Assembly (NCBI GenBank): GCA_010015655.1
Contig: ML976718.1
Location: 310,001 to 374,000 of the forward strand
Origin: Bimuria novae-zelandiae CBS 107.79
Lineage: Eukaryota > Ascomycota > Dothideomycetes > Pleosporales > Didymosphaeriaceae
Direction: 5' to 3'
Length of the DNA: 64,000 nt
Shown here piece by piece: positions 1 through 64,000 of this stretch. A program made the position numbers and the translations under genes. The notes under the pieces were generated by a model. The model was given only the letters and a program-made list of their open reading frames with translations, had not been told where the DNA came from and made no database searches. Each line of letters begins with the position of its first letter. Positions within the stretch are counted from its first letter, which is position 1.

Positions 1-3000
1 TGACAGGAGGAGGAATGTTATGGTACCGATGCTGCACCGCCCAAACAGCTGCTGGTAACCGCTGTAGGGATATGTATGGCGAATCACCAAGAGTCGTGCT
101 GGAGCGCGACGGGATGGCTGAGAGACAACCCAGCCGTGCGCGGAGCAGAGACCACCAGCTCGGCCCGCAATGGAGAGATGCGCAACTAACGTCGCCTAGC
201 GAACGTATGGGAGCACGCTCGCAGCGTGACGGGCACGTTCACCAGCGAGCAGCATGGAAGCAAGGCCCGCTTGTGGCTGTACGGCGGCGCGTCCGTCTGG
301 CATCTGTTCATTACGTGCATGCGAGTACCTCTAGCTCCGGATCTCGATGCGCTCCACCGCGGGACGCATCAAGCAGAGCACCGCTTGTCTGCGGCTGGCG
401 AGAAAGCGAGGCCTTCGCGCAGCTCCTCCATGACGCCTGCTCGAGACCGTAGCTAGACTCGTATCGGACCACCTTGCACCGAACGGGACGACCTGCCTCG
501 CAACTCCGCGCGACAGCTGCCTTCACCGTCCACTCAGGCTCGCAGACGCCGCTGATTGAGCGAGGCGGAGGGGTCACGCCGAATCATGCTCGACGCCTGC
601 AGCAACCTAGCAGTGCATGCATAAGCGGCCGTGGTCATGCATTCACGGCCTTCTATCAAGCCAGCCATATCGTCTGACTCCCAAAGGGCATGGCGCTGCG
701 AGCTCTGGTCAAGCCCACGCCTTTGCCGCAGCAGCCGGATTGAGAAGGTTGACTTCATTACTTCTGGAAAGTAATAGAGGCCCCGGTCGACGTGAATACG
801 AATGCCTGCCCTGTTTGTACTGTACATGCCGCCAACCGCAGCATTATCGATGGACGATCCCCACCTCTGACGGCCAATCTGGGGGCCCACTCTCCAAGCA
901 CAATCCATCCTACCTTGATAGTATATGCATGATCGCAGCTGGACGGCAGTCATAACTGCCCGCTGTTCCGGGCTCGTTCCTACACTATGGGTGGGCCGCC
1001 CATGAGTCGATAGCGTCGAGTCAATCTCTCTGCTCCGTATAGGTCGAGGTGTGAGCGTGAAGCTCGATCCGTGCCACGATGCGTCCCGCGCCGGAGCAGG
1101 GAGTTAGAGAGCCATTCCCTGTGTCTGTGCTCGATCTCCGCCGTCGTACTATGCTTGTATCTCACATCGCTTCCGCACCAGGCGTCAAAGCATCCTAGCG
1201 GGGCCATGCAACGCCATGTCCGTTTCCTACGTCGACATGCCCCGATGGGAGATCCATAATTTGGAAATGGTACCGGATTTTACGTAGATCCCCCAAGATT
1301 GGAGCCAGTATGGGCATGCTCGGACATCCACAATTTTCGAGTGGCAATTTGATAGTCTCTAAATCAGCTCACTCAGCTAGCTTACAATCTCTGGAGCTGG
1401 CGCGGCTTTCGACGCGTCCTCGGGTACTATGTGCGACTGTGGTCCATGTCTCACTTGCAACTTTGTCATCTGAGCTTTCCTGCAGGGTCCCGACATCAAT
1501 CAGGCCAGATTCGGCTGCTTGTACTTTGTGGATCCCATGCACACCCTGGCCTGCGTATTAGTTAGCCTCACAAGTCAGCATACAAAGGAAAGCCAACTTT
1601 GAAGTTTTTCTTCAGGGGCGGTATGTGCATGTACGGATCCACATCGATAATTGCAATCCTCCGCTCGTTTCGCTCTGTCGTTTCTGGACGTGCAGCTGAT
1701 CTGACTTGAACCCAACGGACCGAATGTTTGGTAAATACGCCTCGTGATGGACTTCGACAGGAGGCGCTAATGTCTCCTTGACAATCAACCAGGGTCTTCA
1801 CAGTGGCTTCCGAACGAAACCTTGCAAGGTATAGTAGCAACGGTAATGTTGCTTTCATTGAGCGCGACCTGTTTTGTGAAGTCTCCTTCAGGGTGGGGCA
1901 TCCAAGACAGTGAATAGCAACACAGCGTAAGAGATAGATTGTCGGTGAGTTAGACCATCAGTGGCGGTCAAACAAGGCAGAGGATACAATTCGAATGCTT
2001 GCCATGGTTGAGAGTGGCGCATTGATTCGCAGTCATTTGTCATGTCTCTCGGTTGCTCCCACGTTAGCAAGGGTTTTGTTTGACAGGCGGTTGAAACGGT
2101 CGACAGCGAGTCCCACGGCGACTATTATTCGCCACTAGGTATAACGCCTTGACTGACTTCTCCGCCAGGGCTTGGTGATCATCTGATAAGGGTATTGACG
2201 CCAATAGCGGCCAGGCTGAGCCACATTCCTGGGGTATCTCGGAATCCTGAGACACTGTAGCGGCTAGGAGCTCGAAAGATGTGCGTGGGATGTTGCAGGC
2301 AGTCCAATCCTGGTATAAGTTTGTGAAGGCAGACAAGCCCAGGCCAGTCTCTAACGATGGCTGTCTGAAATGTTTCATGTATAGGCAGTATTCCAGTACG
2401 GTACTGGATGACCCTGGCACACACTGCCGGCAACCTTGTAGACTGTAGCACGGCAGTGTCCTTATGGCCCGGGTCGGCTCGAGCAAGCGTTCTGCAACTC
2501 GGGCGTGGTACAACTTTGGCGGTGAGGCGTACCGGACCTGTCCGAGCGTGGAGAGCGTTGGATATGTAGTCGGTGCGGGGAGCTCAATGACGTATGTTCG
2601 CCCTTTGACAGATGTAAGCCGGTGAGAGTAATTGTCTGCGAAACCGAATGGCATGTGATCTGTAGGCCCACAGGGAACATCTGGCCAATCATGGTCACAG
2701 AGATGTCGAAGCTAATCCTATCAGCGGCACTGTCAAAGTCCATGTCTACATGGAAGGCGCGGTGAAGGCTATCATTCCTTCCACTTCTTGTTCAGTGTAA
2801 CCTGGATGCTCGAAGCTGATCGACCAGAAGCGAGCGGCTTGCAACGGGTGCCGGCCTGTGCTGTGGGGCTAGATTGGCTTCTGCATGTTCCCGGCTCAAG
2901 ATCCAGATGTCTGAAGCGAAGAAATCCCCTCAAAATAACAAGTAGTATCCACTTTCAGGAGGGTGTGGCGGGGCAAGAGCGTCTGTGTTGAGCTGAGCGC

Positions 3001-3919
3001 AGCGAATGGAAAGAAAGAAGACCCTCTCTCCTGCCCGTCCACGAAGGTCATCGGCCATTGGTCATGTGCACGAATAGTGATTATAGAGGAAAGGTAGTGT
3101 TGCAAAGTTGCGTCAGGGTTCACCGTTCGTGCCTTCCACACTGGTCGTCTAACTGCTTCATGCTGGGTGCACCTTTAATTGGACCCGTAAGCGCTTCAAC
3201 CAGGCAGCGTTGTCCACCCGAGCAGTGCATAGAGATACCTCTAATCTGGAATGGAGAGAGTGATGTTACGTCTTAGGGAAAGGAATTGACGCGGGTTGAA
3301 CATGAGCTGGGCTAGCTGCAGTGCGTGATCAAGAGCTGCATGCTGGTAAACAGTCGCCGACCTGATCCACTTTGTAACAGCTCCGGGTTCTGTGTCCGGA
3401 AGACGGGAATGTTGATGCTCGTAGAACTCACGTTCCAGTGGAGATCGAGGTCCATTGTCGTCCGCAGACCGGTGGACCAATGGACATGTTCACGGTTCGT
3501 TCGCTTCGAAGAAAACCAGTTTTGCATACCTAGACTGCGTCTTTGCAGGGTATGAATTGGGCTTCATGACGGTAGGTAGTGGTTCGAAATTGAGTCACTG
3601 CTACGACAAAACTAACAGCTGAGTTTCTCCATAGTCGACTAATTATCCGTCAACCGGAGCCATACATTACATTGAGGCGCTACCTACGCTCTAAAAAAAA
3701 ATGCAAGCATGCCCGTACTTTAGGCCTCGAAGCAAAGCTCGGACGTGTCCCAGCTTAGTTCTCGCTAGTGATATTCTAGCTGCGCAAGGCTTTGTCAGAA
3801 ATTCGATTCCTCGGGCCGTCCATCCTTCAATTACCGCTCGCTAAGCACTTCATTCTCGAAGTGCGCGAAATGAATCCTGTAGTTTTGTGACCGCATAGGT
3901 CAAACCCGAAGCAATCATC
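1..3919. other. Region without a well supported gene
   Basis: Base composition is ordinary (not AT-saturated), but reading frames on both strands are short and broken, none resembles a family I know, and I could not link them by convincing introns. The only longer frame is listed separately (2064-2654, minus). Two shorter minus frames starting with ATG (1568-1858, 96 codons; 2462-2743) could be pieces of the same unknown gene. The stretch may be a decayed gene region or non-coding; I see no transposon ends in it. Confidence 0.5.
2064..2654 (-). CDS. Hypothetical protein, doubtful
   Basis: An uninterrupted 196-codon frame beginning with ATG. Composition is mixed and not obviously low-complexity. 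There is no signal peptide, no membrane segment and no motif I recognise. A second minus frame with its own ATG ends just upstream (2462-2743) and overlaps it in another frame, which would fit a frameshifted or intron-split gene. No splice pair I tried gave a better product. It could be a chance frame. Confidence 0.2.
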   Translation of the reverse strand: MPFGFADNYSHRLTSVKGRTYVIELPAPTTYPTLSTLGQVRYASPPKLYHARVAERLLEPTRAIRTLPCYSLQGCRQCVPGSSSTVLEYCLYMKHFRQPSLETGLGLSAFTNLYQDWTACNIPRTSFELLAATVSQDSEIPQECGSAWPLLASIPLSDDHQALAEKSVKALYLVANNSRRGTRCRPFQPPVKQNPC

Positions 3920-4682
3920 TCACTTGCGTCCAGGGGCAAGACCGGGGACAGCGCTAAAGCGTTCGTCGCGTTCTGTCTTGAACAGTAGCTGGCACCAAAA
4001 CTCTTTGTTGTCCTCGTCGAACCAGGTCCAGAACTTGCCCTCCCGACGGTCGATCTCACGAGCCTGGAGCTTCACTGCGACCGTCTCATAGGGCTCACCA
4101 GCGACAATGAAATATTGATAGTTTGGATCTGGATCCTCAACCTTTTGCTCGTACGCGCTCATGAAGCGCACGCGGGGAACGACACCGGGCGCGATGTCTG
4201 GAAATTGGAACTGGAAGAGGAGTCCGTTTTGGCGGGTGACCGGGTCGCGGACCTTCGTTATCCTATAGCCTGGCCGACCGATCTTGATGACGTTTTTCTT
4301 GACTTGGACACCCGCAAGCAATCCCATCGGCGCGTTGTCATCTTTCTTGCCCTCCCGCTGTTCTTTCGCAGCGCGGCGGGCAAGATTTGTCTGATGCTTC
4401 CTTCCCTGTGTATGAGCCAAGTACGAGCCATCGTTCTGGTGGACGGTCAAGCAAAGGCGGCATTCGAAGCTTCCGACGTGGTTCTTGAAGAAGTAGGGAT
4501 CCTTGTCGAGGTCGATCGTCTCGAGCGCGAGTTTGCGGAGACGTTCGCGACGGTCAGCATTGGTCGCGGACGTGGATGCGACACCTCCACCGCCGAACTT
4601 GGAGCCTGCACGGTTCTGCGCGCATTAGCAGTCTGTCGCAAATAATCTTCAACGATGCTGGAGTGCTTACCTGGTAGTCCAT
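3920..4682 (-). CDS. SF3A2: Splicing factor 3A subunit 2 (SF3a66 / Prp11 / Sap62)
   Basis: Two exons, 4682-4671 and 4615-3920, joined by a 55-nt GT-AG intron in phase 0, give 235 residues. The first exon encodes only four residues (MDYQ), the usual start of this family. Residues 50-80 carry the matrin-type C2H2 zinc finger (FECRLCL, then H-x5-H in HTQGRKH), followed by the conserved region that ends in a short PGLAPGRK tail. Animal SF3A2 has a long proline-rich tail that is absent here, as in yeast Prp11. The protein is a core subunit of SF3a in the 17S U2 snRNP and helps U2 bind the branch site; it acts in the nucleus. It is head-to-head with the tubulin cofactor gene, 309 bp between start codons. 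The identification is secure. Confidence 0.95.
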
Positions 4683-4991
4683 GTCTGCTAAAGAAAGTTT
4701 CTGTCAATCAAACAATATCAAAGTTTGTGCGCGCACCCTGATACTTTGCTCTTAGGATGTATACCTTTGTGTGCGTGATCGTTGGTGGTGCAGCATTGAG
4801 GTCGATCGATGAATGTAGCCACTGGGGAAGCTTAGCGCGCCGCCAAGGCCAGTCACGTGCAACAGGCAGAACCTCCTATGGAAGTCGCGCCCCACCCAAC
4901 TGCACGTTCATAGATATGATACCTTTCTGCTGACGCTTCTACGCTGTAAGACCTTTGAGAGTAGTGTCTGACCAACCGGCTCTCTCGGAAA
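4683..4991. promoter_or_regulatory. Shared divergent promoter, SF3A2 and TBCE
   Basis: These 309 bp separate two divergent start codons, so both promoters and both 5' leaders must lie here. I see no clear TATA box. That fits housekeeping promoters, but no element is assigned. Confidence 0.5.
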
Positions 4992-7035
4992 ATGGCTCAT
5001 CCCAGATCGGCTTTCGACATGGCTACTGAGTTCTACATCGGGAAGCGTCTGTCCTACGATGGCCGGCTGTGCACAGTACGATACCTAGGTGAAGTAAAAG
5101 GAACGAAAGGCGAGTGGCTTGGCGTGGAATGGGACGATCCGACCCGAGGCAAGCACTCTGGTGAGCATGGAGGCGTCAAGTACTTTGAATGTAAGACCAA
5201 TCAGACAACAACGAACATGTCAAGCTTTCCACTTCAAAAATTCGAAGCTGCGGAATTTCAAGCATTAGTATTGCAAAGAACCATCCTGACAGCTATTAGG
5301 TCTCAACAAGAGTTTAACAGCCGGCTCCTTCATTCGACCAGCCCGCAAACCAGACACGCCTCACTCCTTTGCAGAAGCCCTCAAAGCGAAGTATGCCTCA
5401 GACCCGGTCCAGGACCCTGACGTTCACATCGTTTTTGCTACCAAGCCTGGCGATAACGCATTGAAGAAAGATCCTCTGGCCAGGATCAACCAGCCAATCC
5501 GAATCAGCGGGAAAGAGGTGGAAGAAGTTGGTTTCGACAAGATCAGGAAGCAACTTGCACAACTCAGCGAGCTGAAAATTGTTATTCTGGATGGCATGTG
5601 CATGGAGCGAAGTCTTGCGAGAAAGAAGGAGGGAAGCGATGCATGGCCAGAGGGGCTCACCGATGTGAAAGACGCCTGTCCTAAAGCCGTCGAGCTGGAC
5701 CTTAGTAGGAATCTGTTCGAGGAGTGGAGGGAGGTGGCGTCGATCTGTGAGCAGTTAGAGAAGCTAAAGAGCTTGAGAGTTGAGTATGTCTTCCGTATAC
5801 CATACCACTGTCCACGCTAACTTTGCACAGCGGATCCCGCTTCAGAGACACGTCCGTCACCGACACAGAACGCACCCGCTGCCTCAAAGTCTTCGCCAGC
5901 ATCACCGACCTCAAACTCGAGGAGAATCTCCTCCCCTGGGAAGACGTAAGACCCTTCTCCACCACCAAACCCCCTCGCTAACACTCCCAAGCTCGCCCGC
6001 CTAACCCACCTTTTCCCCTCCCTAACCACCTTCTCCGCCTCCTCCAACCTCTACACAACCCTCACCCCGCACCCTCCCAACCCAACCCTCACCTCTCTCA
6101 CCCTCGAAGACAACGCCCTCACTTCCCTTTCCTCCCTCACCCCGCTAACTACCCTCCCCCGTCTCCGCCGCCTCATCCTCAAGCAAAACACCATCTCGAC
6201 CCTCACCACCACCCCCTCCACGAACCCCCCAATCTTCTCACCCACCGTAGAAGAACTAGATCTAACCTACAACGCCATCTCCACCTGGTCCTTCATCGAC
6301 GCCCTCCCGACCTCCTTTCCAGGCCTCACCTCCCTCCGCGTATCCCACAACCCGCTTTACGCCCACCTCCTCGCGCCCGACGGCCGCCCGCTGACCCCCG
6401 AAGACGGGTATATGCTCACTATCGCGCGGCTCGGGCAGCTAAAAACGCTGAACTACAGCCCCATCACGGATAAAGAGCGGCTTAATGCCGAGAGCTATTA
6501 CTTGGGACTGATAGCGAAGGAGCTTGCGTTCGCGGAGGAGGGGGCGGAGGCGGAGGTATTGGGGAGGCATCCACGGTGGGGGGAGCTGTGTGAGGAGTAC
6601 GGGAAGCCGCTTGTGCGGAGGGGGTTCGGGGGTGGGAATCCGAATTCGCTGGCGGCGAGGCTGGTGAGGGTTAGGGCGTACATGGGTGGTGGGAAGATGG
6701 ATGAGGGGGAAGCGAGGGAGGTGGAGATGGAAGTGCCGGGAAGGTGTACGGCGTACACGCTACTCGGCATGGTGGGCAGGGCGTTCGGGGTCAAGCCGAT
6801 GCGGTGCAGATTGGTGTGGGAGACGGGGGACTGGGTTCCTGCGCCGAGAAACATGAAGCAAGATGCAGGATCTGAGTCTGAGTCCGACTACGACTCTGCG
6901 CCCGACGAGAGCGGCGACGAGGAGACGCACGCGCCGAACAGCGTGATGCGCGAGGTGGAAATCCTGCCTGGGACACGCAGCGTGGGGACGTGGATCGAGG
7001 GCATGGAGGCCACCATCAGGGTCGAGCTCCGCTGA
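4992..7035 (+). CDS. TBCE: Tubulin-specific chaperone E (TBCE / Pac2)
   Basis: Four exons: 4992-5190, 5300-5783, 5831-5945 and 5992-7035, all with GT-AG introns (109, 47 and 46 nt), give 613 residues. The acceptor at 5299 was chosen because it restores the conserved C-x-N-x4-TAGSFIRP stretch. The next AG downstream (5319) also splices in frame but drops it. Residues 12-75 form a CAP-Gly domain (GEWLGVEWDDP, then GKHSGEHGG). Leucine-rich repeats occupy roughly 150-400, and the C-terminal 90 residues have the ubiquitin-like fold of TBCE. The protein binds alpha-tubulin and, with cofactors C and D, completes tubulin heterodimer folding in the cytoplasm. An acidic linker (SESESDYDSAPDESGDEE) interrupts the C-terminal domain. 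An alternative start is the ATG at 5022. Its 3' end is 175 bp from the converging RXT2 gene. Confidence 0.93.
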
Positions 7036-7210
7036 GCCGATACGATAGGATAGATTGCGGTGAGAGTGAGATTTCGCCTTTTGCGGCGTCGCGTCTGGTC
7101 TACAGAAAGGAAAAATGGGGTATACAGCAATGAAGACGGCGACCGCTACAATCAAACGCTACAAGCACACAAGCCCTCCAACACCCTTTCGGTGAAGGAA
7201 GATATCCATG

Positions 7211-8732
7211 CTATCGATCCTCCTTATCAGGTTTCCTTCTCTGCCTCGTCGACTTCTTGCCCGTGACCACTGCGTCGTCGTCCTCTTCATCCTTCCCCTT
7301 GCCCAAGTCCTCCTCTAAATTCCACTCTTCGCGATCGTACCAGTCCTCGCCGTCGCTCATCTCACCGAGGTGCGCTTCCGCCTTGGCCATCTTGAGCACC
7401 TCCTGCCGCATGCGCTCGCCTTCCATGATGCCCGTGAACAGTTCTGTGGCTAACCGCGCGACTTCCTCCTGCTTTTGTACATAGGCAAGAAGTAGCAAGC
7501 GGGTGTCTTCGGCTTCGTCGGGCGGGAGTCCCATATCTCGGTCGGGAAGCGCGTCGGTAGGATAGAGAAACATGGGGTGGATTTGGTGGACGGTGCTCGA
7601 GGGTGACAGGGGCGGTGAAGGCGTCAAGGCAGCGTGTGCTCTTGCGCGCGTGGTCATGCGATGCGATGTATTCTGTGAGGCGGTGTCGGAAGCGTCGTCT
7701 GCGCCGTCGACTTGGGCCTGGTCTCCGTTCGTCTGCGCCGCTTCTCCTTCTGCTGCATGTGAGACTCCGTTGGTGCCATTGGTGTGTTCAGCGCCATTCT
7801 GCGTTTCTGTGTGTGATGTTCCGTTCAGCTCGGGCTTGGGGTGTGCTTCGCTGTTCGGCCCCGTGTCTTCCATTTGGACATCGCCGCCAGCGGCCAAGGC
7901 TTCTTGTTTCGCACTCTCGTCTGCAGCTTTCCTGCTCTGCTCAGGGTAGCCGTTCGTAACGCGGCCATTGGTGAGCTCGCGGCCGAAATCATGAAAAGTC
8001 TCACGTCCCAAGGGAGCCAAAGCTTCGGGCACAAAGCTGGGGTCACCCTGGAGCTTATTAAACAATATCTTCGCATGCCGTAGGGCAGTGTTCTCTTTCC
8101 GCGATATAGCAGCTGCTTCCGTGCTGAGATTTGTGAGGTGCTTGGAAGTGTAGGCGACGCTGTACGACGGGTGGGTCGGCAGATCGGCAGCGGAGGTCAA
8201 CGGCGCAAGCAACTCTGTGCGTTCCTGTCAGTTTGTGTGCTTTGAACGCATGGAGGCGCCCTCGCGCACCTTCTAACCGTATGTCGGCGTATGGGTTCTC
8301 CTCGACGGTGGAGAGGTCGTCGTCCTCTTCGTCCTCGTCGCCGACTTCCACCATGTCCCCGTCGGGGTCGTACTTGGGCGGGTTGCGCTGCAGAATGTAC
8401 CTGCGATAGCCGGCATGCTCGATTCTCTGATCCCGGCGTGTTAGTGTGGACCTTGGCGCAAAGCAAAGCCGTGGAAAGACGCACCTTCTTGTACGGACGG
8501 TGGTCTGCCGCCAAATCTGCGTCGCCGGAGCGAGAGTACTGGACTTTGCGCTTCAGACTCTGTTTTTGGTTGCCGTAGCTCGGTATCGTGCCGTCCTCGT
8601 CGGATGCTGCCTAGGTCAGTGAAGAACGGTGAGTACCAGCGCGCGGAGACGCGTACACTCGTCGGGGCGTAATATTCTCCTCTTGATGGAGAAGATTGTG
8701 TCAATAATCTGCTGCTGTTGCGACCCGGCCAT
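7211..8732 (-). CDS. RXT2: Rxt2-like subunit of the Rpd3L histone deacetylase complex
   Basis: Four exons: 8732-8657, 8606-8485, 8426-8270 and 8214-7211 (introns 50, 58 and 55 nt), give 452 residues. The first intron uses donor GTACGC and acceptor GCAG, which keeps the acidic run DESSDEDGTIP in frame. The N-terminal third matches the RXT2_N family: a GNQKQSLKRKVQYSR stretch, an RYILQRNPPKYDPDGDMVE stretch, then NPYADIRLEELLAPLTSAADLP. The middle is low-complexity (Asn, Gly, Thr and Glu rich) and the C-terminus is acidic then basic, as expected for a nuclear scaffold subunit. Rxt2 is a component of the large Rpd3 deacetylase complex that represses transcription. It starts head-to-head with TRAPPC11, 432 bp apart. 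Confidence 0.88.
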
Positions 8733-9164
8733 GGCGAATGCGACTTGGGCTCAACGCCAGTCCAGCTTCTGCGAAAGTTGACCGTCGTGGAACGAGGAAG
8801 CGAACGATGGCGTCAGGGAATACAAATATTAATGCACACGTGGAAGTGACCGGCGATGCAGCTAAATGTGCAAAAGAGGAGCGTTGAGAGACCAAGCGTC
8901 TGGGAGGGGAGGAGAGAAGCCATGGGCCGGCTACCCACGCACAGACAGAGAGGACGGCGCGTTTCCGCCGCGACATCATCAGCCCGCCGCAATCGCCGCC
9001 AATCAGTTTGTTGTCCAGCTTGCGACAGCGACTTTGCACAACACCAAGCTTCTTCCCGTATACCTAGAGCTGCAACGCGCCTGCCCTATTGCAACGGCGA
9101 TTTCGATATATCCACCTCCGCAACGACCCCTCCATGGAGAGGTAGCCACGCCGCCGTCGCCGCC
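8733..9164. promoter_or_regulatory. Shared divergent promoter, RXT2 and TRAPPC11
   Basis: These 432 bp lie between two divergent start codons and must carry both promoters. Frames crossing the interval are not supported as genes. No clear TATA box; no individual site is assigned. Confidence 0.45.
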
Positions 9165-12100
9165 ATGGATGCGTATCCGCCCGAATACGTGCTACACAAC
9201 CTGCCCTTCATTGCGCTCTCCGGCCTGGGAACTGCCCCCGAGCTCGAACCACAGCGGCCCTTGCAAGAGCTGCTGCCCGGCCACGGCACCACTACCACCG
9301 TTCATGCAGAGATACCCGCCGTTACCAACAGCCGCGCGCCGCTGCTGCTGCAAGAGTTCCTGAGCCATGACAGCACAAAGACTCCGTGGGAGGCGCATGG
9401 ACTGGACAGGAGGGAGGTCCTGACCAAGTTCAGGATGCGGGTAGTAGGGAGGGTAGGTCAGGCGCCCCGAGTGGTTCACTGTTGGCATTCAGTGCAGTGT
9501 GCGCCGCCGCTACAGCCAGAGAAGCAGTCGCAGACCACAGGCCGACCACTTTGTTCTCTCTATGGATCGCTCCATTTGGGTCTGCGCTGCGTACTTGCTA
9601 GCTGGCGGAGCTCCTGCCTGAGGCTGACAGTCCAGACGAATGCATACTCATACACCGCAGAACTTCCAATTGCCTCCCAAGAAGGCTGACGCGCCCACCA
9701 CCTCAGAAACGACTCCGTCCGGTAGCCCTACAATTCAAGCCACGATGTCGTGGATATTGCACTCACCGATATCACCACTATCGCCTCGATCGCCCGTCTT
9801 CCCAGATGGCGCCATGACCCCAATATGGATTGCCAAACACCAGGATTACATTCCTTCCGTCTTCGTGGCATTCTTCGACTTCACCACAGACCCAATTACC
9901 AATAGCTTGCATGACAACCACTTGAAGTCGGAAATAACCAAGGTCAAAGAGCAGATACATAGGTCGGGGTACAAGACCAGGTTCGCAGTGGTATTGCTCA
10001 GTGACAAGTCTGTAATTGAGGCACCTGATATCGATGAGCGCTTGAGCAACATACGGCGCAATACTGGCCTGGATCCGAAAACCCAGCTGTTCTTCCTCCC
10101 ACCCTCCTCGCCAGTGGAGCTCCACAGCTTTGTCAGTAACGTGTTGACGACCCTGAAACCCATAAGCATCGAATACTATCGTGATCTTACGAAGCGCGCG
10201 AGGCGTAAGAAGACGCGCGGCACCATTCCTCCACCGACTGCCCCTCCAACCCGGGGTACCTCACAGACTTTGGGCTATCCCGGCTGGGGCTTACGGTATG
10301 AGTTCAAGCTGGGCGTGTTTGCCGAATTCCGACAAGAGATGGACGCCGCCCAGAGACATTACAACATTGCCCTTGACATTCTATTCGGCCCGGAGGGTAT
10401 CTTCGAGACGACTGCAAGCTGGTCGCCGAGATGGGACGAGATCCGTTTACTCGCCGATACAATAGCTCTCAGGCATATCCGCTGCCAAATCTCCAACAAT
10501 TACCTCACTTCGGCCGTACAAACATGGCACAAGTACAAGACCAAGCTCAAGGACGTACTCGATAGGCGCGGCAAGGGCACATCGAACTATGGGTGGGAGG
10601 CGTGGGAGTCAATCTGGGCACAGACTATGGCGCAGTTGATACAGCAAGCAGACTTGAAGATCTTCAAGATCACTGAACCTCTTCCACAATCAGATTTGCT
10701 GCCTAGCGTGGACATGAACCCAGTCTATGCACCGCCTGAGAAACGGTTTCCCACCGGCGAGCGTCTACCACCTTGGGAACTTCTTCATCACGCGGGCTAT
10801 TGGTACAGGTCGGCCGCCGAACATGCGAAACGGAGATATCTGCTAGCGCGGGATATGCCCGAGGAAGACCGCATACCCCCAGGCATGTCGCCTGCCGCCA
10901 AGGTGTCCAACAGGAATCAGGTATACGACCATTACCTGGTTCCCGAACCACATCTAGAGTTTCCCTTACAAGGCGAACCAGGAGGCTTCGAACACTGGAA
11001 AGACATTGCCCGGAAGCTGCATGCTGCGATACAAGAGTTTGAGGCTCGACGCCAATACCGAAAGGTGCATCAGCTGCAGCTTGAGGTTGCTCGGACATTG
11101 CTGCATGCAAAGCAGTTTGAGGAAGCATTCAAGGTGCTGCGACCCCTGTGGGAATCCATGGCGTGGCGGAAAGAGGGGTTCTGGAGCCTTGCTTCGGAAG
11201 TGCTTTGGGGCACGCACGAATGTGCGCTACGAGTAGGGCATGCAGAGACGTATGTTGCTACCGAGTGGGAGCTCAACTCATCTGGTAAGAAATTTGTGGT
11301 GGAAGCACGTTGCCAATGCGCTGACACGTTTAGTCTTCAATGGGAAAGCAAAGTACAAGCACGATATGACGAAATGTCTCGAGCCGTTTCCGCAGGACAC
11401 TTCCAGTGACCACATTGTCGTCGCACTCGACACACAGAGCTACGTCTCGTGCAGTAAGTAACTCTGGGAATTTCAAAACAATGGAGAGACTGACAGTATA
11501 GTCTCTTCAACGTTCGTTTTCATCAAGAACGAAGGCAATGTCGGTGAACCGCTTTCTGCCCAGATCGCCCTTACTTCCTGGGCTAGACGAAATTCAACAC
11601 CGATCACCCTATCCAATTTGGCCTTCCGGTTCAAAGGATGCCTCAGTGAGATACGGCTATCTCACAAATCGGACGAGACGACCTCTGCTAGCGATTCGCA
11701 GCTCATCGACTGCCATCTTGAAGAGCAGACTTCCTCCACAGAAAAGCCGCGATGGTCCGGAAATGCCGACTTAACGCTGCACCCGGGACAAACGAAGGTG
11801 TTCAACTTCCCCATCACCTTCCGCGACTCGGGTGAAGTAGAAGTGATCGGCTCCAAATTTGACATTGAAACAGACCGCTTCGATCTTGTGGTGTCCACGG
11901 ACTCCATGCCGTTCAATAACTCGCTGAAATGGTGGATACCATCAGGAACTACCATGAAACAGCGGAAATTACAAACGGGCTCTGGGTCGACCGTGAAGGT
12001 CTTGCCCAAACCGCCAAAGATGGAGATCCGTCTCCCCAACATGCTAGACCACTACTACACTGATGAGCCCGTCACACTCGCCATGGAGATATTCAACAAA

Positions 12101-13306
12101 GAAGAGGAAGACACCGAAGCTGTCCTCGAAGTCCGCCTCCTCGGCCACTCGAAAGACTCCCTCAGCTACTCCTGGGTCCGCGACGCCGCGTCTCCCATGA
12201 AAGAAGCCCCACCACCTGTTGACGAAGACAACGACGTAGACCTCCCCGGCCACGTCGTCGGCCGCCTAGCCAAGGGCGAAAAGACCATCGAAAAGATCCG
12301 CTTCACCGCGCCCTCGGACCCCGCCGACTACGCGCTTGAAGTAAAAGTCCTCTATCACGTTCTCAGTGACCGCGACATCCCCATCTCCAAGATGCTCATC
12401 GCCGACCTCGTCTTCATAGAGCCCTTCGAAACCTCGTACGAGCTCACCCCGCGCGTGCACCCCGACCCGTGGCCCTCCTACTTCTCCCTGCCCCCCAGCG
12501 AAGCGCACGCCGCAGCAGGCGCAGGACCCTCCACTGACGCCTTCGGTATCGCGCAAAAATGGCAGCTCCGCGTGAAAATAGCATCCTACGCCGCCGCCAC
12601 CCTCGACCTCAAAGAACTCGCTGTCAAAACACACCTCGTCCACGGTGGCGCCACGTGCGCCATTAACCCAGAGTTCTACTTTGTCGACCAAACTATGGCG
12701 CCGCGCGCGCTGCACGAGTACACCTTCGCCATCGAGTGCCGCAAGAACTCGTTCGAAGAGCGGCGGCCCACGGCTATCGATACTTCGCTGAATATCCTTT
12801 GGCGTCGCGCGGCCACTTCCCCCGCTGGGGAAGGTGAACAAGGGGATATGGTGAACACGACCCTGCCCATCCCCCGCATCCAAATCCCCTCAGGCGAACC
12901 CCGCGTCCTCGCCTCCGCCCAGCCCTCCCCCTCCACCCCCTCAGTCATCCACCTCACCTACACCCTCGAGAACCCAACCATGCACTTCCTCACCTTTGAC
13001 CTCGCCATGGAGGCGTCAGAGGACTTTGGCTTCTCGGGCCCCAAGTTAAGGACTTTGCAGATCCTGCCCATGAGTAGGAGGGAGGTCGCCTATGTGCTTG
13101 TCCCCGTGAGGAAGGATGGGGAGAGGGGGGTGTGGATTGCACCTGTGTTGAGGGTTACGGATCGGTATTTTAATAAGGTGCTGAAGGTTTTGGGGACCGA
13201 GGGCGTGAGGGGTGGGAAGAAGGGGGTGGAGGTGTGGGTGCCTGGGAAGGATGGACGGGGGCCGGCACCGGGGCATGAGGAGGAGAGGGTGGTGGAGGTG
13301 GAGTGA
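9165..13306 (+). CDS. TRAPPC11: TRAPP complex subunit TRAPPC11 (foie gras / Gryzun family)
   Basis: Four exons: 9165-9440, 9661-11284, 11334-11453 and 11502-13306, give 1274 residues. Introns 2 and 3 (49 and 48 nt) are certain because they keep the frame through ELNSS-VFNGKAKYKHD and SYVSC-ISSTFVFIKNEG. Intron 1 (220 nt) is less certain, with a second possible donor at 9453. The first 130 residues contain the conserved LLQEFLSHD and LTKFRMR stretches and then PLWxAKHQD-type sequence (here PIWIAKHQDYIPSVFVAFFD). Residues about 280-560 form the helical foie gras domain (WGLRYEFKLGVFAEFRQEMD), and the C-terminal half is the beta-rich Gryzun region. TRAPPC11 belongs to TRAPPIII-type tethering complexes acting in ER-Golgi traffic and autophagy. 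Length fits fungal orthologues. Confidence 0.92.
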
Positions 13307-14053
13307 GTAGGAGTGAACCTTGCGGATGGAGGGGAATAGTTATGTTGGTCCTTCGAGCAAATTCTCTTGTTTCGCATCTACGTGGTTGCGTCGAAGCGCA
13401 GACTCCACAGCATAAGCGGCGCGGTGGGGGGTGGAAGCCCCCCGCAGTTTTGTACAATCTACCCTGTCTTTCGGTGACACCTGGGCACATTCCAGTCCCA
13501 GTAACCCCTCGCGTGCACGAAACATTGCAGTGTCGCTGACGCACGAAAAACTACAGCGACAGTCTCCGCTACCTACCCACTCCTGCACTTCAGCTCTATG
13601 CACTCTAGATGTAGCACGCAAACGCCAAAATCCCCAGTGTATTTTTCATAAACATACATGATGATAGTCAGTCAGTCACAAGTGGCCAACGGGCTCTACT
13701 TAACCCCCTGAAACACAACAGTCCACATGCCTCGTCAAAAACCTAACCGGTTGTAAACAATGACACATGTCACATATGAACAAGTACATGCACCAGAGTA
13801 CGATTTCAACCGTTCTGTTCATCAAGTCGTAACGCTCATTAACTACAAGACTCGCACCCATAGCCATGGTATACCCGCTCTAACACATTCCTCATAAGCC
13901 GTCGGCCATAAGAGCTGCACAACGAAAAAGAGTGGATAGGAACCTTCGGTCCCCCAAAAACCAACCATCAATCCCGCCCAGGTATAAAGAGCTACAAATA
14001 TGCCAAGGAACAAACAAAAGCCAAGTAAAAACAAGGGGGTAAGGATAGAGGAA
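13307..14053. other. Convergent intergenic region
   Basis: The 747 bp between the converging stops of TRAPPC11 and the DUF3824-type gene should hold both 3' UTRs. Short frames here show no conserved features. I see no repeat. Confidence 0.5.
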
Positions 14054-15802
14054 TTAATATCGTGCACTGGGCGGGGCACCCACGGGCGGCGGCGGCAGCG
14101 CACCGTAGGGGTTTCCGTCGTTGTACGCGGGACCGTACGAGTTCGGCGCTGCAGGATAGGCATACGGATTAGCCATGGCATTACCATTGAGGGCATTCAA
14201 GCGGGCCTCCTTCTCCCTGCGCTCGCGCATCTTCCTCCTCTTGCGCCGCCGCTGCTCGAGCTCGTGGACGCTGTGCCGCTGCTCGTTCATCTCTTTCCAC
14301 TCGGAGAAGGCCGACTTGATTCCGAGCGCAGCGATACCCACGGCCGCCGCGTCCTGCAGCATGTTCTTCGACTTGCGTTTGCGTGCCTCTTCCGGCGACA
14401 TCTCGCCCTCGGCAACCAGCTTGCGGCGCTTTTCGGAGGCGACCATGGAAGAATAGACACCGTGGGCAGCGTGGATGGTTGCGACCGTGGCCAGACCAGC
14501 AGTAAGAAGTTCCTTACCTCTCAGTTTCTTCCGTTTCTGCTCCATGTCGGTGGTAGACGTCGAACTAGAGCTGCTATCTCTTCGTCCGCGCGCATTACCA
14601 CCGATCATTGCGCCGGCTCCCGCTCCTGTGGCGGCTAGTCTGCGATCCGAATTAGCTCGCCCCGGCTCGGAGTAGGCGTCCATACTTCGGCTCCGGTCAT
14701 ATCCGCCGCGGGAACGGCGGCTCCGGGATGGTGGCTCATATTCGTCCGCGCTGTCGTAGGAGGGAGAGCGTTCACGCCTGGAGCGTGACTTGGAGCGTAC
14801 ACGGTCGTATAGGGCTTTGCCTGCTGCAAGAACGGCTCCACCACCCACTACTTTGCCAAGGGTGTTGTCCCCACCGTCGCGGGATCCTGAGTGCGAACGT
14901 CCGCGACCGCGAGAGCGAGAGCGACCAAAAATGGACCTGGAGCGAGAGCGCCCCCCGGGTGAAGGGGATCGCGAACCATCGCGCCCGCGAGACCGAGACC
15001 GAGGACCATTGGCAACGCGGTTAGCAAGGAGACCTCCGAGGGCAGATTCGGCGACGTGTCTCTTGCCATGTTTATCGGGGTCCTTGTCGACGAGGGCATC
15101 GATGCCCGCAGCACCGAGGGCAGCGGTGGCAATGCGCTGACCCTTCTCACCAGTCCAGGGACCGGGCGTCTTGCGGCTGCGGAAGGCTTCGACAGCACCG
15201 GCGACGATGGCGGCTTTGGCGGCTTGCTCCCACTTTTCGCCCGTCTTGCGAGAACGGCTCGGGCTGCGTGAGCCGTAGCGGCTGCTTCGACGGTCGTCGT
15301 TGTAGTATCGGTCGCTGTCGTAGCCACGTTCGCGGTCCTTCCGGTGGCGTGAGCGGGAACGGTCGCGGCCAGTCACCGCACCGATGACGCCGCCGAGGCC
15401 AGCAGACTCAGCAAAGTCCTTGACGTTGTCGACGATGGACTTGCGACGCTGCGGCTTGGGCCGCTCAGAGTACTCGGAATAGTCATCGTAGTCGCGGGGG
15501 CGCCTGCCACGGTCGTTGCGATAGTAATCGTCGTAGTCGTAGTCGCGGTGGGCAGAGCGGGTGCGGCGTGGCTCATACGTCTCGCGGTATTTGGTCTGCC
15601 GGAACTCGGTGCCACCTGGAGGGGGGAAGTCGCGGGTGACCTCTTCGATATTATCTTCGTGGCGGGGACGGTAGACTAGATCGCGCACTCCCTCTCCACG
15701 GCCGCCGCGCTCGATGTAGGTCGTCTCGGTCACATACTCGGGCTCACGCTCGCGGACGCGATCGCGACGCCGCGGACGGTCGTCGTAGCTGTACTCGGAC
15801 AT
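14054..15802 (-). CDS. RS/RE-rich protein of the DUF3824 type
   Basis: A single 582-codon exon from ATG. The first 130 residues are Arg, Asp, Tyr and Glu rich (RRRDRVREREPEYV). A repeated hydrophobic module follows: AGLGGVIGAVTGRDRSRSR, AAKAAIVAGAVEAFRSRKTPG, IATAALGAAGIDALVDKDPDKHGKRH and VVGGGAVLAAGKALYDRVRSKSRS. These glycine/alanine helices alternate with Ser-Arg stretches, which is the pattern of fungal DUF3824 proteins. After a Ser run, a second basic helical part (GKELLTAGLATVATIHAAHGVYSS, then KNMLQDAAAVGIAALGIKSAFSEWKEM) precedes a proline-rich end. Glycine-rich amphipathic helices suggest membrane or assembly contacts, perhaps at the cell cortex or septum; that is inference. The biochemical role is unknown. 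Confidence 0.85.
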   Translation of the reverse strand: MSEYSYDDRPRRRDRVREREPEYVTETTYIERGGRGEGVRDLVYRPRHEDNIEEVTRDFPPPGGTEFRQTKYRETYEPRRTRSAHRDYDYDDYYRNDRGRRPRDYDDYSEYSERPKPQRRKSIVDNVKDFAESAGLGGVIGAVTGRDRSRSRHRKDRERGYDSDRYYNDDRRSSRYGSRSPSRSRKTGEKWEQAAKAAIVAGAVEAFRSRKTPGPWTGEKGQRIATAALGAAGIDALVDKDPDKHGKRHVAESALGGLLANRVANGPRSRSRGRDGSRSPSPGGRSRSRSIFGRSRSRGRGRSHSGSRDGGDNTLGKVVGGGAVLAAGKALYDRVRSKSRSRRERSPSYDSADEYEPPSRSRRSRGGYDRSRSMDAYSEPGRANSDRRLAATGAGAGAMIGGNARGRRDSSSSSTSTTDMEQKRKKLRGKELLTAGLATVATIHAAHGVYSSMVASEKRRKLVAEGEMSPEEARKRKSKNMLQDAAAVGIAALGIKSAFSEWKEMNEQRHSVHELEQRRRKRRKMRERREKEARLNALNGNAMANPYAYPAAPNSYGPAYNDGNPYGALPPPPVGAPPSARY

Positions 15803-17040
15803 GGCGTGTGTTCAGCCCCGCAGCAGCAAAAAGGAAAGCAGAGGTTCTCGCAGTAAAGCAGGTCCTGAGAATATGGGGTTCGGTCGTCTGTAGCCTCAGT
15901 CAATATAAGCACCGAAGCAGGGCGCTTTTGGTGGCAGGTAAGCGTACCGACTACTCCGGTAATCTAGCTTTGGCGGCCTAGCTATTATAATAGTGCGGGG
16001 CCCGTCTCAGGTGGTCGCAACGAAGAATAAGGTGCCGGCAACGTACGGAACAAGATGGAGGGGTACTGTCTGTAGTTGCAGCGGCACGCAGGATGGACGG
16101 TTTATCTAAGGAACCCAGGGAAGGCTGATGACTGTGCTGAAGGCTTGGTTCTCCCTTGGTAGGGTGGCGTGGATGTTAGCAAAGGTAGAGGGGTGCGTAG
16201 TGGGTTGATTCATTATACGTCATAGCGCCTGGGGGGGCAGGGCATCTCTCACGAGCCCAACCGGCGCGGCTGAGCCCTAGCCTCCGTGCTTCAGACCGCC
16301 GGTCAGTCTTCGAAGGGCGTGACCAAAGGCAAAGGCACTGGCAGATTCGATGCAAACGTTCACCGTCGTGCGCACAGCCTGAAGGCACACTTGTATTTCG
16401 GCCCACGCCGCTCACCGGGCCTCATTCTCTGATGTTGCATCACTGTGAGAGAGACGGACGAACTGTCCTCTAGAATACCCTGGACCAGTGGGCATCACTG
16501 CACGTCTCCAGGTTCCCTCGTCCAAGACGCCGTGTTGCAGGGCGCTGCAAGGTTGGTCGAACACACCCTGCCAACTCAGCGTCAACATCGGATGACGAAG
16601 CCGGGATACATCATGGACGAATTCTGACGCCCGCATTGCGTGTCATTGGTCAGTACATCTCATGCAGCAGCTCTTGTCCATGGGTGTTTCTTGCGTATGG
16701 AAACTTGGTCACCTGTTCTTGTGAGGTCGGCGGCTTGGAGAGGCGATCTATGCTATGGCACGCGTCTATGAGGTGCCTAACAGCAGCGGCCCGGTCTCAC
16801 CTTTCGGAGCTTTGCTTGGGCTGACATGTTCCAACGACACCAAATGCTTGAAAGATCTGGCAGAGCTGGACCGCAATGATCCGAGAATAAGAGTATCGCA
16901 TACACAGAGTGATGAGCTCCTATTTTACATCTTCACACTCATATGTGTGTGGCGCCATGCAATGAGAAGGGAAACGGGTGCAAATGTCCTTGTCCAAACC
17001 GTACACACGTCTCATATGATACACGTATTCGCACATACCA
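15803..17040. other. Long intergenic region
   Basis: The 1.24 kb between the DUF3824-type start and the carrier-gene stop contains the promoter of the former and the 3' end of the latter. Frames up to 106 codons exist on both strands, but none has family features or plausible splice partners. I see no repeat or transposon end. Confidence 0.45.
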
Positions 17041-18292
17041 TTAAACCTTCTGTTCCATGCTTTCGCTCCAACTGACTTCAGCCCTGCGCAGCAGTTCTTC
17101 GTAGGCTGTCCATGCCAGCGCCGAACTAACAGCTTTCCTCGCGATCCGTAGCCCGAGCCCGTCGAAGAAGCTCCGCATGCCGCCTTCTCTGAACATCTTC
17201 TTCGCCGCCTGCACCGTATTTGTATAACGGCTCGGCATGAGTTGTATCCTCGTCTTGATCGCATCAAAAGGGTTTGTGAACGTGGTGCCCAAGCCTGAGG
17301 CCATGACACCCGAGAGGAAGTTTATCCCAGCCGAGGCGCTGGTGGAAAGATTCGCAGGCGTGGTCGGCAAGCCAGATTTCTCTTCAATCGTGGTCGCGAG
17401 ACGCGAAAGCCGTTTCTTCGATTGCTCGTAGAAGACGACGTAGAGCCCTGCGTACGGCGCATCGCGGACGGCCGTTGCACCGAAGCCGGCAAAAAAGCCG
17501 CGCAGTCCTTCGGTTCGGAATATGTCCTTAGACGCCGAAAATAGCGATGAGTACGAGTAGAGATTACTCTCGTACCGCACCTTCAACACCGTGATCGGCA
17601 TCATGATGAAGCCTGCCCATGTTCGCGCCACCGCACCCGTCGCCAGATTCGCCGTGTTGCTCAGTTTGGGTAGTGTACTCGAGTATCCATTTCCTGCCTA
17701 GATACGTGGGTACGAAGTCAGTGTCAATCCCGCGAAGTGGGGTGGGCACCTCGTGCATCTTCCAAAACCAAGTCAAAGGTTTTTGGGCTCCCTGGGACTG
17801 CAGGATAGGCAAAATGAAGGTTGATAGAGCCCGAAACTTTGACCTGGAGCTGAAGACATAACCACCCTGCATCATATTGCCACGTACCCTCGCGCCATCA
17901 CCGACAAACAAGCTGCCGCGCTCGCTGACCCGCCGCCGCAGCGCGTTCAAGCTCGAAAAATATATCGCTGAGCCGCATCCCGTACGCAGTGTGCTCGGCA
18001 GCGCCCCTCTCCAAAATTGGCGTATAGGATTCGGCCCGCTCGCTATTATCTTTATCGTCGCAAGTAGCGTGTTCTGGTGGCTCTGCTGGACGCGGGTCTT
18101 GAGTAGATCAGCAGGTTGGAGGAGGACGGCGGAGAGCATGCCCGAGCTCATGCCCGCGAAGAAGTGGACTGTAGGGTGTCAGTAGTCCACTCAAAAATTG
18201 TGCTTTGTAGCTTGAATGCTTCAATGCGAATGAAGTTGTGAGATTGCAGCTGACGTACAGGAAGACGACGAGCGCTTTGAGCCATTGGACAT
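17041..18292 (-). CDS. HEM25: Mitochondrial glycine carrier, Hem25/SLC25A38 type
   Basis: Three exons: 18292-18259, 17888-18168 and 17041-17697 (introns 90 and 190 nt), give 323 residues. The protein has the three-repeat mitochondrial carrier layout. The P-x-[DE] signature of repeat 1 is [12 protein letters not shown]. Repeat 2 carries [12 protein letters not shown], where threonine replaces the acidic residue, and repeat 3 has [14 protein letters not shown]. The start [19 protein letters not shown] is typical of SLC25A38. This carrier brings glycine into the matrix for 5-aminolevulinate synthes­is, the first step of heme formation. The short first exon (11 codons) was placed because it provides an ATG and a phase-1 donor that match the acceptor at 18168. 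The long second intron is not itself open in frame with a better product. Confidence 0.9.
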
Positions 18293-18621
18293 TTCCGCGC
18301 CGTCACGATATAAAAAACTATGAGAGGCGAAGCAATACTATATTGTGCATCGTGGTTGGCAGCGGAAGAGGCGGTGTTGTAGCTGCAGGCGGATGCTAAA
18401 AAGATGTCGGAATCGTGAACATGACGTTGTGCACAAGCCGCTACGACCCGACAAAGCGGGCGACCGGTATGCCGAAACTCCTACCCTTGCATCGTCAGGC
18501 ACCACGCTTCTGAGTTTCACTTTAGAACAGACAATTTCAATGACCAAGAAGGGAGAAGGGAATTTGAGCATCAACCATTTGCATTCGCGATCCTGATTGT
18601 CAAGATACGAGGGGTATCGCC
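18293..18621. other. Intergenic region between carrier and kinase genes
   Basis: The 329 bp upstream of the carrier gene and downstream of the kinase gene (both minus strand) hold the carrier promoter and the kinase 3' UTR. Nothing else is visible. Confidence 0.5.
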
Positions 18622-20625
18622 TTAAACCCGCAAGCCGCTCACGATTTTCGCGATCTCCCTCCGCACTTCCTCACACGTCCACCTAGCCTCGCTATCCTGC
18701 GCAACCATACCGCTGACCATTCTCTTCACCATGTCCCTCATATCTCCGCAGCCTTTGGCGAATTCCTCTTCAATATGTCCACTGCGAAGCTTTGCCAATA
18801 CATCAGCTCGCTCTGACTTGGTGCCGAAACGCTCCAGCAACTCAAATCCCACGACACCAAGTGCGAATACATCTAATTTCTCATCTACCTTGCCCACAGA
18901 TTTTGGTCGGTAGAGCTCAGTTCCTACTGGGTGCGCAGCTATAGCACTGAGCTTTGCCACCAGACCGAAGTCACCAATTCGGGGAGTGACGTGTAGGCAA
19001 TCACGCTTCGGGCAAGAAGCACAGCTAGACAGGTCTACGGATCCTGGAGGTGGTACCCGGTTCGTCGAGAATGAAAGGAAAATATTGGCTGGCTTGAGAT
19101 CGCGATGCACAACCTCGCTTTCGTGTAGATATTCCACTCCTCCAATGATCCTGTCGAGGAGCTCGAGTGAGATACAGGGGTGAAAGCAATGGTTAGGTGC
19201 TCGCTGATGTTCGGCGAGAAACGTCGCCAGATCGTTTTCGCAGAACGACATTTGAATATTGAGCGTCAAGATTGGACCTGCGGTATGTGCCGGAATCAGC
19301 TGGTTGGGCGCCTCGCTGTCCGTCACCATGCTCTCGGTCTCCTCGAGCGTGGGTTCCTGGTCTCTATGAACTGTCTCGATTTCGTCCTCATCGGCATCTT
19401 GCACAGCGCTCAGGCGAGACTTTGTGGATGAGATGGTTGCGATTGTAGCTTGGCTTGTACGGCGCGTCCTTCCTCGCTTCTTCATTTCAATTGGGCCACG
19501 TTCAGCTGCGTCCTCTGCTCCTACACCAGTGTCGCTATCCTCAAAAGTTATGCCGGCAGATTCAAGTGCACCGCGCTCAAATGGATCGTCAATGCCCATG
19601 CTACCGAAGCTGTCATATAGTGGTTCGGCAGCGCTTTCGCTGAAAGTAGGGTCAGAAGGGTGTTCCAAGAGACGATCCGGACGAGTCACCGGAGCAGTGG
19701 TGGGCAGATCGGCAACATCAGCGCGTTCTGTAGAGAACTCCATCCAAGCAGCGTAATATCGAACGATATTACTATGATCAAAGCGAGCAAGAGACCGGAC
19801 CTCCTCGAGAATAGAATGCAGCTCTTGGTCTCCACGCTCTCGGATTTTCTGCAATTTGCTGGGACTAATAGTGACCTTTTTGATGGCATAGAAAGCATTG
19901 TCCAATTTGTGTTTGACTTTGTACACTTTGCCGTAACCGCCTTTTCCGACGATCCCGATCTCTTCATATTCGCGTGCATACCGGTCGTTGTGCATAGCAG
20001 TGTAGCCTTGCACAGAGGAAGGAAGCAGATGGTAGTACTCGTTCAGTGCTTCCATATCACGCGAGAAAGCGGACGGGTTCTCAACGGGAATGCCAACAAA
20101 AGAAGGACGAGCCACCAAAGCCCCAGACACGCCCGCAGCAGCAGAGGTACCGATTGCGGTAGCAGCGGCAGTTATACCAGCCATTTGCAATCGGGTCGCT
20201 CGATTGATACCTTCTTTTGCCGCATCACGTTGCCCGCGCATTTCATCCCGCGCATAGCTAACGTCGAGCTGCGTAGCGAACTGTTGAGCGAGACCTTCGT
20301 ATGTCTGCTGGGCAAGTGCTATAACGTCCGCATCGGTCTTGCTCCTGCCCAAGTGCTCTGCGGCTTGGTTTAGGGCCTTCTCTTCCAGCAGTGAATGCAG
20401 TAATAGGTCTCGAACATTACTGCCCGTATTTGATCGCGAGATTCCAGGACGATTGGACGCTGTCGCTCCTCCAGGCTGTAAAGAAAGTGGTGCAGAAGTG
20501 GATGAGTCTAGGGTATGGATTCTCGAAACTGGGTCGGCCTCAGCACCGATACTGGTCTCTTCACGGATGCTAGACGCCTCATCTTCACTTGACGAGCTAT
20601 CTCCAGGCCTCCGAAACATTGACAT
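18622..20625 (-). CDS. PEK/HRI-like eIF2alpha kinase (Ser/Thr kinase)
   Basis: One 667-codon exon. Residues 1-215 are a Ser/acidic leader, helices, and an Ala/Gly-rich hydrophobic stretch near 148-172 that could be a membrane anchor. The kinase domain starts near 220: glycine loop GKGGYGKV (227-234), lysine motif YAIKKV, and ILEEVRSLARFDHSNIVRYYAAWME, a sequence typical of eIF2alpha kinases. A charged insert of about 150 residues follows, as in PERK and HRI. HRDLKPANIF is at 507-516 and DFG at 552-554, with a cysteine cluster (CASCPKRDC) between them. The activation segment reads GTELYRP then KSVGKVDEKLDVFALGVVGFELL, and I see no canonical APE/SPE triplet. Such kinases phosphorylate eIF2alpha to slow translation under stress; the stimulus cannot be read from sequence. 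A Gcn2 orthologue is excluded because RWD and HisRS-like domains are absent. Confidence 0.85.
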   Translation of the reverse strand: MSMFRRPGDSSSSEDEASSIREETSIGAEADPVSRIHTLDSSTSAPLSLQPGGATASNRPGISRSNTGSNVRDLLLHSLLEEKALNQAAEHLGRSKTDADVIALAQQTYEGLAQQFATQLDVSYARDEMRGQRDAAKEGINRATRLQMAGITAAATAIGTSAAAGVSGALVARPSFVGIPVENPSAFSRDMEALNEYYHLLPSSVQGYTAMHNDRYAREYEEIGIVGKGGYGKVYKVKHKLDNAFYAIKKVTISPSKLQKIRERGDQELHSILEEVRSLARFDHSNIVRYYAAWMEFSTERADVADLPTTAPVTRPDRLLEHPSDPTFSESAAEPLYDSFGSMGIDDPFERGALESAGITFEDSDTGVGAEDAAERGPIEMKKRGRTRRTSQATIATISSTKSRLSAVQDADEDEIETVHRDQEPTLEETESMVTDSEAPNQLIPAHTAGPILTLNIQMSFCENDLATFLAEHQRAPNHCFHPCISLELLDRIIGGVEYLHESEVVHRDLKPANIFLSFSTNRVPPPGSVDLSSCASCPKRDCLHVTPRIGDFGLVAKLSAIAAHPVGTELYRPKSVGKVDEKLDVFALGVVGFELLERFGTKSERADVLAKLRSGHIEEEFAKGCGDMRDMVKRMVSGMVAQDSEARWTCEEVRREIAKIVSGLRV

Positions 20626-21523
20626 TGCGCCGAAGGGTGACGAATGCCGTCTTCAAGTTTGACCGCACTCGGAAAAGGTTAGTGAGATGATCAATTAGCC
20701 CGCCGGCAAGGCTGTAGCAACAGGTACACAAGACCCCAGAATCTCTGCGGCGAGGTCGACTTGATTGGGCCCTCGATAACACAGGACCAGACCGTCTCGT
20801 ACGGAATCTTGCCGAAAGAGAATTGGCTTGGAGCGACGGCAGTTCAAAAGCCTCCAGGAACGGATGCAATATGTTTTTCAATAGAACCTTTCATTCGACA
20901 GCAAACAAAGGCCTCCGGATACGACGTTGATGTTGACTCTCGATAGAACCTTTTCAAATGGCAGTACAGCCAAAAGACAAGTCTCGGTACCGTCGTCCGT
21001 ATTGCCTGTTTAGAGGCCGCAAACAGTACCGAGATCTCTGCGAGTACGTTAGTTGAGGTCTCTCATTAAAATTGTGTGCGAGTGGGGGTTGCAGTGTGAG
21101 ACAGTTCAAGGTGCGGCTACGTGGTGTTTGATCGGGCAGTAGCGACTTCGCGCAGTTTAACCCGTGGTCGCGGGGCAGTCACGGTTGCCATGGAGTCGAG
21201 TGAATAAACAAAATGGAACATAGCAGAAGCGCATGGAAATGAAACGTGGTCACCCTCTTTCTTTAGTGATGCTGCCTGCCCACCAAAGGGCGCAGACGAC
21301 GCAACATCTGTACACGGATTCTGTTCGCCAGGACCTCCGGCAACCGAGACGCTTGACCCCTCTTAGCAAGCTTTCTTTCGCACGTGACAGCGCTGCGTGC
21401 ACCCGTGAACACGCGCAACCGCGACGGCCCGCAACACCGTTTTGAGCATATGTGGCTATTTTCCCGACATGCGCAACGAACGTCACATCATCGGCTACCC
21501 GGACTCACGTAAATCGCTCCGTA
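20626..21523. other. Divergent intergenic region
   Basis: About 0.9 kb between the kinase start and the start of the next plus-strand gene. It must carry both promoters. A short near-duplicate (TCGATAGAACCTTTCA-like at 20878 and 20940) is present. No gene or transposon end is supported. Confidence 0.45.
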
Positions 21524-22904
21524 ATGCCCCCCCGTCGTCAACTGCCGTGGGCGAACAAAGGTGCCAGCAGCAAGACCCAAGCAAAGCCGTCGCTAGCAAA
21601 GCGACCAGTTCTATCCGACATCGATGATGATTTCTTCGACGGCACTGTCTTGGGAAGCTCGTGGAAAGGTAAACGCCGAGAAGGTGGGTTTCATTCTACT
21701 GCAGTTTCTCCATATACTCACCTCACTGTACGCCAGATGCTCAAAGGTCAGACGATGAACTTCCGGAGCTCCCTTGCACGTCTAAGAGAATATCGAGAAA
21801 AAGTGGAGAGCCAAGCCGCGGTGCTCAACTGCTTTCATCTTCGCCTCCACCAATTGCCGCAGACCTTCCGCCACCAAAGACTGTGTAAGTTCTTGAATTG
21901 TCCCTCTTACAGCGATGCTAAACAGATATAGGTATATGCTCACGGGGATTGATAAGTTTGATCTTCGCGACGACGAATGGATGATGGTTGAAGATGAGCT
22001 GCTCCAAACGGCCAAGCTGTTCACACAGCACCTGCATCTCGCCGAATATGAAACACTCAAAGCGAAGATGGAAGAGCACCGGAAAGCAGCTACTGCAAGA
22101 CCCGTGGTTGCTGATGCAAAGCTGTCAGTAGAAGGGCAGTTCAAGCTTAAGGCGCGAGAACAGGCTCAGAATCAGAAGAAAGCGGTTAGAGAGGCATATT
22201 CGAGGCGCGGCGATAGTAGCGAGGACGACGAGGTACCGCCACCGCGAGTGGTCTCAACAAAGTTCAAATCATCTTTACCATCGGCGAAACCAGCGAGTAT
22301 GGCTCGATCGTTGGGTAATGCTAGACCGTTACCTACATCAAAGACCGTCTCCAGCAAAACCGCATCTGATAGCGACGATCTTGACGCGCCAAAGAGACCG
22401 CCAATAGAGACATCAAGACCTTCTGTCGCAACGGCTAAACCTCCAGAGGGCAAGGCTCCAGCGAAAGAACCCAGTTCCTTTAAAAAGCCTGCAATGCCAT
22501 CTCGCGTACAGACCAAACCAGCACGTGGACAGCGCCGGAATCTCTGGGACGATTGGGATGAGCTAACTGCAGACTCTAAAGCCACTGTCCCAGAGCCTTC
22601 GCACCCAAAGACCTCACACCGGGTCCCATCGCCGACAAAACCAGCCAGTTTGTTTACAACCTCACGGCCAGCATCGTCCTCGAAACCCGTACATACTCCA
22701 ACAGCGTCGCGAACCGGTAACGGACTGCCCAGAGCGGCGAAACTTTCGACGAACATAGAATTAGATCCAGCAGACATTGCAACGCCCTTGCGCAACCCTC
22801 TCGCTAAAGAAACAGCAGATTGGCCGGTGAAGCGAAAGGCAGACAAGGAGCGAGACGATAAAAAGAAACCGAAGTACGACGATATACCCACTTTCCTATT
22901 CTAA
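21524..22904 (+). CDS. Conserved-looking nuclear protein of unknown function
   Basis: Three exons: 21524-21683, 21737-21884 and 21932-22904 (introns 53 and 47 nt), give 426 residues. The chosen sites keep acidic/basic sequence in frame (KGKRRED, DDELPELP) and connect PPPKT to VYMLTGIDKFDLRDDEW. Residues 105-200 look like a folded helical domain (DEWMMVEDELLQTAKLFTQH, then QKKAVREAYSRRGDSSEDDE). The remainder is disordered and rich in Lys, Pro, Ser and Thr. It ends in a basic tail with KRKADKERDDKKKPKYDD and the final residues IPTFLF. The lysine-rich patches suggest a nuclear or nucleic-acid-associated role. I do not recognise the family and claim no function. An upstream in-frame ATG is less likely as start. 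Confidence 0.75.
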
Positions 22905-23431
22905 ATGCGAGAGTGCTGCAATAGCGTTTTGCAGCTTGGCTGTTGGTTGGTAGATACCCAGAATTGGACACCTTTGCTCCTAATAGCAATTGAGGTCCCA
23001 CGATCATGAGAGACAGACTCAATAGAATGCATTTAGGTTTGAACCAGCCGGAAAGTTAATTATCAATCCTCTCTTCAAATACCTACTGTTCTTATTAATG
23101 CACACACATGAATAGAACATCTCTGATCTCTGATTAGGCCCCGTACGCCCTTGGCTGATAGCCTCGCCCAAGTCGTACATGATTAAATTCGCAACATAGC
23201 AGTGGTCTTCTCACCGAAGGGCTCAACAGCCGCTCCAACGTTGTTGCCAAGCCCTATAACTGCACGGAAAGTCCGCGGACCTTCAAGCCACTTACAAACA
23301 TACTACCATGAGAACATCCACAATCCGTATTATGAAACAGCGGTGTGCACGTTCACGTTCTTAGCTTTTACTTGGCGAGCAGTCACGGACGAATTTAGGG
23401 TCGTGGACAACCTGGTTTCGTTCGTTATGGG
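22905..23431. other. Intergenic region
   Basis: About 0.53 kb downstream of the 426-residue protein gene. A plus-strand frame (23202-23435) has no family features. Nothing else is supported. Confidence 0.4.
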
Positions 23432-23644
23432 CTAGACATGAGGCTGATAGCCAGGTTCATGGAGCTGCATTAGTAAGAAACCCTTGGTAAAAGGCTGTCC
23501 ATCGGAGTTCCAAGGTGGAGTTAGGGAGAGGTGTATCGTATTCTCTTCGGCTTGCGGTCTGTCTCGCACGTAAAGGATGATGTTGCGAGTTGGCGAGTAT
23601 GCGAGTCCCAGGAATGATGTGATGGAATAGACAGTGCGGGTCAT
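23432..23644 (-). CDS. Small hypothetical protein
   Basis: A 70-codon frame with ATG. A good TATA-like sequence (TTATATAAAG on this strand, 23671-23680) lies about 30 nt upstream of the ATG. The product is not low-complexity (ITSFLGLAYSPTR, then LTPPWNSDGQPF) and could be one exon of a larger gene. It diverges from the SDR gene with only 112 bp between start codons. No family is recognised. Confidence 0.3.
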   Translation of the reverse strand: MTRTVYSITSFLGLAYSPTRNIILYVRDRPQAEENTIHLSLTPPWNSDGQPFTKGFLLMQLHEPGYQPHV

Positions 23645-23756
23645 TGCAAAATCAACTGTGAAGAAAGATTCTTTATATAAGATGGCAATTCCCTAGCAAT
23701 GGTGGCATCAAGCACACTTCGAAGCCGCCATCCTCCTGAATTCTTTACAGCTCAAC

Positions 23757-24766
23757 ATGCCTACTATTGTTGTCGTTGGCGCCTCGCGCGGTATCGGGGT
23801 ATGTATACTGGACGACGTCCCTCATAGCAGAAGATGTCTGCACCAAAATAGGGTATAAAGCGAAAGCTAACAACCTCCAGTACCAATTCATTCAAACCAT
23901 GGCCGCGGAAGGAAACACCGTGATCGCCACCGCCCGCAATGTCGCCGACCTCGAGGGCAAGGTGAAAGCCGACAAGATCCCAAACACGCACGTAGTCCAA
24001 GTAGATCTCACGTCCTCTAACTCTCTCAAAGCTGCTGCGACGGCCACATCGTCTCTCGTCAACGGAATTGATCACCTCCTCATCAACGGCGCTTACCTCT
24101 CTGTTTCGACCGGCGGCATGAACCCCACGGATTTCACCAACAAACCTGAGCTCTTCCTTGAGGAACTCAAGAAGAGCGACGAAGCCAACATCGCCGGGCC
24201 CCTGTTTGCAATTAATGCTTTCCTACCACTGCTTCGCGCTGGCAAGGAAAAGCGCGTGACATACATTTCGTCCGGCGTCGCTGACGTGCCCGAGACCCTT
24301 GAAACGCGCATTGCGAACTCGGTGCCTTATTCCACGAGCAAGGCGGGTGGGAATATCGTTCTTACAAAGTTTGCGGCCGAGTTGCAGGACGAGGGATTTA
24401 CATTTCTGAGCATTGCACCCGGTGCGGTGGCAACGGAGACGCTAATGGACACGTCGAAGTGTGAGTTACAACTTTGCTTTTATTCTGCTAGTATGAACGG
24501 GGCAGTCTTACGAGAAGTTCATTCTCTTCATCCTATTTTTGAACGGAGTTGACTGTGGTATTAACGGGAGTTCTCTAGTCACTGAAGAGGAGCAGGCGAA
24601 GATGCAAGTCATGTTTGTCAGGATGATGCAGAAGTACCCGGAGTGGAAGGGTCCCATTTCTACCGAGGAGAGCGTGAAGAGGATTCTCAACGTCGTGAAG
24701 AATTCGAAGGTGCAGCAGAGTGGCCAGTTCCTCAGCTACTGGGGTAACACTACCCAGTGGTTGTAA
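23757..24766 (+). CDS. Short-chain dehydrogenase/reductase (SDR)
   Basis: Three exons: 23757-23798, 23881-24460 and 24579-24766 (introns 82 and 118 nt), give 269 residues. The N-terminus MPTIVVVGASRGIG is the Rossmann glycine motif; the first intron follows directly after it. An NGA replaces the usual NAG strand motif. The catalytic tyrosine-lysine pair is in YSTSK, preceded by the serine of ISSG. PGAVATETLMD after it matches the cofactor loop. The layout is that of classical SDRs related to the C-factor / YwnB-like fungal group, which reduce carbonyl groups with NAD(P)H. The substrate is unknown and there is no cluster around it. The last intron is supported by the junction MDTSK-FTEEEQAKM. 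Confidence 0.88.
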
Positions 24767-25538
24767 ACATTGAAGGACATGTAGCAGGAAGTGTCTGTGT
24801 AGGAGGTTAGATAGAGGAAGCCGAGCTTTATACTGTCTTTTATAACCCAATCGTGGAGGTACAAGGTCAAGTAACACATTTCTATGCAGAAATATCTTAG
24901 GCTTTTGTGTTACCTCTGGATAAGTAATACGGTGGCTGACTGCACCTACTTTGTACCTGCCCATGTGGCCGTCTCGACACGTGACGCGCGCAACTTTGCA
25001 TTGAGTAAGAACCTTGAAGCATATTGCTAAGAAAATGACCTAGACGACGTCCCTCGTGACATCGCGAGACAGCATAACGAGCTAGATTACAAATATATTG
25101 GTTTCCACATAGTGTGTGACCGCAACTTCAGGATTGAACCTCCTTGCTATCGACGGCAACTGAGGGGATCGCTGACAGTCTGGAGACACCGAGGGTTGCT
25201 GTTTATATTTAAATGTTCATGAGGTAAATGGTGACGTCTTACACAGCGTGTAGGTGCTTATGTATTGATTTCGTTGGTGATACCTTCACATACGACCATA
25301 GGGCCTTGAAAACAGTGCTTCCCGTCCGCTCAGCTGTACTTAAGCATGGCACCGGGAAATTAGTATTGCGGTCGGTGACGACGTGAGAATCCTTCCTGTC
25401 GTATGTATTTATTTTTGCCGAAATTCTTTTTGGCTTGGTGGGTGCCCAGGTGGGGACGAACGAGCATTGGCGGTGAACAAGCGAAGGTAGCTGCAGACAC
25501 GACTCATGCAGCTGGGACTTACGAATCACCGTTTAAAT
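24767..25538. other. Intergenic region
   Basis: About 0.77 kb with short frames only. The minus-strand frame 25239-25529 lacks an ATG and has no recognisable features. No repeats are seen. Confidence 0.4.
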
Positions 25539-25920
25539 TTAGTTTAGAATAGATGTCGAAAGCTTCAGTGTTGCGAGGTTGCGATGTGGCGTCGATAATT
25601 GTTCCTCTGTCGTCCGGGTGTATATTTCAGGATCGTCAACCCACGCGCTTGACAAGATACCCCGACCCTTTTTATAGGCAGTTATTGCATTGCAAGGGTG
25701 TTTCAGTACTGTGGAAGGTGACAAATCGACGAACTTGTGTATCCTGACCTTGTCCGGGTGTCTTATTAGGTTAACATACACCTTTGTAAGTGGTTCATCT
25801 TCAATCCGGACCTTCAACTTACAACCCATAGCAAAACTCGTTAGGCCGATCATTTACCCCTGAAAAGCTGCCTATACCGACGTGCAGGATCAACGCTAAC
25901 AGAAACAGGCCGTACTTCAC
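25539..25920 (-). CDS. Possible small secreted protein, start uncertain
   Basis: Two exons, 25920-25823 and 25761-25539, with a 61-nt intron (donor GTAAGT, phase 2; acceptor TAATAAG), give an open product of about 106 residues. It begins with a strong hydrophobic segment (KYGLFLLALILHVGIG) that looks like a signal peptide, followed by a mature part with two cysteines. The codon just before this segment is GTG, not ATG. The nearest in-frame ATG is at 26070, which would put 50 extra residues in front of the signal. So either the start was lost by mutation or an upstream exon is missing. No family recognised. Confidence 0.35.
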
Positions 25921-26214
25921 AGCTCTTCCATCTTCCCATAACAGCGCTACGATCTGATAATTCGCTTTCGTGACAGCAGCATCGATTCCCTGGCTTACAC
26001 TCGCTATCCTCAATCCTCTGCTCCAAGCCTTTATCTGGCAGCTTCTTGAAGTTATCCGGATTTCTTTCATCTCGTCGTTACCAAACCCTGCACGCGAATT
26101 GTCTTCTCGTCCTGCTGTCAGATGGAGCAGTCGTGCAACATTATAACTGACGGTGGGGACGTCAGCACCGCCTTGTAAGAACACAAAGAGGTCAGTTATG
26201 CGACATTTTCCTTC

Positions 26215-27769
26215 TCAGCTGGAGCCATTCTTCTCTCTCCATGGTCCAGTGATGCCCTTGGCACCATCCACCTGCTTTGCCGGATCTCCACCGGGTGCTT
26301 GTCTCTGCCTTTCGAATTCTTTGAAACCTTCGAAATACTTTCTCCGAAAATTATTCAGCTCGTCCGCTCTGACGCCTTTCTCGTACTCCTTCTTCGCCAT
26401 TTCCAACGCGCCCGCAGGTATCTCAGAATCCGCCTTTCTTCGATAGGTCAAAAGTCTTCGCGACCATTTGTTGAACGGTTGCACGCACACCGACACGACA
26501 TCCAGGCATGGGTGTGTAGGAATGACTAGCTCGATGTCCTCGTCGTTTGCAGTTGGCATCCACATGCTGAGTCTTCCGTTCTCAACCAACGTAGCGGCTG
26601 CAAATGCGAGAATATCGTCCTGAATAGCCGTGAACGAGTAAGGCTTCTTTGGGGGTATGTAGCCCGCGTCTTTGTATCGGTTCTGATGTGTCGTACGTTC
26701 TTGATCGTTGAGCATATCGCGCGTTCCGAGCACCTTGAGTCCTTCTCGGATACCATAGGGTGGGTCGCAGACAATACCATCAAGATAACCGCCTCTGCTT
26801 GGGGCATTGCTGTGCTGGAATAATCGGAAAGGTGTGTTCGTCAGGTCTGACACAAATGCTCCAAGGTATTGAGACTCAAGGCCATACTGCTTGAAATTAC
26901 CCCGGACGTCAAACTTTCCGGTTTGTCCCTTTCGCGCACTGCCGCCGGTTCCGCGAATACTACGGCCATCAATATCGCTTCCGCAAACAACTGCCCCAAA
27001 GTGAGCGCAGGCAATAGGAAAGCCACCTGTGCCCATGAAAGGGTCATAAAAAAGCTTCCCAGGAGCCGCGAGTGCCATATTGGCGGTCACAAGCGCGAGT
27101 TCGGCATCCATGGAAGTGGTGCTGATGTAATGGCGCTTCTTCAAATCATAGGTTGTTTTTACGTCTCGGCCTGACGCTGCTACAAAGCGGCCAAGGTACA
27201 GATACATCGGTTCGGGGGCCTTGTCCGCGTATTCTTCGAATACTTTGAATGAGGCATCGGCGTCCCGCATCCGGATCGGTCCATTGAAGCCAAGGTAGGA
27301 GAAGGATTCGATGATATCACGTTGCTGGGTCTGGTCCCGCGTTCCTCGAAAGCAATCTAAAGTGAAACGGAACGGAACACTTCCGTATTGCGCCCATTTG
27401 GCACTTGAAATATCCTTCACGGAGTTATGGAGCGCATCGTAGGTCGCACCTTGGCCCCAGAGTTCGTAGATACCTTGTGACAGTAGGCTGCGAGAAATGA
27501 TCGCTTCAGCCGCTGAATCCGAAGGCAGGCGAACGATGCAAAAAGGGGACTGCTTTTGTTAGCGCACTGACGGCAGATGACACAATCTTGGAATAAGCTC
27601 TTTCCACCCGGTAGATGCGACACAACGCTAGTGAACAACTTTTTCCACTTACGTCGTTGTCATACTTGACGAATTCGATAGAAAGTTCAGCGACGTCCGC
27701 AAGAGCCTGGAGTTCCGCTTGGCGAAAGCTTTCGTGCATCTGCACGAGCCGCACGAGGTAATCAGGCAT
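26215..27769 (-). CDS. TRM11: tRNA (guanine10-N2)-methyltransferase catalytic subunit Trm11
   Basis: Two exons, 27769-27653 and 27549-26215 (intron 103 nt, phase 0), give 483 residues. The N-terminal THUMP-like part starts MPDYLVRLVQMHESFRQAEL. The Rossmann methyltransferase core begins near 190 with HYISTTSMDAELALVTANM and the SAM-binding LFYDPFMGTGGFPIACAHFG. The catalytic tetrapeptide is DPPY, in GIVCDPPYGIREG. Trm11 with Trm112 makes m2G at position 10 of several tRNAs. The C-terminal tail is Lys/Arg-rich. The second exon is open without interruption, and the junction EFVKYDND-SPFCIVRLP is typical. Identification is secure. Confidence 0.93.
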
Positions 27770-29576
27770 TGTTTTTTGCGTGAGTGGTGATTTAATTGTG
27801 AGGGCAAAACAGATCCTGCCACTCAATCTGGAACTGGCATATTGGTTTGGAGACCTTTTCTGGATGGGTAAGTGTACGGAGCGAATCTTGGAAGTGAAGG
27901 TGGAGGGGTCATGCTTAGGGCAAAGTGCAAAATTGTGGGCCTATCATCTGCGCTCTGATTGGACAGCAGCCAAAACCGCTTCGAGTGACTTTTGATGCCT
28001 TTTTGCTAACGGCAAAGAAATGTCACTGTTTGTCGGATGGGTAAGGTTGCTCAGTCTCATCACTTTCTACGAGGTTAGTCTAAAGATTTCCTTGGTAATA
28101 TTTACAGGATAAAAATACTTGAGATAAGTCGCTGGTCACCGTACTGAGACTCCAGAGCGATATGGTTTTGAGTGTCCCTCCTTCATCAGATCTATATGTC
28201 GCTGCTTGCCTAAGTGTGCTTTTCGTAAGGTCTTTCGGTGCTAAATATCTCCCGTTGGCTCTTTTCTATACCGATTTCTCTTACTATTACGTCCGTCATG
28301 AAATTTGCGCTAGGTTGAGAGATATTGTTCTGAAAATCAAGAATGTTACGGCTGCTGCGTATGCTTCATTTCCCTCTTCGATTCTTGGCCTTTGGGGACG
28401 AACATAACCCGCTAAGATAGTCTCTCTAAATCTGTCTTTGTTCCGTATGTTATCCTAGAGGATATGTAGCAGAGAAACACGATCAATTTGTAACTATGCC
28501 TTTTTTCTCTGTGGGGGCCATTAGACTGTTTCCTTCCTTCGACCGTATGTTACCGAGGTATAGCTCGAACTACCTGGGCATCTTAGCAACGTGACGCGTA
28601 ATTGAAGAGCCGTTGGCGAATTCGGGAATAGATTGGCCCAGTCTGAAAGACAACAGTTTAAACCCAGAGGACATGCTAATATATATGCATCAGTAGATTT
28701 TCTATCGAGCTTGGTTAGGTGCTCACAATCGTAGTCCGTCGAATCCCTAGTAGATTGCTTTATGAAGGCCCAGGTCTACTTACAATGTGACAAAGCCTTC
28801 AAGTCCGTCTCCTTATTATTTACTCGTTGTTACCTTACAAGCCCCGTCTCTTACATGGTCGCATCCCGAGCACGACGTAGAAAATGTCTGGCTATGAGGG
28901 CCGTCACCACAATCGCACTGTCCTGCTCAGCTGGTAGATCTCACATGCGTTTTTATTCACCTACACAATACCATAAATATGTAACAGGTTTGGCGGTGGG
29001 TCCATATTGATGCGGTATCTATTCAGGTCAGAAGCGTAAAGATCATCGACTGCTCCACTTACACCATGGGCATTTGGGAGCTCTGTATCTAAGTGCAGCC
29101 GAGCATCGGAATTTGAACAACCATGGCGATACATGTAGGATGAGGGCATATCGCGTGCTCCGAGGCGCTCTTCTATATGCTCGAGAGGCATCGCAGATGT
29201 GACGTCCTAGTCTCTGGAGTCATTAAGAGCTCATGGTGTCCAGGTTGCGAGCTGTGAATACACGAACTGTGTGAGACTGTGAAAGCAAGAGCTCCGTTCG
29301 CGAAAGTATCTTTTGGATATTTGAGATGAGTACCATAGGTAATTAGTGTTCTCTGCGCAAAAAGTCCAGGCAATGATTCTTGTCACCCGCTTCTGACGAT
29401 TTGAAGGTTTGGCGCCCAACGACGCTCTCTTCTGTTTCAGCCTCGTATAAGCATCATCTGAAAAATCAAGTGAGCGACATGGATAGTAGCGAGCATAGCT
29501 GCGGGGTACACTGGATGCAGGCCTGCATCCCTCTTCGTACGCACCAACACGAACTTCATCCATCAAAACAGTGAGG
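27770..29576. other. Gene-poor interval
   Basis: 1.8 kb upstream of TRM11 with only short frames. The first few hundred bases should hold the TRM11 promoter. I found no transposon ends and no plausible exon chain. AT content rises slightly from about 28.0 kb. Confidence 0.4.
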
Positions 29577-31530
29577 ATGACCCTGGAACCGAGTAGTTCT
29601 CATGATCCATGGCTCAGGTTTACCCAGCGGGACGAACAAGCGTACGGACCGGAGAATCACCGGCTATGTGGACAACAACTACCAATGCAAGAGGTCATAG
29701 CTAAATTTATGTCGCACGGATTCAACGATCTGACCCGATCGATCCCGCTCCAACGTCGAGCTCTGACGGAATTTATCAAGGCAGTGACTTCCGACTTACC
29801 TCTTGGTCATACGCGCCCTCTAGGTACGGAAATTCGGCATCCAACCTTCAATGTTGGGGTTACCGCTCTGCTGGATGACCGTCACGATCATGAGTGGTGC
29901 ACACGATTAATTCAGCAGGTTTGTACTGACGATAAGACATTTTCTGGGAATCTCTCCATTTGGGAACTTTATGAAAACCTTTGTGGGCAAGTGAGTAATC
30001 ACACATGAGCATACTTAAATACATCTGGAGTCACTCATGTAATAAACTTAGCGACTGAATCGCAAAGCAGAAAGACGCATTATGTACGTACACTTGGCCA
30101 GTTCGCGACTCCAGCTCATGAATGCAGCTTTATTCCTGATCTCAAACCGGTGACCGCAGTCGTATTGGCTTCGACTATCTCGCCGAGGTCAACAATTAAT
30201 GTACAAGACATGATGCATCGGTACCTGACGCGAGAGTGCATCTTTTCGGTGACTACGGTAAGTGGATGGTTTTAAGGGAAATGCTCATCATCACTATCTA
30301 TGGGTGTTTCATCCTTTACATGAGATCATTTACTCCGAATGCGGACCACAGCTGTTTAGGGATGCCCCATGATGAGTCTCGTGTCCCCCAATTAAGCACT
30401 GATCCCTTCTAGACATGGCAAACTTGGGGCTTTTTTCTCGAATTCCATATACCGTACTATGCGTTACATATCGGGCCCATCGGCGGTACCGCAGATACCC
30501 GTATGATCGCCGGAAGGCGGCTTCGAATGTCCGAGTTACTTCCTCTCCATCATTAATCAGGCGACCTTGAAGAGGCTTATTATCACGAAGCCCAAATATC
30601 CTCCCTTTGTTAGGGACCGGACGAATCATGCTGGACTGAATTGCTCCTCGTGGAAACCTACTTCGGCTCAGAGCCCGATCTAAAAACCCATCTCAGACCC
30701 GCCTAAACCGGGCTACCCTGTGACCCAGCGACCTTGCCGTTCAGCGCCCCGGCCCCATACTTCGACCCTAGACAATACTAGCTGAAGCAGCTTGACTGCC
30801 TTGATCGGCACGTTCAGCAGACGTATGGAGGCATACGTAAGTACATGCCTGTTCTTTTCTCATAATCCGATTGGCAAATCGGCGATCTTATTGACTCAGG
30901 TGAATGCCGGGCGTCTACTCACAATAACCAGGTTCGAACTCCTAAATTCAGAGATGATCGTAGCGGACATACTCAAACCCTCAGTGACGTACTGGAAACA
31001 ATTCAAAAATTCATTGACTCTCTTGGTGGTACAATAGATGCATGGGAGACGTTCCGAAAGAACCAGATCTCTCTCTTCGTTTTGTATGCACATAACAAAG
31101 ACACGTAGCCGAGACTGCTCGAATCCATCTTTCGTAGCATGGGGGAACTCGAAAGACCACGCAATCGATTGATCACTCAGCGAGCGACGTTCAAATCTAG
31201 AATATAAAACGTAAGAGTCCGATTACTGTCCTTTTGTTAGCTTCATATATAGTGAACGACTTTCTTGAAAAGATGGATGTCGAGCATGAGCTTATGCCGA
31301 AGCTAGTTCCACACTGTCTCCAGCCTCAGCCAAACAGAAATGGCTATAGTGCAAGGCGAGAACATAAGAACTCTGACGGCCCTGATTTAGTACGTTGCAT
31401 TTGCTCTCATCTTTACAGCCGCCATTTTCAGCATGGACGTCACGCAATCGAAGGACCGGGAAAAGACCTGGGAGTAGTTCTTCGAGGTGCTCGTTGGGAC
31501 ATCTTTCCTGAATAGTGTCATAGTTTGGCT
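29577..31530 (+). pseudogene. Decayed multi-exon gene, possibly a CorA-like fungal membrane protein
   Basis: Several clearly protein-like frames follow each other on the plus strand. 29577-30005 includes LGTEIRHPTFNVGVTALLDD. About 30055-30255 includes LGQFATPAHECSFIPDLKP and ends at a GTAAGT donor. 30927-31205 starts after a CCAG acceptor with QVRTPKFRDDRSGHTQ and continues as DVLETIQKFIDSLGG and ESIFRSMGELERPRNRL. About 31415-31530 reads AAIFSMDVTQSK then FFEVLVGTSFLNSVIVWLL, a likely transmembrane helix. In-frame TAG codons interrupt the last two parts (31106-31108 and 31475-31477). The first exon cannot be joined to the second in the correct phase. The layout, with a coiled coil before C-terminal membrane helices, resembles fungal CorA-like proteins. 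I suspect that family but cannot confirm it. The decay is better supported than the identity. Confidence 0.5.
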
Positions 31531-31907
31531 TCTACACAAATCATATTTTCAGGACACGTTCAAGTATGTCATGAGCTGGATAAAGAGAATGACCAACAGC
31601 ATCTTTGGGTAGGACAGTATGCTTTTATCACGATGAAGTGAGGTCTCTGCCTTCTTAGTACAATTCTTTGATTTTTACAACGGCCTTCTCCTTGCTTCAC
31701 GTAACAACTCTTTCCCACTCCACCTCACTAGGCTCCTTCCAATAACTCGTCCCACTCTCCCTAAACCCCATCTTCTGCAACACCCTCGCACTCCTCGGAT
31801 TTGTCTTCTCCGTCTCTGCGAGAAAGCGCTTGATACCTCTTTCACTGACCGCCCACTGCATTACCGCCCTGGCAGCTTCGCCAACTATCCCCTTCCCCAG
31901 TAGTCAC

Positions 31908-32041
31908 TGTGACGGTTCAGTATAGAAGCTTGGGCCACCCGCGTACGTGCGGCCTGTGCACGTGATCCACACTATATAGCTCCATAGAGTAGCTTCTCAA
32001 TCAAAACAACGATTGCCTCAACACTCTTTTTCGACCTTACA
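31908..32041. mobile_element. Solo LTR-like insertion, 134 bp
   Basis: The insert starts TGTGACGG and ends CTTACA, the TG...CA ends of LTRs. It is flanked by the 5-bp duplication GTCAC (31903-31907 and 32042-32046). It interrupts the GNAT coding sequence. No internal retrotransposon sequence accompanies it, so it is read as a solo LTR; 134 bp is short for an LTR. An intron is unlikely because splicing at its edges leaves a stop in frame. Confidence 0.65.
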
Positions 32042-32484
32042 GTCACCATGCACTCTATACCTCAGCTCCACCATCTCCTGCCACAGTGGCAGCGGCGCAT
32101 CACCTTCCTCCCGCTCTGGCATCGACGTCGTCGTCGCATCCCGAACGCCCGCGTCAGCGCTGCCAACGAACAGAACGTTCGATCTCAACAATCGATCCAA
32201 ACGGCGTTTTCTAGTGTTTTGGATCAAACGAACTGTCACGGTACCTCTAGTATCCGCAACACCTTAGCTGCGCTGTTGCCGAAGCACTAGCGCTAGCCCG
32301 TACACCCCTGCACATTCTATCCACAGCCCCTATTTATATAGCCTTGTCTGCCTGTATTCCTGCTCCTTAGCTATCCTCTTGTATTACACCTGAGTATGTA
32401 CACAGTAGCCTAGTTAATCAAGCTCTCTGAGTTCCTGATTTAGCGACCTGTAGCCTCTCGTGACACGAACGAACAGGCATGGTG

Positions 32485-34220
32485 GGTTAAATAGAGCTTT
32501 AAATAAACGCATTATTAGAGCCAAACATTTAATTATTTAATTATTTACGGCTATTTTTAATTAATTTAGTATAAAAATTTATTATAATTAGTAAAGTATT
32601 ATTTTATTTTACTAGTCTTGTGCTACGCGTAGCATTATTATATATTATTTTATATAATATTATTAAAAAAAAATCTAAGTTTTTTTTTATATAATTTTTA
32701 TTATTTCTTTTTATTAGCTATAAGCGAATCGTATTATAAATTAATTTATTACTTACTTATAATTATCGTAACTAACCTAGTTAACTTAGTTAACCTAGCT
32801 AGTATTTAATAGCTATTACTATGCTAGGTTACTTATAGTAGCTATTATAGTAATAGTAGAGAGCATTAAGAGCTTAAATAATTTACTATTTAGAGTAAAG
32901 TTTATTACTCTTACGTATAAGTTTCCTAGTAAGCTATAAGCATCTAAAGCTTATTTTTATTATTATATAGACCTACTTTTAGTAAAGTAAACGTCTCTTT
33001 AACTTATTGCGTATTAGGTATAAGGTAAAAAGTAAAAGTTAGGATTATTTTAGTAACATAGCGCGGAACTTAAGTACGTTAAAAAATAAGCTTTTTTTTT
33101 ATTAATTATATTATACTTAACGTAAAGTCTTAGACTACTAAGTAGTTAATACTACTACTTATATTAAGTAGTATCTTAAAAAGATCTATAGTATTAATCT
33201 AAATACTACTTTGCTACTAATTACTAAGACACTATAGTTATAAATTTTATAATAATATACTATTACTAGCTTATTAAGCGCTATTAATTATTATTTTTAA
33301 TAAGAAAAGGAGCTATAGTTAGCGTACATAAACTAGGTAATAGTTAATAACCTAAGTTTTAAGATATATATAGATCTATTAATAAGGGACATACTAATAT
33401 AGAACTAAACGCTATTGCTACGCGCCTTGCTAGCAAGCTACACTACACTTTCTAAATATATTAAATTACGCCTAGTAGAGAGGAAGGTAAGAATCTTAGA
33501 GCTTTTAGCTAAATTAAAAAGTAGAATTTTTATAAGTTATAATATAACAATATTACTAAATAAATCTAATTTTTTTTAGAGTTATCGCGTACTTTATTAG
33601 TAATTTAGTATTTTTAACTAGAATAACGCTAGCCTAGCTAGTGTTAAATAAATCTAATAAACTTTAATAAATCTATATTATTAACTTATAATTTTAAAAT
33701 TCTTTTTATGAATAACGCAATCCACTTATTACCTTTTAGCCTCGTTTTTATAATTATATAGGCGCTATATAAGCTTAGATAATTTTTTGTATTATTTAAG
33801 AGTATAATTTTATCTAAAAACTATATCATTTTGTAGGAGATAATACTACTAATAATAATATAACTTTTATTTATAAGCTTAATAATATCTCTTTAAAAAA
33901 CTTTTATATTATTAGTAATTATCGTATATACTGCGCTAGCTATACTATTAACTTTATATTAAAAACTTTTATATATAGTAAAGGCGTAAGTGACTTTAAA
34001 GTAGCGCTAGTAAAATATTACTTAATAAATAATATACTATATTTTAGACCTATAGTGTAGCTAGCAAGCTATATAACTTTATTACCTTTATTTATAACTC
34101 TTATAAATATTAATGCGCCTTTAAAAAAATATAATAAAAAAAGCTTAATACGAATAACCTCTTTTATTTCTTTACACTTAATTTAATTAAAGAGAGTAGA
34201 ATCTAGTAGCATAGCGTATA
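32485..34220. repeat. RIP-mutated AT-rich block inside the hAT element
   Basis: Composition switches abruptly to well over 75 percent A+T, rich in TA, TTAA and CTAG and almost without CpA. It switches back within a few dozen bases near 34.2 kb. The last part is in register with the transposase: a frame with TAG TAG and Ile/Val for Thr leads directly into MLLRCLKLREP. So this is mutated transposase, not a separate insertion, at least at its right edge. The pattern is RIP-like C-to-T change on both strands. Confidence 0.8.
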
Positions 34221-34224
34221 CCTT

Positions 34225-35339
34225 ATGTTGCTGCGTTGCCTCAAGCTCCGGGAGCCCATCCGTCGCTTTTTCAAGCAGGCGCGCGCCGACAGCTCCACCA
34301 TGGGCGATAAATATAATCCTACGCTCGACGCTCTGTTGGACGACGAGTGTGACGAGGTCCGCGTCATGACTGAGGTCTTGGAGACTTTCTACAAGAATAC
34401 GAAGTCGCTGGAAGGCAACGCCTCCGGCAGCGGTTTCGGCTCACTGTAGCAGACGGTGGTCAACCTACAAGAAATCTACGCCTTTCTCAGCGGCGAAGAC
34501 GAGCGCAGCGTCTATCGAATCGAGGGCTTCGAGCAGTCCGATTATATGGTCTCTGACGTCAAGCTCGCCCACGAGAAGCTGATCACATATTTCACAAAGC
34601 TGGTGTTACCAGCCGACCAGACACCGAGTCTCTATTGCGTGGCGACGGCCATGCACCCATGCCTACGCCTCTCGTGGTTCAAGACCCAGTGAAGGCACAC
34701 CCGATGTGGTATAAGGCAGCGGAGAAATCGATTCGGGACGTATACAAACAATACCTGGCGGCAGAGACACCCGACGCCGACGACCTCGACGAGCTCCCAG
34801 AGGTCCCACGCACGCGCAAGGTCCCTGGGGCGTATGCCAGCGACGAGCGGAGACTCCGCACAATGTTTATGGACGATCACCTTCTCACAGGCAAGAAGGC
34901 ACATAAGCGGCAGAAACGCACGTCGCAGCTCGACGAGTACTTTGATAGTCTCTACGACGACAGACTGACGAGCTCCGCGTCCCCGGACATGTACAAATTG
35001 ATGCAGGATCCACACCGCAGGTGGGTTGACGTCGGCCAGAAACGCTTCCCAGTCGTATACAAGATGGCGATGGATCATCTCTCTGTGCCAGCCACCTCAT
35101 GCGACTGCGAGCGGTGTTTCTCGTCCGCTAGGAGAACAATCACGTGCGATCGCAATTCATTATCGCCAGCCGTCGTCGAAGCTCTACAACTACAGAAGAA
35201 CTGGCTCATGAGAGACGCCGTACCGAGTCACCTCACGGCGTTGTCAAAACACGTCGTCAAGAAGGATGCCGGCCAAAACATCCAGCTGGTGGACGACAGC
35301 CAGTTTCTCGACCACAACACCAGCCTCCTTCCTAATTAG
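34225..35339 (+). pseudogene. hAT transposase, C-terminal half, broken
   Basis: The frame starts in normal-composition sequence at MLLRCLKLREPIRRFF. It meets an in-frame TAG at 34447-34449, where TGG (Trp) is expected before QTVVNLQEIYAFL. It later shifts by one base at about 34690, where TGA AGG stands for TGG AAG in WFKTQWKAHPMWYKAAE. The last part is the hAT dimerisation domain: FPVVYKMAMDHLSVPATSCD, then CERCFSSARRTITCDRNSLS and VVEALQLQKNWL. The N-terminal half, including the first catalytic Asp, lies in the RIP-destroyed block. The stop and the shift both hit Trp codons; the first fits G-to-A RIP, the second is a single-base loss. Confidence 0.88.
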
Positions 35340-35349
35340 GAAAGTTATA

Positions 35350-35487
35350 TATATACGAACGTTCGGCCGAACGTTCGTTGTACTGTTCGAAGACGCTCCT
35401 GTTCGAGTCGTCTCGAACGTACGTACATTTGTATGTGGGCCGAACGAACGAACAAGCACCTTGTTCGGATCCTGTTCGATTCGTTGG
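35350..35487. repeat. Subterminal CGAAC/GTTCG repeats of the hAT element
   Basis: About a dozen copies of CGAAC or its complement lie in the last 140 bp before the right inverted repeat, some as palindromes (GAACGTTC) and one as a tandem run of three. Only a few occur at the left end. Such subterminal motifs are usual transposase binding sites in hAT elements. Confidence 0.7.
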
Positions 35488-35906
35488 CAGCGCTGGCCCG
35501 CGTAGCCCACCCAGTCTATGCTCTCCAAAACCTGAAGCGCTAGATCATCCTCGACGATCTTGACTGAAGCCTCGCCTTTCAAGACCCTCCCAGCTTCATC
35601 AGAGAGAAACGCTGAACCGTCGCTTCTTGTGCGAAGCGCGACCACAAAGTCGCCCAATCCCCGCTTCTCCCAACATCTTTGAATATCGCGCGTGAGAATG
35701 ACACTTCTCGTCTCCTCGTCGCTCCAGTTCCGAGCCGGGAAATGGGGTCCAAACACCATCTCGCAAAACGCCTCGTTGGCGTGTAGTTGGCCGTAGTGGT
35801 GTACATAAGCTTTGTACTGGATAGCGATGGGAGTTGGGACTATGATGAGGCAGTCCGTTAGGAGGATGAAGGTGGCAAGGTGGGGAAGAGGTTGTTGGTT
35901 TTGCAT

Positions 35907-36373
35907 GATTGATTAAGCTCGCACGTGCTGAATGGTACTGAACATCTAAATTGGTATCGTGTTTGCACGTAGAGTGACGGAAGGTAAAGAGTTGATGCTG
36001 AGATTGTATACTAGTAACAAGCGAGACACCATACCTCAAGGAGAAAGACTAGGCCGCGTTAGGAGATACGTGTGAGTAAGGGCTGACCCACCTGTTCCGA
36101 TTCCAGACTGTAACTGTGGAGCAAATGTGTCACTGGTCTGTTAGAGCTATTTTAATGGCGCTCTTGAGAAAATAGAGATCCCTTAAGAGGCTGTGAGGAA
36201 TGGATGGGCGCCACATAGCTTGAAGATAGACGTGGAGTACGGAATGGGACGAATTTGTATGCAACGACCACGCATCTAGTGCTTTTTAGTGTGCAGTAAA
36301 TATACATACACATTTGTATAATACAAATGATTCAAATCCTCCTCTCAAAACGCCAAGCGCCCTCGAATGTGAA
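35907..36373. other. Intergenic region
   Basis: 467 bp between the start of the broken GNAT gene and the stop of the next small minus-strand frame. It would have held the GNAT promoter. No gene or repeat is seen. Confidence 0.4.
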
Positions 36374-36862
36374 TTATGATACACCACCATTCGATTTATA
36401 TTTGCGGATTAGATCCAGACCAAGCCTCTGACCATTCGACGGATAATTGCGGATTGGAACTTTACCAACACTCTGCTGTTTGGCTGTAGGATGCTTTTTA
36501 TCTCTGTGATGAGACAGTCTTCCCTTGCCTTTGGCAGTTCTCCGGGGAAGCCCGGAGCGACCTGTTAGTGATCTTGCGACTTCTTCGGCTGGAGGTTGAG
36601 CCCAACAGCTCATATCCGATTGATATGTGCTGATCTCGGTGGCTGTTTCGTCAAGACTGGCCGGTTCGGCCGGTTCGGTCGATTCAGTTGGATCAGCTGG
36701 TTCAGTCAGTTCAGTCGGTTCAGTCGGTTCAATCGGTTCAATCGGTTCAGTCGGCTCGGTCGAGTCGGTCGATTCGGTGCCTCCAATCCGTTTTGATTTC
36801 TCTGACCCAGTGTCGTCAGTTGGGCTGACTATCACAGGCAACGTAGCCTGTTCGATACTCAT
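36374..36862 (-). CDS. Small protein with a Thr-Glu-Pro repeat tract
   Basis: A 162-codon frame with ATG and a TATA-like CATATAAATA about 50 bp upstream (36910-36920). Residues 30-68 are an imperfect repeat of the tripeptide TEP/IEP/TES, encoded by a degenerate 9-bp to 15-bp minisatellite at about 36655-36775. The C-terminal half is basic (RRTAKGKGRLSHHRDKKH). There is no signal peptide and no known domain. It lies just downstream of the decayed RNase III-domain gene, in a different frame. It could be a real orphan gene or the surviving end of that gene. Confidence 0.4.
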   Translation of the reverse strand: MSIEQATLPVIVSPTDDTGSEKSKRIGGTESTDSTEPTEPIEPIEPTEPTELTEPADPTESTEPAEPASLDETATEISTYQSDMSCWAQPPAEEVARSLTGRSGLPRRTAKGKGRLSHHRDKKHPTAKQQSVGKVPIRNYPSNGQRLGLDLIRKYKSNGGVS

Positions 36863-37093
36863 CGAATCCTCGAATTCTGGTTGATGTTCACTCGTGAGCT
36901 CGTTTACGGTATTTATATGTGTCTCCAGTCACTCCTCGACTTAGAAATCCCGACCCTTAGGTTCATCCGAGAGCACAAAGCGTAAATCGGAGATGGGACT
37001 GTCAAAGTCATGCCCCTCGTCCTCAGCAGCCTCCATGGCTTTTCTCATTTTCAAATCATCAATTGAAAACGATGCTCCGTCTCGGTACTTGTG

Positions 37094-37400
37094 CCCCCAA
37101 GGCACCTTTGCTAGGTATGAGGGTAAAAGGCCTTCGGCCTTTAGCAGATCCAGATGTGTGAACTCCTGTGGTACCCTTCCTGATTTCTTCAGTCTTTTGA
37201 GCTTTTGGGAAACCCTTCTCTAAGTCTTAAGCAACGGCCCTTCTTCCCGCCAAGGCACCTCTGTTAGGTATGAAGGTAAAATGCCTTCAGCTTTCAGCAG
37301 ATCCAGATGTGTGAACTCCTGTGGTACCCTTCCTGATTTCTTCAACCTTCTAAGCCTTTGGGCAACCCTTTTCTTACGCAACAACCCTTCCTCCCGCCAA
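37094..37400. repeat. Tandem duplication, 153-bp unit, within the broken gene
   Basis: Two adjacent copies offset by 153 bp (51 codons) encode RLKKSGRVPQEFTHLDLLKA in almost identical form, followed by LPSYL and VPW. One copy ends at the in-frame TAG. A multiple of three shows the duplication was originally compatible with the reading frame. Confidence 0.85.
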
Positions 37401-39572
37401 GTGTCGTTAAGAAGGGGCGACGATGTTTGCGAGCCATCTGTAGGTGGAGATTCTGAAACGAAGTGTGAGGTGGAGTCCGGTGACGACAATTCAGACGTAA
37501 GCGGTGCAATCGTGATTTTGCTCTCTTTGGCGGCCTCGTTTGGGGACTGTTTAGGCTCCGCTATCGCAAATTTTTCAACCTCAACCACACCTTTGCGAGT
37601 CTCCTTCATCACCGGAGCGCCTTCATTGGCACTATCCTTCTGATCCTGCAAGGCTTTCGACCTCTCATCTTCCTTCGTCACTTGTTCCATCTCAACTGCT
37701 CTATCTTGTTCTGCTTCTGTTGGATTTTCCGTCGCTTTGTCCATAGTCCGACTCGCCTCCTCCAAACCAGATTGTTATGGTTCAGATGTTTGCAGGCTAG
37801 GGAAATTTGTCTCAAAATCACTTATCCACAGGTCGTATGTGAGAAGCAGGTCCTGATGGTTTGTGCGCGTTCGATGGTGGTTCCGTTGTTGATTGAGATC
37901 GGATGACACATTGATCTTGTCCTGTTTCCATACCGCGTACCTTCGCAGCTTATCTTCCAGCACATCTTGGACGGTACTGGATTGTGCTTCTACTACAGTT
38001 TCAAGGTTCAACAGCTCTGCCTCGGAAAGTTTTCCTGCTTTGAGAATGAGCCTAGACGCTTCTTTGCTATGCTGAGAGTCCAGCGCAACTAGTAAGTGTG
38101 ACATTCGGCGCTTGGATTCTTGAAGAGTTCTTAAGAACTCTTCGCGATCAACCGCACTCAAGTCTGGAGATGTCAGGCGGTCCTCCAATTCCCGAACACG
38201 TTGCTCAAGTTTCGTGTATTGTGGAGCGTTGAAATCGTATAAGATCGTTGAACGTGATCTGAAAGTCTCGTAATCGGCTAATGTGACGCCAGCTCGTTCC
38301 ATTTTCAGCTTGTTGGCCGCAAGGCCTACCCTGAACGCCTCGACTCTAGCCAAGCTGGTAGTCCCAGCAAGCCGTGCTTCCAAACGGTGCCTTCTCAGTA
38401 TGAGCTGGTGTGGCCGGTCAGAAGTCTGCGAATGTTATTCTGCGCTTCTCTCTGTCGCCGTCGGTTCGGTTGTTGTTACCTGGGGCGCGGACTCGGTAAG
38501 TGACAGATCACTCGAACTTCCGACCGCGGAGGCTTCTGGGTGCCCCTCAGCGCGTGCGAGCATTTCTACCGAAAGCTGGGTTTCCGAGTGCCTGTCTGCA
38601 ACTGGCCCAGATGGAGGGTCCTTGTGACTTGATAGCTCAACGGGTTGGGTAAATTTAAGGACAAAAAAGGCTCGCCACCGGGCAACTTGTTGAGAGAAAA
38701 CATCACGTAGCCTTGACCCAATGATCGTATTCTGATCAGCAGATGTGGTACTTGGTACAGGCACTTCTGGGAGCCCGTCTATCTGCCTGATTTCGGCGAG
38801 GTCCTCGCTTGTTGCCTGGCTCGTGTCGTAGTCTAATTCCTCTAACTCAGCTCGTTCCATTTGATCAGCAATCCGACGGAGATCGCGCTCAAGGCCTAAA
38901 CGTTCGACTGCAGTTCGAACCGTCGCTAGATCCTTGCCAGAATCGATATACACAGCACCAATGATTGCTTCGAATGTCTCAGCAATATCTTCAAAGACAG
39001 CAACCCGCTTGGAGTCTGAGATCAGAATAGGGTAATCCAAACCCAATGCCAGAGCCCGCTTTTCCATAGCTTTGCGTGATTCCAGTACGGTGGACAACCG
39101 GGCATATCTACCGTTGTCCAGTTTTGTGTTCCACCAAAGCTCACACAAAGTCAATCCAAGTGCTCTATCACCTACCAGGGCGAGTCGCCTATTCTTCTCG
39201 ACAGGCATGATGATGCCTTGCCAATACAGTGGTTGTGTATCGTGAGATGTCTTGAGTGCTTGTAAGCCGATCATCTTGTTCTTGAACTTGTAGCCGATAA
39301 TGTCCTCCACGCGGACGACACGCGTTGCAGCATCGAAAAAATCGTGATGATGTAGCGGTGCCGATTGATGGATACGTAAGGTCCCTTTGGCGACGCGAAG
39401 AAGAGAGTATCGTGCCGGGTGAAGGAATTAGGCAGGGGGCGCGCGCGCTTGGGTCCCCGAAATCGTTCTTCAAAGAGCCTTCGCCACTTTTCGAAATGAT
39501 GAAGCAGAGAGACATTTGCTCGTCTCTTTCGACTCATGGATTGATGCAATGTCACAGAATCCGGTGATTTTA

Positions 39573-39688
39573 CCTGTGCAGGTTGCGGTGACTGTGCCTG
39601 TGCAGGTTGCGGTGACTGTGCCTGTGCAGGTTGCGGTGACTGTGCCTGTGCAGGTTGCGGTGACTGTACCTGTGCAGGTTGCGGTGAT
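39573..39688. repeat. 24-bp minisatellite encoding QPAQAQSP repeats
   Basis: Five near-identical 24-bp units, starting at 39573, 39597, 39621, 39645 and 39669. They are in frame with the minus-strand coding sequence and give an eight-residue repeat. The first and last units differ by single bases. Confidence 0.9.
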
Positions 39689-40095
39689 GATTGTGGCCGC
39701 TTCGTGCGTCCCTCAGAAATGGCCCGGTGGGAATCTACCGACGGCTCAGCCCTCTGTGCGTCGTGGAGGATTTCCGCCTCGGCAGCATGGCTCTTAAAGA
39801 TCTTGACTAACGGGAGATCATTACTCTTGGCCTTTTGAATTAGTTGATCCTGGTCCCAACGAGTGTATTTTTCCAGCTTCTTCACTTGGTTGGCATCCAA
39901 GAGTCCTTGGGCTAATCTTTTCTGCGCGGTGAGCAGCCAAATGAGATCATTGTTCTCGGTCGCAGTGAGAGAGCGCTTCTTTTTGAGGTCTTGGAGTTGC
40001 TTGCCCTTTCGCCCGTATTTGGCGAGTCTCCTCTCTTCAAGTCTACCCAATCGTACAATCGGTCTCGTGAAACCCTTCTTCTCTTCAAGTTCTCA

Positions 40096-40586
40096 AGGGC
40101 AGCAAGTGAGCCGTAACGTTGTTGATTAATCTACCTATGGTAGTGTTTATCTACATGGTGGAGCGAGCAGACGCTAACCCTCTATGGGGAAGGCGCGGAG
40201 ACTCTAAGAACAGGACGTAGTAAAGGTACGGGCTGACACAAGTCTACTCAATCTTGCAATCGGTATCGTGAAATGTCGCGGTGAGCAGAGCGGACAGTAC
40301 GCAGTGAAAATTGAAGGATTGAACTGAGATTGTACTATCTAGGAGCTACAGAAGGTATAGGTGCGCGGGCACAAATAATGCTAGTCCCAGACAGGTGTAG
40401 TACTCTCAGAAAGGTGAGTAGCAATCAAGCAAGGGTAGGAGTAACCATCTCATAGGGAAAGAGCCATAAACCGTGACATGAAACCAGTCACGTGTGCTTT
40501 CGCAATCCGCGACACACATCCCATCTTGAATCACAACAGCGACCGTCGTTGCTGAGTTCATACATTGTAAAACTTAATACTGTGCT
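40096..40586. other. Intergenic region
   Basis: About 0.5 kb that should contain the missing 5' end of the RNase III-domain gene. No ATG-bearing exon could be joined with confidence. No repeat. Confidence 0.35.
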
Positions 40587-40853
40587 ATGTTAGTCGGACT
40601 TGCGAGTAAAGACTTGGACGGACGAGGAGTCATGGAGGCACCTACGTTCAAGTCGCCTACCCTCAAATACCAGCTTTGGAAGCTTCTCCCGACTAACATT
40701 GTCCAGTGGAGCAGGCCCTGCGATGGACGCTTTGTGGGTGTAATGAATTGGCGACAGGAGATGCCGATTGATGATGGGACTTGGACCGACCTTCGATGGT
40801 TTTTCTCGTATCGATACAGCACATACCATATGCGCGAAGTATATTCGGCCTAG
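40587..40853 (+). CDS. Small hypothetical protein next to the transposon nest
   Basis: An 88-codon ATG frame of mixed composition (APTFKSPTLKYQLWKLLP, then VGVMNWRQEMPIDDGTW). It ends 19 bp before the left end of the nested transposon, so it may be a truncated exon of a gene cut by the insertion. No family recognised. Confidence 0.22.
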   Translation: MLVGLASKDLDGRGVMEAPTFKSPTLKYQLWKLLPTNIVQWSRPCDGRFVGVMNWRQEMPIDDGTWTDLRWFFSYRYSTYHMREVYSA

Positions 40854-41149
40854 CATGCTGGACCCCTGCATACCGTGTCCGTGCACCCAACGATCGGAGT
40901 CAACCAACGATCGCTCCGAGCCCTGAGGCCTACTACAAAAATGAAGCTGCAGAGTCACGTACAATAGCTAATATCGCGAGATATTTTGGTGGAGTGTTCT
41001 GTAGGCCTATGCGAGCAATATTCTCTATACAATTTATCTATATAATGTGGCGGTGCGGCCGCTACGGGTTGTGTGAGTGCGCGCGGGTAGAGAAGGCGTC
41101 GCAGGCTTCGGGAGACTACAAGCACCCACAGCACGACGCGTAGGCTTTA

Positions 41150-42980
41150 GTTTAACTATAAAAGCTTTTAAGGTTATAGACTTACTTTTTTAAGACTATT
41201 ATAAGGCTTTTATAAAGTTATAAGCTTATTTAGTAGTAACATAGTTTATAAGCGAGCTGTCAGTATAAGCGAGTGGTCACCCCACCAACTTTTCATCGCC
41301 TTTATAGTGACTTAACACAACAACGCGATATAATAATTATATACAATTGCTATTATAGATTAAGCAGTATCTATAGTACGCTTTACACACGTTCGCGCGT
41401 TATGCCTAGTCTCTCTATAGCAACTGCAGCGCGCTGAAGCCTGCCAACTAGCACCTAATTACGCCCTACCTTAACGCGTTTCGCTCTCTAGCTACTGCTT
41501 AACGTCCTTTTAAGTAATAATCTCCTCTGCCTCTGCCTTTATAAGGGTGCCTTGTTTCTATATCCGCTTCTTTTGTCGCTTTCTTCGTGATGTGGCTACC
41601 CTATTTGCCTATTTAAGCCTCGCGATCCGATCGCGCATAAGCGTACTCTTATAAGCTATTACTTTAGTGCCCTTTTTAAGCTAATTAAGCGCTGTAATAA
41701 TAAAAGCAGGTAATAAGCTTTTATATTTTTAAATCTTATTATATATTAAGGTTAATTAAGCTTCTAGCTCGCGCGCGTTACTTAGTATTTTAGCTTCTTA
41801 AAGAGTAACCTTTAGCGCAGGCGGTGTAGGCGTGCGAAGCTTTATATTAAGCTTTAATATTACTACCTCTAGATCGTGTGGGACTAGGCTAGCGCCTCGA
41901 AAGCTTGCGCAGATATTCTCCTTTATAATTAATTACTTATAGGCTACGTAAAAGGCTAGTAAAAACTCTAGCTTTATAATATAGCTAATATGGTCGCGTA
42001 TTAGGCTCTCGATCTAGCGGCTATACGCGCGCTTTAACGGCGAGAAGCAGCCTATATTAAGTAGCTATAAAAGGTGCGACGAATGTAGCAGTATATAAAG
42101 AATATAAATATTATTCTCCTTACAAAGCTACTAGAATTTAAGCAAGTTATAGCTCTTATAACTATTAAGTATAAGTAGCTAGCGCGCGCCTACCCTACGC
42201 TCTACTATATACTTAATAAAGTATCTTAGCCACTCTACTCTAAGCTTATTAGTAGTCTAGCTATTATTACTTACTATAAAGGCCTAGTTGCGCGGTATAT
42301 TATCGTCCTCGTACTAGGTAGAGAGGTAATACTGGCTAGGAAAGATAATAAAGGGCGGGATCGCCTACCTAGTAATATTAATTCTATAGATTGCTATAGT
42401 CTACCCACGATTGCCTAGCTAAATAGCCTTTAGCCTGCCGCGTCTCTCTAAACCTATAATAATAAGCTAAGACGATATCTTGCCTATTATAAAGCTAATC
42501 TTATTAAAATTGTAGGTATCCTAATCACAGATACCGTAGGTAGCTTTAGTACGCGCTATAAGATTGAACCACGCCCTAATTATCTCTAGATCCTTATATA
42601 GAGCTTTTTGTTAATCGTACGGCTAATTAAATCGTGTAGTAAGGCGATCTATTCGCTTAACAAAGTTACGCGGCTATAGTTAACTAACCTAGCCAGCGCT
42701 GCGCTTAGCGAGTAGCTTATCTGCTATATCTTGTATAGCACCTAGGGTAGGCGCAAACCCTCGCAAATCTAAATTAAGTATATGCCTAATAATTACCTCC
42801 TCTTCTAACTTAGTAAGCTTTTTTAATTTAGGCTAGTAATTGCGTTACATAACAATTTCTACGCGTTAGTTGCGTAGTATACTTTAGGGGACGTTATAGA
42901 TTGCTGCAGCGCGTTGTTCGCTTTAGATCTAGTCTTAATTAATTACTAAGATAGCTAGAAGAATATCTGCTTCGTTATAG
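41150..42980. repeat. RIP-mutated block
   Basis: AT-rich sequence full of TA, CTAG and TTAA, with no open frame. It spans the left part of the outer and middle elements. CpG-containing words such as GCGCGC persist, which fits C-to-T change mainly at CpA. Confidence 0.75.
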
Positions 42981-43063
42981 AGTATTTGAGCAGGAGGTGG
43001 TTGAGCCATTATTGAAACAAGGTAATGTATTGCGAAAAGTTTGGTGGGGTGACAGCTCGCTTA

Positions 43064-45189
43064 CCGTGCCTCGGCAGTCAGTGCAACACGTCAGTCAATG
43101 CAACACCCCACCATGCAACGTACCAACTTTCACGCGCCGCATCCCCACCAATATGGATCTAATTAAGGCAGTAATTACAGCAATCGAATCGCAAGAGCCA
43201 GGAGCATCTTTTTTATATAGAAAAATTGCAAAAGAATATGGTGTTGCACTTTCTACATTGACGCGCTGGCACCAAGGCGTCACGCAGGCGCGTGCAGATA
43301 CCGACTCTACACGTCGAAATCTCAGCCCACAGCAAGAATCAGAGCTCCTACGATATATTAGAGGCCTTACTGAACGTGGCCTTCCTCCTACACGGCAAAT
43401 GATACAAAGCTTTGCCTCTACTATAGCCAAAAAGGAGGTTAGCTTATCATGGGTTGATCGCTTTGTGAGGCGCCACCCTGAATCCTTGATATCACGATGG
43501 ACGACCGGCATCGACAGCAATCGCCATAAAGCTGATTCCCTAGGCAAATATGAGGACTACTTTCAGCTTCTACAGCAAAAGATTGGCCAGTATCAGATCG
43601 AGACTCAGCATATATACAATATGGACGAAAAAGGCTGCCTGCTCGGCATCACCTCCCGCTCAAAGAGGATCTTTGATAGACCTCTGTACGAGAGCAAGGC
43701 AGTAAGGCAAGCTATTCAGGATGGTAGCCGTGAATGGATATCGATCATCGCTTGCATATGCGCCGACGGATCTGCCCTAGATCCAGCTCTAATCTATCAG
43801 GCCACCTCTACAGATATACAATCAAGTTGGATAGAGGACCTCAACCCTCAACATCATCAAGTCTTTATCACCGTATCAGAATCTGGCTAGATAAACAATC
43901 AGATAGGCCTTGCATGGCTTTAACAGGTGTTTAATCGCCTCACAAAGTTAAAAGCTAGACGATTATATTGACTATTAATCCTCGATGGCTATAGATCTCA
44001 CGTTACTATGGATTTTATCGACTTTTGCGATCGTAATAAGATCCTGTTAGCTATCTATCCACCACATTCGACCTATACGCTGCAGCCTCTAGATGTCTAC
44101 ATATTTAAGCCTCTATTAACAGCATATTCAAACGAGCTATCAGCCTTCTTACAAGATAGCCTAAGAATAGCCTCTATTGCTAAAAGGGACTTCTTTAGCT
44201 TATTCTAGAAGGCCTAGGTTAGTACTATAAGGTAGCTATTAATACTCCGGGCCTTTAAGGCTACTAGCCTATTACCTCTATATCTAGAAGTTATCCTTAA
44301 GTGGTTTAACAACAATCACGTACCTAAGCAAGAATTATAAGAAAGCTTAATCTTAGTACTTAGCGTATTAGATTAGAGGAAAATTGATAGGCTTCTAAAA
44401 GCTTATATTAATGTAGGGGCTAGTAATGTAGCTAAAAAGCTAAGTTAAACTATACACTTAATCTCTGCACGAGCACAGCTTGTAGAGCATGAAAATTAGG
44501 GCCTATAGAAGGCCCTAACTATCTAAAAGAAACGCTTAAAGCGAGGCAGGCTTTTGCCTTTTAATTAGCCTTATAAGGATTAAGGGGGATTTATTTTTAT
44601 ATTACTCTATCGCGTTTAGCGGGCACGTGATTATCTACACGAAAAAGATGCTAAAGCGTAGTAACTATAGCTTTAAAAACGTGAGCAAGTAGAGGCACGT
44701 CAGGCTAGCTAGTAGCTTTAAATAAGGCTACTCTAGGAGAGGCGTGTTACTTAAGCAGCTGCTAGAGATACACGCGTAAAGCAGAGGGCTAATAAAGCTA
44801 TAAAGCGACGCCTTAAGCAACAGGCCTATAAGGCATAAAGTTAACTTTAAAAATAGATTAAAATATCTAAATTAGTAAACAAGAAGGCTTTAAAGCCTCC
44901 TAGCAAGCCTACTAAGAAAAAACAGCCTCAGCGTGAGGCTATAGATATTAATAAGGCCTCATCTATTGCATCCGCCTCACAGTCGCGCAGAGGCCGAATC
45001 ATCAGAACACCAAGTAGATATCAATAATCTAAGTAGCTAGCAATTATCTACAGGCCTCAGAGACCCCAAATCCAGAAAATCTCGTGATAATATTGATTGT
45101 GGGTGGCTCAGCAGCTTCATGTTGCTGGCCGAGCGATCTTGTTGGGGTGTTGCATTGACTAACGTGTTGCACTGACTGCCGAGGCACAG
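43064..45189 (+). mobile_element. Inner pogo/Fot-type transposon, 2126 bp
   Basis: 47-bp inverted repeats start CCGTGCCTCGGCAGTCAG (left) and CTGTGCCTCGG (right). They differ only by two C/T changes and contain a repeated GTCA-x-TGCAACAC motif. TA duplicates flank the element (43062-43063 and 45190-45191). It sits inside the right inverted repeat of the middle element and is the youngest of the three. The first kilobase is hardly RIP-mutated; the second is. Confidence 0.9.
43153..45027 (+). pseudogene. Pogo-type DDE transposase, inactivated by in-frame stops
   Basis: Translation from ATG 43153 gives a psq-type helix-turn-helix (LYRKIAKEYGVALSTLTRWH), then a Tc5/CENP-B-like DNA-binding part (LSPQQESELLRYIRGLTERG, SWVDRFVRRHPESLISRW). 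The DDE core follows: YNMDEKGCLLG holds the first Asp, LILDGYRSH the second and YTLQPLDV the third region. The first stop is TAG at 43888-43890, where Trp is expected. Further stops follow in AWL, LLI and FSLF, all explained by Trp or Glu codons hit by G-to-A change. Beyond 44210 the frame is lost in AT-rich sequence. A basic tail near 44980-45027 (GRIIRTPSRYQ) marks the end. Confidence 0.9.
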
Positions 45190-45213
45190 TATACTGACAG
45201 CTCGCTTATAAAC

Positions 45214-46940
45214 TACGTTAGCTTTAGTAGCTTTTTAAGTATTAATAGCTTAATACTTTTTTACTTTAGCCTACGCGCGCGCTTCTTTCTCTTTTATCTA
45301 TTATTAATATTTTTCTTCTTTAATCTTATTCTTATATAGCTTATTAGTAGCTACTAACTTTTTTATTTTTACCTTTTTTAGCTTTTTCTTCTCTTTCTCT
45401 TACTTAGTAACTACTATGTGGACCCGCGTCTCTCGTATAGCTTAAGAAGACTATACTATTACTTTACTATAATACTCCTAGTGCTATTATAAGTTTAATT
45501 ACCTGCTAGGTTACTTCTAACGCTTTTATTTTAGGTATAGCTATTGCCATAAGCTATCTAGTTCGTTGTGAAGGAGTTCTACCTAGGTTAATAGGTGGTA
45601 GATAGTTTGGCTAAGCTTCCGCGCACCTGCACTGCGAGGATCCTTCACCTCCGCGCGCAGTGTAGTGCAAGCTCTAAGCCAATCCTCTGCAGAATAAGCC
45701 GTAGAACTAGAGGTAACTAAGCCTGAGTCGGTAGGTGTTGTGTGGCGGAATCTATTAAGTATAACGTTAGGGTTTATCGGGCTTATCCCCGTGGTAGTAA
45801 AGGCGTTTTATATAAGTTTTTCTATAAATATATTTACCTAGGCAGGCTAAAATGAGTTAATAAAGTTACCTTTTATTAATAGTAATAGGCTTTAAGACTT
45901 TTAAAGGTAGTTGTTAAGCTTAAAGGCGTACGCAGAGGAGAGTAGCTTAAAATAAATAATATTTAATAGTTATAGCGTTTAGGTACTATAAGAGGGTAAT
46001 ACTATAAGTATTATTTAATTTTAATTATAGTAATTAATAAAATCTTGCGTTAAGTAACTCTTATAGCTATTTACTATTAAAAGCCTATAACTTTAACGTG
46101 CCTTTACCTTAGTATAATAGTTAAATACTTACTTAAGCTAGGCTAATTTAATCTTATTATTTATTTAGCCTATAAGTAAAAAAGCTATATAAATTAAATA
46201 TATTCTTGCCTTAATATTAGCTACCTAATAACTCTAAATTATAAAGTTTTTTAACATAAATATAATATTTAAAAGTAGTATAGTACTATCCGCGTAGACT
46301 GCTACTAATAGGCTTATTTACTTACGTAAGCTATTTTAATAAGCTTACCTAACCTCCTTTTTCTTATATTAATATTTACTAAAAATACGCTTTAACCTTC
46401 TTAGTAGCCTAATTATAAAGCCTTTTTTATCTATATTATACGTGTACGCTAGCTTAATATCGTACTTAATTATCTTTTACTATAGGATATTAAAGTATAG
46501 CTTATACTTATACCTAGACTTAGCGTTATAATAATTAAAGTCTATAACTATTATTTATTAAGCTATAACGCGGTCGTAGTAATAGTATAAGAAATATATA
46601 ACTTAGCTCTTAAAATAAGGATTCTAAGCTACTCTAGACGCGAAATTTTATACTATAGCTTTTATAGGTAGTAAGCGGCGCGTAGAGAGTAGTTCTATAT
46701 ACTTTATAAGGTCCTCTTCTTATTATAAAATAAGTTTATATTATTATTTATTAGTAATATGTTAAAAGACCTGCACACTGCGGTGCCCGCGTAATAAAAT
46801 ATTATAATTAATATTATATTTAAGCGTAATTTTTATATATATAAATTTATTACCTAAATTTAATTTACAAACTTCTAAAAGCGTATTATTAATTTCTGGC
46901 ATAGTTATTAAGCTATTACGCGTTAAAATTTAGTGTAGAT
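45214..46940. repeat. RIP-mutated right arm of the outer transposon
   Basis: AT-saturated, no open frame. The last 50 bp, containing the inverted repeat, return to normal composition. A short normal-composition patch near 45580-45760 is spared. Confidence 0.75.
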
Positions 46941-47174
46941 GTTGTGCCCCGATCGTTGGTTGACTCCGATCGTTGGGTGCACGGACACGGTACTGCGGGG
47001 GACTAGGAGCGCAAGGTGTCGCGTGAAACAAGCTGATGCAGAGCGGAATAATTCGACAGAATGCCCAAAATCCGACGTGCACCCATTCCCCTTTGCCCCA
47101 TGTCACTGTTCCGCGTGGGAGTGACAGAAGCGCCATCGCCACCTGTCTTGCGCCGCGATACCTAAGCTGTCACC

Positions 47175-48953
47175 ATGGCCCGATTCCGAACACGACACGT
47201 CGCTTTGGGCGCCTTCCTCCTCGTGTTCCTCTGGTACATGTTACCCGAGGAAGAGCTTGCGATACACCACCTTCAACCGCGTGGTACCGCTGCATTGGCG
47301 CGGTACATGAACGATGTCAAGCACATCCCGCACATTGAAGCCCGCCAAAGCACATTCGCGTGGAACACGGTGCAGTTCGAATACCCGCCCGAGCTCACGC
47401 CGAAGCTGCCCCCGCCGGTGACCAAGCGTCCGCGTGTGCAACACAACTTTCGACCGGACTCGCGTAGTGTAGCTGCAGAACAAGAGAGGCGTCGGCTAGA
47501 GGTGCTGCGCGTGTTCAGGAAGGCATGGGAGAGCTATAAGAGGAAGGCGTGGATGAAGGATGCACTGAAGCCACTGAGCGGCGGCTATGTGGATCAGTTC
47601 AGTGGGTGGGCTGCCACATTGGTTGACGCGCTTGACACACTGTGGATTATGGGATTAAGAGATGATTTCTACGATGCCGTGGAGGCGGTTGCTTCGATTG
47701 ATTTTGGCAAGAGCACGTCAGGGCGAGTGAATATGTTCGAAACCAATATACGATATCTTGGAGGGCTGATTGCGGCATACGACCTGTCGGAAAATGAAGT
47801 ACTTTTGCACAAGGCGATCGAGGTCGGTGATCTGTTGTACGTCGGCTTCAACACGAAGAACCGCATGCCAGTCGATTTCATAAGCTTTGAGACTGCAAAA
47901 GAAGGCAGTGGCCTGGTCGTGGAAGAAGACGTGGTCAGCGCTTCGCCTGGCACCATCACCTTAGAGTTCAGCAGGCTGAGCCAAATCACGGGTGACAACA
48001 AATACTACGCCGCCGTCTCCCACGTCATGGACATGTTCCACGAGCAACAGAACAAAACCAAGCTTCCCGGAATGTGGCCCATGAGGGTCTCCATGGCACG
48101 CGAGGATGCAATCTCCGGTTACCAGTTCACCATCGGTGGTAACGCAGACTCTCTCTACGAATACCTGCCCAAAGCGCATGCCTTGCTCGGCTCCACAGAC
48201 GCAAGCTCGCGCAAATACGAAGTTATGGCTAGGAATTTCATGGATACCGCGATTAGGAGCTTGTTCTTCCGTCCTATGATCCCAACCGACGAGGATATCC
48301 TGATATCGGGCAACTGCGATGTCCTCGAAGCTGGGCCAAGCCTAGATCCCGAGAGCGAGCACTTGTCCTGCTTCATAGGTGGTCTCTACGCTCTGGGTGG
48401 CCGCTTGTTTGGTAATGCTACGTACCTCGATATTGGAACGCGGCTTGCGCGCGGCTGCGCCTATGCGTACAAGTCCTTTCCCACCGGCATTATGCCCGAG
48501 AGATACAACATGGTAAAATGTCCAGGCCCCGATCCGAAAGTCCCTTGCAAGTGGGACGAGGAACTACATGCCGCTGAGTGCGCAAAACGAACCCAGTATC
48601 GCGAGGGTCTACCAAAGGGCTTCACGACGGCGAAGGACCCACGCTATATCTTACGACCCGAGGCCATCGAGAGCGTGTTCATTCTATGGCGTATCACTGG
48701 GAAAGAAGAGTTCAGGGAGGCGGCGTGGGACATGTTCCAAGCGATTGTCAAAGAGACAGACACCGAGCTCGCGAATGCTGCGATTGAAGATGTGAATACA
48801 GTGGGATCGAAAAAGACGGATTACATGGAAAGTTTCTGGATGGCGGAGACGCTAAAGTATTTCTACCTTGTGTTTGCGGACACGGATCTGATCAGTTTGG
48901 ACGATTTTGTGTTGAATACGGAGGCTCATCCTTTCAAGCTTTCAAAGGTATAG
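47175..48953 (+). CDS. GH47 class I alpha-1,2-mannosidase
   Basis: One 592-codon exon from ATG. A short cytoplasmic basic start (MARFRTRH) precedes a membrane anchor near residues 9-24 (VALGAFLLVFLWYML), so this is a type II membrane protein of the ER or Golgi. The catalytic barrel begins near 110 (AWESYKRKAWMKDALKPLSG) and has the family motifs VDALDTLWIMGL, FETNIRYLGGL, GGNADSLYEYLPK, SGNCDVLE, HLSCFIGG, LRPEAIESVFILWRITG and the terminal NTEAHPFKL. The two conserved cysteines of the family disulphide are in SGNCD and LSCF. Class I mannosidases trim alpha-1,2-linked mannose from N-glycans using calcium. The gene is intact although the transposon nest ends 184 bp upstream. Confidence 0.95.
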   Translation: MARFRTRHVALGAFLLVFLWYMLPEEELAIHHLQPRGTAALARYMNDVKHIPHIEARQSTFAWNTVQFEYPPELTPKLPPPVTKRPRVQHNFRPDSRSVAAEQERRRLEVLRVFRKAWESYKRKAWMKDALKPLSGGYVDQFSGWAATLVDALDTLWIMGLRDDFYDAVEAVASIDFGKSTSGRVNMFETNIRYLGGLIAAYDLSENEVLLHKAIEVGDLLYVGFNTKNRMPVDFISFETAKEGSGLVVEEDVVSASPGTITLEFSRLSQITGDNKYYAAVSHVMDMFHEQQNKTKLPGMWPMRVSMAREDAISGYQFTIGGNADSLYEYLPKAHALLGSTDASSRKYEVMARNFMDTAIRSLFFRPMIPTDEDILISGNCDVLEAGPSLDPESEHLSCFIGGLYALGGRLFGNATYLDIGTRLARGCAYAYKSFPTGIMPERYNMVKCPGPDPKVPCKWDEELHAAECAKRTQYREGLPKGFTTAKDPRYILRPEAIESVFILWRITGKEEFREAAWDMFQAIVKETDTELANAAIEDVNTVGSKKTDYMESFWMAETLKYFYLVFADTDLISLDDFVLNTEAHPFKLSKV

Positions 48954-49915
48954 CGCGACTTCGAGCCGTGGGTGTGGCGCATTTGCAGCAGCATCGCATG
49001 ATGTACTTTTTGGTTTCTCGGTTGATATGACTGTGGGTATTCCCCACGACTTGGATAGCGTAAACGTAGAAGTGGACTATATGCCAGAGTTTATAGCATG
49101 GAAACGTGATAATTAACCCCAGGATAGATGATACTAAGGCTTAACTTAAACTGTTGACGTAGTATTGTATAGCCAGCTTTCAGCTTTACGTGAGAACGGG
49201 TGAAACTGGGGGTAGTTAGATTCGGTGACGACGGGCTTGGTGGGGATTGTCGGACCTGGGCGTGCCTGGCGCTAAAAATATAGCGTCCGTACTGTGTGTT
49301 GATTGGTCGGTACCTGCATCTCTGTGGCGTCGATGAACAGTTGCAGAATAAGGTGTTAGAACTCTGAATGATATGAGCGCTGGTCAAAGAAACGAAAGGA
49401 AATTATGATATTCTATAGCATTGAACACATACACGGAATGTCGATCTCACATAGTCTTGGAGCCTCAATGGGCCGGTATAGCTAGCTGCACGATCATACC
49501 AAATGTTGAAAATAGTTCTGAACGGCGTATTTCAACCTGAATAGACGTTCGTATCTACGAACGTGAGCATGTTCAAAGTCCTTCTTTTCTTCGCTGTTCA
49601 TCGCAACTCTCCGAGGACTTTGCCGCACTCAGCACGCTGCGACAAAGGCGGCACCGTAAGGCCAAGAAGGGTGCATGCGCCACGACAGGGGCCGGTCCAG
49701 CGATGAGATCGCTGCCCCTTCATCTCACGCCAACGCCGCTCCTCCACCCCTTCACTCCGCGTCTTTCGTACAGTCCCTGTACAGCCGTTCTTTCCTCACA
49801 GTCTTTCACTTAATCTTTAGTCATTCTTTATTGTTTTTAACACACACGTCGCGTAACCGATACACCTAGACACACTTGATCGCTACACCTCCCGTACCTC
49901 TCAACGACAACAAAG
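48954..49915. other. Intergenic region upstream of GH17 gene
   Basis: 0.96 kb with the GH47 3' UTR and a long leader or promoter for the glucanase gene. The 150 bp before the ATG are pyrimidine-rich (TTTCTTTCACTT-like and CT runs), common for highly expressed fungal genes. No other gene is seen. Confidence 0.45.
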
Positions 49916-50890
49916 ATGCGTTTCTCCACCGCCGCAGCCGTCGCCCTTGCGGCAGCCCCCGCCGTTGTGTCTGCCGCAAAGGGCTCTATGGGCTTCGCGC
50001 TCGGCACGAAGGAGCCCAACGGCGACTGCAAGACGCAGGCCGACTACGAAAAGGACTTCGATGCCATCAAGGAAGCCTCCGGCGCGACCATCGTACGCGG
50101 CTATGCGGCCGCCGACTGCGATATGACCAAGGCGATCCTCCCTGCCGCCGAGAAGAAGGGTTTCCGCGTCGTGCTCGGCATCTGGCCCGATGTCGAGGAG
50201 TCCTTCAATAACGACCTCAAGGCTATCACCGGCGTTGCGGAGAAGTATAAGGACACCATCTACGCGGTAACGGTCGGATCCGAGACGATGTACCGCGGGA
50301 ACTTCACCGGCCCGGAGCTCAAGGAGAAGATCGACACCGTGAAGAGCAAGCTGCCGAGCAACATCAAGGTCGGCACGGCAGACAGCTGGAACAAGTTCGA
50401 CGACGGGACTGCGGACGCGATTCTGAGCTCTGTAGATATCCTCATGATCAACGCGTTTGCGTTCTGGCAGGGCGCTGGTGATGCGAATGCTACACATGTA
50501 TACTTCAACGACATGTTCCAGGCCATCTCGCACATCGAAGCCAAGGTTGGCGGATCGGATAAAATTGAGATCTGGAACGGCGAGACTGGCTGGCCTACTG
50601 CTGGTATGTATAGCCCCATTTACACGGTGTAAGGATTGGAATAGCTTGCTAACGATGCGATAGTTGGCACCGACTATGGCGCTGCCAAGGGCGGTTTGAA
50701 GAACGCCGAGACCTTCTACAGGGAGGGCTTCTGTGCGCTCGTCGACTGGGGTTACAACGCGTTCTTCTTTGAGGCGTTTGACGAGCCGTGGAAGCCTGCT
50801 TCCGTCGGTGACAACGGCAATGTCGCTGACGAGACTACTTGGGGTGCCATGACTGCGGACCGCAAGCAGAAGTACTCGCTCCAATGCTAG
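49916..50890 (+). CDS. Secreted GH17 beta-1,3-glucanase (Bgl2/Scw-like)
   Basis: Two exons, 49916-50603 and 50664-50890 (60-nt intron, phase 1), give 304 residues. The signal peptide is MRFSTAAAVALAAAPAVVSA. The GH17 barrel follows; the proton donor is the Glu in VTVGSE and the nucleophile the Glu in IWNGETGWPT, with the intron just after it. The product ends in QC with no GPI signal, so it is cell-wall or secreted. Bgl2-type enzymes cut and transfer beta-1,3-glucan during wall remodelling. Fits the family in length. Confidence 0.94.
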
Positions 50891-51622
50891 ACGGTTTGCG
50901 AGGTCGAAGGCGGGGAGACGGCCGTGTGAATATTTGTGTTGCGAAGGAAGACTTCTGCATGCAGCAGATATCGAATGTGTGCTGTGTTCCTAAGGGCTGC
51001 AGGATGGTGCGATTTAGATTCCCACTTGAGTTTTGCTTGTGAATTATTCTTTATCCAGTGCTGTCTATCTGGATGTTTGGCAAATGTGTCCCAGTGCGCC
51101 TTCTACATCGATGACAAGGGTGCTCCAGATGCTCTGCCCTCGGTCTATGTTTCACACTTCGTTCCTTACCACGCTAACCAACCTCCCAAATCCGTTATGT
51201 CAGCCTGTGTTCTTTTCTCTTCCATCGTTTTTTATAGCCCAGTTACTTCCGCCTACCCTACCAACGGCTACCAGATCATTTGCGCTTCCTCTACACCGGC
51301 GTACATACTCACAGCGTAATTTCTTCGGCCCTCGGGCTGTAAATGTGAAAAATCGGTACCAATTGCACAACACCAGACGCTCAATGAACGCTACCCGAAC
51401 ATGTATTGTTCGCATCGACATGCAGCAATGAGTATGGGAAACACCTGGGTAAGAAGCGATGGGGCATTCTGCTTACGTTCATTGCGTACACACACGACTA
51501 AGTTCCCTCACTGCGTCATCGCTCCTGGGAGAAAATCAGGTGTGGTTCTCATTGAAAAAACGAGATGGGATATGTGGATGGAACTGTTGTATATGCTTTT
51601 TTCTCATTTACTGTCGACAGAT
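50891..51622. other. Convergent intergenic region
   Basis: 0.73 kb between the converging GH17 and monooxygenase genes. Frames up to 132 codons exist but are Ser/Thr-rich and lack family features. Expected to hold both 3' UTRs. Confidence 0.45.
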
Positions 51623-52852
51623 CTACACATCCCGCGGTTCTATAACCGTATTGAGCTCACTACTCGTGCCAAACATTACATGCGCCTGTCCAAAACTCGT
51701 CTTCACGGCTTCGCTTGCATAGATGCGCATCTCCTTCTCATAAGCTTCCGTGATGCCCTCCTTGAACTCCCCAGCTTCGGCTAGCAACCTACCCAGAAGC
51801 TCGGAATCTCTCACGGCCGTATTAGCGCCGATACCACCAGCTGGAGTCATCGAATGCACAGCGTCCCCGATGACCGTGACACGAGGGTTGTTCGGCCACT
51901 CCGGCACACCATCCGGCGAAGAGCAGGTGATCTTCCAGAAGGCTGTCTCCGACTCTACCATGTTATCAAACAAGGGCTTGAAGCGCGGATGCCAGTTCTT
52001 GGTGAGCGATTTGGCGATATCTGCGGCTGGCTTCCCGACCAATGTGTAATTGTTGTTTGGAGGCTGAATAACTCCTGGCGAGCCGACCATGGTCCAACCA
52101 AAAATGACGTTGGGGTCGTCCTTGTCTCCAGAGCGAACATTAGTGATCAGGAAGATTTTGCCGCTGGGGACAGTCTTCTCATCGATTAGGAGGAATACGC
52201 CTTCTCCTAGGCCTTTGAAAGCTGTTGAGGGCGCTTGACCGTGAATACCCCGAGAGCCGAGGTCGTAGACTTTGAGCTTGTCCCCGGACAGCTGCTTTGC
52301 GACGTACGAATAGATGCCCTCACCGCCGACTAGCATGCATCCTTCCTCTGACTTGGAGCCGTCGGCGAAGACGGCACGCACACCGTCGGGCGTCAACTCA
52401 TAGCTCCTGACGTGGTGTCCCCAGCGAACAGAGTCTTCAATGCCTTCCAGGAATACCTTGCGCATGTCGCCGCGGCTAATGCCCACCACCTTGCCGTCGC
52501 GCGAGGCAAGCATCTCTGGCGGTGGCTTTGTTGCAGGCTTGTTGTCCCCAGGATTATTGTCGGACACGGAATCCAAAGGTTTGCCAGTGATTGGGTCGAT
52601 GTTCACGAGACCTACACCGCCTGTCTTGCCGCATGTATCCCAGAACTTCTGCCACTTTTCTGGGGAAAGTGCCTTTTCGATGGCATTGAGACCTTCATTG
52701 GAGAGGCGTAGTCTGTAGCCTTGAGCGCGAAAAATGGGTGATGCATCCCGCTCGAAGACGATAAAGGGTATGTTGCTACGCTGCAGCGTCGATGCGAGCA
52801 GCAGTGAGGCGATGCCGCCGCCAGAGATGAGGACCGGCTTAGTGAACGTCAT
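51623..52852 (-). CDS. FAD-dependent monooxygenase (salicylate hydroxylase-like)
   Basis: One 409-codon exon from ATG 52852. FAD-binding starts at once: PVLISGGGIASLLLASTLQR with the GxGxxA loop, and the acidic residue closing the second strand is in FIVFERD. The second FAD motif is VIGDAVHSMTPAGGIGANTA. The middle motif, normally DG, reads GGEGIYSYV. The fold is the PHBH class of flavin hydroxylases, which hydroxylate aromatic or polycyclic substrates with NAD(P)H and oxygen. The substrate cannot be read, and no biosynthetic cluster surrounds it. The 5' side is unusual: a Tc1-type element starts about 155 bp upstream of the ATG. Confidence 0.9.
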   Translation of the reverse strand: MTFTKPVLISGGGIASLLLASTLQRSNIPFIVFERDASPIFRAQGYRLRLSNEGLNAIEKALSPEKWQKFWDTCGKTGGVGLVNIDPITGKPLDSVSDNNPGDNKPATKPPPEMLASRDGKVVGISRGDMRKVFLEGIEDSVRWGHHVRSYELTPDGVRAVFADGSKSEEGCMLVGGEGIYSYVAKQLSGDKLKVYDLGSRGIHGQAPSTAFKGLGEGVFLLIDEKTVPSGKIFLITNVRSGDKDDPNVIFGWTMVGSPGVIQPPNNNYTLVGKPAADIAKSLTKNWHPRFKPLFDNMVESETAFWKITCSSPDGVPEWPNNPRVTVIGDAVHSMTPAGGIGANTAVRDSELLGRLLAEAGEFKEGITEAYEKEMRIYASEAVKTSFGQAHVMFGTSSELNTVIEPRDV

Positions 52853-53009
52853 GTCTATCGTGGGCGAGAGGAAGTGTGAGACCAGCACGAAGGCTGGCAA
52901 GATATACGCATCAGCAAGGCGGATTGCGACATTGTGAGTGTTTGTAAGCTACGGATGCTGTAGGACGGCGAGCGCGAGCTTGGTGTGGGGTACCGTAGAT
53001 CCCGGCGTA

Positions 53010-54906
53010 CAAAGGGTAATCTCAATAAAGCCGGCCGTCATGTGACTTGCCAAGACGCTAGCGCGTCACTAGCGGAACAGAGTCTCCGAGCCTCCAAGAG
53101 CTCTGTAGAGCGTCAACACCTACACTTCAACCTCACGTTTCTCACTCAATATGGCTTCAAATCCTGCCCAAAAAAAAAAAAAACTCTCGATTGCTGTCAG
53201 AAGCCTAGCTAGCTGCTATCGTCGTTCTCAGAACATAATACAACCTCACTTTCCCAGAAATCGCCACTGATTTGGGTATAACTAACCACGCATGTAGTAA
53301 GGCATTTCGACGCGTCAAAGATGCTGCAAAGGTCGACTCACTGCAGGAATTGCTAGCTGCAACACCTACAGTCAAGCAGTCTCCTCCTGGCAGACCTGTA
53401 AAGGTACGCGATGGCTCTACGCTGAGCGCAAGACCACGGCATGACATTATCGTATATGGCACCTACCGGGTGCATGACGCTGTCAGAGACCTCTGCGCAG
53501 AAGCTAGCATCACACTTAGTAAGAATATAGTTTATAATATTGCTAGGGAGCACCACAACGAGCAGCACCTATACGTAATAACTTATAGAGTATAACCTAA
53601 AAAACTAGCGCTTAGTAGTAACGACGAGGACTAACGACTATAGTGTAAAAAGCGCCCTGACTACGGGCGACTCAGTCTATCCACAGTACTAAGGCGATCC
53701 CTTAGAGAGGGAAGAGAAGGGCTGCGGCGAGGGAAGTAGATAGGCGAAAGGCCCGGATAGCGCCGGTCTAGAGCGGACTAGGGCCGTCGAGGGCCCTCGA
53801 CCTACGACTCGTGACATATAGTACTATACCTAGCTTAAGGCTAAAAATAACTTATACTTTCCACGTATTATATTTGTTTGCTATAATAAGACCTCTAAGT
53901 CTATTAGCAAGAGTAATATACGTAGCGGAAAGTAGAGGATTTTAAAATTAGTTAGATAAGATAGTAACGTCTACGCACTACTTATAACGCTACTTAAATT
54001 TAGTTTTATAATCTATACTACTACTTTAACTAATACTACTTACTCCTATTAACGCCCTTACGTTATTTAGGCTTAAGATAACGATGTAAGCTATAAAGAC
54101 CTTATATAACGCGACTCCTATATAAATAATATAGTAAAAGAGGCCCTTAAGGTTAAACGCTCTCACGCGACTATCGCTAGCACCTATAAAAAGTAGTAAT
54201 TATAAGAAATTAACTATAATATTACCTATAATAATAGTTAACGCTAAGCTACTAATAAAGCTACTAGTAAAAAAGGTAGAGCTCTCCGCGCAGGTATTAA
54301 GAAACCTCTTACTATAAAAAGTTCTTTAAAATAGAGGAGTTTGTATGCAAAGGAGGGAAGGGCATAAATGGCATCTAGTACGCAGAGAACATACTTAAGA
54401 AACACTTATTCTTTTATTACTACACTATACGCGATAATAACTAAGGCGTAACTATTTATTTAATTTAAGATAACGTTTACTTACACTTACTAGGCCTCTG
54501 GTACTGCCAGCCAGAAATTAAAGCTCTAGGAATTAAGTTTGGCCCTCAGCCTCCCAATTCACCCGACTTACACCCAATTGAGCGCTGTTTTGGGCGTCTA
54601 GAAGGTTTTTTGGCAAGTTACGAATGCCTATCAAGTTCCAAGGAGGCCAAAAAGGAGGTCTGGCAAGGTGATAAGACACTCAGGCAGTATATGGCCGAAA
54701 AGCTTCATCCCACCTACTTTATGCGCGTTGCTGAGCTCTGCGAGGACGCAGGTGGCCAGAACAACTTTACAGCATAATTAGAACATCTTATTTGGGTGTA
54801 TTTGCTCATACTTTAGATGGAATCAAGATGCCCGACTTTTGAAGTTGCTACCCCTGCAGGAATCCCTGCTGCACGTGACGGCCGACTTTATTGAGATTAC
54901 CCTTTG
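53010..54906 (+). mobile_element. Tc1/mariner-type transposon, 1897 bp
   Basis: Inverted repeats of 35 bp start CAAAGGGTAATCTCAATAAA at both ends and differ by two C/T changes. TA duplicates flank them (53008-53009 and 54907-54908). The first 580 bp and the last 420 bp have normal composition; the middle is RIP-mutated. It stands next to a pogo remnant on the right and the monooxygenase promoter on the left. Confidence 0.92.
53151..54777 (+). pseudogene. Tc1-type transposase remnant
   Basis: The N-terminal helix-turn-helix region is readable (FPEIATDLGITNHACSKAFR, then SARPRHDIIVYGTYRVHDAV) but is shifted against the ATG at 53151 by the poly-A run at 53169. The frame ends at 53593 in RIP-mutated sequence. 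The C-terminal part is readable again from about 54500: PPNSPDLHPIERCFGRLEGF contains the last catalytic Glu of DDE-type enzymes, and the product ends GGQNNFTA. The central catalytic residues lie in the mutated part. Confidence 0.82.
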
Positions 54907-54908
54907 TA

Positions 54909-55290
54909 CGGTAATGCGCGGCCCAGCGTAACGCGCGGCCCAGCGTAATGCGCGGCCAACACCAAAACACCCTGAGCTTCAACACCACCTACTGCAGCCA
55001 ATATGGGATCTATTGAGGCTGTGCTTGCAGCTATATAATTGCTAGATCCTACAGAACCTATAAACTACACAGAAATTGTAATAAAATATGGCGTTGTACA
55101 CTCTACGCATGACTGATACGACACCTGCAACCAGAGTTGGCAACAAGCAAGCGATAGGCAGATTGATTACCAGATTAGAACTGGCACGGACCTGAGGGTG
55201 ATCTTTCAACGCTTAATTAGTAATCAATCTGCCTATCGCTTGCTTGTTGCCAACTCTGCCTGCAATCACTGAACACTGAGCTCTTACAAA
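54909..55290 (+). mobile_element. Pogo-type transposon remnant, truncated
   Basis: Three copies of an AGCGTAATGCGCGGCC-like motif at 54912-54958 resemble the terminal repeats of pogo elements. An ATG at 55003 follows, with a readable psq-type start (MGSIEAVLAAI, stop, then YTEIVIKYGVVHST). The rest is missing. A MITE sits inside it. The right boundary is uncertain. Confidence 0.6.
55132..55258. mobile_element. hAT-type MITE, 127 bp
   Basis: Perfect 39-bp inverted repeats, starting CAGAGTTGGCAACAAGC, enclose a 49-bp centre. The 8-bp flanks CCTGCAAC (55124-55131) and CCTGCAAT (55259-55266) differ by one C/T. Size, CAG-type terminus and 8-bp duplication identify a non-autonomous hAT element. 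Its ends differ from those of the 3.3-kb hAT element, so it was not mobilised as a simple deletion of that copy. Confidence 0.9.
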
Positions 55291-55566
55291 GGCATTTTCA
55301 TTCTCTACAAATTACCGGCGCTGTCAAATACCCGCGAAAGGATGCCTAAGTCATTCTCTACGAGGGGCATAACGAGCCTGGATCAACGCAATCAAAATTC
55401 GACGGCCCTCGGTGTTATTTCCCTATTCCATCTCGCCTACAAATCACAAGCGTATAAGGAATGCCCCTGTCGTCTTCTGTCCAGCAGTGTAGACTGTTGC
55501 GGTTCGGTCAATTTGGCACCCTCAGAAACGCTCAATGATAACTCACCGAATACGAAAGTTCCCCGA

Positions 55567-55988
55567 TCAACCTTCAATTCCCTGACACAACACCCATGCT
55601 GGCTTCTCCTCCTCCTTGAAGTGGCTCTCCTCAAACTTGGGGCCCCGGTGCAGCACTATGTCGCCTTGTCCTTTGCAATCCTCTTCAGTACTGCAGCATT
55701 ATCAGCATCCACGCGCAGACTGGACAAACTCACTTACACAAAGAACGCGCATCCGCATCTCTCTCGGTCTATACGGTAGATGACCGCTGTCTCATTGTTC
55801 CAGATCGGTTCGCAGATGCCATGTGTCTGAAGACCCACCGACCACCACGCAGTTTCCTCCATACGTACGTAGCCGCACAAGGGAGCGTTGTCGGAAGGGG
55901 TTTGGTTGATCAGATGCATGTCCGCGTTGTCGATCGGGGCCGCAAAGGCAGCACAAGTGGCCACTGCAAGTGAAACCACGAGCCTCAT
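55567..55988 (-). CDS. Small secreted cysteine protein A
   Basis: Two exons, 55988-55738 and 55690-55567 (47-nt intron, GTAAGT donor, branch-like GCTGATA, phase 2), give 124 residues. Signal peptide MRLVVSLAVATCAAFAA. The mature part has six cysteines. The core is LCGYVRMEETAWWSV, then HGIC, then RCGCAFFVTEEDC spanning the intron, and the C-terminus is KPAWVLCQGIEG. An even cysteine count and the secretion signal suggest a disulphide-stabilised extracellular protein. Intron place and phase match genes B and D of the same cluster. A 145-codon antisense frame (55342-55779) overlaps but has no features. I know no named family for this. Confidence 0.75.
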
Positions 55989-57412
55989 GATGGAGTAAAG
56001 TTTGGTAGCTACGTGGGAGGAACAAGGAGGTCTCGAAGATTGTCTTGCTTGGAAGTAAAAGCTTATTCGGTCGACAGATCTGCGAGTTGGCAATTTGGCA
56101 GAGCGGGTATCTCGTGGGCTCTAAATACCCTTTTTCGATACCCATCGTCCGCCTCCCCAGCCTCCTTCGCAGGTGGGTGCGGCCTCACCGACTGTCCTGA
56201 CAAAGCGTCTTCGTACACATACTACACTTGCCTAGCGCTTCCTGCAATTAGCAACCTGTGTATGGCTACTACTCCCTTCCGGAAGCTTTACGTGGAACGC
56301 CAGTGCAACGCTGGACAAGACTATCATCTGTTTCCGTTGTACAAGACTTGTCCTATTGGTGTGTCCAGGGCTACGAAGCTACCTTCGATCCTATCACTAC
56401 GAGACCATCGACTGCGGATCTGGGACTGTTGACGTGTCTCCAGCCATGTGGTCTATGTACTTTCTGGTTTCCATATATTGGATACTCACCGCTGGATAAG
56501 ATGCAACACCATTTACCGCCCTCCTGCCCATATCAATCTGGCTTACCGGTGATTCGCAGCGCAATACTTGTCATCGGTCTCAGCCGATATTGCTTCGTCC
56601 CTCGATATTGTCAGGGTCGGGTACCTATCGTTGGCCTGCTTGCGTGGGAGTGGCGCCACTGCCATGCAACTCTACGATCTTGTCATACACACAGCAGCAG
56701 ACCGAGGATGCAACATCACTCGGTATTGGCGTACCCGGAACTTCTTCATGGAATTCTTGCTATGCACCAAGCACACTACTGGACAGCATCACGTCTCAGG
56801 TACATTAACGGATGAGAAAGCATGGTCCGAGACAGCTTATAGTACTGCACAATCGGACATGAACGATCCGAGGGCAAAGAACAAGGATTGATTCTAGTAT
56901 TGGTTGGGATTGGCATTGTACCAACGAAAGGGACTACGAATCAGCTACGATATTGGCTCGATGCATGTGAGATCTTCACCACATCACTGAATCACGGGCT
57001 TGTGGTGATTGTATTCGCACGAAATTCGATATTTCATGCGAGGAGCCGATCATGCGGACGCCCGCCGCTATCGATAGGTCACTATTACCCTCGCCACCAA
57101 AATCATTCCTCAAGTATCTTTGGATGATATCAAGTTGCCACCGTATTAATTCTGGAAAGTACTTGAGTCGTACTAGATGGCCAGAGGTGACAAAGTTCCA
57201 CTCGCTCAATAAACAATCAGCTAGAACATACGCACGTAAATCCTGAACGACGTCGATTGATATAGCCAGCATCCAACCGCGATGATATGCGCGTTGTCAA
57301 GGACCAAAGCTACTTCATCGATTGAATTGTCCAAACGTCATAACAAACTACATACAGCGGTACTGATGCATATATAACCAACACGACAAACCATCGCAAG
57401 CCACTGGCCCTC
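55989..57412. other. Intergenic region in the secreted-protein cluster
   Basis: 1.4 kb containing the promoter of gene A and frames up to 185 codons on the plus strand (56258-56815) that lack consistent features. The three plus frames at 56.5-56.8 kb each carry short protein-like pieces, which could be a frame-shattered gene, but I cannot identify it. The minus frame 56976-57272 is also unconvincing. Confidence 0.35.
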
Positions 57413-58065
57413 CTAACTGGCAGTCGAATTGCTATGATTATCCACCTGGCACCTATAGTACTTCTCATCCGGTGCTCTGAATGACGAAAATCCCCCGACT
57501 AAAGACTCAATAGGAGACGTTTCATATGAGGTGAGGTTTCTGATCGTACAAGTCTCGTGCGACCTAATGTATTGCACGGCATCAGTTCCCAGTACCGCTC
57601 TTCTACTGTTTATCACATATACATATACCTATTAAATATACACCAACACTCAGGCATCAGCGCCACACTATTATAGTCTGTTTCAGTCCCAACCTTCTGC
57701 AAGCGCTTGCAGCCATGGGGGCTTCCCTGGAGATCTCTTCCCTGGAGATCGCTTTCTTGAAGGTTGCTTCCCCAGAACAACATACAGGAATGCTCGCGAG
57801 AAAGGTTGGTGAAGCGTGAATATGCGTAGCCGCAGTAATGGTCACCTTGGCTCTGCGACTGGTCTGCTGCACATTGTTCAGGGACGAGGTATTCTTTTGA
57901 AACAGAGACGGTGAGAACGAGGAGGAGCAGGGGGTAGATAATGGTGTTTGGGTTGTGCTTTGTGGAGGCTGGAAAGGTAAGCTGGTTGATAATGCACAAT
58001 TGGAGAGATGTTTGAATGAAGAGAAGGGGAAGGTAGGTGGGTAGGGTTTGGTCGACGACTTGCAT
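57413..58065 (-). CDS. Small secreted cysteine protein B, N-terminus uncertain
   Basis: Exons 58065-57629 and 57563-57413 (65-nt intron, GTATAT donor, CATTAG acceptor, phase 2) give 195 residues from the first ATG. The likely secretion signal is internal (YPLLLLVLTVSVSKEYLVP, about residue 44 on), so the true start or an upstream intron is unresolved. The mature part contains HYCGYAYSRF, HSCMLFW, then ECWCIFN-R-SHETC across the intron and DEKYYRCQVD near the end. The CxCxF block, the intron position and phase, and the terminal aromatic-x-x-C match gene A; FRAPDEKYYRC also matches gene C. A short duplication (LQESDLQGRDLQGS) lies in the middle. Confidence 0.6.
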
Positions 58066-58511
58066 ATCGTGGACTTAGTGTGACTCATACAGATTGGGAA
58101 GGAGTTAACGAGACATTCTTTTTGGCTCATCCGGGAACGAATAATTAGTGGTACAAGCCATACGCCGGAAGCTGCGTCCTGCAATCCAGTGCGCAAGACC
58201 ATGACTATGGTTCGTTGCGAAGACGTGCGATATGTTCGTCGCAAGAAGCGGTCGTGTTGAATTACTCACACAACCGTGTTTTTGAGAAGTTCCACGGTGA
58301 GAGGACATCCTGTAGAAAAAGTCCTCTTGCCAAATGTGCAGTGTTCTACCTACGCATCAAGAGGTCATTCTCAGCCAAAATTGTTCACGAACTTTCTACA
58401 ATATGCAAAATCACATCTTTGGATATCTAAGTCTCGACGCCAAACAGAATCCGATGCCTAGTAACCCGTTCGTCACGGCGTCCTCGTGTCGAGAAAGGCA
58501 GTCCGACTAGG
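58066..58511. other. Intergenic region between B and C
   Basis: About 0.45 kb. It should carry the promoter of B and the 3' UTR of C. No other feature is supported. Confidence 0.4.
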
Positions 58512-58959
58512 TCAGATCGGCCCAACAGAAGTACACTTATAATACCTCTCCACCGGCTCCTTAAACACCGCTAATTTGTCATAGTCATCAGATTTCCAAC
58601 TTTCCTTTGTAGTCCTGCGTAGTGCTCCACTTCAGTCAGCAAATTACGCGCTCTATTCACTCATGATCTTCCTACTTGTAGAACCAGCACTCTCATCCAT
58701 CCCACACGACTACTCCGCGATGGTCGGAGGTATCACGGGCGTTGCAATGCTGGTTCAAACGGACGCACTCATTGCTCGAGGTAGTGTTTCTCAGATGCTC
58801 GTAGTCGCTTTGACACTCTGTCCAGCCATTGTCGCCTCCGGTGTATTTGCACGCGGCGCCGCACCCGGGGTGGTTATCGGCTTTTTTGGTTAGGTTGGTG
58901 GTAGCAAGGTGGACCAGGGAGGAGTAGATAAGAAGGGAGGGAGGGGTGAAGATTCGCAT
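58512..58959 (-). CDS. Small secreted cysteine protein C
   Basis: Exons 58959-58706 and 58614-58512 (91-nt intron, phase 2) give 118 residues. The N-terminus MRIFTPPSLLIYSSLVHLAT is a weak signal peptide. The mature part has six cysteines: PGCGAACKY, TECQSDY, NECVRLNQHC and, in exon 2, RYYKCTSV. The second exon is supported by FKEPVERYYKC, which mirrors FRAPDEKYYRC in gene B. The donor GTGGGA is weak, and an alternative acceptor 15 nt upstream (TGAAG, after a GCTGAC branch-like site) also keeps the frame. Without the intron the product would end after 88 residues with five cysteines, which is less plausible. Confidence 0.6.
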
Positions 58960-59502
58960 AGTGGGGAAGTACAGCAGGTTCGCTGGAAATGGGCAGTTAG
59001 TGAGCAATGCACTGGTGGAGAGGGGAGGGGGAGAGTTGGAGAGAAGGGGGTGACTGTATCTAAAGCGCTTGACCTTGGTGGTGAGACAATGCTGACTCCT
59101 TTCAGGACAGCCTTGGTTAACAGCACACTCCAGTCAAACTAAAGCGAGCTTATGACTTCAAAAAATTTGCATAGAGGAGTTTAGCCATGTAGGCATGGAT
59201 GTGTTAGTCATGTTACATGACCTGCGTTTTGTTCTGGACCTATGAGCAATAATAAGAGGCTCGTTGGCTACGTAGAGGATAGCGCACACAATCACGAGAC
59301 TGGACGATCCATTGACGATCGCGATTGATACATATGGTTGCATATCATTAGAATACAGTTCATTAATAAAAGACCAAAACCCAACAAAACTCCCAAAATG
59401 TATAACCGACCAAATCAAAATTCCAAAGTCATGAAAGACGGAAAACTTCACGTAAGCCTGCTGCCCCTAGCTACCTTTGTGAAAGGCTTCGACTCCATCT
59501 CC
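58960..59502. other. Intergenic region between C and D
   Basis: 0.54 kb. A minus frame from 59451 to 59158 reads like a membrane segment (FGILIWSVIHFGSFVGFW, then SLVIVCAILYVANEPL) but begins with GTG and has no ATG. It could be a remnant exon. Nothing else is supported. Confidence 0.35.
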
Positions 59503-60031
59503 TCATTCCACGTTGTTGTTTTCTGGCTTAGACTTGTTCCACAAGAAACAGTGATCCGAATGGTATATCTTAGTATTAAACCATCCAGACGCATATCCAT
59601 CAGCGTATCTCATTGCAGTGATAGGTGAATTTTCCAGCGAATCAGTGCCTTGTTCCATGGCGCACAGTTTTCTTTTCTATCCCCGGCGTTAGTGTGTTCG
59701 TATTTACTTTCTCTCGACAACACTTACGTGTAAAAGCAGCATCTTCCCCTAGTAGAGTTCATCAAGAAGTCACCAGTGGCCTCGGCATCCACCGAAAAAC
59801 AGCTTTCGTTTGCAAACAACTCGTTCTGATAAGTGATGTTGTAGGAGAAAGCTGCTACCGTCAAGTTGTCCTCCTACAGGAGTTCGTGTCGCCCGGTGTA
59901 AAGCCAGCCCAGGACCAAGTCGTCATTATACCAGGATGGTGGGGTGGATCACTGTCTTCTCTCCGACCTAAGTTCATGGCGATGATCAAATGTGTCAAAA
60001 GTATTGCGATGAAGCTCCAGAATCGCATCAT
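59503..60031 (-). CDS. Small secreted cysteine protein D
   Basis: Three exons: 60031-59932, 59854-59728 and 59671-59503 (introns 77 and 56 nt, phases 1 and 2), give 131 residues. Signal peptide MMRFWSFIAILLTHLIIA. The middle exon reads YNITYQNELFANESCFSV then NSTRGRCCFY, with the second intron right after it (donor GTAAGT, branch-like CACTAAC), at the same position and phase as in A and B. The acceptor region is GATAGAAAAG: the second AG gives the product above, with DGYASGWFNTKIYHSDHCFLW. The first AG, five bases earlier, gives TKENC, closer to gene A, but stops after 97 residues. Which is used cannot be decided by eye. Confidence 0.55.
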
Positions 60032-60429
60032 CTTCGGCGCTACTCTACGCTCGAGAAAGCAGAGAGTTATCGGTAGTAATGCTAATGAAGTCTCTGAGAA
60101 TCAGGAGTGACAATGTGCAAAAAGTGGCTATTGATCAACCAAGTGTCTCTGAGAATAGAAAAGGTTGTACTGTAGAAAGGAGAAAATGGAAAGGCAAGAT
60201 TAAATACCATAGCTGGACAAGCACGTACATAAGCATGAGTCTATCAGGTACACTCGCACGCAATGACTATGTATCGGTAGGTTATAATTGTCATGCCATT
60301 TTGTTCCCCAGTGAAAAAGCAACAGCCATCAACCACTGACTCAATTTCTCACTTCATGGTCTATATTCACTCACGCTCCTCCACCAAAAGACCGCCACCG
60401 CCTGCTCTACTCCCCTCACCATGCCTCAG
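60032..60429. other. Intergenic region between D and E
   Basis: About 0.4 kb upstream of D and downstream of E. It should contain the D promoter. Nothing else is supported. Confidence 0.4.
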
Positions 60430-60901
60430 CTAATGAGGCTTTCCATAGCAATTATAACTATACCATCCGTGCCGTGCGGTTATCGGATGCGCCTTCCCAA
60501 CCTCATCTCCAAACGTAATCCGGTCTTTCCTATGCATGCAGTTATCCCCTGCTGTTGACATTGTCAGCTCAACCCTTAATGAATAGTAGGGTTACTTATT
60601 CATAAAAGTCACACGTGTAAATGTCATTTGTAATGTTAAAGCTCTCGATCCACAACTGAATTCCTCTATTGTTAACCTTCCATGGGAAAATCTCATGGCA
60701 GCCTTTGTTTTCGCACAGCTGAGTCCCCTCAGGCTGGCAGCCGTAAAGTTTTAGCTCGACGGAATAGACTTCCCCGTAGTGAGCGTAACCGTATGTAACT
60801 GGCTCGGATTGCTCGAACGGTGTATCCCAGGCGGAGGGGGGGATGGACGTGCTTGGGGTGAGGAGCGTGAAGATAGCTGATAGCAGAACTCGAGAACGCA
60901 T
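60430..60901 (-). CDS. Small secreted cysteine protein E
   Basis: Exon 1 from ATG 60901, with signal peptide MRSRVLLSAIFTLLTPSTS. It continues as VTYGYAHYGEVYSVELKLYG, similar to GYVRMEETAWWSVGLQ of gene A, and then LCENKGC. Exon 2 (60551-60430) reads GDNCMHRKDRITFGDE and ends HGWYSYNCYGKPH. A donor at 60612 (GTGACT, phase 1) joins the two into 136 residues. Unspliced, exon 1 runs on to TCDFYE and a TAA that directly abuts GTAACC at 60595. The expected family motif would be TCDFY before the intron, so the gene may have acquired a stop at its natural donor. The acceptor has a CTGAC branch-like site upstream. Confidence 0.55.
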
Positions 60902-61235
60902 TTTCGTTGTAGTGTATTGAACTGGGTAAAATTTCAAGCTGATGAAGAAGCTAGATTAATGGTTTGTGTTCCTGCGAGGATGTTAGGAAGGACGGAGCAT
61001 TGGAAACTACACACCATTGTGAGGTAACTGTCTGACTCACGTATGGTCGATGTGATTTGAGTGAGTGGAGATTGGGAAGCCGCGTGATTATCACTGACCT
61101 CACCTACCTACACATGGTAGTCGTGAACCACGACTCCTACGCTGCGGTCTCCAATGCGATATCATACGGCCAGACTCTTCCGATGGCAACACGATCGCCC
61201 GCCATCGCGCAGGAATTCAGGGTCCCCAACGACCC

Positions 61236-61500
61236 TCAACGGTGCCTCTTGATAATGCTTTTATTCCTGCAAAAACCACGCGCATCGTTGAAGCAGCAAA
61301 GTCCGCTGGGATTCACGAAACGACGGCACATTCCACAGTTACGGCGTAGATGCCGGAATACGCTCTGGCATATACCAGCACGAGAGCGAAGCATTGCATC
61401 AGCGGTTTCGCACTGATATCGACGTGGATCCAGCTGTGGAGATGCCTGTAAAATGAACTCGTCTGCAGAGCCTTCCTCCAAACAGTTCTCGCATTCAGAA
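61236..61500 (-). CDS. Cysteine-rich open frame, possible exon of a related gene
   Basis: An open frame without its own ATG encodes ten cysteines in about 85 residues: SECENCLEEG, YQCETADAML, GICQSV, RNCGMCRRF, GLCCFNDARGFC. The piece LCCFN-x4-FC resembles RCCFY-T and CAFFVTEEDC in genes D and A. An upstream exon carrying the start would be needed; I could not place it. It may be an unrelated zinc-binding remnant or chance. Confidence 0.3.
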
Positions 61501-62106
61501 TCGATGGCTCAAAGATGTCCGAAGCAGGGAAGCAGCGCATGGTTGGGCCGTGCACACCATCGAAGCGGGGGTGTAAAGTTACACGGAGCTGGCTATCACG
61601 TCCATGCTCTAACTTGGATACGATTAGCGTACACCGTGCCCGTCGCAAAACCTGGACGCCGTGAGATCTACCCGCATAAGTCACTCGGGCATCTCCCACT
61701 TGGGTCTCGGGTGGTTGAGTCTGAGCACCGGCAAGCCTTCATGCCTAGAGCTCTAGTTTACATACAACCGACAACGCCCCGCTAGTGAGAAGAGCACACA
61801 AGGCACATTCAACTATAAAGCTCGAGAAGGGCCTGACGTTCTGAAATCACTGAGGAAACACGGGATAGGACACATACAGACAGATCAGATCGTAATATAG
61901 AGTGAATATTTTTCATACTACTACGCAGAAACTCCATTAGGGTATCTCATGAAAGCACCGAGGTGCGTGAACATCACCAAGACTGTTCAAGGCAGGTTTC
62001 CAACGAATGCCAAAGGGCATAGTTGTACTCATTCCCCCAAAACGTGAACGCAAGACCGGCGATTCCGGAGTAGCACAACACGCGAGTGAGGAGCAACCGA
62101 GGCCTC
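61501..62106. other. Intergenic region
   Basis: 0.6 kb upstream of the cysteine-rich frame and downstream of the Cus2 gene. Short frames only; no repeat found. Confidence 0.4.
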
Positions 62107-63173
62107 CTAAGCCTCATCCTCGTCGGTCTTGTCTCCATCCATGTACGCCTCCATGCGGCGCACATTGTCTGCGATGTCGTCCTCGTCCTCCTTACCGCTC
62201 TTCCTGAATTTGGGACGATCGTCGGCGATAGAGAGCTGGACCTTACGGCCTGAGTAACCTCTGCCATTGAAGGCCTTCACGAACGCCTCGGCGTGGTCGA
62301 ACTCCTTGAAGCGGACAGTGAGAATACCCTCGGGCTCCTTGTCGTACAGGACCACCTTGGTGACCTCTCCGAATTTCTCCGCCGCCTCTCTCATGTCTTG
62401 CTTGATCTCAAGGACCGCACCCTCATCCTCTTCGTCCTCGAGCTCCTCAAGTGTGAAAGCGTTCTTGATGATGACGTATTTGGCGTACTTGTTCTTCTTC
62501 GGAGCGAAGATCTTCTGGAGTTCCTCCTCGTCATCGTCTGACCAGTCGGCGAGTTTCCTGCACACGCATTAGAAGGTTCGATATGTCACATGGCGAGCAC
62601 TCACCGATTGAGCTCGGCGCGGGTGCGCTCCGCTGCCTTGCGATCCTTACGGACCAGTTTGGCCCTCACAGCCTCGCCGTCGGCCACCTTCTTGTACGAC
62701 ATATCCGCCTCTTGAACCTTGACAACACCATTTGACGTGTCACCAAGGCGGAACTCCCATCCATCAAGGCGCATGATGGCCTGTTGAATAGACTCACGCT
62801 TGAAGTACACGACGAGGGCATCTCCATTAAAGTCGCCATTCTCGTCCTGATACATCTTGATTCGTGACTTTCCGTCAACGCCTCGTTCGATGATCCCCGC
62901 CTTCTTGAAGGTCTCCTCAATCTCCTCGAACGTAGCGTCGCGCGGGATATTGCTCGCGAAAACGGCGCGGTTCTCGAGCGTCTTCTGCTGCTTAGGTTGC
63001 TGAGTCTGGTTTGCGTCAGCGATGAGATAAAAGCAAGAAGCGCGACAACTACTTACTACTTCGACCTCGGCGGTGGGAGGTTCCTTGCGCTTGGTGCCCT
63101 GGTTAGTGTTTGAGCCTCCGCCGTCGGGACCGAGCAGCTCCTGCAATTCTGCGCTCTCTTGGAGGTCGGACAT
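62107..63173 (-). CDS. CUS2: Splicing factor Cus2 / Tat-SF1 homologue
   Basis: Three exons: 63173-63057, 63005-62605 and 62557-62107 (introns 51 and 47 nt), give 322 residues. RRM1 is near residues 50-140 (RAVFASNIPRDATFEEIEET, then DALVVYFKRESIQQAIMRLDG). A basic helix and acidic DWSDDDEEELQ linker follow. The second domain, near 210-300 (YVIIKNAFTLEELEDE, EILTVRFKEF-like GILTVRFKEFDHAEAFVKAF), is the U2AF-homology type. The C-terminus is acidic, ending DGDKTDEDEA. Cus2/Tat-SF1 binds SF3b1 and U2 snRNA and promotes prespliceosome assembly in the nucleus. The first intron uses GTAAGT rather than the weaker GTAGTA three bases before. Confidence 0.92.
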
Positions 63174-64000
63174 GTTCAGATTGCTTTTGAAGTTGCTTTT
63201 GAAGTAGGTTTTGGTTTTGAGTTTGAGAGAAACTTTTGAAGTATGAAGCTTTCCACAATGAAGCTTTCACGCATGAACCTCTCCAGTAAGAACCTTTCAA
63301 GTATGAACCTTTGACGGATGCCGCGAGACGGATGTGCAATCCTGTGCGTTGTGTGACCCACAACAACCTCTGCTCAGCTCACGGCAAGCCGCTCACGCTT
63401 TTTGCGCCCTCGTAGATGTTTTCCCCACAGTAATGAACCTTTGGCTGGTTTGAAAAGCAGTTTGAAGTTGAGTTGCAGCGCGCGGTGTAGACAGCATACA
63501 CGGGGCGAGATTGGAGGTGTTGCGAGTGCAAACGAGGACAGGTGGATCGACGCGCTGGAGGTAGTTGCAACCAAAAATATGGGCGCACGGACCGCCAACG
63601 TAGGCGTAGAGACGACAATCACGCGTTGGCCTGGCGCCTGGCAGGGCCGACGTTTATCCGGCCGGCGACGCGACGAGATGGACGTCTCCAGAATGTTAGC
63701 AACCTCGTGTGGGAAACCAGGGGGCAACTGACCTATGCTGACGCGCTCAATTGGAGGCTGCATGGCGGATCTCGGGCGTTAGTCAACTGAAGGGTGTATG
63801 CCGTGACAGCATCGCATCCCAAGGGCGCAGATGAACCTACACTGAGCGTCGCTAGACATTTGAGCTGTATCTTCACGTTTTTGAGTGTGTGGGAGACCCG
63901 TTGTTGTGTGCAGTAGAAGGTACAAGGCCGTGTAGTGGTGTGAAGACGTCGATGCAAGGAGTTGGAGCTCAAGCCAACTCTCCGGGAAGGTTGGCGCACG
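63174..64000. other. Cus2 5' region to the end of the window
   Basis: 0.83 kb upstream of CUS2. It contains the leader repeats listed separately and probably the promoter. Frames toward the window end show no family features, so no neighbouring gene is supported. Confidence 0.4.
63195..63315. repeat. Imperfect short tandem repeats in the CUS2 leader
   Basis: About five imperfect 15-16-bp units of the type GAAAGGTTCATACTT (on the gene's strand) lie within 130 bp upstream of the ATG, followed by a CAAAAG-rich stretch. They vary at several positions each. Confidence 0.6.

Follow-up and report, generated by a model that had tools for sequence, protein, structure and literature searches.

The 64-kb window analysed here, i.e. 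the whole stretch of DNA taken from Bimuria novae-zelandiae CBS 107.79 (Pleosporales), a fungus of soil and roots, contains an array of genes for small cysteine-bearing proteins, which is more decayed than originally described and which is part of a larger class dispersed in the genome. As had been predicted, five units are found on the minus strand, and they span positions 55567-60901 (table 1).

A shared block and intron position

What the array units have in common is a short cysteine block that is directly interrupted by an intron. The pattern TGYNNNTTYWWYNNGTR, i.e. C-x-F-[FYN]-x followed by a phase-2 GTR donor, matches four times in the 64 kb, at A, B, C and D only, where a mean of 0.46 matches is expected and none of 100 dinucleotide shuffles reaches four. 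A phase-2 intron directly after the block, previously claimed for A, B and D, is present in all three and in C as well, and E shows the same arrangement via an AT-AC intron. A cysteine follows 3-6 residues past the split codon in A, B, D and E, but not in C. The introns of all five genes or units are 46-65 nt long, and each has, at a distance of 10-21 nt from its 3' end, a branch-like CTRAY site. All the elements that had been listed for the last exons (AWVLC, KYYRC, RYYKC and YSYNC) could be located, exon 2 of unit D being without such a C-terminal aromatic-x-C element.

Table 1. Positions of the array units in the window.
Feature	Positions	Strand	Description
Gene A exon 1	55738..55988	-	signal-peptide-like start, PLCGYV...GIC...RCGCAFF, phase-2 end; from ORF, relatives and donor GTAAGT
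Gene A intron	55691..55737	-	47 nt, GT-AG, phase 2; spliced relative P0006 reads CGCAFFRDEDACKGQ
Gene A exon 2	55567..55690	-	TEEDC...AWVLCQGIEG; matches end of P0006
Gene B exon 1	57629..58065	-	hydrophobic stretches, YCGYAY...PECWCIFN, phase 2
Gene B intron	57564..57628	-	65 nt, GTATAT...TTAG, phase 2; block match
Gene B exon 2	57413..57563	-	SHETC...FRAPDEKYYRC; resembles exon 2 of C
Unit C exon 1	58676..58959	-	in-frame TGA at 58693-58695 upstream of CWFYK block; block match
Unit C intron	58615..58675	-	61 nt, GTAGGA...CGCAG, phase 2
Unit C exon 2	58512..58614	-	TTKES...FKEPVERYYKC
Unit D 5' frame	59861..60031	-	MMRFWSFIAILLTHLIIAM..., closes upstream of block
Unit D block segment	59728..59873	-	EDNLTVAA...RGRCCFY; frame differs from 5' part
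Unit D intron	59677..59727	-	51 nt, GTAAGT...GATAG, phase 2
Unit D exon 2 start	59610..59676	-	KENC..., early stop
Gene E exon 1	60600..60901	-	signal-peptide-like start, YGYAHYGEVYSVEL...YTCDFY, phase 2
Gene E intron	60554..60599	-	46 nt, ATAAGT...GTCAAC (AT-AC), phase 2; branch-like CTGAC at 10 nt before the 3' end
Gene E exon 2	60430..60553	-	AGDNC...HGWYSYNCYGKPH; based on deposited protein BU23DRAFT_260272

The units differ in their state of preservation. Gene A is 64-76% identical to its relatives in protein searches and its splice is consistent with P0006, a deposited Karstenula protein of 117 aa; it is a conserved gene that probably functions. Gene B, for which no relative was found in protein searches, is plausible as a working gene. 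By hydrophobicity alone, the starts of A, C, D and E are hydrophobic, whereas the most hydrophobic stretch of B begins only at residue 46, so that a signal peptide is questionable in this gene. C and D give the impression of decaying copies: the frame of C, which on its sequence is probably decayed, contains the TGA, and in D the hydrophobic start and the CCFY block lie in separate frames. The assumption of clean genes fails for C and D. 'Fast-evolving' does not describe A with its well-conserved relatives, while for E, as for B, protein searches revealed no relative outside the Bimuria genome. Searches of the fungus's own proteins with exon 1 of A, B or E matched, in each case, the query itself alone, and the protein searches yielded an annotated Bimuria protein for neither A nor B. 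A sixth cysteine frame (taken as 61236-61481) was rejected as a member; it starts with TTG, has no ATG-led hydrophobic start, and its CCF block is without an intron.

The AT-AC intron of gene E

The frame of gene E is open only via an AT-AC intron, which is in phase 2 and lies at the same place as the introns of its neighbours. A single intron explains the sequence of the deposited protein BU23DRAFT_260272 (P0013, 141 aa) and, among the single introns tried, only removal of this one or its shift by one nucleotide yields that protein. An AT-AC version of the block pattern has three matches, with an open frame of at least 30 codons in E alone. At the sequence level, the intron combines an AT 5' end, an AC 3' end and a major-type branch site, as in U2-type AT-AC introns. 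Gene E would be an array member whose intron appears to have switched from GT-AG to a rare splice type, and it is probably functional via this intron. The deposited protein argues against E being a plain pseudogene, a reading that was rejected.

It is rather doubtful that the AT-AC intron is an artefact of annotation or assembly and that E is a decayed copy stopping at TAA. GT-AG sites (GTAACC...CAACAG) do lie 4 and 2 nt away, though their use leaves the TAA in frame, and a shift by one nucleotide (TAAG...AACA) gives the identical protein. The deposited protein, however, requires removal of AT...AC; in U2-type AT-AC introns a first A is paired with a last C, which suits the ends found here, and the CTGAC branch-like site is present. 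Both phase and position also agree with those in the other array genes. Since ordinary gene finders avoid AT-AC introns, transcript evidence is likely to stand behind the deposited model of E. In its ATAAGT...AC ends and its CTGAC site the intron resembles the AT-AC type II introns as outlined in PMC7072748, and it differs from those described there in that the introns of its neighbours at this position are GT-AG.

Recurrence in the genome and traces of relatedness

The same gene plan recurs elsewhere in the genome. Ten loci outside the window, picked by eye, combine the block, a phase-2 intron and a following cysteine, and a second cluster lies at 499-501 kb of contig C29; at four of the ten (L009, L010, L011 and L020) an ATG-led signal start is absent from the frame read. 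Genome-wide, the gene rule was passed by 10 of 24 phase-2 matches, 3 of 35 phase-1 matches and 1 of 12 phase-0 matches; with window units A and D left out, phase 2 (8/22) exceeds the shifted phases (4/47) with a Fisher p of 0.013. By raw counts alone, phase 1 (35 matches versus 20 in the reversed control) exceeds phase 2 (24 versus 13), with phase 0 at 12 versus 30. A pattern with a relaxed donor gave 51 matches, the same number as its reversed control; the gene rule was passed by two (L098 and L103) of the 30 assessed, and the other 21 include unit C. L006 has a paralogue in L022 (E 7e-6), and L110, a relative of the intron-bearing L014 (E 8e-7), has a frame that crosses the junction without an intron (CYLYSNQNC...SYNC).

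Direct traces of relatedness are sparse. When 20 exon pairs with clean exon ends were compared by pairwise local alignment with 5000 shuffles, exon 2 of B and C proved similar (p 0.0006) and the other 19 pairs were not significant; nor is the GY..SV match that had been noted between A and E significant when taken alone (p 0.12). No DNA-level repeats link the array genes, and those direct repeats in the array that reach 20 nt are all short and present in two copies. The layout fits a tandem duplication, but DNA similarity left over from one was not found. A profile of the A family was run against 16 candidates under two nulls, i.e. full shuffling or shuffling with the cysteines held. At p values uncorrected for these 16 tests, L009 reached 0.013 in both nulls, as the only such case below 0.05, and C reached 0.066 and 0.046, respectively; each of the remaining 14 stayed at or above 0.05 under both nulls, with E, L006 and L022 not scoring. 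C2 and C-x-F are invariant when the A family and E are aligned by MAFFT with five of the dispersed members, the latter having been chosen by this block. The original statement that relatedness can be seen was too strong from sequence alone, as most tests fail; what endures is the shared gene plan and its recurrence in the genome. Sequence searches of Pfam, NCBIfam and PDB gave no credible match; the best were PF10917 for L012 (E 0.0018), which does not reach its cut-off and covers the signal peptide, and RNF4 for L006 (E 0.022).

Origin, affinities and possible role

We see about an even chance that the array represents, in one place, an old class of small, secreted and disulphide-rich proteins that is dispersed in the genome and whose members descend from a common gene. 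The signature of this gene would be the phase-2 intron splitting the codon after C-x-F-[YF], along with a cysteine 3-6 residues past the split codon and, in most members, an element like [YF]-x-C close to the C-terminus. While the sequences drift, the block would be kept, the latter probably forming a buried strand and a disulphide beside the intron site. The products, if transcribed and secreted, may act outside the cell by non-enzymatic binding or antagonism, at roots or against soil competitors. A more far-reaching version, put forward tentatively, has the phase-2 split of C-x-F-[YF]-x as the mark of one ancient superfamily of secreted proteins, unrelated in sequence, in Pleosporales or wider and, at the same time, a GT-AG to AT-AC switch of that intron in place within the array, past a stop codon that would stay in frame under GT-AG splicing.

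Against common descent it could be argued that unrelated small secreted families share a C-x-F-Y strand motif and an intron by chance, in which case the array would be mixed and not derived by duplication of a single gene. The missing DNA repeats, the mostly negative sequence and profile tests and the variable spacing of the upstream cysteines all point this way. Yet all four block matches of the window fall within one 4-kb stretch and on a single strand, E holds the phase-2 position despite its other splice dinucleotides, and exon 2 of B and C are similar, which makes a chance assembly rather unlikely. It is unlikely, too, that the class, or at least the branch of L014, L110 and L020, has a fold of the beta-gamma-crystallin or WmKT killer-toxin type and is directed against other microbes. 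The motif order of L014 and L110, C..NW.G.C...C...GPD.G..C.[FL][FY]...C...SY.C, is one that we take to resemble fungal crystallin-like proteins, but L014 has no Pfam and no credible PDB sequence match, and the models of P0006 and P0013 (pLDDT 41.6 and 46.7, i.e. of very low confidence) are too poor for comparison. A crystallin-like fold is reported in PMC10462633 to be broadly conserved in ascomycete candidate effectors; with the proteins presented there, those of Bimuria, compared by motif alone, have in common that they are small, secreted and disulphide-rich, and A and E differ in being without the full motif set.

A parallel in gene organization is provided by the RALPH/CSEP candidates of Blumeria, which are likewise small, secreted, divergent, loosely clustered beside repeats and characterized by a common relative intron position (PMC3582587). 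This intron position and the N-terminal aromatic-x-C motif of the Blumeria candidates could suggest that the Bimuria proteins are RNase-like effectors as well. Two conserved cysteines are listed for most of the Blumeria families tabulated in that study, however, whereas in Bimuria the intron lies one codon past C-x-F-[YF] and another cysteine comes 3-6 residues later, and searches of Pfam and PDB by sequence found no ribonuclease match, which renders this origin highly improbable. The IGYPs, too, are a divergent small secreted family held together by conserved motifs and gene structure, but as characterized in PMC4367982 they are encoded by three exons, are mostly 187-268 aa long and combine an IGY core with a QMxIP end. 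P0006 and P0013 are shorter, contain neither IGY nor QMxIP, and the Bimuria genes have one intron, at the block.

Divergence past recognition often leaves small secreted fungal proteins as orphans. A splice-anchored signature that is searchable in raw DNA would be of help in grouping them where structures and expression data are lacking, and it could reveal genes missed by annotation, as is illustrated by A and B. Gene E, provided that transcripts bear it out, would show in nature how an intron can change its splice type and yet stay at its exact place within a gene family.

Gene A, gene E and the intron behind the block

The units A to E of the array share a cysteine block, C-x-F-[FYN], and the codon next to it is split by a phase-2 intron. 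In a protein search with exon 1 of gene A, nine proteins were matched (the window's own frame not counted), eight of them at E 1.5e-28 or better, with 64-76% identity and 90-100% query coverage, and the ninth (P0010) with 69% coverage and a divergence that begins before the block. The original prediction described these genes as fast-evolving, but this degree of identity means that A is conserved. No annotated Bimuria protein for A was found in this search, the window's own frame being the only match from its own genome. The Karstenula rhodostoma relative P0006 is deposited already spliced (CGCAFFR-DEDACKGQ) and joins its exons at the very point where the junction in A had been placed. The remaining seven relatives that reach the block carry one residue beyond FF and then either end or continue with YV, i.e. 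the reading expected of a phase-2 GT donor.

Exon 1 of gene E, read unspliced, ends in CDFYE followed by TAA, whereas the deposited E protein P0013 (BU23DRAFT_260272) reads on past this stop as CDFYE-AGDNC...GWYSYNCYGKPH. Single introns were tried with the donor placed 290-314 nt after the ATG and the length varied over 30-119 nt, and two yielded P0013: a phase-2 intron ATAAGT...GTCAAC and the identical cut moved by one base. The former, of AT-AC type, is 46 nt long and carries CTGAC 10 nt ahead of its 3' end; relative to C-x-F-Y it lies where the GT-AG introns of A-D lie. We infer that transcript data stand behind the deposited model.

In gene B the block reads PECWCIFN-R, the intron is again in phase 2, and exon 2 carries the element KYYRC; the strongest hydrophobic stretch of B starts at residue 46, and none of 20 candidate relatives in a protein search reached E 10 or better. 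Unit C combines ECWFYK and RYYKC with an in-frame TGA ahead of the block, and unit D has RCCFYT with a good intron, a hydrophobic start that is out of frame and an early stop in exon 2. Judged from their frames, C and D are probably decayed, and other splice patterns might apply.

Features in the window and at loci elsewhere in the Bimuria genome
Feature	Position	Strand	Remarks
Ribonuclease III domain	window 38435-39427		carried by a reading frame
AT-rich blocks	window 32001-34000, 46001-47000		GC down to 22%; possibly repeat-induced point mutation
Tc5-type transposase DNA-binding domain	window 42955-43890		carried by a reading frame; Pfam HTH_Tnp_Tc5
39-nt inverted repeats	window 53006-54910		95% complementary, about 1.8 kb enclosed; possibly a DNA transposon
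45-nt inverted repeat	window 55126-55264		arms 96% complementary with a 49-nt spacer; MITE-like; gene A ends about 300 nt away
Gene A	window 55988-55567	minus	clean; two exons of 251 + 124 bases, 124 residues + stop
CxFY modules L010 and L009	L010 1772-931	minus	one reading frame, TAA between, own phase-2 intron each
ATG frame HSHYIFNRLIVNG...	L010 about 2880-2640	minus	upstream of module L011, out of frame with CxFY module
Intronless relative of L014	L110 1399-1725		E 8e-7; whole plan in single frame

The gene plan across the genome

In the window, which covers positions 310001-374000 of contig C63, TGYNNNTTYWWYNNGTR matches four times, always on the minus strand and in A, B, C and D, where 0.46 matches are expected by chance and four occurred in 0 of 100 shuffles. 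As this pattern was derived from these genes, the rest of the 77.4 Mb genome of Bimuria novae-zelandiae CBS 107.79 (Pleosporales, Didymosphaeriaceae) is the more independent test. Genome-wide, the phase-2 pattern TGYNNNTTYTWYNNGTRNGT gave 24 matches against 13 in the reversed control, the phase-1 version 35 against 20 (a small set of repeat-like sequences recurs almost unchanged in many of these) and the phase-0 version 12 against 30, and such raw counts therefore prove nothing. A mechanical gene rule (40 or more open codons, an acceptor and a cysteine shortly after) was passed by 10 of the 24 phase-2 matches (8/22 without A and D), 3/35 in phase 1 and 1/12 in phase 0. Fisher's test gives p = 0.003, which becomes 0.013 when A and D are left out. 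Two places are hit by both controls, so that the 47 control rows behind this test stand for 45 places; one of the two passes in both. The rule missed L015 through its length limit and L020 through masked bases, and both stayed counted as misses.

By eye, block, phase-2 intron and following cysteine are shared outside the window by L003, L006, L009, L010, L011, L012, L014, L015, L020 and L022; L009, L010, L011 and L020 lack an ATG-led signal start in the frame that was read. L006 and L022 are paralogues (E 7e-6), and a second cluster, made up of L009, L010 and L011, lies on contig C29 at 499-501 kb; the ATG frame upstream of L011 resembles the N-terminal beginning of AA9 copper enzymes. Among the matches of a relaxed pattern, L103, a near copy of L020, passes the gene rule, and L100 is similar in look but has only 31 open codons; L098 passed the rule, yet was left out of the class. 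The frame of intronless L110 crosses the junction point (MCYLYSNQNC...SYNC), and this read-through supports taking C-x-[FL]-[YF], a spacer of three to six residues, C and the closing Y-x-C as parts of one protein.

Proposed common descent and probable nature of the products

It is the gene plan, not sequence, that speaks for common descent. Only one of 20 array exon pairs is significant (exon 2 of B versus C, p 0.0006). In 16 A-family profile tests, uncorrected, L009 gave 0.013 in both nulls and C 0.046 in one, the other 14 not falling below 0.05. In a MAFFT alignment that joins E and five dispersed members to the A family, the C2 and C-x-F columns are invariant, but the dispersed members had been selected by this very block. 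Predicted structures were unusable (pLDDT 41.6 for an A relative, 46.7 for E).

Pfam, NCBIfam and PDB sequence searches returned no credible match for any member searched. The products are small, begin with hydrophobic stretches and contain several cysteines, which suggests that they would be extracellular, disulphide-stabilised and non-enzymatic; roles directed at plants and at microbes are both candidates. Keyword searches, whose scope took in few subscription papers, found no description of the block. Families whose sequences diverge but which are held together by the place of an intron or by gene structure are known in Blumeria (PMC3582587) and Marssonina (PMC4367982). The kind of family is thus already known, and what is new in Bimuria, going by the keyword searches, is the C-x-F-Y block and an apparent switch of intron type.
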